40,370 nt of DNA from Burkholderiales bacterium (GCA_013044025.1 JABEVD010000125.1:1-40370), one strand, 5' to 3'. Shown: positions 1 to 40,370, counted from the first letter of the stretch. Notes: generated by a model not told the origin, from the letters alone. A program made the numbers and translations.

Positions 1-24
1 ATCAAGAACCACTGAAAGAACAAG

Positions 25-1248
25 ATGAGCGAAATCAAGAAAGCAGTGCTCGCCTACTCGGGAGGGCTGGACACCTCCGTCATCCTCAAATGGCTTCAGG
101 ATACCTACGAATGCGAGGTCGTGACCTTCACGGCGGACATCGGCCAGGGAGAAGAACTGGAGCCGGCCAGGGCCAAGGCGCTGAAAATGGGCATCAGGCC
201 CGAAAACATCTATATCGACGACCTCAGAGAGGAATTCGTTCGCGACTTCGTGTTTCCGATGTTCCGTGCGCACACCCTCTACGAAGGAGAATACCTGCTC
301 GGCACTTCGATCGCGAGGCCGCTCATCGCCAAGCGCCAGATCGAGATCGCGAGAGAAACCGGAGCGGATGCCGTGAGCCATGGCGCAACCGGAAAGGGCA
401 ACGACCAGGTGCGCTTCGAACTCGGCTATTACAGCCTCGCCCCCGGAATCCGCATCATCGCTCCCTGGCGCGAATGGGATCTGCTCTCCCGCGAAAAGCT
501 GCTCGCCTATGCGGAAAAATCGGGCATCCCGATCGAAATGAAGCACAGGGCGGGAGGATCTCCCTATTCCATGGATGCGAACCTGCTGCACATCAGCTAC
601 GAAGGACGGCACCTGGAAGATCCTTCCGCAGAAGCGGAAGAATCGATGTGGCGCTGGACGGTTTCTCCCGAAGCTGCGCCTGATGAAGCGGAATATGTCG
701 ACATCGTCTTCGAACATGGCGACATCGTGGCCATAAATGGCGCGAAAATGACGCCTGCGGCAGTGCTTGCAGAACTCAACAGGATGGGCGGACGTCACGG
801 CGTAGGACGCCTCGATCTCGTGGAAAACCGCTATGTCGGCATGAAATCCCGCGGATGTTACGAAACCCCCGGCGGAACCATCATGCTGCGCGCGCACCGC
901 GCAATCGAATCGATCACGCTCGACCGCGAAGTCGCCCACCTCAAGGACGACCTGATGCCGCGCTATGCCAGCATGATCTACAATGGCTACTGGTGGGCGC
1001 CGGAGCGGATCGCGCTGCAGGCGCTGATCGACCACACCCAGCAGCATGTGAACGGATGGGTGAGGATCAAGCTCTACAAGGGCAACGTCACCGTGGTCGG
1101 CCGCGCCTCTTCATCCGACTCGCTGTTCGACCCCAATATCGCCACGTTCGAAGACGATCGCGGCGCTTACGACCAGAAGGACGCAGCCGGCTTCATCAAG
1201 CTGAACGCGCTGCGTCTCCGAATCGCATCCAGACTGAGGAACAAATGA
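25..1248 (+). CDS. argG: argininosuccinate synthase
   Basis: 407 aa ORF with N-terminal [18 protein letters not shown]-pyrophosphatase motif and [10 protein letters not shown]; full-length. Confidence 0.98.
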
Positions 1249-1553
1249 GTCAATTCGACAATGTCAGCGTGGTGAAGAAATCCAACGTGTTTTTCGATGG
1301 AAAATGCGTGAGCCATACCCTGCTGTTTCCGGACGGAACCAGAAAAACGGTGGGCGTGATCCTGCCTTCCACCCTCACTTTCAACACGGCAGCACCGGAG
1401 ATCATGGAAATCCATTCCGGATCCTGCCGGGTGAAAATCGCGGACGGCGAGTGGCAGGACTGCAAGGCAGGGGAATCCTTCAGCGTTCCCGCGAACAGCC
1501 ATTTCGTGATCGAAACCTCCGGGCCGCTCGATTACGTCTGTCACTTCTGCTAG
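1245..1553 (+). CDS. ppnP: pyrimidine/purine nucleoside phosphorylase (PpnP/YaiE cupin family)
   Basis: 102 aa [26 protein letters not shown]...[13 protein letters not shown] overlaps the argG stop (ATGA). Confidence 0.92.
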
Positions 1554-1561
1554 GAGAGAAC

Positions 1562-2050
1562 ATGCCCTCTTTCGACATCGTCTCGGAAGTCGACAAGACG
1601 GAGGTCAAGAACGCGGTCGAGCAGACCAACAAGGAAGTCGGCACCCGCTTCGATTTCAAGGGTTCCGACGCCCGCGTCGAGCAGGCCGAACTCGAGCTCA
1701 CCCTCTTCGCCGACAACGACTTCCAGCTCGGCCAGGTGCAGGACATCCTGAACGGCAAGCTCACCAGGCGCGGCGTCGACATCAAATGCCTGGAAGTTCC
1801 GGAAAAGATCAAGAAAATCAGCGGCAACAAGGTGAAGCGCACCTGCAAGGTGAAGGTCGGGGTGGAATCCGATCTCGCCAAAAGGATCGTCAAGCTGATC
1901 AAGGACAGCAAGATGAAGGTCCAGGCGAGCATCCAGGGCGACACGGTGCGGGTTTCCGGCGCCAAACGCGACGACCTGCAGGGCGCGATCGCCCTGGTGA
2001 AGAAGGGCGTCAGCGATTTCCCGCTGCAATTCCAGAATTTCAGGGACTGA
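1562..2050 (+). CDS. yajQ: YajQ family nucleotide-binding protein
   Basis: [37 protein letters not shown]... ends QFQNFRD, typical of the family. Confidence 0.96.
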
Positions 2051-2051
2051 G

Positions 2052-2591
2052 ATGAAGGTACTGATTCCGCTGGCGGAAGGCTTCGAGGAAATCGAGGCGG
2101 TCACCGTGATCGACCTGCTGCGCCGCGCAGGAATCGAAGTGACGAGCGCCGGGCTCGATAAAGGGCCGGTCGTGGCGAGCCGTGGCGTGGTGCTGATCCC
2201 GGACACCGAACTCGACTCGGTTCTCGATGCCGCATTCGACATGCTGGTGCTTCCGGGAGGCGCAGGAACGAAGCATTTGCGCGAGGACCCGAGAATCCTT
2301 TCCCTCGTGAAAAGGATGAATCAGGAAGGAAAATGGGTCGCCGCGATCTGCGCAGCTCCTTCCGTGCTCGCGGTATCCGGAATTCTCGAAGGAAGGCGCG
2401 CCACCTCGTTTCCAGGATCGCTGGAAGCTTGCGGACACCCCAACGAGGGAACCCCTCTTTTTCGGGACGGCAACATCGTCACTTCGCGCGGTCCGGGCAC
2501 CGCCATGGATTTCGCCCTGGAGCTCGTCGAAATCCTCTCGGGGCGGGAGAAGAGGCAGGAAGTCGAGGAAGGGCTCAAGCGAGATTTTTGA
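2052..2591 (+). CDS. DJ-1/PfpI family protein (YajL/ThiJ-like)
   Basis: MKVLIPLAEGFEEIEAVTVIDLLRRAGIEV and nucleophile elbow VAAICAAPSVLA. Confidence 0.93.
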   Translation: MKVLIPLAEGFEEIEAVTVIDLLRRAGIEVTSAGLDKGPVVASRGVVLIPDTELDSVLDAAFDMLVLPGGAGTKHLREDPRILSLVKRMNQEGKWVAAICAAPSVLAVSGILEGRRATSFPGSLEACGHPNEGTPLFRDGNIVTSRGPGTAMDFALELVEILSGREKRQEVEEGLKRDF

Positions 2592-3270
2592 TCCAGGCGC
2601 CGTAAATCGTTGCCGCAATGCGGTTCAGATTGACAACCCTTTCCCCGAGTCCTTCCCGGATCGATTCGGCACCCTGAACGCTCTCCGAAAGATGCGCTTC
2701 GATTTCTGCAGCGCCATGCAGACACCAGGCCTCCACCATCTCCGAAGTCATTTCCACATGGCATTGCAGCCCGAGGTGCGGCCCCACCGCGAAAGCCTGG
2801 TTTTCGCACCATCGACTCGATAGCAGGCGCTTCGCCCCGGATGGAATGGAAAAGGTTTCCCCATGCCAGTGGAATGCCTCGAAGGAATCCAGTCCGCCGA
2901 ACCAGGGGCAATCCGCTTCGACCACGTCCACCCTGCCCCAGCCGATTTCGCGGAATTCGTTGCGGCCCACCGTGCCGCCCAACGCTTTGGCCATCAGTTG
3001 CCCGCCGAGACAATGCCCGAGAACCGGGATGTCCCGGTCCATCGCATCGCGGATGAGACGAAGGGAATGGGAAATCCAGGGAAGGTCGTCGTTCACGCTC
3101 ATCGGCCCGCCCATGAACACCAGGCCGGAATAAGGGGATGCGCTATGCGGCACCGCTTCCGCCCGGTCCACCTTGACGATTTCCCAGGGAATGGCCGATG
3201 CATCCAGAAATTCGCCCAGAAAACCAGCTCCCTCGGTTTTCGCATGACGAAAAATCACCACAGGTTTCAT
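2575..3270 (-). CDS. class I glutamine amidotransferase-like protein (GMP synthase GATase-like)
   Basis: VLGHCLGGQLMAKALGG nucleophile motif, GLQCHVEMT; stand-alone GATase domain. Confidence 0.88.
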   Translation of the reverse strand: MKPVVIFRHAKTEGAGFLGEFLDASAIPWEIVKVDRAEAVPHSASPYSGLVFMGGPMSVNDDLPWISHSLRLIRDAMDRDIPVLGHCLGGQLMAKALGGTVGRNEFREIGWGRVDVVEADCPWFGGLDSFEAFHWHGETFSIPSGAKRLLSSRWCENQAFAVGPHLGLQCHVEMTSEMVEAWCLHGAAEIEAHLSESVQGAESIREGLGERVVNLNRIAATIYGAWIKNLA

Positions 3271-3361
3271 ACGCGCCTCGCAAAATTTGCCACGGGAATC
3301 TTAGCCGAGCGTGGCCCGGTCCGCAATCCTCTGTTAAAATCTGTTTTTTTCAGGAACGCCC

Positions 3362-4459
3362 ATGTCAGGAAACACCCTCGGTACGCTATTCACCGTCACC
3401 TCCTTCGGCGAAAGCCACGGACCTGCGATCGGCTGCGTCGTGGACGGCTGCCCGCCCGGAATGGAGCTTTGCGCGGAAGACATTCAGAAGGATCTCGACC
3501 GCAGGAAGCCGGGCACTTCGAGACATGTGACGCAGCGGCGCGAATCGGACAGCGTGGAGATCCTCTCCGGCGTATTCGAAGGAAAAACCACCGGCACCCC
3601 GATCGGACTCCTGATCCGCAACGAAGACCAGAGAAGCCGCGATTACGGCAACATCATGGACAGCTTCCGTCCCGGACATGCGGACTACACCTACCTGCAG
3701 AAATACGGGATCCGCGATCATCGCGGAGGTGGAAGATCTTCCGCACGCGAAACCGCAGTCCGGGTAGCTGCGGGCGCGATCGCAAAAAAGTGGCTCCACG
3801 AGCGGCATGGCGTGGTCATCCGCGGCCACCTCTCGAAGCTCGGCCCGATCGAAATTCCCTTCGTCTCCTGGGAAGAGGTGCAAGCCAATCCGTTTTTCGC
3901 GGCGAACGGGGCAATCGTCCCGGAACTGGAAGCCTACATGGATTCGCTGAGAAAATCCGGAGACTCGGTGGGCGCAGAAATCACGGTGGTCGCCGAAAAC
4001 ATGCAGGTGGGATGGGGCGAACCCGTCTATGACAGGCTGGATGCCGAAATCGCCTATGCCTTGATGAGCATCAATGCGGTGAAGGGAGTGGAAATCGGAG
4101 ACGGTTTCTCGGTCGTCGCGCAAAAGGGTAGCGAACACGGCGACGAAATGACCTCGGAAGGTTTTCTCAGCAACCATGCGGGCGGCATCCTGGGCGGCAT
4201 CTCGACCGGGCAGGACATCGTGGCGAGAATGGCGGTGAAACCCACTTCCAGCATCCGGCTTCAGAGGCGCAGCATCGACAAAACCGGTGCGGATACCCTG
4301 GTCGAAACCCATGGCAGGCACGACCCATGCGTGGGCATTCGCGCCACCCCGATCGCGGAAGCGATGCTCGCGATCGTGCTCATGGACCATGCGCTGCGGC
4401 ATCGTGCGCAGAATGCGGACGTGATCTGCGCCACGCCGAAACTCCACGGAAAAAGCTGA
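3362..4459 (+). CDS. aroC: chorismate synthase
   Basis: [33 protein letters not shown]...; GRSSARETA; full-length. Confidence 0.98.
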
Positions 4460-4460
4460 A

Positions 4461-5597
4461 ATTCCCTACTGGCACCTTTCCGGCTTCTATTTCGCCCATT
4501 TCGCGTTCATCGGCGCATTCACTCCATACTGGAGCCTTTACCTGAAATCGATCGATTTCAGCGCATTCCAGATCGGCATCGTGACTTCGGTGATGCAGGC
4601 GATGCGGATTTTCGCTCCCAATCTTTGGGGCTGGCTTGCCGACAGGACCGGAAAGCGCGCTTCCCTGGTGCGCATCGCCTCCTTCATCAGCCTCATTCTT
4701 TACACAGGCTATTTCTTCGGCAAAAGCTTCACCTGGATCTTCCTGGTGACCGCGCTGATGAGCTTCTTCTGGAGCGCCTGCCTGCCGCTCGTGGAAGCCA
4801 TCACGCTCAGCCACCTCCGCGGCAGCGTGGAAAAATACGGAATGATCCGCTCCTGGGGATCGGTGGGTTTCATTTTCGCCGTGATCGGACTCGGCTACCT
4901 GCTCGACAGGTTTCCCCTTTCCTCCCTGATTTGGGCGACGACCGGCTTCATGGCAGGCATGGTGATTTTCGCGAGAAGGATTCCGGAAGTGGAGGAACAC
5001 CATCACGAGGCCGAAGCGGTTCCCGTCCTCTCCATCCTCGGCAGGAGCGAAGTGATCGCGCTCTTCGCATCCTGCCTGCTGATGTCGGCCGCGCACGGCA
5101 TCTATTACGCATTCTATTCGATCTATCTCGCAGACCACGGTTACCTGAAAAGCAGCATCGGCTGGCTCTGGAGCATCGGCGTGATCTGCGAGATCGGCGT
5201 GTTCTTTTTCATGCCGAAGATCATGGCCAGATTTTCCCTGAAGGCCATTCTCGCCTTCAGCCTGGCTTGCGCAGTGGCGCGCTTTTTCATGATCGGCTGG
5301 GGGGTCGGGTTTCTATCCCTTCTGATCATCGCCCAGGTACTGCATGCAGCGACCTTCGGTTCGCACCATGCCGCGGCCATGGCAGCGATCCATCATTTTT
5401 TCAGGGGACGACACCAGTCGAGAGGACAATCCTTCTACACCAGCCTGGTATACGGCGTGGGCGGCACGCTGGGGGCATTCGCAGGAGGGCTTGCATGGGA
5501 AAGACTGGGGCCCGCCCCGACCTTCGGAATCGCCTCGCTCGCCGCGCTGGCAGGACTCGTCTGGCTCGGCGCGAAATTCAGGATTTCACCCGGATGA
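4461..5597 (+). CDS. MFS transporter (LacY/nucleoside permease-like); start uncertain, possible ATT start at 4461
   Basis: Hydrophobic 12-TM-like protein. In-frame coding continues upstream of ATG 4581 as IPYWHLSGFYFAHFAFIGAFTPYWSLYLKSIDFSAFQIGIVTSVMQ, an expected TM1, but without ATG/GTG/TTG. Confidence 0.75.
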   Translation: MPYWHLSGFYFAHFAFIGAFTPYWSLYLKSIDFSAFQIGIVTSVMQAMRIFAPNLWGWLADRTGKRASLVRIASFISLILYTGYFFGKSFTWIFLVTALMSFFWSACLPLVEAITLSHLRGSVEKYGMIRSWGSVGFIFAVIGLGYLLDRFPLSSLIWATTGFMAGMVIFARRIPEVEEHHHEAEAVPVLSILGRSEVIALFASCLLMSAAHGIYYAFYSIYLADHGYLKSSIGWLWSIGVICEIGVFFFMPKIMARFSLKAILAFSLACAVARFFMIGWGVGFLSLLIIAQVLHAATFGSHHAAAMAAIHHFFRGRHQSRGQSFYTSLVYGVGGTLGAFAGGLAWERLGPAPTFGIASLAALAGLVWLGAKFRISPG

Positions 5598-7683
5598 TCT
5601 TGCTCACATCCGGAATCCTGCGCAGCGCCCGCATCACCTGGGCAAGATGCACGCGGTTGCTCACCTGCAGGGTGAAATTGATGTTGGTGTAGCTCCCCTC
5701 GCCTTCCATGCTGATGTTCTCGATGTTGGAACCGGCGGCGGCGATCTCCGCAGCCACCTTGGCGAGCACCCCTCTCTGGTTCCTGACTTCGAGCCGGATG
5801 CTGACGTCGAATTGCCGGGTGATGTCGCTGTCCCATTCCACATCCAGGCATTTCGCCGGATCGACCCGGCTCTTCCTGACGTAAGAACAATCGTGGGTAT
5901 GGATGGTGAGCCCCTGCTCCTTCTTGATGACGCCGAGGATGTCGTCGCCTGGAATCGGATAACAGCATTTTGCGAATTCGACCGCCATTCCTTCCGATCC
6001 GCGGATCACCAGCGGCGCGGGCTTTTCTTCCTGGGAAGCCCCTTCCCCGCTCAGGAGGCGCTTGGCGACCACGATCCCGAGCCTTCTGCCCAAGCCGATG
6101 TCGGTGAGGATGTCCTGCCTGGATTTTGCTCCGGTGTTCCTCAGGAGACGCTCCCATTTTCCATCGTCGATGGATTCGGAAGGGATTTTCAGGGCTGCGA
6201 ATGCCTGATTGAGCAACCTCTCCCCGAGCTGGGCGGACTGCTCGTACTGCATGGTCTTGAGATAATGGCGGATATGCGTCTTGGCCTTGCCGGTGATGAC
6301 ATATTCCAGCCAGTTCGGGTTGGGCTTGGCATAGGGCGCGGTGAGGATTTCCACCGTGTCGCCGTTCCTGAGATGGGTCCGCAACGGCTTCAGTTCGCCG
6401 TTGATCCGCACCGAAAGACAGCGACTGCCGATGTCGGTATGCACGCTGTAGGCGAAATCGACCGGCGTCGCTCCCTTGGGCAGCACCAGGATCTTTCCCT
6501 TCGGGGTGAACACATAGATTTCGTCCGGGAAAAGATCCACCTTCAGATGCTCCAGGAATTCGACCGAATCGGTGCTCTCTCCCAGCGATTCGAGCAGGCT
6601 TTGCAGCCACTGGTGGGTCTTCCTCTGCATCTCGTTCAGGTTCGATTCCGAACTCTTGTACAGCCAGTGCGACGCGACGCCGGATTCGGCGATCTTGTGC
6701 ATTTCCGCAGTCCGGATCTGGATCTCGATCGGGGTGCCGTAGGGGCCGAACAGCGAAGTGTGCAGCGACTGGTAGCCGTTCGATTTGGGCAGCGCGATGT
6801 AATCCTTGAATTTCCCGTGTATCGGCTTGTACAGGCTGTGCAATACGCCGAGCGCATGGTAGCAGGTCGGGATGTCCTTCACCACCACGCGGAATCCGTA
6901 GATGTCCTGCACCTCGGAAAAGCTCAACTGCTTTTCGACCATCTTGCGGTAGATGCTGTAGAGATGCTTCTCCCGCCCGGTGGTCTGCGCATCGATGCCG
7001 GCCTCCTTCAGCTTCTGCACGATGTTTTCCAGGATCTTGTCCACCACCTTGCGCCGGTTTCCCCGCGCCGCCTTGATCGCCTTGTTGAGCACGCGATAGC
7101 GAAGCGGGTAGAGATGCTTGAAGGAGAGGTCTTCGAGCTCCTGGTAGATGCTGTTGAGACCCATGCGGTTGGCGATCTGGGCATAGATCTCCAGCGTTTC
7201 CTTGGCGATGCGCTTTCTCTTGGCAGGATACATCGCGTCCAGCGTGCGCATGTTGTGCAGGCGATCGGCGAGCTTGATCAGGATGACGCGGACATCGCTC
7301 GCCATGGCGAGCAGCATCTTCCTGAAATTCTCCGCCTGCGCATCTTCCTTGGTCTGGAACTCGATCCTGTCGAGCTTGCTGACGCCGTCGACGAGATCGG
7401 CCACAGGCTGGCCGAACAGGTCGATGATCTGCCTTTTCGGCACGGAGGTATCCTCCATGACGTCATGCAGGAGCGCAGCACAAAGGGTCTGCGCGTCTAG
7501 CCGCCATTCCGCGAGAATGCCGGCAACGGCCAGGGGGTGGGAAATATAGGGCTCTCCCGATATCCTGAACTGCCCCCTGTGGGCCGCCTCGCTGAACCGG
7601 TAGGCGGCTTCGAGCTGCGCGGCGTCTTCCGGCCTCAGATAGCCGGCCATTCCGCGAATGGGAAGTTTTTCTTCTCCGGGCAA
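5578..7683 (-). CDS. spoT: bifunctional (p)ppGpp synthetase/hydrolase, RelA/SpoT family
   Basis: 701 aa; HD hydrolase (LLHDVMEDT), synthetase (EVQDIYGFRVVV), TGS (FTPKGKILVLPKGATPVDFAY), C-terminal ACT; adjacent to rpoZ-gmk. Confidence 0.96.
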   Translation of the reverse strand: MPGEEKLPIRGMAGYLRPEDAAQLEAAYRFSEAAHRGQFRISGEPYISHPLAVAGILAEWRLDAQTLCAALLHDVMEDTSVPKRQIIDLFGQPVADLVDGVSKLDRIEFQTKEDAQAENFRKMLLAMASDVRVILIKLADRLHNMRTLDAMYPAKRKRIAKETLEIYAQIANRMGLNSIYQELEDLSFKHLYPLRYRVLNKAIKAARGNRRKVVDKILENIVQKLKEAGIDAQTTGREKHLYSIYRKMVEKQLSFSEVQDIYGFRVVVKDIPTCYHALGVLHSLYKPIHGKFKDYIALPKSNGYQSLHTSLFGPYGTPIEIQIRTAEMHKIAESGVASHWLYKSSESNLNEMQRKTHQWLQSLLESLGESTDSVEFLEHLKVDLFPDEIYVFTPKGKILVLPKGATPVDFAYSVHTDIGSRCLSVRINGELKPLRTHLRNGDTVEILTAPYAKPNPNWLEYVITGKAKTHIRHYLKTMQYEQSAQLGERLLNQAFAALKIPSESIDDGKWERLLRNTGAKSRQDILTDIGLGRRLGIVVAKRLLSGEGASQEEKPAPLVIRGSEGMAVEFAKCCYPIPGDDILGVIKKEQGLTIHTHDCSYVRKSRVDPAKCLDVEWDSDITRQFDVSIRLEVRNQRGVLAKVAAEIAAAGSNIENISMEGEGSYTNINFTLQVSNRVHLAQVMRALRRIPDVSKIIRVKS

Positions 7684-7688
7684 GATGC

Positions 7689-7895
7689 CTACGCCTGCCC
7701 CTTGTTGAGAATTTCGAGCCCGACCTTACCGGCCGCGACTTCGCGCAGCGCGATCACGGTGGGTTTGTCGCGATGCGGTTCCACCATGGGATTCGATCCG
7801 TTGGCGATCTGCCTGGCGCGAATCGTCGCGGCCAGGGTGAGTTCGAAACGGTTGGGAATGTTTTCGAGACAATCGTCGATGGTGATGCGTGCCAT
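7689..7895 (-). CDS. rpoZ: DNA-directed RNA polymerase omega subunit
   Basis: [30 protein letters not shown]. Confidence 0.97.
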
Positions 7896-7905
7896 ATTGC
7901 TTCCT

Positions 7906-8514
7906 TCAGATGAGCTTTTGAATCAGTTCCTGGTGGCGGTCGAGCTGGCTCTTCATCCCGAGCCTTTCGGCCCGCACGATGGCGAAAAGATCCCGCTTCG
8001 CCTCCTCCATGTCGTCGTTAATGATAACATAATCGAATTCCCCGACATGCCCCATCTCCTCGCGCGCGGCTGCCACGCGGCGATCGATCACCTCCGCGCT
8101 GTCCTGGCCGCGTCCGGTGAGGCGCTGCCTGAGCGCCTCGATCGATGGAGGAAGGATGAAAATGCCGATGATGCCTTCGACCAGCTTCCTCACCTGGAGA
8201 GCGCCCTGCCAGTCGATTTCGAGCAGGATGTCGTTGCCTTTTCGGCGCTCCTCCTGGATCCATTTCTGCGAGGTTCCGTAATAATTTCCATGCACTTCCG
8301 CGCTCTCCAGGAATTCCCCCCTGCCCTGCATCTCGACGAATGCTTGCTTCGAAACGAAATGATAGTCCCGTCCGTCGATTTCGCCGGGCCTCGGCGCCCT
8401 CGTGGTGAAGGAGATGGAAAGATGGACGATGGGGTCCGCTTCGAGCAGCGCCCGCACCAGGCTGGTCTTGCCCGCGCCGGAAGGGGCGCTCACGATGAAA
8501 AGATTTCCGCTCAT
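7906..8514 (-). CDS. gmk: guanylate kinase
   Basis: [25 protein letters not shown]-loop; ORF track starts 8529 but MSGNLF at 8514 is the likelier start. Confidence 0.96.
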
Positions 8515-8570
8515 GGCATTGTGCATCAAAATGGGTGATTTTAACGGGTTGTGTTGCGCACAGGAAGCTT

Positions 8571-9227
8571 TCAGTTCACTTCGAGCAGGAAAACATTCTC
8601 CAGGAGGCGGGTCAGGCCGCGCGTCCTGAATCTCGGGTTTGCTTCGAGCGCGTCGATCGAGGCGATTCTTTTCACTTCAGCGAATCCTCCGAAAAGCGCC
8701 TCCACTTCTTCTTCGGAAACGGAAAAAGGCGGCCCGCTCATTTCGCCCTGGTCGTATTCGAGCGCGATCAGCAGGACTTTCGTGCCGACCGGAAGGATTT
8801 TCGCCAGATGTTCCGCATAGCGCTCGCGCATTTCGGCAGGAAGGGCGATCAGGGAAGCGCGATCGTAGACCGCCCCCACCCCGGCAAGATCCTCTTCCTC
8901 CAGATCGAAGAAATCGCCGCACAGCACGCCGATTCCATCAGCTTCGCAGAATTCGAATTTTCCGATGTGACCATGGGAAGGCCGCATGCCGTTCTCCTCG
9001 AAAAAGGACTGGACCGCGAGGCTGCTGATTTCCACGCCCAGCACGCGATGATGCGCATCCCTGAGCCAGAGCAGATCGAGCGACTTTCCGCAAAGCGGGA
9101 CGAACACCTCGCAGCCTTGCGGCATGCCGAGTTGTTTCCAGAATTGTTGCAGATGCGGATTGAAATCCTCCTGATGAAATCCCGTCTCTTTTTTCTCCCA
9201 ACGTTCCAGCCAGAAATCTTTTTCCAT
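8571..9227 (-). CDS. tpm: thiopurine S-methyltransferase family protein
   Basis: MEKDFWLERWEKKETGFHQEDFNPHLQQFW...VFVPLCGKSLDLLWL; internal start of the longer listed ORF. Confidence 0.92.
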   Translation of the reverse strand: MEKDFWLERWEKKETGFHQEDFNPHLQQFWKQLGMPQGCEVFVPLCGKSLDLLWLRDAHHRVLGVEISSLAVQSFFEENGMRPSHGHIGKFEFCEADGIGVLCGDFFDLEEEDLAGVGAVYDRASLIALPAEMRERYAEHLAKILPVGTKVLLIALEYDQGEMSGPPFSVSEEEVEALFGGFAEVKRIASIDALEANPRFRTRGLTRLLENVFLLEVN

Positions 9228-9244
9228 TTTTCCTCCCTGTCCAC

Positions 9245-9272
9245 TTGTAGGCGGCGAGCCTGAGGTTATATC
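9245..9272 (+). promoter_or_regulatory. candidate sigma70 promoter for the HD-GYP gene
   Basis: TTGTAG (9245-9250) - 16 bp - TATATC (9267-9272). Confidence 0.3.
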
Positions 9273-9314
9273 ATGTTTTTTATACGCCACGGTTGCATTC
9301 TGGAGAAGAGCGCC

Positions 9315-9911
9315 ATGGAAGACAACATTTACGAAGCCCTGTACCGCTATACCCGCGCGCTTTCGGTTGCGCTGGGATTTCGCGACCAGATGACCCAGCT
9401 CCATTCGGAAAGGGTTCGGGCGCTTTCCGTCGAGCTCGGCAAGCGCTGCCGCCTGGACGAACAGGAGATCGAATCGCTGAAAGTGGGCTCTTCCTTTCAC
9501 GATATCGGCAAGATCGGCATTGCGGACCGGATCCTGCTCAAACCCGCCCCTTTCGACGACGACGAATGGAAGATCATGAAACGGCATCCGGAAATCGGAG
9601 AAAGAATCATGCTCTCCACCGGATTCGAAGGGGCCGAACTGGCCGCCCGAGTGATCCGCCACCATCACGAACATTACGACGGCGGCGGATATCCGGACGG
9701 GCTATCCTTCGAACAGATTCCGGTCTGCGCCAGGATCATCTCGATCGCCGACAGCTACGATGCGATGGCGGTGACCCGCGCCTATCACAGCGCGAGAAGC
9801 CACCAACAAATCATGGACATCCTGGAGCGGGAAACCGGCAGGAAGCATGATCCGGATCTGATGAGCATCTTCAGGGGATTCATCGAAAATAGCCAATTCC
9901 GGGCGGCCTGA
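9315..9911 (+). CDS. stand-alone HD-GYP domain protein (putative c-di-GMP phosphodiesterase)
   Basis: FHDIGKIGI ... RHHHEHYDGGGYPDGL ... ADSYDAM; start chosen at MEDNIYEAL after a GAGAAGAG-like SD; ORF track starts at 9273. Confidence 0.92.
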   Translation: MEDNIYEALYRYTRALSVALGFRDQMTQLHSERVRALSVELGKRCRLDEQEIESLKVGSSFHDIGKIGIADRILLKPAPFDDDEWKIMKRHPEIGERIMLSTGFEGAELAARVIRHHHEHYDGGGYPDGLSFEQIPVCARIISIADSYDAMAVTRAYHSARSHQQIMDILERETGRKHDPDLMSIFRGFIENSQFRAA

Positions 9912-9916
9912 AGCGC

Positions 9917-11242
9917 CTAGCTCACCCAGACGGTTTTGACGTTGACGAATTCCTGTACGCCGAACGAGGAGAGTTCACGGCCGAATCCGGAAGCCTTCAC
10001 CCCTCCGAAAGGAAGCCTGGCATCGGATTTCACCATTGCGTTGACGAACAGGCTGCCCGCCTCGATCCGGCTTCCCAGGCGCTGCGCCCGGTCGATGTCG
10101 CGACTCCAGACCGAAGCGCCGAGTCCGTATCTGGTGTCGTTGGCAAGCCTTACCGCATCTTCCTCATCCTCCGCATGCAGCAACACCGCGACCGGGCCGA
10201 AAACCTCCTCGCGAAGCACCCGCGAATCGGCCGCAACCCTGTCCAGGATGGAAGGCCTGTAATGAAATCCGGGACCTGAAACCGGCTCGCATCCGGTGAC
10301 CGGGACTGATCCCCTTTCGATCGCATCCCGCACCTGTTCGTGCAGCAGATCGCGCAGGTCGGCACGAGCCATGGGACCGATGGCGCATCCTTCCTGCATG
10401 GGGTCGCCGATCCTGAGCGATTCGACTCCTTTCCTGAAACGGAAAAGGAATTCCTCCCCGATCCCGGGAACGAGGATGATGCGCTTTGCGGCAATGCACG
10501 ATTGCCCGCAATTCAGGAAACGGGAAGCAATTGCCGCATCCGCAGCCGCCTCGATGTCCGCGTCATGAAGGACGATGAAAGGGTCCGAACCGCCGAGTTC
10601 AAGCACGCATTTTCTGAGATTCCTGCCCGCCATCGCAGCCACTTTTCGCCCTGCGGCTTCGGAACCGGTGAAGGTGACCGCATCGGAAAGGGAAATCGCG
10701 CGCTCCGCCAGATCGGTTTCGATCAGAAAAGTCGAGAAGGGGAATCCGCATTCGCGAAACAGCCTTTCGATTTCCAGGGCGCATTGCGGCACATTGGGCG
10801 CATGCTTCAGGGCGAAGGCATTTCCCGCGCAAAGTGCAGGGACCGCTGCGCGAAAAACCTGCCAGTAGGGGAAGTTCCAGGGCATGATGCCCAGCACCAC
10901 GCCGAGCGGAAGATACTCGACATGGCTGCTCGATGCATCTGTTGCCACTTCCAGAGGCTGGAGAAAATCGCGCTCGGAGTAATACTCGCAAAGGGTGGCG
11001 CATTTTCTCACCTCGGCCCGCGCCTCTCCGATCGGTTTCCCCATCTCGACGGTGATGAGGGATGCATGGCGATCGCATTGCTCGCGCAACCTTTGGGCAA
11101 GCAGCGCAAAATTCCGCCGCCTGTCGTGTGCAGCATCGAGTCCGCGCAGTTGCGCGAATCCGGACAAAAGCCCCGCCTCGTCGAGGCATGGATATTCGGC
11201 GAGGACTTCCCCGGTCGCCGGATTGAGGCTCCTATGCGGCAT
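9917..11242 (-). CDS. NAD(P)-dependent aldehyde dehydrogenase (succinate-semialdehyde dehydrogenase-like)
   Basis: VTFTGSEAAGRKVA, LELGGSDPFIV, NCGQSCIAAKR catalytic Cys. Confidence 0.93.
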   Translation of the reverse strand: MPHRSLNPATGEVLAEYPCLDEAGLLSGFAQLRGLDAAHDRRRNFALLAQRLREQCDRHASLITVEMGKPIGEARAEVRKCATLCEYYSERDFLQPLEVATDASSSHVEYLPLGVVLGIMPWNFPYWQVFRAAVPALCAGNAFALKHAPNVPQCALEIERLFRECGFPFSTFLIETDLAERAISLSDAVTFTGSEAAGRKVAAMAGRNLRKCVLELGGSDPFIVLHDADIEAAADAAIASRFLNCGQSCIAAKRIILVPGIGEEFLFRFRKGVESLRIGDPMQEGCAIGPMARADLRDLLHEQVRDAIERGSVPVTGCEPVSGPGFHYRPSILDRVAADSRVLREEVFGPVAVLLHAEDEEDAVRLANDTRYGLGASVWSRDIDRAQRLGSRIEAGSLFVNAMVKSDARLPFGGVKASGFGRELSSFGVQEFVNVKTVWVS

Positions 11243-12554
11243 CTTGTGTCGGCAAATGCAGCACGATCAGGAAATTGGAATGTTTTCCGTCCGGATTCGG
11301 AACCCGCGCAAAACGGCTTTCCACCCGGACTTTTGCGCCGCCCCCGGTCGAAAGCGTCACATCGACGGGATGCACATTCCGGATCAGGGCTTCGGCGAGC
11401 AGATCCTCGAGCCCCATTTTTCCCTCGAATTTGAGCAGTTGCGTTGCATCGACTCCCGCCGCCTCTTCTGCATCGACGCCGAGGAGTTTTTCAGCGGCAG
11501 GATTGAGTCCGGTCACGATTCCTTGCGGATCGACATCGAGCACCGCATCGCCCGTCATCTCCTGCAGGAACTTCGTGCGCATGTTCTCGATTTTTGCGAC
11601 ATGACGCTCCGCCTCGTAGGATTCCAGCGTCCTGCAAAGCTGGGCATTGGCCGATTCGAGAACAGAAATCCTTCTTTCCAGAAGTTCCGTCATCCTCGAC
11701 ACCCGCTGCTCCAGCCGGTAACGATGCTCCGCCAGCTCCTCTTCCATCGCCTTCTTTTCGGTGATGTCGAGCATCACCCCCTGCAGGTACATCATGTTGC
11801 CCGTTTCGTCCCGGACCACGCTCGCCTCGTCGTGGAACCAGCGGGTCTCTCCGGCGCGGGTGAGCATGCGGTAATCGCAGCGGAAGGATTCACCGGTATT
11901 GCGACTGTGCAGATAGGATTGCATCACCGCATCCCGGTCTTCTGCATGGATCTGCTGAAAGCGCAAATCCCGCCTTTCCAGCCATTCCTCGACCACGAAT
12001 CCGAGCCGCTCGATCTGCGGACTCACGAAGATCAGTCTGCCTTCCTCCTCGAAACTCAGGATGTAGGTGATGGAGGGAAGATGCTCCACCAGCCTGCGGT
12101 ATCTTTCTTCCGCAGAACGCTTTTCTTCCAGCAGCCTCTGTCCGCTCAGCACGCGCTGGATGACCGCAGGCAGCAGCTCCAGATACCGCCCTTCGCTGTC
12201 CTTGATGAGGTAGTCTCGTGCGCCCCGCTTCATCGCCTCGACTGCGATGGCGATGTTGTCCGATCCGGTGAGCTTCAGGACCGGCACGTGGATATTGCCC
12301 ATCTCGTCTGCAATCTCGGCCAGAAAATCGAGCCCGGTCATGTCCGGAAGATGATAGTCGAGCAGGATGCAATCGAACTTGTGTTCGCGGGCGAGCTTCA
12401 ATCCTTCCTGGCCGGTATCCGCCTCGTAGAGTTCGAAATCGTAATCAGGATGTTTCTGCAGCGCCCTGCGACAGGCCATGCGATCCACGGCATCGTCCTC
12501 GACCAGGAGTCCGACGATGTGGCGCGAAAGCTTCCGGTCTTCTGCTTCGTTCAT
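11232..12554 (-). CDS. response regulator receiver with two PAS-like domains
   Basis: Receiver ILLDYHLPDMTGLDFL and KLTGSDN; PAS/PAC RYRRLVEHLPSITYILSF...YLQGVMLDITEKK; second PAS GDAVLDVDPQGIVTGLNPAAEKLLG; no kinase, GGDEF, EAL or DNA-binding domain seen. Confidence 0.88.
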   Translation of the reverse strand: MNEAEDRKLSRHIVGLLVEDDAVDRMACRRALQKHPDYDFELYEADTGQEGLKLAREHKFDCILLDYHLPDMTGLDFLAEIADEMGNIHVPVLKLTGSDNIAIAVEAMKRGARDYLIKDSEGRYLELLPAVIQRVLSGQRLLEEKRSAEERYRRLVEHLPSITYILSFEEEGRLIFVSPQIERLGFVVEEWLERRDLRFQQIHAEDRDAVMQSYLHSRNTGESFRCDYRMLTRAGETRWFHDEASVVRDETGNMMYLQGVMLDITEKKAMEEELAEHRYRLEQRVSRMTELLERRISVLESANAQLCRTLESYEAERHVAKIENMRTKFLQEMTGDAVLDVDPQGIVTGLNPAAEKLLGVDAEEAAGVDATQLLKFEGKMGLEDLLAEALIRNVHPVDVTLSTGGGAKVRVESRFARVPNPDGKHSNFLIVLHLPTQDAA

Positions 12555-12961
12555 GACGGCATCTCGCTGATCGTCCAGTAGGTGTTGATCGAACGCATCA
12601 CTTCGACAAACTGCCTGTAATCGACCGGTTTGGCCATATAGCCTGCAACCCCCAGTTCGAAGCTGTCCACCTTGTCCTTCTGTTCCGCAGAGGTGGTGAG
12701 CACCACGACCGGGATGGACCGGTATGCAGCATGCCCCTTCACCTCCTTCAGAAACTCGATCCCGCCCATCCTCGGCATGTTGAGGTCGAGCAGGATGATG
12801 CAGGGGCGATCCTGCAAAGCCAGGGATTGAAGCGCATCTTCCCCGTTTTCCATGTGCACCAGGGGATTGGTCACATGCAGTTCCTTCAGCGCGCGCTTCA
12901 CCGTCATCGCATCCACCTGGTCATCCTCGACCAGCAGGATTGGCTTGTTGTTAAGCCTCAT
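12551..12961 (-). CDS. single-domain response regulator (Rcp1/CheY-like)
   Basis: MRLNNKPILLVEDDQVDAMTVKRALKEL...CIILLDLNMPRMGGIEFL...VVVLTTSAEQKD. Confidence 0.93.
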   Translation of the reverse strand: MRLNNKPILLVEDDQVDAMTVKRALKELHVTNPLVHMENGEDALQSLALQDRPCIILLDLNMPRMGGIEFLKEVKGHAAYRSIPVVVLTTSAEQKDKVDSFELGVAGYMAKPVDYRQFVEVMRSINTYWTISEMPS

Positions 12962-14012
12962 TGACTTCCACTCCTTCCCTGTCGATGCTGCCGACCAACG
13001 GCAGCGTGAAATAAAAAGTGCTGCCTGTTCCGACAGCCGATTCAAGCCAGACTTTCCCGCCGTGCATTTCCACGATCTTCCTGACGAGGGCGAGTCCCAC
13101 CCCCGTGCTCTCGACCCTGTCGCGCGGCGCAAGCGTCTGGAAAAGATGAAAAATGCGCTCGAAATGGCGCTCCTCGATTCCCGGCCCGTTGTCCCTGACG
13201 TAAAATTTCCAGTCATCTTTTTCTGCGATGCAGCCGATCCGGACTTCCCCTTGCGGCTTGTCGATATACTTCATCGCATTCGAGATCAGGTTCTGGAAAA
13301 CCTGCTGGATGCGGGTTTTCTCGACGCGCAATTCCGGAAGACTGGTTTCCACTTCCACGCTGATCGCTTCATGAGGTCCCAGGGAGTCGATGATTTCGTG
13401 CAACAGCAGATTCAGATCGACCCGAACGAGTTCCTCATGCACCCTGCCCACCCTGGAATACTGGAGGATGCCGTCGATGAGGGCGTCCATCCTCCTGGTT
13501 CTGCCGACCAGAAGACGCAGATGCTCGCGGCCCTCTTCGTCGAACTTGTCCGCGTAATCCTCTGCGATCCACTGGGTGAGCGAACCGATGGCGCGCAGCG
13601 GCGCCTTCAGATCGTGTGATACGACATAGGCGAAATTCTTCAGCTCTTCGTTGGCGCCTTTCAGATCATGCATCAGCATTTCCTGTTGGCGGTTCTGTTC
13701 ACTGAGCTCTGCAGTCCGTCTCGACACTTCCTCTTCCAGGATGTCACGCTGATTCTTCAGCAGGTCACGGGTCTTCTCGAGTTCTGCGATATTGTCCTGG
13801 AGGGGGCGAAACAACTGGAAGTAGAGGATGGGGGAAACCAGCAGGGTGAGAAACAGGCCGTCGAGCAGATTCTCGGTCATCAGGGGAAGATTGTGCATCT
13901 CCTCGAAGAGGATCATCAGGATGATTTCCGTGGAAAAGATCGATGCGGCGACGATGACGAGCGCGCGGAGAACGCCTTTTTTCGGTGCGGATTCCATGCC
14001 GTTGCCAATCAT
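12951..14012 (-). CDS. membrane sensor histidine kinase
   Basis: Two TM segments, FAYVVSHDLKAPLRAIGS H-box, ATPase YVRDNGPGI and STGVGLALVRKIVEMHGG; start chosen at MIGNGMES (14012); ORF track starts 14108. Confidence 0.92.
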   Translation of the reverse strand: MIGNGMESAPKKGVLRALVIVAASIFSTEIILMILFEEMHNLPLMTENLLDGLFLTLLVSPILYFQLFRPLQDNIAELEKTRDLLKNQRDILEEEVSRRTAELSEQNRQQEMLMHDLKGANEELKNFAYVVSHDLKAPLRAIGSLTQWIAEDYADKFDEEGREHLRLLVGRTRRMDALIDGILQYSRVGRVHEELVRVDLNLLLHEIIDSLGPHEAISVEVETSLPELRVEKTRIQQVFQNLISNAMKYIDKPQGEVRIGCIAEKDDWKFYVRDNGPGIEERHFERIFHLFQTLAPRDRVESTGVGLALVRKIVEMHGGKVWLESAVGTGSTFYFTLPLVGSIDREGVEVNEA

Positions 14013-14114
14013 CGATTCACCTTTCCTCAAAACTGCCTGAACCAAGCCGGAGGCAGATTCTGCACACCGAATCTGGACCAAGTCAAGAAATGCAGCGCCG
14101 CAAGACATCGGTTG

Positions 14115-14555
14115 CTAGTCCGGCCTGCCCGAGTTGCGCAGCATTTTTTCCACCGCATCGGCATGCATCTCCTCGGCAACGATCAACTCCCTTGCATATT
14201 CCTCGAGCAGGACCGATCCATCCCTGGAAAGATCGAGCAGTTCGTAATAGGCGGCAAGCGTCTTTTTCTCATGATCGAGGGACTCGCGCAGGATGGCGTC
14301 GATGTCGTGGCGGTGAGATTCGAGCAAGGGGCCGATGCCGAGCGAGGGATGGCCGCCCAGATGGGTGATCATCTCGCCGGCCCGCCTGGCGTGTACGATG
14401 CTTTCCTCTGCCTGTTTTTCCAGCCAGTGGACGATGGGAATCCTGCCGTGCCCGTACACCATGAAGGCGTAGTGCGTATAACGGACCACGCCGGCAAGTC
14501 CCGCTTCGAGAATATGGTTGAGCAAGGCTACCGCCCGATCCCTGTCGACTGCCAT
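14115..14555 (-). CDS. bacterioferritin/ferritin-like diiron protein
   Basis: 146 aa four-helix protein with two ExxH motifs (EESIVH, EEMH). Confidence 0.85.
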   Translation of the reverse strand: MAVDRDRAVALLNHILEAGLAGVVRYTHYAFMVYGHGRIPIVHWLEKQAEESIVHARRAGEMITHLGGHPSLGIGPLLESHRHDIDAILRESLDHEKKTLAAYYELLDLSRDGSVLLEEYARELIVAEEMHADAVEKMLRNSGRPD

Positions 14556-14619
14556 GATCTTCTCCCATTGTCGAGTGAGATGAAAAGCATTATAGGACGG
14601 CTTTCCGCAACGGTCGAAA

Positions 14620-15913
14620 TCAGTCGACGGAATCAGGCAGCAGGAGGTCGTTTCTCGTCAGGGGCAGCGCAAGCGGCCTCCTCGCCTTTTTCGCAGCAAG
14701 GATCTGGTAGAGACCGAGATAACCCGCCTCGAACTGCAATGCGCAAGCGGCCATGTACAGGCGCCATATCCTCCAGAGGCGCTCCGATACATGCTGCAGC
14801 GCATCGGCATGATTCGACTCCAGCCTCCTCACCCATTCTCTCAGGGTGAGCGCATAATGCTGCCGCATCGACTCGACATCGTGGATCTCGAAAAGACATT
14901 CTTCCATGCGGCGCAGGACATTGCTGACCCAGTCGAGCTCCCCCGTCCGGGAAGACATAGCGGTTGATGAATTCCGTCTCCACGCAGCTCACCCAGCCGT
15001 CTTCGTCGTGGGTGATGCCGTGATTGAGAAAGAGTCCGCCCGGCATCAGCAGCCTGTGCACCAGGGAAAAATACATGTTGAGGTTTTTCAGGCCGACATG
15101 CTCGAACATGCCGACGCTCGCAATCTTGTCGTAAATTTCTTCTCCCTGCAGATCGTGGTAGTCTTTCAGTTCGACCGTGACACGGTCTTCGATGCCCAGT
15201 TCGGCGATTTTCGCTTTCACGAATTGGTGCTGATTGCGGCTCAGGGTGATGCCGTGGGCAATCACTCCGTAATGCGTGGCCGCGCGGATGAGGAGCCCTC
15301 CCCATCCGCAGCCGATGTCGAGAAAATGTTCCCCTTCCCGCAAGCGTAGTTTCCTGCAGATGAGGTCGCGCTTGTTCTTCTGGGCTTTTTCAAGGGAATC
15401 CGAATCGCTCGTGAAATAGGCGCAGGAATAGTTCATCGCCTCGTCCAGCCACAGGCGATAGAATTCGTTGGAAACGTCGTAATGGTAGCCGATCGCCCGA
15501 CGGTGTTTTTCCCGCTCGCCCGAAAAACCGGAATGCCATTTCCTGGGAGGCCCGCGATCCTGCCTGACCGAATCGTCCTTCAAGCGCATGGCCTGGAGAA
15601 AAAGGGCCAGTTTTTCGTCGATGGAAAACTTCAGATCCTTCAGGGAATCCTTGAGTTCGATGGCAGGATAGATGCTTCCTTCGATGTCCAGGTTTCCCTC
15701 GACATAGGCGCTGGCAAGTCGCATCGGGTCTGCATGGAGCACGAGATCCCGGAGCGTTTCCTCCCGGTTGAAAACCAGCGTGCAAGCGGATTCCCTCCCG
15801 CCGAAATCGAAGGTTTCGCCGCTCCACAGCCTGATGGCGAGGTGACTTCGGCCGAACAATTTTTCCAGGATCCCGGCTGCGCTGCTTTGCTGCACTTTCG
15901 CGTCCATACCCAC
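14620..15913 (-). pseudogene. cfa: cyclopropane-fatty-acyl-phospholipid synthase, interrupted by an apparent +1 frameshift
   Basis: N-terminal part in the 15913 frame (FLDIGCGWGGLLIRAATHYG, ...EFINRYVFPDG) continues in the 14620..14958 frame (GELDWVSNVLRRMEECLFEIHDVESMRQHY...); junction is a five-C run at 14940-14944 (+ strand). Confidence 0.85.
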
Positions 15914-15960
15914 CTCCTGTTCCTACCCTGTATAGTCCGACAGGGCAGGATTGCAAACCG

Positions 15961-16638
15961 CTAGGGCAGGAGGCGTTTTTCCCGGATTTCGAGGTTTGCG
16001 TCGAAGCAATACAGAATCGGCACGCCGGAAGGGATCTCCACATTTTCGATCCGTTCCGGGGAAATTCCTTCGAGATGCATGACGAGGCTTCTCAGGGTGT
16101 TGCCGTGGCTCACCACGAGGAGACTTTTTCCTGCGGCGATGCGCGGAGCGAGAACTTCATTCCAGTAGGGAAGCAGTCTCTTCTGGCAATCGGCAAGGCT
16201 TTCGCTCGCCGGAAGCAGCGCGGGGTCGAGATCGGCATAGAGCGGATCGAAACGGGGGTGGCGCGGGTCGTCAAGATCGAGCGGAGGAGGCGCTTCGAAA
16301 TAACCGCGCCACCAGAGACGCGCGCGTTGTTCGCCCCAGAGGGCGAAAATTTCCTCCTTGTTCATTCCCTGCAGTTTGCCGTAATGCCGCTCGTTGAGGC
16401 GCCACGAAGAGTACCTCGGCAGTTCCTCCTTCAGGATGCAATCGACCGTCTGGTGCGCGCGAAGCAGAACCGAATCGTGCACTTCGTCGAAATGGAGCCC
16501 CGCATCATCGAGCCTTTTTCCGGCCTGCCTCGCCTGGGAAAGTCCTTGCTCGTCGAGTGCAATGTCGGTCCAGCCGGTGAATCGGCCGCAAAGATTCCAT
16601 TCGCTGCTGCCGTGCCGGAGGAGGACCAGGCGGATCAC
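15961..16638 (-). CDS. gpmA: 2,3-bisphosphoglycerate-dependent phosphoglycerate mutase
   Basis: VIRLVLLRHGSSEWNLCGRFTGWTDIALDEQG...LNERHYGKLQGMNKEE; GTG start overlaps the upstream stop (GTGA). Confidence 0.93.
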   Translation of the reverse strand: MIRLVLLRHGSSEWNLCGRFTGWTDIALDEQGLSQARQAGKRLDDAGLHFDEVHDSVLLRAHQTVDCILKEELPRYSSWRLNERHYGKLQGMNKEEIFALWGEQRARLWWRGYFEAPPPLDLDDPRHPRFDPLYADLDPALLPASESLADCQKRLLPYWNEVLAPRIAAGKSLLVVSHGNTLRSLVMHLEGISPERIENVEIPSGVPILYCFDANLEIREKRLLP

Positions 16639-17267
16639 TCCGCAGACTCTTTCAGCACCTGCGTAAGATGATGGTGATCGTCCCATTTCTCCAGATGCAG
16701 GCCGTGATCGTCGATGTGGAACCAGTTGAGCGCGCAGTTGGGGATGGAAAAATCGCGAGGGGTGTGAAGCGGCCTTCCCGTGGCGCGCCGATACAGGATA
16801 TCGAGCACTCCGGCATGCGTGACCGCCGCGATGGTCTGTCCGGCATGATGACGCCTCATGGCATCGACCGCCCGCCCGACCCTGCCTGCGAAATCGTGCA
16901 GGCTCTCGCCGGTCTCGAAATCGTAATCTGCATCGCGGCTTCGGTAATGCAGGCTGGCTCGAGGATGCAGAACCTCACCTTGCGCTGCGGTGATTCCCTG
17001 GAAAATGCCGTAATGCCGCTCCCGGAGTTCGCTGCAACGCACGACTTCGAGTTCTCTTCTTGCCGCGAGCATGGATGCGGTGTCGAAGGCCCGGACGAGA
17101 TCGGAGCTGTAGATGGCGGAAAATTGGTGGTGGGCGGCATTGAAGGCCATCGCCACAGCCTGCCTCTTTCCGGTTTCGTTGAGCGCGATGTCTGTCTGTC
17201 CCTGGATGCGCTTTTCCACATTCCAGTCGGTTTCGCCATGTCGGATGAAGCAGATCCTGGTGGGCAT
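16635..17267 (-). CDS. histidine phosphatase family protein (GpmB/CobC-like)
   Basis: MPTRICFIRHGETDWNVEKRIQGQTDIALNETG...VTHAGVLDILYR. Confidence 0.92.
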   Translation of the reverse strand: MPTRICFIRHGETDWNVEKRIQGQTDIALNETGKRQAVAMAFNAAHHQFSAIYSSDLVRAFDTASMLAARRELEVVRCSELRERHYGIFQGITAAQGEVLHPRASLHYRSRDADYDFETGESLHDFAGRVGRAVDAMRRHHAGQTIAAVTHAGVLDILYRRATGRPLHTPRDFSIPNCALNWFHIDDHGLHLEKWDDHHHLTQVLKESAE

Positions 17268-17416
17268 CTAGCAGTCTGTCGGGATTGAAACAGCCGGGAA
17301 AGCAGGTATTGGGGGCATTTTGGTCGGTTTCGGATCCATCCTCGAAGGCGAACGAAGCCATGAACGCATCCACCATCCAGGGAATGCGCCGGGACAATCA
17401 ACCTTGCACAGGCTCG

Positions 17417-17441
17417 CCGGGAGGCATGCCATGCCGCCCGG
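17417..17441. repeat. stem-loop: 11-nt arms (one A-G mismatch), GCC loop
   Basis: CCGGGAGGCAT-GCC-ATGCCGCCCGG. Confidence 0.55.
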
Positions 17442-17460
17442 TGTCAGGACCAGCCTGACA
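17442..17460. repeat. perfect 7-bp stem-loop
   Basis: TGTCAGG-ACCAG-CCTGACA. Confidence 0.55.
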
Positions 17461-17478
17461 GGATCGATTGTCGCGAAA

Positions 17479-17495
17479 CGGGAATTCGCTTCCCG
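17479..17495 (-). terminator. candidate weak terminator hairpin downstream of the roadblock gene
   Basis: CGGGAA-TTCGC-TTCCCG ending 2 nt past the roadblock stop; followed on the minus strand by only a short TTT, so weak as an intrinsic terminator. Confidence 0.35.
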
Positions 17496-17497
17496 GA

Positions 17498-17860
17498 TCA
17501 GAGAATGTCCGCGATGCTCTTCGCTGCGCGCTTGGTGTCGAGGAATATGAGACCCAGTTTCGCGTCCTTCCTCGCGATGACCGTGAGAACCGCGTCTTTT
17601 CCCGCATGGCTCATCAGGATGTAGCCTTCCTCACCCTTCACCATTACCTGTTCCAGCGTCCCCCTGGAAAGCTCCCTCGCCGTGCGCTCCCCGAGGGAAA
17701 GCATGGCTGCCGCCATCGCGCCGACACGATCTTCATCCACTTCCTTGGGCAACAGGGCCACGATCGTCAGGCCGTCCGAGGAAATGATGGCTGAAGCCTC
17801 GATATCGGCCGATGCGCCGCTGAGGTCGCTGAGAATAGTTCTTAGTATTTGTTCCCGCAT
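17498..17860 (-). CDS. roadblock/LC7 domain protein
   Basis: 120 aa; LSDLSGASADIEASAIISSDGLTIVALLPKEVDEDRVGAMAAAMLSLGERTARELSRGTLEQVMVKGEEGYILMSHAGKDAVLTVIARKDAKLGLIFLD, characteristic of the family. Confidence 0.88.
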   Translation of the reverse strand: MREQILRTILSDLSGASADIEASAIISSDGLTIVALLPKEVDEDRVGAMAAAMLSLGERTARELSRGTLEQVMVKGEEGYILMSHAGKDAVLTVIARKDAKLGLIFLDTKRAAKSIADIL

Positions 17861-17950
17861 TGTTGTCTCCTGACTTGACTACTGCATTATAACCCGCTTC
17901 CCGGATTTTTTTCATGAACAAATGAAGATGCGTCCACTCTTTGCGAATTT

Positions 17951-18586
17951 TCAGCCATACCGATAGCTGAGCGCCTGCACCAGGGTCACGAATTCGTCCC
18001 CCTGCAGCCTGGGAGCGCCATCGATGATCAGCACAAAGGACTGATTTCCCATGTACATCGGAAAAAAACCCAGCTCGGACTGACCCGCCGGGTCCATGAT
18101 CGCCCAGGCGTTGCTGTTGATGTTCAGATTGTTCTTGAGAAGCAAGGCATGGCGGTTGCTCATGGTGAGGATGTCGCCAGCCAGCGCCGCAATCTCGACT
18201 GCCGCCTCGTGGTAAAAACCGGAAGTCACCAGATAGAATCCGCTGTCATCGGCGAGAATGGAGCGTCCCGTACTGGAAAGTGAGGCCAGCAGATTGGGCA
18301 GGATCGACTCCAGGCTTCCCTGTGGCATCCGCTTCGGCGTTTCCGTCCCGCGCACGAAATCCAGTCTCTGCAGCCGGTACAACAACTGCACCGCGTCGTC
18401 AGGAGAACCGAGTTCGGACCAGGCCATGAGCTGTTCTTCGGAAGGAGGACGGTTCGTCCCTTCCGTCAAAAGCCTGATCAGCATTTTTCTGGCGCTGTCG
18501 AGATGGGCGCTGGCAACCGCGTAATACGCACCTGCCGGCGTGACCTCTGCAAACAGCGAGCGGTTTAACGTCAGTATATCCGGCAT
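17951..18586 (-). CDS. uncharacterised protein; N-terminal winged-helix-like, C-terminal roadblock-like region (tentative)
   Basis: LESILPNLLASLSSTGRSILADDSGFYLVTSGFYHEAAVEIAALAGDIL...SFVLIIDGAP resembles the roadblock pattern; ATG directly follows the GTPase stop (TGAAATG). Confidence 0.6.
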   Translation of the reverse strand: MPDILTLNRSLFAEVTPAGAYYAVASAHLDSARKMLIRLLTEGTNRPPSEEQLMAWSELGSPDDAVQLLYRLQRLDFVRGTETPKRMPQGSLESILPNLLASLSSTGRSILADDSGFYLVTSGFYHEAAVEIAALAGDILTMSNRHALLLKNNLNINSNAWAIMDPAGQSELGFFPMYMGNQSFVLIIDGAPRLQGDEFVTLVQALSYRYG

Positions 18587-18587
18587 T

Positions 18588-19130
18588 TCAACCTTCCAGC
18601 CCCGGGTCGATCGAGAACAACATCGCCATGACGAGATTCTTCACATCCTCGCGACTTCTGCCATCGATCTCGAAAATCGGCGGGCGCATGCCCATTTTCT
18701 CCAGCATCCTGGCATAGGTTCCCGCGGTCGGAGTCGGCTTGAGATCGGTCTTGGTGACCCCGATCACGACCGGTGCCCCTTTCAGCATGTCCTTGAATGC
18801 ATCCAGAAAGAACTCCATGTCCTTTTCCGGATTCTGCCTGCTGTTGTCGAGCAGCAGGATCAGGCCGATCGCGCCGTTGCTCAGGATTTCCCACATGAAA
18901 TCGAAGCGCTCCTGGCCGGGCGTTCCATAAAGATGGACCTTCGATCCGTCGTCGAGATGCAGCAGGCCATAATCCATGGCCACCGTGGTATACCCCTTCC
19001 TGTTCAGCGTCATGTCGGAAGCATTCGCATCCGTGGTGACGGGCGGAATATCGCTGATCGCACCGATGGCCGTGGTTTTCCCCGCACCCACGGGACCGGT
19101 GAAAATGATCTTGTTGTCCAGCTTGCGCAT
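18588..19130 (-). CDS. small Ras-like GTPase of the conservon CvnD / MglA-like type
   Basis: FTGPVGAGKTTAIGAISD (G1), HLYGTPGQERFDFMWEILSNGAIGLILLLDNS (G3 region), IGVTKTDL (G4). Confidence 0.9.
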   Translation of the reverse strand: MRKLDNKIIFTGPVGAGKTTAIGAISDIPPVTTDANASDMTLNRKGYTTVAMDYGLLHLDDGSKVHLYGTPGQERFDFMWEILSNGAIGLILLLDNSRQNPEKDMEFFLDAFKDMLKGAPVVIGVTKTDLKPTPTAGTYARMLEKMGMRPPIFEIDGRSREDVKNLVMAMLFSIDPGLEG

Positions 19131-19148
19131 CCAGTCTCTCCCCTTTTC

Positions 19149-20261
19149 TTACAACCCGACAATCCTGCGCAGCAACCTGGAAAGCATTCCTCCCTTGGCT
19201 TCGTCCTTCACGAGCACCGGCTCGACGGGCGGCGTCTCGGCCGCTTCTCGTCTGGATTCGATGACATCGAGCAAGCCGATGCTGTAGGCTGCAGAAAGAA
19301 AATCAAAAAGATTCGCAGGCGGTACATTCAGCATGCGCACCGCGACAGGAAGACTGGAAGGCGACCTCACCAGGAAAGCGGCCATCCGGAGCGCATTCGG
19401 GATGGGCGCCATGCGCGTCAGATTCGGCCAGTATTTCAGCTTGACCGGCGCATGCACCGGGATTCCGTCCGGCAGCCTGCCGCGGCTCGTCCAGATCGCC
19501 ACCTGCCAGAGCAGCCCGACGAAATTGGAGACCACGATGTTGCGGTTGTCCGGCTTGTCTTCCTTCTGCAGCGCACGGGTGGTGATGATCACCCCCTCGT
19601 TTTCGCATGCGTTTTTCAACTGAGTCAGATCCTGAAGCACCATCACCCTTTCCTGCTCCGGAAACACGATGAGGCTGTTCTGGTTTGCGATCATCACCAT
19701 GCTCGGGCGCTTCGCCTGCAGGATTTCCTGCAAGGTGCCGAGCAGTCCGCGAGTCGGATCGAAACGACCGACCTGCTCCGGCATCTTCTGCATGGCAGGC
19801 TGCGAGGAAGGCGCGTTCACCGAAGAAGGAACCGGCTGGGATGCGAGTTCCGGCTGTGCATTCTGCACGACTTGCAGCGGCGGGGACTGGGGCGGGGACT
19901 GGGGCGGATTCTGCCGGCCCGGCGTGGTGCGCTCCGATAACACCTGGCGCAACAGGGGGAACAGCGTTTCGATCCTGACCGGCTTCACCAGCACCGGCAC
20001 CGGCGCATCCGGCAGGGAAATCATGCTGACGATGAGGGTCGGCAGGTCCGGATTTTCACTGCCATGGTTTTCCCAAAGCAGGTTGCCGTCCACGCAGTCC
20101 ATATCTACGATGGCAAGATCAGGCTTCATGCCGATCGCATCCTCGGCCAGTTCGTACCTTTGCATGGTGTGCATCTTGAATGCCATGCGAAACACAGCCT
20201 GCTTGCGACTGTCCATGCCCACCGTCTTTACACAAATCACCTTGTTTTGCGTCGCGCTCAT
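19149..20261 (-). CDS. uncharacterised protein with degenerate N-terminal receiver-like domain
   Basis: KPDLAIVDMDCVDGNLL and PVPVLVKPVRIETLFPLL resemble receiver beta3/beta5, but the beta1 acidic pair is absent; central Q/P-rich linker; conserved-looking C-terminal region; SD GAGGAA. Confidence 0.7.
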   Translation of the reverse strand: MSATQNKVICVKTVGMDSRKQAVFRMAFKMHTMQRYELAEDAIGMKPDLAIVDMDCVDGNLLWENHGSENPDLPTLIVSMISLPDAPVPVLVKPVRIETLFPLLRQVLSERTTPGRQNPPQSPPQSPPLQVVQNAQPELASQPVPSSVNAPSSQPAMQKMPEQVGRFDPTRGLLGTLQEILQAKRPSMVMIANQNSLIVFPEQERVMVLQDLTQLKNACENEGVIITTRALQKEDKPDNRNIVVSNFVGLLWQVAIWTSRGRLPDGIPVHAPVKLKYWPNLTRMAPIPNALRMAAFLVRSPSSLPVAVRMLNVPPANLFDFLSAAYSIGLLDVIESRREAAETPPVEPVLVKDEAKGGMLSRLLRRIVGL

Positions 20262-20271
20262 CTTGCGTTCC

Positions 20272-21789
20272 TCATGCTGCGATCTGTTGTGTTCTTAGCT
20301 GCAGGCGCTTGTACAAACTGTTCATCATGGAAATCACTTCGGCCGGCGGCCTTTGCGCACGCTTCTTGATTTCCGAAGCCATGCTGGTGAAGCGCGCAAG
20401 CGCGTCCATGCGATCGTACAAATCGAGCAGCGGCCTGTAGAGCTGCACTTTCTGCGGATCGGCAAGAATTTCACGTTCGAGCAGTTCGAGCGCTTCGTCG
20501 ATCTGCCCATATTCGATATAGGAATCCACTTCGGCCAGGACCGCGTCTCCATCGTGCCCGGTTTCGTAGGTCTCGTTGGATACCGATGCGCTTACGAGAT
20601 CCAGCCCTTTCGAAGTCACCATTTCGACCGGATAATATCCGAAATTCCTGCCGATTGCCTCGAGATGGCGCCGCTCCTTCGCCTGAGCAAGCGCTTCCAG
20701 AACCGGATGAGTCCCCATCGAGAACCCCACGCCGAGCAGCCTTTCCTTCAGGTCGCTGCCATAATTGTCCAGCACGTTGAAAAGCTGCCAGAGCGTCTTC
20801 GCATATTCGTCGACTTCCTTCCTGAAGTAATACAGCTTCAGGATTTCGGTGAAATTGACCAGCGCTTTGGGCTGCTCGACAATCGCGCGCTTCAGGACCG
20901 GAATCGCGCATTCGTAATTCTGGAAGGAAAGATACAGTTTCGCAGCCAGCGCTGCAGGAACCAGGGTATCGATTACATCGCGCTCCTGGCTGGAAAGCGG
21001 ATCCAGCGGTGCAGTCCCTTCCACCACCTGCTTGCCGAGGCGGGGCGCCGCACGCCTTTCGGCCGGGGGAGCGGCGGGCTTTTCCGCGGATTCCCGGATT
21101 TCTTCGCGCGCAGGAACGGGCCTGACCTCTTCCGGAGCGGGCGCGGCCGGCTTTGTCGGTTCCACCGGCGGGGCAGGCTTGGGCGCTTCCGGAACGCCGC
21201 CCAGGATGGAATTGATTTTTTCGAAACTGATTCCCAGGCAGGCTTCTGCGAACACCCGAAGCTGCAGGTTGCCGCTGTCTTCCTTGAGTCCTGCGACGAA
21301 CGCCCGCTTGAGGAAATCGGCTCGCTCGCCCGCCTCCGACAATTTTTCCAGAACCAGCGCGTAATTGTCGATCTGGCTGAGCTGGAAATAAACCTGGAGC
21401 AGCTTGCGCAAGGCATTGAGGTCGGAATGGCCGGCGCTGCTGTCTACATACCAGCGCAACGTCTCCGCGGCCCGCTCGTAGTATCCGTATTCGATATAGA
21501 TGTCCACGCCCTCGAGGGGATCGACCTCGCTGACCTCGATGACTTCGCTGGTGCGAACGCCGGCTGTCTGCGCCTCGACTTCTGGCGCAGCACTTTCCTG
21601 CGCGCTCCATTGTCCGGCCTCGTTCTTCCTCGACTTGATCTTCTGTACCGCAAGCTTCTTCGCAGCCATCGACCTGTTTCGATGGACCAGGAAAAACAGC
21701 GCCGCGATCAGCACGATCACGCCTGCTGCTGCGCCAAGCGTGACCGGGTCGGCCAGGATTTCCTCAACTTGTTCGATCAGATCCTCCAT
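20272..21789 (-). CDS. FimV-like membrane-anchored TPR protein
   Basis: Single N-terminal TM (LGAAAGVIVLIAALFFLVH) and two FimV-type segments (SEVDPLEGVDIYIEYGYYERAAETLRWYV; LAEVDSYIEYGQIDEALELLEREI) with helical repeats between; no LysM. Confidence 0.7.
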   Translation of the reverse strand: MEDLIEQVEEILADPVTLGAAAGVIVLIAALFFLVHRNRSMAAKKLAVQKIKSRKNEAGQWSAQESAAPEVEAQTAGVRTSEVIEVSEVDPLEGVDIYIEYGYYERAAETLRWYVDSSAGHSDLNALRKLLQVYFQLSQIDNYALVLEKLSEAGERADFLKRAFVAGLKEDSGNLQLRVFAEACLGISFEKINSILGGVPEAPKPAPPVEPTKPAAPAPEEVRPVPAREEIRESAEKPAAPPAERRAAPRLGKQVVEGTAPLDPLSSQERDVIDTLVPAALAAKLYLSFQNYECAIPVLKRAIVEQPKALVNFTEILKLYYFRKEVDEYAKTLWQLFNVLDNYGSDLKERLLGVGFSMGTHPVLEALAQAKERRHLEAIGRNFGYYPVEMVTSKGLDLVSASVSNETYETGHDGDAVLAEVDSYIEYGQIDEALELLEREILADPQKVQLYRPLLDLYDRMDALARFTSMASEIKKRAQRPPAEVISMMNSLYKRLQLRTQQIAA

Positions 21790-21807
21790 TGACCGGCGTA
21801 TTCCTGC

Positions 21808-22578
21808 TTACGGAACCTGATAGTCCGCCTCGGTCACGAGATCCGTCCCGCACTCCAGAGTCTCGATCCAGTCGATGAAGCGGTTCACCATTTCCTTTCC
21901 CTTGAAATAGCCGCCATGCTGGGGAACGATGCATTCGATATCGAGTTTCCTGCCCATGGCCGCCCACAGTCTGCAAACCTTGTTGTTCGACATGTAGCGC
22001 TGATGAAAGCCCACCGAATGAGCGGTCTCGAGATGCCTGTCGAAATCCGCGATCGGCTGACCTGCCTGGGCTCCATCCATCAGGGAAGCGCCCATGTCTC
22101 CAGAAAACAGGATCTTGCTGACCGGATCATAGACCTGGAAATTGCCCACCGCATGCAGATAATGCGCCGGAACGATCTTGAGTTCGGTTTCCCCGAGCTT
22201 CAGGTTCATTCCGCCTGGCTGGACCGGAATGACGCGTCCTTCCGTCAGTCCCTTGACACAGAAATGCGGCAGGAATCGCTCCCATTCCCTGGCGATCACG
22301 ATGTTCGCATCGGTGATCAGCAGCCAGCCGTTTGCGGACGCGATGATGTCCGGATCCTCATGGGAAGCAAAAATGTATCGGGTATGCGAAGGCAGGACAT
22401 AATTGGCCATCTCCGCGAGCAGGTGCTTGTAGGTCAGATTGCCTCCCGGATCGAGAAGCATGGACTCTCCGTTGTCGACGATGAGAAACTGGTTGGACTG
22501 GATACCCTCTCCCTGAACCAGTTCGGTAAAGGCGATACATTTGTGGCTTCCATCGTCATAAAGTACTACTGCAGGCAT
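21808..22578 (-). CDS. ODP/flavodiiron-like metallo-beta-lactamase fold protein (candidate oxygen-binding diiron sensor)
   Basis: IFASHEDPDIIASANGWL, VPAHYLHAVGNFQVYDPVSKILFSGDMGAS, IVPQHGGYFKGKEM metal-ligand motifs; no flavodoxin domain; strong SD GGGAGGGGGA before ATG 22578. Confidence 0.82.
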   Translation of the reverse strand: MPAVVLYDDGSHKCIAFTELVQGEGIQSNQFLIVDNGESMLLDPGGNLTYKHLLAEMANYVLPSHTRYIFASHEDPDIIASANGWLLITDANIVIAREWERFLPHFCVKGLTEGRVIPVQPGGMNLKLGETELKIVPAHYLHAVGNFQVYDPVSKILFSGDMGASLMDGAQAGQPIADFDRHLETAHSVGFHQRYMSNNKVCRLWAAMGRKLDIECIVPQHGGYFKGKEMVNRFIDWIETLECGTDLVTEADYQVP

Positions 22579-22644
22579 TCCCCCTCCCAGCCGGCGCGCA
22601 TTGCTTGCCACGCACCATTTTCATTTTGGACACCAACATCCGGA

Positions 22645-23019
22645 TCACATCGTATGTGTCAGGCGAGCCGTTTTGGCTGCGCCACCGAGATGCTCCTCAA
22701 TTTTTCTCCGCAACATCTTGCTGTTGTCGCTTTCGTCGAAATGAACTCCGACGCCCTGCAAACGCCCGCCGTGACAACCCTTGGGCGTGATCCAAGTCAC
22801 CTCGCCGTTGGCCAGGATCTTCTCCGGCGCATCCATCAGGCTGAGCAATATGAACACTTCGTCCCTCAACTTGTAGGGGTGAACCGTAGGAATGAAGATC
22901 CCCCCGTTCTTCAGGAAAGGAATGTAGGCGGCTGCAAGGGCCGCCTTGTCCTTGACCGAAAGCGCGAGCATCTTCGGAATATCGGGCGCGGCCGCCTTCG
23001 TCGCAGTTACGTTTGTCAT
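22645..23019 (-). CDS. PilZ domain protein (type IV pilus PilZ-like)
   Basis: LALSVKDKAALAAAYIPFLKNGGIFIPTVHPYKLRDEVFILLSLMDAPEKILANGEVTWITPKGCHGGRLQGVGVHF. Confidence 0.88.
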   Translation of the reverse strand: MTNVTATKAAAPDIPKMLALSVKDKAALAAAYIPFLKNGGIFIPTVHPYKLRDEVFILLSLMDAPEKILANGEVTWITPKGCHGGRLQGVGVHFDESDNSKMLRRKIEEHLGGAAKTARLTHTM

Positions 23020-23144
23020 GTCTCCGTGACGCCCTCATTCCGGACCGTATTCATGGCCTCGCCGGATTGACCGAATTTACGGTGCCGGACGATAAGTCGC
23101 AGCCAGTCCGGGGCAACCGCCTTGTCCAAGATCACTTCCTTCAC
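23016..23144 (-). CDS. putative small protein (about 42 aa) translationally coupled to the PilZ gene
   Basis: GTG-started frame VKEVILDKAVAPDWLRLIVRHRKFGQSGEAMNTVRNEGVTET, stop TGA overlapping the PilZ ATG (ATGA); SD-like AGGAAGG upstream; upstream in-frame GTGs at 23153 and 23162. Confidence 0.45.
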   Translation of the reverse strand: MKEVILDKAVAPDWLRLIVRHRKFGQSGEAMNTVRNEGVTET

Positions 23145-23231
23145 TTCATCCACCTTCCTCACAGAATATCAAGCGTATGAAGCCTGAAACAGAATCCAAC
23201 GCAGAAACCATACCGGCAGGAATGCTTAGGC

Positions 23232-23261
23232 AGTATAGCGCCTGTCAAAGAATTTAATCAA
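23232..23261 (-). promoter_or_regulatory. candidate sigma70 promoter for the PilZ-to-roadblock operon
   Basis: Minus strand TTGATT (23261-23256) - 18 bp - TATACT (23237-23232). Confidence 0.4.
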
Positions 23262-23307
23262 GTCCGGCCAATACCATGCGCATTATATATGCAATATGGA
23301 TGCAACT

Positions 23308-24024
23308 TCAGAAGCTTTCGTTGCTTCCGAGATAGCGCCACTTCCCGGGCGGCAGCTCTCCCAACCTCACCTTTCCGATCCTGACCCGCTTCAATCCGGT
23401 CACCCTGAGACCGACGAGCTCGCACATTCTCCGGATCTGGCGTTTTTTCCCTTCCTTCAGGATGAATTTCAACTGGTCTTCGTTCTGCCTGCTGACCCTT
23501 GCCGGTTTCAGCGCCACGCCATCCAGGGAAAGGCCGTGATTGAGGAGCGCGAGCCCCCGATCGTCCAGCCTGCCTTGCACCCGAACCAGGTATTCCTTTT
23601 CGATTTCGGAAGACTCCCCGATCAGCAGTTTCGCGATCGTGCCATCCTGGGTCAGCACCAGGAGACCGGTGGAATCGATATCCAGCCTGCCCGCCGGGGC
23701 AAGCCCTTTCAGATGGTCCGGAGAAAAGGTTTTTCCCTCCCCATGCATCGATTCACGGTTGACGAGCGAAACCGCGGCCTTGTATCCCTTTTCCGGCTGA
23801 CCGGAAACGTAACCCACGGGCTTGTGGAGCAAGATGGTGACGGGCGCCACGCGACGAGCCTCCCTGGAGAGGGAAATCTTCTGGGCGGGGTCGATCCTGG
23901 TGCCGAGTTCGGTCACTTTCTGCCCGTCCACATACACCCATCCCATCGAGATGAAATGATCCGCCTCCCGGCGCGATGCGATGCCCCGCTCGGACATCAG
24001 CTTGGAAATCCTGACCTTTTCCAT
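23308..24024 (-). CDS. RsuA-family pseudouridine synthase (RluF/RluB-like)
   Basis: S4 domain [52 protein letters not shown] catalytic motif. Confidence 0.92.
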
Positions 24025-25391
24025 CAATTGGGCTCGAACCAGGCAAGTTTCTCGCGCAGGCTCACCACGCCGCCCACGATGATGAGGGTGGGGGGCGTGA
24101 GTTTCGCATCCATGGCGATCCGGTAGAGATTCGCGAGCGTACCGGTCAGGACTTTCTGGTTCCGGGTGGTTCCCTGCTGCACCACGGCCGCGGGAGTCGA
24201 TTCTGGCAATCCGTGCTCGATGAGCTTCGAACAGAGCACTTCGAGTCCGGTGAGCCCCATGTATACAACCACGGTCTGACGCGGTCTTGCCAGCATCTCC
24301 CAGTCCAGATCCATGCTGCCGTCCTTGAGGTGCCCGGTAACGAACACGCAGGACTGGGCATGATCGCGATGGGTGAGCGGGATGCCGGCATAACTCGCCA
24401 CCCCGGCTGCGGCGGTGATGCCGGGCACGACCTGGAAAGTGACGCCTCGCGCGGAAAGGGTCTCGATTTCCTCCCCTCCCCTGCCGAAAATGAAGGGATC
24501 CCCGCCCTTGAGCCTCAACACGCGCTTTCCTTCCTTCGCGAGCCTCACCAGGAATTCGTTGATTTCCTCCTGGGGCATGGCGTGATCGCTCTTTTTCTTG
24601 CCGACATAGATGCGGGTCGCATCGCGCCTCGTCATCTCCAGGATGGGCTTGGAGACCAGATTGTCATAGAGCACCACATCGGCCTTGTGCATGAGGCGAA
24701 GCGCGCGAAAGGTGAGGAGATCCGGGTCTCCCGGCCCTGCGCCGACCAGATACACTTCTCCCTGGTGAATTGCGCCTTCCTGCAACCCCTCTTCCAGCAT
24801 CGCCTCGGCGCGCTTCTCGTCTCCGAGCAGCACCTTTTCTGCGATCTTCCCTTCGAAAACGTCCTCCCAGAAAATCCTTCTTTCGGAAGGACTCGAAATT
24901 TTCTGCTTCACCTTTTCGCGAAAACGCGCGGCGAAGGAAGCGAGCCTGCCATATCCTTCCGGAATCAGCGACTCGAAGCGGGCGCGCAACAGGCGGGCCA
25001 GCACCGGAGAAGCCCCTCCAGTGGAAAAAGCCACCATGAGCGGAGAACGGTCCAGGATGGAAGGCATGACGAAGGAGCAAAGATCCGGGTTGTCGACCAC
25101 GTTCACCGGAATGTTTCTTTCCCGGGCGAGCCTGGAAACCTCCACATTGACTTCGCGGTCGTCGGTTGCCGCGATCGCAAGGGTCATTCCATCGAGATGC
25201 TGGGCGGAGAATCTTTCGGCAACATGCTCCACTTCGAGCCTGTCGAAACCTTCCGAGAGCGTGGGCGAGACCACCTTCACTTTCGCCCCGGACTGGGCCA
25301 GGATGGAAGCTTTCCTGAGGGCGACCTCCCCGCCGCCCACCACCAGGCAGGTCTTTTGCTTCAGATCGAGAAAAATCGGGAAATAATCCAT
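24024..25391 (-). CDS. cysG: siroheme synthase (dehydrogenase/ferrochelatase plus uroporphyrinogen-III C-methyltransferase)
   Basis: [28 protein letters not shown] ... [35 protein letters not shown]; start internal to the longer listed ORF. Confidence 0.95.
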
Positions 25392-26380
25392 CACGCAACC
25401 CTCGCGGCAAAGGAAATGTCGCGCCCGCTCCACCATTGCGCGGCCATCCTTTCCGCCTCCTCCAGACTCGACAGGCGCAGGTGGTATTTGAGCACGACGG
25501 CTGCGGTTCCGATCACGCTCATTCTGCCGTATTCGTCGTCGATTTCGCCGCGCCAGAGCTTGCCGATCCTCGACGCATCCATTTCCTCGTCCTTGACATG
25601 GCGCGCGGCGAAAAGCGCAGGCCATTCCTCTTCCCCCGGATGACCATCGATCACCGATTTCACCTTGCAGACGAGGTCCGGATTGCGCTCGGCCTCCCCA
25701 CCTTCTCCCTTGAAAACGATCAGGTTTTCTCCGAGAAGCTGCGCCGCTCCCTGATGGGAATCGAGATAGCCTGGGTGAAAAATGCCCTGAACGGAAAGCG
25801 CTGCTTTTGCGGGATTCAACATCCTGCCGATGGTGTGCACCGGCGAGCGCAGGCCGAAAAGCGAACGGAGATCCATGATTTTCTGGAGTTGAGGGCTCAG
25901 GGACGCGAACTCCACGAAGGCGAATCCCTTCTCCTTCACCCGGGATACGGCCGCTTCCGCAGAGGAAACAGGCTTGATTCCGAGGGAAGCGAGCGCGGCC
26001 GCCGCATACACCCGCTCGTCGCTCCCCGATACGCCGTGCATCAGCACGGAAATGCCGCGGCTCGCAAGCAGCAATGCGGAAAGCACATACCAGGGCAACT
26101 GCCTGCGCTTTCCGGCATAGCTCGACCAGTCGATATCGACTGCGGCTTCCGGGACCCCGATCGAATTCCTGGCTGCAGAAACGAATCCGGCCAGTTCTTC
26201 CGGGGTCTCCTCCTTCACCCGAAGCAGCATGAGAAAAGCGCCCAGTTGCACCGGCTCGACTTTCCCGGAAAGGATCATGCCCATGGCATCGCTCGCCTCT
26301 TGCCTGCTCAGGGCGCGCGAACCCTGCCTTCCCTTGCCAAGCGTCCGGATGTATTGCGCGAAAGGATGTTCTTCAGTCAT
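25391..26380 (-). CDS. anthranilate phosphoribosyltransferase-like protein (YbiB/TrpD2 family)
   Basis: MTEEHPFAQYIRTLGKGRQGSRALSRQEASDAMGMILSGKVEPVQLGAFLMLLRVKEET; SVLMHGV; stop overlaps the cysG start. Confidence 0.88.
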   Translation of the reverse strand: MTEEHPFAQYIRTLGKGRQGSRALSRQEASDAMGMILSGKVEPVQLGAFLMLLRVKEETPEELAGFVSAARNSIGVPEAAVDIDWSSYAGKRRQLPWYVLSALLLASRGISVLMHGVSGSDERVYAAAALASLGIKPVSSAEAAVSRVKEKGFAFVEFASLSPQLQKIMDLRSLFGLRSPVHTIGRMLNPAKAALSVQGIFHPGYLDSHQGAAQLLGENLIVFKGEGGEAERNPDLVCKVKSVIDGHPGEEEWPALFAARHVKDEEMDASRIGKLWRGEIDDEYGRMSVIGTAAVVLKYHLRLSSLEEAERMAAQWWSGRDISFAARVA

Positions 26381-26507
26381 TTGATCAAGCCTCGATGATA
26401 ATTGCTGGTGCCTCGGCCAAAGCCGGGACTCCCGCATAGATTATCACCAAAACGCCGATTTCGATCCCACCCTTTCGGATTATCCTGCAAGGAAGATCCG
26501 CTTCCGC

Positions 26508-27599
26508 TCAGAGATGCGAAACCAGGACCGAAATCTCCGCCGAATCATCCTGCAACTTGACGAAGGTGGTCAGATCCGATTCGCTGCGGCACCAGGCATG
26601 TCCCGGAGCGACCTCCAATTCCTGCATGCTGGAAACCGGCTCGAACTCGAACCCGCAAATCCGCACGCAGCTCGAGCAAGATCCCTTCAGGGCGAGATAA
26701 AAATGTTTCTCGGGAGGCGTCCGTTCGTCCACGATGCGCCGAATGCGCACTTCGCGCCCTTGCCTCGTCGAACGATGCTCGATCTCCAGCAGGCGAAAAT
26801 CCTGACCGGACGGGTTTCTCAGACACATCTGGTAATTCCTGTCCTGTCCAGGATAGATCCTGATGCTGAGCGGATTGGTCCCGTCCTCGCGGGCAATGCC
26901 CAGCCGAAAGGGCAGGATGGCGCCGTCGCGAACGTAGATCGGCATTTGCGACAGGTCCGCCAACAGGCTCCTGTACAATCTGCCGCCTTCCAGCGGTCGA
27001 GCAATCCCTTCCTCTTCGAACGGATACCATTTGCAACCGCGGGGAAGATAGACATCCCGGTAAGGCCGGGTGGGCAGATTCGCCGTCTCATGCCGGGTCA
27101 GGACCGGCGCGACCAGGAAGTCCCTGCCGATCGTGAACTGGTCTTCCAGATGGGCATACACGACCGGATCGTCCGGATCGTTCAGAAAAAGCGCGCGAAG
27201 CACCGGCATTCCGGTCTGGTCGCACTGGTAGGCCGCATCGAGATAAAGCTGGTTGAGACGCGAACGCAACTGGAAATATTTCCTGCAGTTTCCCGGCACC
27301 GGCTCGTCGAATCCGTAGGCTTCGATGAACTGGTTCCTGTAACCGCTGCAACACCAGGGAAGGAACGCGCCCAATTGCATCCAGCGCGTCATCAGTTCGT
27401 AATTTCCCCGGATGTTTCTTCCAACCGAATGCGCGAAGGAATCGTTCGAACAGGTATTGATCGGCACCCCGTGCAGTCCGAGCTTCAACACCTCAGAAAT
27501 GTTGAATCGAAGATCGTCCCAACTGGATGTCATATCGTCGGTCAACGGTCCTTTCTGCAGTTCTGCATGCCCGTCACTTGCGATCGTGAAATTTCGCAT
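26508..27599 (-). pseudogene. GH31 alpha-glucosidase C-terminal portion, N-terminally truncated
   Basis: RNFTIASDGHAELQKGPLTDDMTSSWDDLRFNISEVLKLGLHGVPINTCSNDSF...LMTRWMQLGAFLPWCC matches the GH31 acid/base region onward; nucleophile region and N-domain absent; in-frame TGA a few codons upstream of ATG. Confidence 0.75.
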
Positions 27600-27709
27600 A
27601 GCGTATGCCTGAATTGTATTGGAATGTTCGAAAACTCATTCTTTCCGAAAACGACCGGAACTATCGATACGGAATACAATTTAGGCGATTATTATGAAAA
27701 AGACAATAT

Positions 27710-27730
27710 GCATGAAATGGTTTTTCATGC
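27710..27730 (-). terminator. candidate terminator/attenuator hairpin downstream of cbpM
   Basis: GCATGAAA-TGGTT-TTTCATGC, perfect 8-bp stem; minus strand continues ATATTGTCTTTTT. Confidence 0.45.
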
Positions 27731-27757
27731 GTCAAGTAACCAGGCCTATGAAAAACC
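27719..27757. repeat. 10-bp perfect inverted repeat overlapping the 27710-27730 hairpin
   Basis: GGTTTTTCAT (27719-27728) and ATGAAAAACC (27748-27757). Confidence 0.6.
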
Positions 27758-27792
27758 GGGATAAAAACTCCGGAGGCCGGGTGAAACCAGAC

Positions 27793-28071
27793 TCATTCCG
27801 CGCAGCGCAGGCGGATCTTCAGTTCGTCGTTTTCTTCGAGAATGTCTGCAAACAGCGCAGCGAGCTCCGGGGAGGCATCGAAGTTTCTTTCCAGATCCCG
27901 CATCCTCCTCGCCCTCGCAAGCAGCCGGCTCGAAAAATGGCTGCGACTGGCTCCGGGAAAAAGCCCCTCTTCCACCCGAACCAGAAGCCATTCGACCTCG
28001 ACGAAAGTGGCTGCGGCCGCTTCCTCGATCGTCATCTCCTCGACCAGACAGGCTGTGAGCGCATCCTTCAT
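27793..28071 (-). CDS. cbpM: chaperone modulator CbpM
   Basis: Small MerR-like MTIEEAAAATFVEVEWLLVRVEEGLF; ATG overlaps the cbpA stop. Confidence 0.85.
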   Translation of the reverse strand: MKDALTACLVEEMTIEEAAAATFVEVEWLLVRVEEGLFPGASRSHFSSRLLARARRMRDLERNFDASPELAALFADILEENDELKIRLRCAE

Positions 28072-28964
28072 TCGGCCCTCCCGCGCGGATCGAACGGAAA
28101 TTCCCGCGCCATCTTCTCGTAAAACGCCTTCGCAGCCGGCGTATCGGCAGGAGGCAGGACAATCTCGGTCTTGAGGATCAGATCGCCAGGCGGATTGCCC
28201 GGGATTCCCTTGCCATGCACCCGCAGCGGCCGCCCTCCCCGCGTGCCGGGCGGGATCCTGACCTTGAGATCGCCATCGGGCATGCCCACCTGAACGATGG
28301 CGCCAAGCGCAGCCTCCCAGGGAGCGACCGGCAAGGCAAGATGCACATCGAGCCCTTCCACGCTGAATCGTTCATGCTGTCTGAAATGCACTTCCAGAAG
28401 CAGATCCCCGCCCTGCCCCGCCTGACCCGCGAGGCGGATGATCTGCCCCTCGTGCACGCCTTTCGGAATCTTCACGTTGAGGGTCCTGTTTTCCAGCAGG
28501 ACATGTCCGGAAGCATCCATTTTCGGCACGCGCAGTGCGATCTGACGAACCGCCCCCCGATAGGCATCCTCCAGGTCGAGCAGCACCTTGGCGTGATGAT
28601 CGGCTCGCCGCGGCTGCCCGCCCATCCGCCCGAAAATCTGCGAAAAAAAATCGCTGAAGCCGGCCGCTTCGCGGGGGTCGAACCCTTTGCCAGAAAATTC
28701 GAATCCGGCGTCCCAGTCCGGAGGGGGGCGAAAGTCCTGCCCCTGCCGATAACCCTGGCCGATCCTGTCGTAGGCGGCACGCTTTTCGGGATCGGAAAGC
28801 ACCGTGTAGGCCTCGTTGATCTCCTTCATTCGCCTTTCTGCGTCCGCTTCCCTGGAAACATCGGGGTGATAGCGCCTCGCCAGCTTGCGAAAAGCCTTCT
28901 TGATTTCATCCTGGGATGCGTCTTTCCGGACGCCCAGGATCTCGTAGTAATTCCTGAATTCCAT
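28068..28964 (-). CDS. cbpA: DnaJ-family curved-DNA-binding protein
   Basis: MEFRNYYEILGVRKDASQDEIKKAFRKLARRYHPDVSREADAE; J domain with HPD, C-terminal DnaJ domain. Confidence 0.94.
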   Translation of the reverse strand: MEFRNYYEILGVRKDASQDEIKKAFRKLARRYHPDVSREADAERRMKEINEAYTVLSDPEKRAAYDRIGQGYRQGQDFRPPPDWDAGFEFSGKGFDPREAAGFSDFFSQIFGRMGGQPRRADHHAKVLLDLEDAYRGAVRQIALRVPKMDASGHVLLENRTLNVKIPKGVHEGQIIRLAGQAGQGGDLLLEVHFRQHERFSVEGLDVHLALPVAPWEAALGAIVQVGMPDGDLKVRIPPGTRGGRPLRVHGKGIPGNPPGDLILKTEIVLPPADTPAAKAFYEKMAREFPFDPRGRAE

Positions 28965-29030
28965 GCCCGGTCCTTTTCCAGAAGGATAGACGACGCGGGC
29001 ATGGATGGAAAGGGCGGCAAAGCCCCCGGG

Positions 29031-29675
29031 TCAGCGTTGCGCGACCAGGAATCCATAGGAGGAGGGAGCGGCCTTCTCGACCCTTGCCGGCTCGCGCGGC
29101 GATGCGACCGGCCCGCCTGCGACCACCACGGCGAGCGCCCTTCCGGAAGCCACCATCATTCCGGGAACGGCCAGGTTGGGAAAATCCTGCAGCGCTTTGC
29201 CCTGCCCGAGACCGGCATGCTTGCGCACTGGAACGGAAGATCCGGTGAGCCGGGACTGGTCCACATGGAAATCGTCGCAGGAAAGCAGCCTGACCGGACA
29301 GGGAATTGCATCGCCTGCGCGAAGCTCGACGAGGTCGCCAGGAACCAGCATTCCGGCATCGATCTCCCGCCATTGCGGCCCTTCGGATGCGGTATGCACG
29401 CAAAACAGGGCGGAAATTTCACGCGGCACCATCGAGCGACGGTCGCGGCGCAGCACCCGAACCGGCTGCCCCTTTTTTCTCGCGCCTCCGATCGCGGCAA
29501 GGCGGTCTTCCGCCTCCCGGTCCAGCAATCCATTCTCGGTGGTGCCGAGCCAGTCGAGCAACACCTCGCGTTCCAGCCTTGCGGCAATGATGAGCTGTTC
29601 GGTTTCGTTGCGCAGTGCGCGACGAAGGAATACTGCGAGCGCATGCAGTCTGAAGATCATTTCGCTCTCCTTCAA
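29031..29675 (-). pseudogene. P-type cation ATPase N-terminal/actuator-domain remnant
   Basis: WREIDAGMLVPGDLVELRAGDAIPCPVRLLSCDDFHVDQSRLTGSSVPVRKHA resembles the P-type ATPase A domain (LTGES...PVEK); no TM helices, no DKTGT phosphorylation domain. Confidence 0.65.
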
Positions 29676-29937
29676 CGTCGGCGACAGGACAGGAAGTCCG
29701 GTCGGCCTGATTCGACGATTCTGGAAGGCGGATGCAGGTTTCTCTCCGGCCTTCCCTCTAGTTTTGCCTAGCGGGAAGCACCTCGAGAAGAATGGAGGGG
29801 CTTTCGTCTAGGCGTTGGGTCTACAACAACTGTCCAAGGCGAATGCCTCCTTTGGATATGAACACGCGCGAATTCTAGCCCCCTGCAATGGAAAAATCAA
29901 GCCCTGCCGATTTCCTGCTAAAATCGGAATTTTTGGA

Positions 29938-30474
29938 ATGCGCATGGATCTCAGGATAGGGCTCGTCAGCATCAGCGACCGCGCATCGGGCGGAATTTAC
30001 GAAGACAAGGGAATTCCCGCGCTGAAGGCATGGCTCGACAATGCGCTCGCAACGCCCTGGAAATCGATCGAGAGACTGATTCCGGACGAGCGGGCGCTCA
30101 TCTCCAGAACCCTCGTCGAACTCGTCGACATCGAGGGTTGCTCGCTGGTGCTGACGACAGGAGGGACCGGCCCCGCGCCGCGAGACGTGACGCCGGAAGC
30201 CACCATCGATGTCGCGGACAAGGTAATGGACGGATTCGGCGAGCAGATGCGTTCCATCAGCCTGAAGTACGTTCCGACCGCGATCCTCTCCAGACAGGTC
30301 GGGGTCGTGAGAAAGCACGCGCTGATCCTCAACCTGCCCGGGCAGCCGAAGGCGATCGGCGAAACCCTCGACGGCATCTTTCCGGCGATTCCCTACTGCA
30401 TCGATCTCGTTGGCGGCGCCTGGATCGATACCAGACCGGAAGTGATCAGCTCCTTTCGTCCGAAGAAAAAATGA
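29938..30474 (+). CDS. mog: molybdopterin adenylyltransferase
   Basis: MRMDLRIGLVSISDRASGGIYEDKGIPAL...LVLTTGGTGPAPRDVTPEAT. Confidence 0.94.
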   Translation: MRMDLRIGLVSISDRASGGIYEDKGIPALKAWLDNALATPWKSIERLIPDERALISRTLVELVDIEGCSLVLTTGGTGPAPRDVTPEATIDVADKVMDGFGEQMRSISLKYVPTAILSRQVGVVRKHALILNLPGQPKAIGETLDGIFPAIPYCIDLVGGAWIDTRPEVISSFRPKKK

Positions 30475-31033
30475 CTTCCGCCTTTTCCAGATCGTGGAGC
30501 GTATTGATGTTGAAAAAGGCAGCTGGTTCCGGAAAATCCACCCGGACGATATCGTGCCTTTCCTGCCATTCGATCACTTTTCTTCCGCCTGCATCGAGAT
30601 AGGCAGACAGATCTTCGAGCAGGCTTTTTCTTGCCAGCATGAAAGCCTGATGGGTCCTGCCCCCTGAAGCGGCAATCGCGATTTCCGCATTCCCGATCCG
30701 CGCGAGAAGCCTTTCGAGCAGATTTTCGGGAAAGAACGGGGTGTCGCAGGGTAAGGTCAGGACGAAGGCGCAGGATGCGGCCTGCAAACCTGCGCGAAGG
30801 CCGCAAAGCGGCCCTTCCCCATCGTCCGTCACCACCTTGCAGCCGAAACCGGAATAGGCTGCCAGATTGCGGTTCGCAGTGACGACGACTTCCTCCACAT
30901 GCGGCCGAATCCTTTCGATCGCCAGCGAAGCCAGGGATTTTCCGTGCAGCTCGACGAGTCCCTTGTCAACTCCGCCCATTCTGGAGCCCATTCCGCCCGC
31001 CAGCAGAACCGCGCTGACCTGCTCAACCGGCAT
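30446..31033 (-). CDS. mobA: molybdenum cofactor guanylyltransferase
   Basis: [29 protein letters not shown]...[13 protein letters not shown]. Confidence 0.94.
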
Positions 31034-31493
31034 GCCAGTCGCCGGATACGCCACCGCGCTTTTCGAGGAGGCGGATGCCGGAGATGGTCATCCCGCGATC
31101 GACCGCCTTCAGCATGTCGTAGACGGTGAGCAGCGTGACGCTCACCGAAGTCAGCGCCTCCATTTCGACTCCGGTCCTGCCGACCGTTTCCGCGCCCGCC
31201 CTGCAGATCACGCCCTTTGCATCGAGCTCGAATTCGACCGCGACCCGGGTGAGAGGAACCGGGTGGCAAAGCGGAATGAGATCGGCTGTCCTTTTCGCCG
31301 CCATGATCCCGGCAATGCGCGCAACCGCGAGCACATCGCCCTTTTTCCCGTTTCCGCTTTTCACGATCTCCAGGGTTTCAGGCTGCATGTCGATCCGCCC
31401 CTCCGCCACCGCGACGCGGTTGCTTTCCCCTTTTCCGGATACGTCCACCATGCGGGCATTGCCAGATGCATCGAAATGCGTGAGATCAGCCAT
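31023..31493 (-). CDS. moaC: cyclic pyranopterin monophosphate synthase
   Basis: [18 protein letters not shown]...[17 protein letters not shown]...[28 protein letters not shown]. Confidence 0.97.
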
Positions 31494-31947
31494 TTTCCTT
31501 TTCCCTTCTCCAGCGATTCGTCGCCAGCTCGTCGGACTCCTTCGCTTCCACCCAGCGTTCTCCGTGCCGGGTGATTTCCTTCTTCCAGAAGGGCGCCCTG
31601 GTTTTCAGATTGTCCATGATGAAGGAAGCCGATTCGAAGGCATCCTTCCTGTGGGAGGATGCTGCGAGCACCAGCACGATCTGATCCTGCGCATCGAGGC
31701 GCCCGACCCGGTGCAGGACCAGCGCATCGAGCAACTCCCAGCGATTTTTCGTTTCTTCCAGGATTATTCCGAGCGCCTTCTCGGTCATGCCCGGATAATG
31801 CTCGAGCACCATTCCCCCGATCTCCCCCGCCTGATCCCGGACCAGGCCGATGAAGCTCACGATCGCCCCCGCCCCCTTCACGCGCTGCCGCATCGCGGCA
31901 ATTTCAACGCCGGCATCGAAGTCCTGTTCCTGGACCCTGACTTCCAT
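31486..31947 (-). CDS. moaE: molybdopterin synthase catalytic subunit
   Basis: [13 protein letters not shown]...[12 protein letters not shown]...[46 protein letters not shown]. Confidence 0.96.
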
Positions 31948-31948
31948 T

Positions 31949-32182
31949 TCAGCCCCCCGTCACGGGAGGAAACAGGGCGACTTCATCGTCCTCCGCGAGC
32001 CTGGCATCCATTCCGGCAAGCTCCTGGTTGACCGCGATCCGGAACGGGCCGGAAAGCGCCTCCTCCCACTTCCCTCCCCTTGCCCTGAGATGGGCCACCA
32101 GGGATGCTGCATCGGGCATCCCGGAGAGTTGTTCCGATTCGCCGAAAACTTCCCTGAGTCGCGCAAAATAAAGGATCTTCAT
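31949..32182 (-). CDS. moaD: molybdopterin synthase sulfur-carrier subunit
   Basis: 77 aa beta-grasp protein ending FPPVTGG. Confidence 0.94.
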   Translation of the reverse strand: MKILYFARLREVFGESEQLSGMPDAASLVAHLRARGGKWEEALSGPFRIAVNQELAGMDARLAEDDEVALFPPVTGG

Positions 32183-33360
32183 GCCAGAAATTCCGAAAAA
32201 GGATAAAAGCGCACGGATTGACCATTTTTCATTCCTGATCCGGCAGGAATCATGACGAGCCCGTCTGCCCAGGAAAGGGAGGTCATCACGCCGGACCCTT
32301 GCGAAGGATAAAGGATTGCCCTGCCTTCCTCATCGATCCTGGCGCGCAGCCATTCCTCCCGGGCGGACGCCTTCCAGTCGAAGGCGGATTCGACTGCAAA
32401 GGAAAGCGGCTGCCATTTCGATGCGCCCTGCATTTTCAGAATGAAAGGCCTGGCAAACAGGCAGAAAATGGTGAAGGCGGAAACCGGATTGCCGGGAAGG
32501 CCGAGAAAGGGAATGCCGGAGAGGTCCCCGAATGCAAAGGGCTTGCCCGGCTTGATGTTCACTTTCCACATCTCGATGCTTCCGATCTTGTCCACCGCCG
32601 CCTTCACATGATCTTCCTCGCCAACCGACACCCCGCCGCAGGTCATCACCAGGTCGGCCTTTTCGGCCCCTTCCTGCAGTGCGCGCACCGTGCTTTCCAG
32701 GCTGTCCGGCACGATGCCGAGATCGACGATCTCGCACCCCAGCGAATCGAGGAGCCCGATCAGGCTGTATCGGTTGGAATTGTAGATTTTCCCCAGAGGG
32801 AGCGGGTTTCCCGGCATCACGAGTTCGTCTCCGGTGAAGAAGATCGCGACCTTCAGCTTGCTGAAAACGGAAACGCCGGAAATGCCGACCGATGCAATCA
32901 TCCCCAGTTCCTGCGGCCTGAGCCTGGTTCCCGCTTCGAGGAAAACGCTTCCACCGGCGATGTCCTCGCCGCGCCTCCTGATGTTGGCCCCCGGTTTCGG
33001 CGCCTTCAGGATCTTCACCCGACCGTCCGAGAATTCGCAATCTTCCTGCATCACCACCGCTTCCGTACCCTGCGGCACCGGTGCGCCGGTAAAAATCCTC
33101 GCAGCAGTGCCGGCATCGAGGGGGGCCGGCAAGCTGCCTGCGGCAATTCGCTGCGAGACGGAAAATTCCAGCGCTCCGGACGGGATCGCGAAACCGTCCA
33201 TCGCGCTGTTGTCGCAAGGCGGCACGTCGATGGGAGAAACGAGGGCTTCGGAAAGGATTCTTCCCGAAGCCTCTTCCGTATTCACCTGTTCCGAAATCCC
33301 CGCCTGCACTGCTCTGGAGAGCAGGAGATCGAGCGCTTCCTGCCTGGAAATTGCCGTCAT
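32179..33360 (-). CDS. moeA: molybdopterin molybdenumtransferase
   Basis: PPCDNSAMDGFAI, FTGAPVPQGTEAVVMQE, TCGGVSVGEEDHVK, GLPGNPVSAF. Confidence 0.97.
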   Translation of the reverse strand: MTAISRQEALDLLLSRAVQAGISEQVNTEEASGRILSEALVSPIDVPPCDNSAMDGFAIPSGALEFSVSQRIAAGSLPAPLDAGTAARIFTGAPVPQGTEAVVMQEDCEFSDGRVKILKAPKPGANIRRRGEDIAGGSVFLEAGTRLRPQELGMIASVGISGVSVFSKLKVAIFFTGDELVMPGNPLPLGKIYNSNRYSLIGLLDSLGCEIVDLGIVPDSLESTVRALQEGAEKADLVMTCGGVSVGEEDHVKAAVDKIGSIEMWKVNIKPGKPFAFGDLSGIPFLGLPGNPVSAFTIFCLFARPFILKMQGASKWQPLSFAVESAFDWKASAREEWLRARIDEEGRAILYPSQGSGVMTSLSWADGLVMIPAGSGMKNGQSVRFYPFSEFLA

Positions 33361-33848
33361 TGTTTCAATCCGAGATAAGTTTTGATGAAGTGGGCGATGC
33401 GGTCCGCCGCATCGAGGTCGAAAAACGGAAGATTCGCCTCGATTGGCTCGTCGCTTGCAATTGCGACCACATGCGGATCGTGCGGATGGATCAGGGGTTT
33501 TCCCTGATTCTTGCGCCTCACCTCGATTTTCGGGATGGGATCGTGCTTGTATCCTTCCACCAAAACGATGTCGCAAGGGGAGAGCCTTGCAATGAGTCCC
33601 GCGAGATCGGTCTCTTTTTCCGATTCATGCAGGAGCACCCATCTTTCATCCGACGCGAGGAGCACTTCGCCTGCGCCCGCCTTCCTGTGGCGCCAGGAGT
33701 CCTTGCCCTGCCTGTCGAAGTCGAACCCGTGATGGGCATGCTTCACGACCGAAACCCTCAATCCTTCCGCAACGAAGATCGGGATGATTTTTTCGATGAG
33801 CGTGGTCTTGCCGCTCCCTGAATATCCGGCAAATCCGAATATTTCCAT
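33357..33848 (-). CDS. mobB: molybdopterin-guanine dinucleotide biosynthesis protein B
   Basis: MEIFGFAGYSGSGKTTLIEKIIP; VKHAHHGFDFDRQGKDSWRHRKAGA. Confidence 0.96.
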   Translation of the reverse strand: MEIFGFAGYSGSGKTTLIEKIIPIFVAEGLRVSVVKHAHHGFDFDRQGKDSWRHRKAGAGEVLLASDERWVLLHESEKETDLAGLIARLSPCDIVLVEGYKHDPIPKIEVRRKNQGKPLIHPHDPHVVAIASDEPIEANLPFFDLDAADRIAHFIKTYLGLKQ

Positions 33849-33920
33849 AAACTACTTTTTAGCCCGGGAGAAGAAATGTTATATTTTGTCAAATCCAGAC
33901 CGGAAAGAAAAGTCGTGACC

Positions 33921-34895
33921 ATGGAATTGAAGGACGGATTCGGCCGAAAAATCGAATATCTGAGAATCTCGGTGACCGACCGATGCGATCTCCGCTGCAG
34001 CTACTGCATGCCGAAGGGATACAGGCAGTTCGAGGAGCCCGAGCACTGGCTGAACTTCGGGGAGATTGCGAGACTGGTGAACATTTTCGCCGGATGCGGC
34101 CTGAAGAGGGTGAGGCTTACCGGCGGAGAGCCGCTTTTGAGGAAAAATCTGCCAGAACTCGCCAGGAGAATTTCGGACACGCCCGGAATCGAAGACCTCT
34201 CCCTCAGCACCAATGCCACCCTGCTTGCCTCGCAGGCGAAGGATCTGAAGGAAGCCGGGGTCGACCGGCTCAACATCAGCCTCGATTCGCTCGACCGGGA
34301 AAGGATCCGCAGACTGACCGGAAGGGACGTGCTGGAGCGGATTCTGCAAGGAATCGATGCAGCCAGGGAAGCCGGTTTCTCCCTCATCAAGATCAACATG
34401 GTGGCGATCTCGGGCGCAAACGATTTCGAAATCGAGGAAATGGTGAAATTCTGCATGGAAAGAGGGCTGGTGCTGCGCCTCATCGAAACCATGCCGATGG
34501 GCGAAACCGGAAGAAGCCAGGGCTTCCTGGATCTCCAGCCGGTAAAAAACCGGCTCGCCGAAAAGTACGGGCTGGTTCCGGCGCTCATGCCGGGAGGAGG
34601 ACCTGCGCGCTATCTCCGGACTGCGGACGGCGCCTTCAGCCTGGGTTTCATCACCCCCATTTCCCAGCATTTTTGCGAAACCTGCAATCGGGTGAGACTT
34701 TCGGTGGACGGAAGCCTGCACCTGTGCCTGGGTCAGGAGGACAGGTTCGATTTCAGGCAACTCCTGAGGGGGGGCGCGTCCGACGAGGAAATCCTCTCCG
34801 CGCTGCATGTTGCGATCTCGAAAAAACCGGAGCGGCACGAATTCAGGGAAGCGCCGGGCAAGCTCGTGCGCTTCATGTCCGCCACGGGAGGTTAA
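33921..34895 (+). CDS. moaA: GTP 3',8-cyclase (radical SAM)
   Basis: DRCDLRCSYCMPKG radical SAM motif and C-terminal CETCNRVRLSVDGSLHLCL; start at MELKDGFGR preferred over 33876. Confidence 0.96.
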   Translation: MELKDGFGRKIEYLRISVTDRCDLRCSYCMPKGYRQFEEPEHWLNFGEIARLVNIFAGCGLKRVRLTGGEPLLRKNLPELARRISDTPGIEDLSLSTNATLLASQAKDLKEAGVDRLNISLDSLDRERIRRLTGRDVLERILQGIDAAREAGFSLIKINMVAISGANDFEIEEMVKFCMERGLVLRLIETMPMGETGRSQGFLDLQPVKNRLAEKYGLVPALMPGGGPARYLRTADGAFSLGFITPISQHFCETCNRVRLSVDGSLHLCLGQEDRFDFRQLLRGGASDEEILSALHVAISKKPERHEFREAPGKLVRFMSATGG

Positions 34896-34964
34896 ATTTC
34901 TGTTCATACAATTTGCATGACGATCGGCTACAATGGTCCTGCAAGCAAACAAGGAGCAGCAGGA

Positions 34965-35312
34965 ATGTATTCAGTCGATCGCAGTGTAGTCATCGTCAAG
35001 CCCAAGGAACCCTTTCTCGAATGGATCAGGAACCTTCCCGGTTCCGAAATCGACATCACGCTGGAGCAGTTGCGTGCCGATTCGACCGTCTATCTCATCC
35101 CCGATTTCGACGAAATTGAGGATGCGCTGGAAGCGATCGATCATATTTACGGCAAGATTTTCGAAACCGAGCTTGCGGAGTGGTCCGAGGAAGAAGACAC
35201 CTGGCCGCAGGAAAGAACCCTGAAGCATTTCTGGCAGTGGTTCGACGTCAAGCTGCATTCTCTCGTCATCGATGCCGCCGAAGAAGTCATGGGCGAAACC
35301 CGGATGAACTGA
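34965..35312 (+). CDS. conserved-looking hypothetical acidic protein
   Basis: 115 aa with SD-like AGGAGCAGCAGGA upstream; no recognised domain. Confidence 0.7.
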   Translation: MYSVDRSVVIVKPKEPFLEWIRNLPGSEIDITLEQLRADSTVYLIPDFDEIEDALEAIDHIYGKIFETELAEWSEEEDTWPQERTLKHFWQWFDVKLHSLVIDAAEEVMGETRMN

Positions 35313-35370
35313 ACGAGCAATTTCTCCCTTCTCGCCTATACTCCGGTCAGGCAATGCAAGGGAGAACCAG

Positions 35371-35817
35371 ATGAAAACCAGAATCGTAGTCGCGCTGCTC
35401 GCGATTTCCCTGATTTCCTGCAGCAGCCCTGCAACCAAGCAGGATGTGGGCACAGTCACAGGAGGCGTGCTGGGCGGGGTGCTCGGCGCCCAGGTAGGAA
35501 AGGGAACCGGAAGGGATGTCGCGATCATCGCAGGCACCCTGGCGGGAGCCTATCTCGGGAGCATGGTCGGAAAAAGCATGGACGAAACCGACCGACTGAA
35601 GACGGCGCACGCCATGGAATACAATCCGTCCGGACAATCCTCTTCCTGGCGCAATCCGGACACCGGCAACAATTACACCGTGACCCCCACCCGGACCTAC
35701 GAAACCGCAGAAGGACCCTGCCGGAATTTCACCACGAAGGCGGTCATCGACGGGAAGAACGAATCCGTGCGGGGCAAGGCCTGCAGGCAATCCGACGGCA
35801 CCTGGAAAATGATGTGA
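35371..35817 (+). CDS. glycine-zipper lipoprotein (17 kDa surface antigen-like)
   Basis: Signal peptide with lipobox LISC; GTVTGGVLGGVLGAQVGKGTGRDVAIIAGTLAGAYLGSMVG. Confidence 0.88.
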   Translation: MKTRIVVALLAISLISCSSPATKQDVGTVTGGVLGGVLGAQVGKGTGRDVAIIAGTLAGAYLGSMVGKSMDETDRLKTAHAMEYNPSGQSSSWRNPDTGNNYTVTPTRTYETAEGPCRNFTTKAVIDGKNESVRGKACRQSDGTWKMM

Positions 35818-36198
35818 TCAGGGCTTCCAGCGCAACCAGACCCTCATCCTCCTGAATTCCTCGCTGCCGAGCGAATCGGGCAGGATGAGTGCAACCCGCC
35901 TCTTCTGATTGAGACCCGCAAGCCATGGCGAGACGAAAGTGCTGCCGTCCAGTTTCGCGCGTATTGCTTCGCCGCTTCCGGTGAAGAAAGTGCAATCTTC
36001 CTCCCCGAGATCCACGGAAACGACGGAATCGCCGAGCGCGAGCAGGGCATGGTGCAGAATCGAATGGATCATGCCGATCACGAGAAATGGCACGATCAGA
36101 AGCGGAAGAGAAAGATAAAGGACCAGCAGGATCGCGGAAAAATGCGCAAGGAAGAGGATAAAGGCAAGAAGCAGGGAGGGCCTGATCTCGACCTTCAT
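35818..36198 (-). CDS. YgfX-like membrane protein
   Basis: Two N-terminal hydrophobic helices, C-terminal VALILPDSLGSEEFRRMRVWLRW. Confidence 0.6.
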   Translation of the reverse strand: MKVEIRPSLLLAFILFLAHFSAILLVLYLSLPLLIVPFLVIGMIHSILHHALLALGDSVVSVDLGEEDCTFFTGSGEAIRAKLDGSTFVSPWLAGLNQKRRVALILPDSLGSEEFRRMRVWLRWKP

Positions 36199-36485
36199 TT
36201 TGCAGCAGGCGGCTGCGCCTGGAGCACCTGGAAAAACACCTCGTCATCCTTGATCATGCCGAGCTGACTGCGTGCTCTTTCCTCGATCGCTGCAGAACCC
36301 TGTCTCAGGTCGAGGACGTCAGCATAGATGGCGGCGTTTCTCGTCGCCATCTTGCGATTTTCAACCTCCTGCGCCCGGATCTGACGGTCCAGATCCCGCA
36401 CCTGAAACCAGCTCCCCTTCCCCATCCACAGGGAATACTGCATCAGGGCAAGCAGGCCGATCAGGGCAAGGCGCAGGGCGGACAT
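36195..36485 (-). CDS. ftsB: cell division protein FtsB
   Basis: Short TM plus coiled coil (LWMGKGSWFQVRDLDRQIRAQEVENRKMATRNAAIYADVLDLRQGSAAIEERARSQLGMIKDDEVFFQV); directly after eno. Confidence 0.93.
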   Translation of the reverse strand: MSALRLALIGLLALMQYSLWMGKGSWFQVRDLDRQIRAQEVENRKMATRNAAIYADVLDLRQGSAAIEERARSQLGMIKDDEVFFQVLQAQPPAAK

Positions 36486-37793
<1,308 letters not shown>

Positions 37794-38642
37794 TTATGAC
37801 TCAGCTGGTTGCTGGTGTTCGATGAAGCCCCGGCTTTTGACAAGAGCATCCAGTTCTTTCAGTGTTTCGAGCAGCGCTTTCATTTTCCCGAGCGGCCAGG
37901 CATTGGGGCCGTCGGAAAGCGCCTGATCCGGGTCCGGATGCGTTTCCATGAAGATGCCGGAAATCCCGGAAGCCACCGCGGCTCTTGCGAGCACCGGGAC
38001 GAATTCTCGCTGACCGCCGCTCCTGTCTCCCTGCCCGCCGGGAAGCTGGACAGAATGGGTGGCGTCATACACCACCGGGCATCCGGTATCCCGCATCACG
38101 GCCAGCGATCTCATGTCCGATACCAGATTATTGTAGCCGAAGGAAGCGCCTCTTTCGCAGACCAGAATGTTGTCCGCGCCGCTTGCAATCCTCGCCTTTT
38201 CGACGACCTGCCTCATGTCCCAGGGCGCAAGAAACTGCCCCTTCTTGATGTTGACGGGCTTTCCGCAGGAGGCCACCTTCTGGATGAAATCCGTCTGACG
38301 ACAAAGGAATGCAGGCGTCTGCAGCACGTCGACCACTGCCGCTGCCGCATCGATTTCGCCCACCTCGTGCACATCGGTCAGCACCGGGACGCCGATTTTT
38401 TCCCGCACTTCCGAGAGAATCCTCAATCCCTCTTCCATTCCGGGCCCCCGGAAGGATTTCGCCGAACTGCGGTTGGCCTTGTCGAAAGAGGATTTGTAGA
38501 TGAATGGTATCCCAAGCTCGTTGCAGATTTCTTTCAGTCGACCTGCCGTTTCCATGGCGAGTTCGCGCGATTCGATCACGCAAGGCCCGGCGATCAGGAA
38601 GAGCGGGTGCGCGAGACCCGCATCGAAATGGCATAACTTCAT
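37794..38642 (-). CDS. kdsA: 3-deoxy-8-phosphooctulonate synthase
   Basis: [20 protein letters not shown]...[14 protein letters not shown]...[24 protein letters not shown]. Confidence 0.98.
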
Positions 38643-38645
38643 GGA

Positions 38646-40295
<1,650 letters not shown>

Positions 40296-40370
40296 TCATA
40301 TGATAGCCGAAAAGGGGGGTGGCTCACAATCGGCCTACCCTCCCCTGCGCACTGCCTCCACCTCCCCGCA

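Follow-up and report, generated by a model that had tools for sequence, protein, structure and literature searches.

The locus described here is probably a Group 3 MglA/MglB switch carrying a plug-in oxygen or redox sensor, in which a signal would pass from the sensor to a roadblock protein, from there to a Ras-like GTPase and finally to the control of pili. The stretch of DNA that we analysed (the window, 40,370 nucleotides) is one whole contig (C200) of the 2.56 Mb draft genome of a Burkholderiales bacterium. ORF calls between 17498 and 23019 revealed seven close-set, co-directional genes on the minus strand:

22645..23019, minus strand: PilZ protein, type IV fimbriae assembly subfamily, 124 aa (PF07238, 1.3e-7; PDB 4f48/3cnr, 2.7e-29)
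21808..22611, minus strand: ODP-family diiron protein, putative O2/NO sensor, 267 aa (PF19583, 7.8e-68; PDB 6qrq, 9.5e-63)
20272..21789, minus strand: TPR protein with one N-terminal transmembrane helix (read from the sequence), 505 aa (TPR_14, 2e-5)
19149..20261, minus strand: degenerate receiver with a C-terminal winged-helix/PATAN-like domain, 370 aa (AlphaFold, Foldseek, family alignments, PMC4316618)
18588..19130, minus strand: MglA-family small GTPase, Group 3 type, 180 aa (PDB MglA, 8.5e-5; GTPGQ and DGR motifs)
17951..18586, minus strand: P2, an N-terminal helical (winged-helix-like) part followed by a C-terminal roadblock, 211 aa (AlphaFold model, pLDDT 93.5; Foldseek)
17498..17860, minus strand: RB1, a single-domain MglB-like roadblock, 120 aa (Robl_LC7, PF03259, 3e-17; PDB roadblocks, 7.7e-26)

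From PilZ to RB1 the intergenic gaps measure 33, 18, 10, 18, 1 and 90 bp, and beyond the seven-gene set 230 bp separate it from the next gene. The original prediction, made from the sequence of this stretch, had counted seven or eight genes. Seven are real, packed together as one co-conserved unit, and the eighth, upstream of PilZ, is at most an ORF of about 45 codons that overlaps the PilZ start and finds no matching frame in the same region of L027, a related locus. Elsewhere in the window, a cyclopropane-fatty-acid-synthase-like ORF (14620-15913, minus strand) has an apparent frameshift near 14950, with its C-terminal part in another frame (14620-14958); it seems to be a pseudogene or an assembly error.

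Comparison with 96 related GTPase loci showed that the core genes co-occur. In 72 of them a single strand carries the genes for the TPR protein, the receiver protein, the GTPase, P2 and RB1 inside 6 kb, nearly always in this order; these loci are spread over beta- and gammaproteobacteria, so that the gene set is not a chance assembly. A scan of named genomes yielded 80 loci, among them Neisseriales, Methylococcales, Thiotrichales, Acidithiobacillus, Zoogloea, Halothiobacillus and others. This core had been proposed as part of a candidate new module, a claim that is not supported, since Wuichet & Sogaard-Andersen (2014) had already published it: their Group 3 MglA system comprises a receiver/wHTH protein (the 'conserved unknown' of these systems), MglA and one or two MglB proteins in beta- and gammaproteobacteria (PMC4316618). 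The same set, a receiver protein (its C-terminal part tentatively winged-helix-like) with MglA and one or two MglB, is present in the window. Judged by its motifs and gene set, the core is a Group 3 system, and the overlap in taxa with the published set (Neisseria, Snodgrassella) supports a probable place in that clade.

The individual proteins agree with this assignment. The GTPase, which gives P-loop GTPase matches in Pfam and retrieves MglA structures from the PDB, carries YGTPGQERF (present in 82/96 relatives), TT in G2, TKTD in G4 and DGR in G5. Among its relatives, D[AGSV]R occupies G5 in 82 of the 96, and G4 often lacks the lysine, TQMD or TRMD being common. The window protein has GTPGQ in G3 and not the TVPGQ/arginine finger of Group 1. 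The earlier label 'CvnD/MglA-like' is thus right as to MglA and imprecise as to CvnD, Group 3 being related to the Group 2 conservons but distinct from them. That the GTPase is accompanied by two roadblock regulators, as predicted, is well founded. RB1 is a clear Robl_LC7 protein and, in alignment, bears the Asp-Gly pair of those MglBs that are coupled with MglAs of Groups 2-5 (described in PMC4316618). For P2, as for the receiver protein, Pfam gave no match in the window, but 26/45 members of the P2 family match Robl_LC7 and Foldseek with the P2 model retrieves MglB/roadblock structures in the PDB. The model of the receiver protein retrieves CheY-like receivers, and one Asp and a Lys-Pro pair are conserved in the family alignments; an acidic pair after strand 1 could not be found in the window sequence. 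By its model and sequence, the receiver domain is real but degenerate, as had been proposed. One Neisseriaceae genome has two receiver-GTPase-roadblock sets, the core operon (L051) and a divergent one (L155, 4600-6966, minus strand).

The ODP protein is equally well identified. Aligned to its best PDB relative, the oxygen-binding diiron protein 6qrq, it keeps the full set of ligand motifs (HEDPD, PAHYLH, SGDMGA and PQHG), which bears out both the domain and its metal site, and the Treponema denticola ODP is an O2 sensor in chemotaxis (PMC7666581). ODP genes adjoin the core in 11 loci. They lie upstream of it in the window and L027, in Hydrogenophilus and several loci of Neisseriales, and in L103, which on the ODP tree is a separate recruitment. 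In the other core operons ODP is replaced or absent, and we discarded the idea of a universal core component. A second ODP, 71% identical and sister to that of the operon, is found in the window's own genome (contig C85) directly upstream of a roadblock gene; there, on the minus strand and away from any GTPase (L037), the ODP gene (11839-12609) is followed by a divergent roadblock (~11520-11790). In a sample of 369 genomes, six ODP-roadblock pairs within 1 kb were observed outside the window's genome against 0.13 expected under random placement, the independent events being fewer than six because some pairs come from related genomes. As in the window's genome, ODP stands beside an orphan roadblock in 6 sampled genomes. 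In the ODP tree the roadblock-linked proteins fall mainly in two clades, apart from unlinked ones; outside the linked clades nearly all sampled ODPs lack a roadblock within 1.5 kb, and the linkage is not a general property of ODPs. At L242 (genome G023, 1968-3572, plus strand), directly upstream of an ODP gene, a roadblock domain forms the end of a 534-aa protein with an ExeA-type AAA ATPase-like start.

In order to find recurrent partners, we clustered the neighbour genes of the core loci. On the downstream side of RB1, or else between it and P2, there is a PAS protein of ~159 aa in 31 loci, whose best PDB match is the PAS domain of the Aer aerotaxis receptor (3e-37), and a protoglobin of ~187 aa in 5 loci, which matches globin-coupled sensors and, weakly, HemAT in the PDB. 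The same places are taken in 42 loci by a Phosphonate-bd (PhnD-like) protein of ~249 aa (L115, 12081-12830, and relatives) which has no obvious signal peptide, accompanies PAS and roadblock genes and is possibly a cytoplasmic ligand-binding input; the window's genome holds only distant matches to it (~21% identity). Sensors also stand beside orphan roadblocks: roadblock>PAS>PBP in Snodgrassella, roadblock>protoglobin in Thiothrix, roadblock>globin in Methylothermaceae, and several such pairs in one gammaproteobacterium. The orphan roadblock of Stenoxybacter has no adjacent sensor. At L226 a 158-aa protein with no Pfam match (3681-4157, minus strand) adjoins an orphan RB1-type roadblock in the usual place of the sensor and is a candidate unknown sensor.

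As an unbiased sample we searched 369 genomes of the class with an RB1 profile, which matched in 70. By Pfam and manual tally, a sensor gene was next or next but one in 37 of 70 roadblock loci read: PAS and/or PBP in 14, protoglobin in 11, ODP in 5, CZB in 2, FIST in 2, and a truncated globin, a GAF-histidine kinase and an MCP in the three others. Among the 70 loci read, the divergent ones with a second small roadblock-like gene had no sensor gene alongside, and in 43/96 GTPase loci no PAS, ODP or protoglobin occurs within 6 kb. Mapped on the GTPase tree, the sensor labels require 21 changes, compared with a minimum possible of 2, indicating that sensors came, went or were exchanged while the core stayed stable. 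At the level of gene context, ODP is one member of a set of interchangeable sensors, for the most part of the aerotaxis type, that stand beside these roadblocks, and it is the coupling of sensors to roadblocks of the RB1 family, whether operonic or orphan, that looks like the new part. A sensor-swapping design around a fixed GTPase switch seems to be previously undescribed; we found no description of the wider sensor-roadblock pattern in the open-access literature, which is weak evidence of novelty.

One link to type IV pili comes from PilZ. As claimed originally, the operon protein is a PilZ, and of the type-IV-pilus kind, matching 4f48/3cnr end to end over 108 residues. The genome has a second PilZ on contig C119, between HolB-like and TatD-like ORFs, and genome G043 likewise has two copies; the operon protein is a paralogue of the type-IV-pilus PilZ. 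Linkage of PilZ to the core is confined, among the sampled loci, to the window and L027, and it was rejected as a conserved core member. The window's genome contains pilM, and strong PilM matches are present in 47/50 genomes with RB1 and 234/319 of the others, a statistic that ignores relatedness; a clear PilM is missing from 3 of the 50, so a strict dependence on type IV pili is not supported. We infer an output to type IV pili, and an SgmX/FimV-type role for the TPR protein. The name 'FimV-like' given to the latter has no support in its sequence, which is that of a TPR protein with one transmembrane helix: in profile searches FimV matched 1/17 family members (E=0.02) and not the window protein, which lacks the combination of FimV core (LysM) and C-terminal domain. 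Relatives weakly match the PilW and SgmX TPR models, a merely suggestive result because TPR models cross-match. Genuine FimV-type genes, with FimV_Cterm above the cut-off, lie directly downstream of RB1 at L195 (1958-3064) and in similar positions in Thiothrix/Leucothrix, and in some gammaproteobacteria such genes beside RB1 would link the core to polar landmarks.

Together, the gene context supports the wiring of a sensor-roadblock-GTPase relay. The diiron site of ODP would bind O2 (or NO), and this would alter the activity or location of a roadblock protein, which in turn would serve the GTPase as a GAP, a GEF or an adaptor. With help from the receiver protein, in a RomR-like role, and from the TPR protein, in an SgmX-like one, the GTP-bound GTPase would then decide whether type IV pili form, or at what site, the operon PilZ being the possible link to pilus assembly. 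Twitching or attachment would in this way come to depend on oxygen or redox state, with neither a histidine kinase nor CheA involved. The step from sensor to roadblock is suggested by the repeated adjacency of their genes, that from roadblock to GTPase by the MglA/MglB precedent, and that from GTPase to pili by the kinship of PilZ, the Snodgrassella data (see below) and analogy with the Myxococcus MglA-MglB-MglC-RomR-SgmX system. The relay originally put forward, from an O2/NO sensor through a GTPase with roadblock regulators to the pole or pili, is favoured by recurrent sensor-roadblock pairing and a pilus-type PilZ, and loses its FimV-like effector.

Against this reading, ODP and PilZ are outside the widely conserved core, 43/96 core loci have none of the three main sensors nearby, 3/50 RB1 genomes show no clear PilM, and the Snodgrassella phenotype (see below) stems from a single evolved isolate. 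The main competing explanation, which we consider unlikely, is that the relay controls the receiver/winged-helix protein, and through it DNA binding and O2/redox gene expression, with pili as one target at most. The output may be transcription because the receiver protein has a C-terminal winged-helix-like part, which is conserved and has an invariant W/P/N/T/R motif, and transcription was the role suggested for Group 3 by Wuichet & Sogaard-Andersen (PMC4316618). However, the top Foldseek matches cover the receiver part alone and none is a DNA-binding protein matched via the C-terminal part, PATAN-type domains occur near MglA/MglB without demonstrated DNA binding (PMC4316618), and a PilZ paralogue sits within the operon.

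It is less probable still, and we give it little credence, that ODP is an enzyme (O2/NO scavenging, or another metallo-hydrolase/diiron activity) that protects the co-transcribed unit rather than serving as the sensor of the GTPase. Its metallo-beta-lactamase/flavodiiron fold would suit such an activity, and most sampled ODPs do not adjoin roadblocks; yet Pfam detects no flavin or rubredoxin domain in the window gene, the T. denticola homologue senses O2 for chemotaxis, and sensors of unrelated fold occupy the same position. That the genes are chance neighbours from several unrelated transcription units is very improbable: the 90-bp gap before RB1, an operon known from sequence alone and the restriction of PilZ to the window and L027 would allow it, but the other gaps are of 1-33 bp, the core order is held across beta- and gammaproteobacteria and the ODP-roadblock pairs far exceed the random expectation.

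Beyond this locus, we tentatively propose, with slightly less than even confidence, a widespread beta/gammaproteobacterial scheme beside two-component and chemoreceptor-CheA systems, in which sensor-roadblock pairs (ODP, Aer-PAS, protoglobin, CZB, FIST), several of them feeding one Ras-like GTPase, steer type IV pili or other surface structures. If true, oxygen or energy taxis could run through a GTPase. To our knowledge, the signals for bacterial small GTPases and roadblock proteins are known mainly from Myxococcus and Streptomyces. The recurrent pairing of a roadblock with an O2/redox sensor is a testable input for Group 3 MglA systems, and suggests that aerotaxis-type sensors can feed a Ras-like switch instead of CheA, which would be of relevance to Neisseriales, methanotrophs, Thiothrix and Acidithiobacillus.

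Several known systems resemble parts of the locus. The roles of MglA, MglB, MglC, RomR and SgmX in Myxococcus are established (cf. PMC7519303, PMC9481161). By functional analogy, the Myxococcus xanthus module likewise joins a GTPase, roadblocks, a receiver and a TPR effector acting on type IV pili, but it has a Group 1 MglA (TVPGQ, arginine finger), unclustered components, Frz input and no O2 sensor. Streptomyces conservons (CvnABCD) share with the window a GTPase, a roadblock, sensory input and the GTPGQ and DAR features; they belong, however, to Group 2 and include CvnC and the histidine-kinase-like CvnA, which are missing from the window operon, ORF calls and Pfam finding no CvnA-type histidine kinase among its seven genes. 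The T. denticola ODP, with its MCP homologue, is of the same diiron family with all ligands conserved, but acts on chemotaxis (CheA arrays), whereas the window ODP lies amid roadblock and GTPase genes. The published Group 3 system agrees in gene set, taxa, GTPGQ, DAR/DGR and the MglB Asp-Gly pair, although the partners given for it do not include a TPR protein, an ODP, an Aer-PAS, a globin or a PilZ, and sensors are not proposed (PMC4316618). In HGbRL of Methylacidiphilum a haem globin is coupled to a roadblock domain and its authors proposed globin-to-roadblock signalling; unlike the pairs seen here, it is an isolated fusion, reported to be confined to one genus, with no assigned function (PMC4476040).

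Finally, the Snodgrassella mgl locus bears on what an orphan roadblock may do. By Tn-seq all three mglB genes are beneficial in the gut (Meng et al. 2024, PMC11112851), and a G78R change in the orphan mglB-3, observed in one evolved isolate with a background control and not as a clean deletion, produced soft-agar flares and a competitive advantage, which the authors read as altered type-IV-pilus motility. A text search of that paper brought up neither a PAS domain nor the gene that follows the orphan. S. gandavensis, a congener, has its orphan roadblock at the head of a roadblock>PAS>PBP arrangement, and the G78 of this roadblock (numbered from MKYDF) aligns with the family-invariant glycine, G79 of RB1; from the orphan status and the G78 match, we infer that this roadblock is the same gene as mglB-3. 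The colonisation phenotype would thereby gain a candidate signal. The sampled Snodgrassella cores differ from the window in having no ODP, and share with it the same Group 3 core, here with an orphan mglB that affects pilus-dependent motility and colonisation (PMC11112851).
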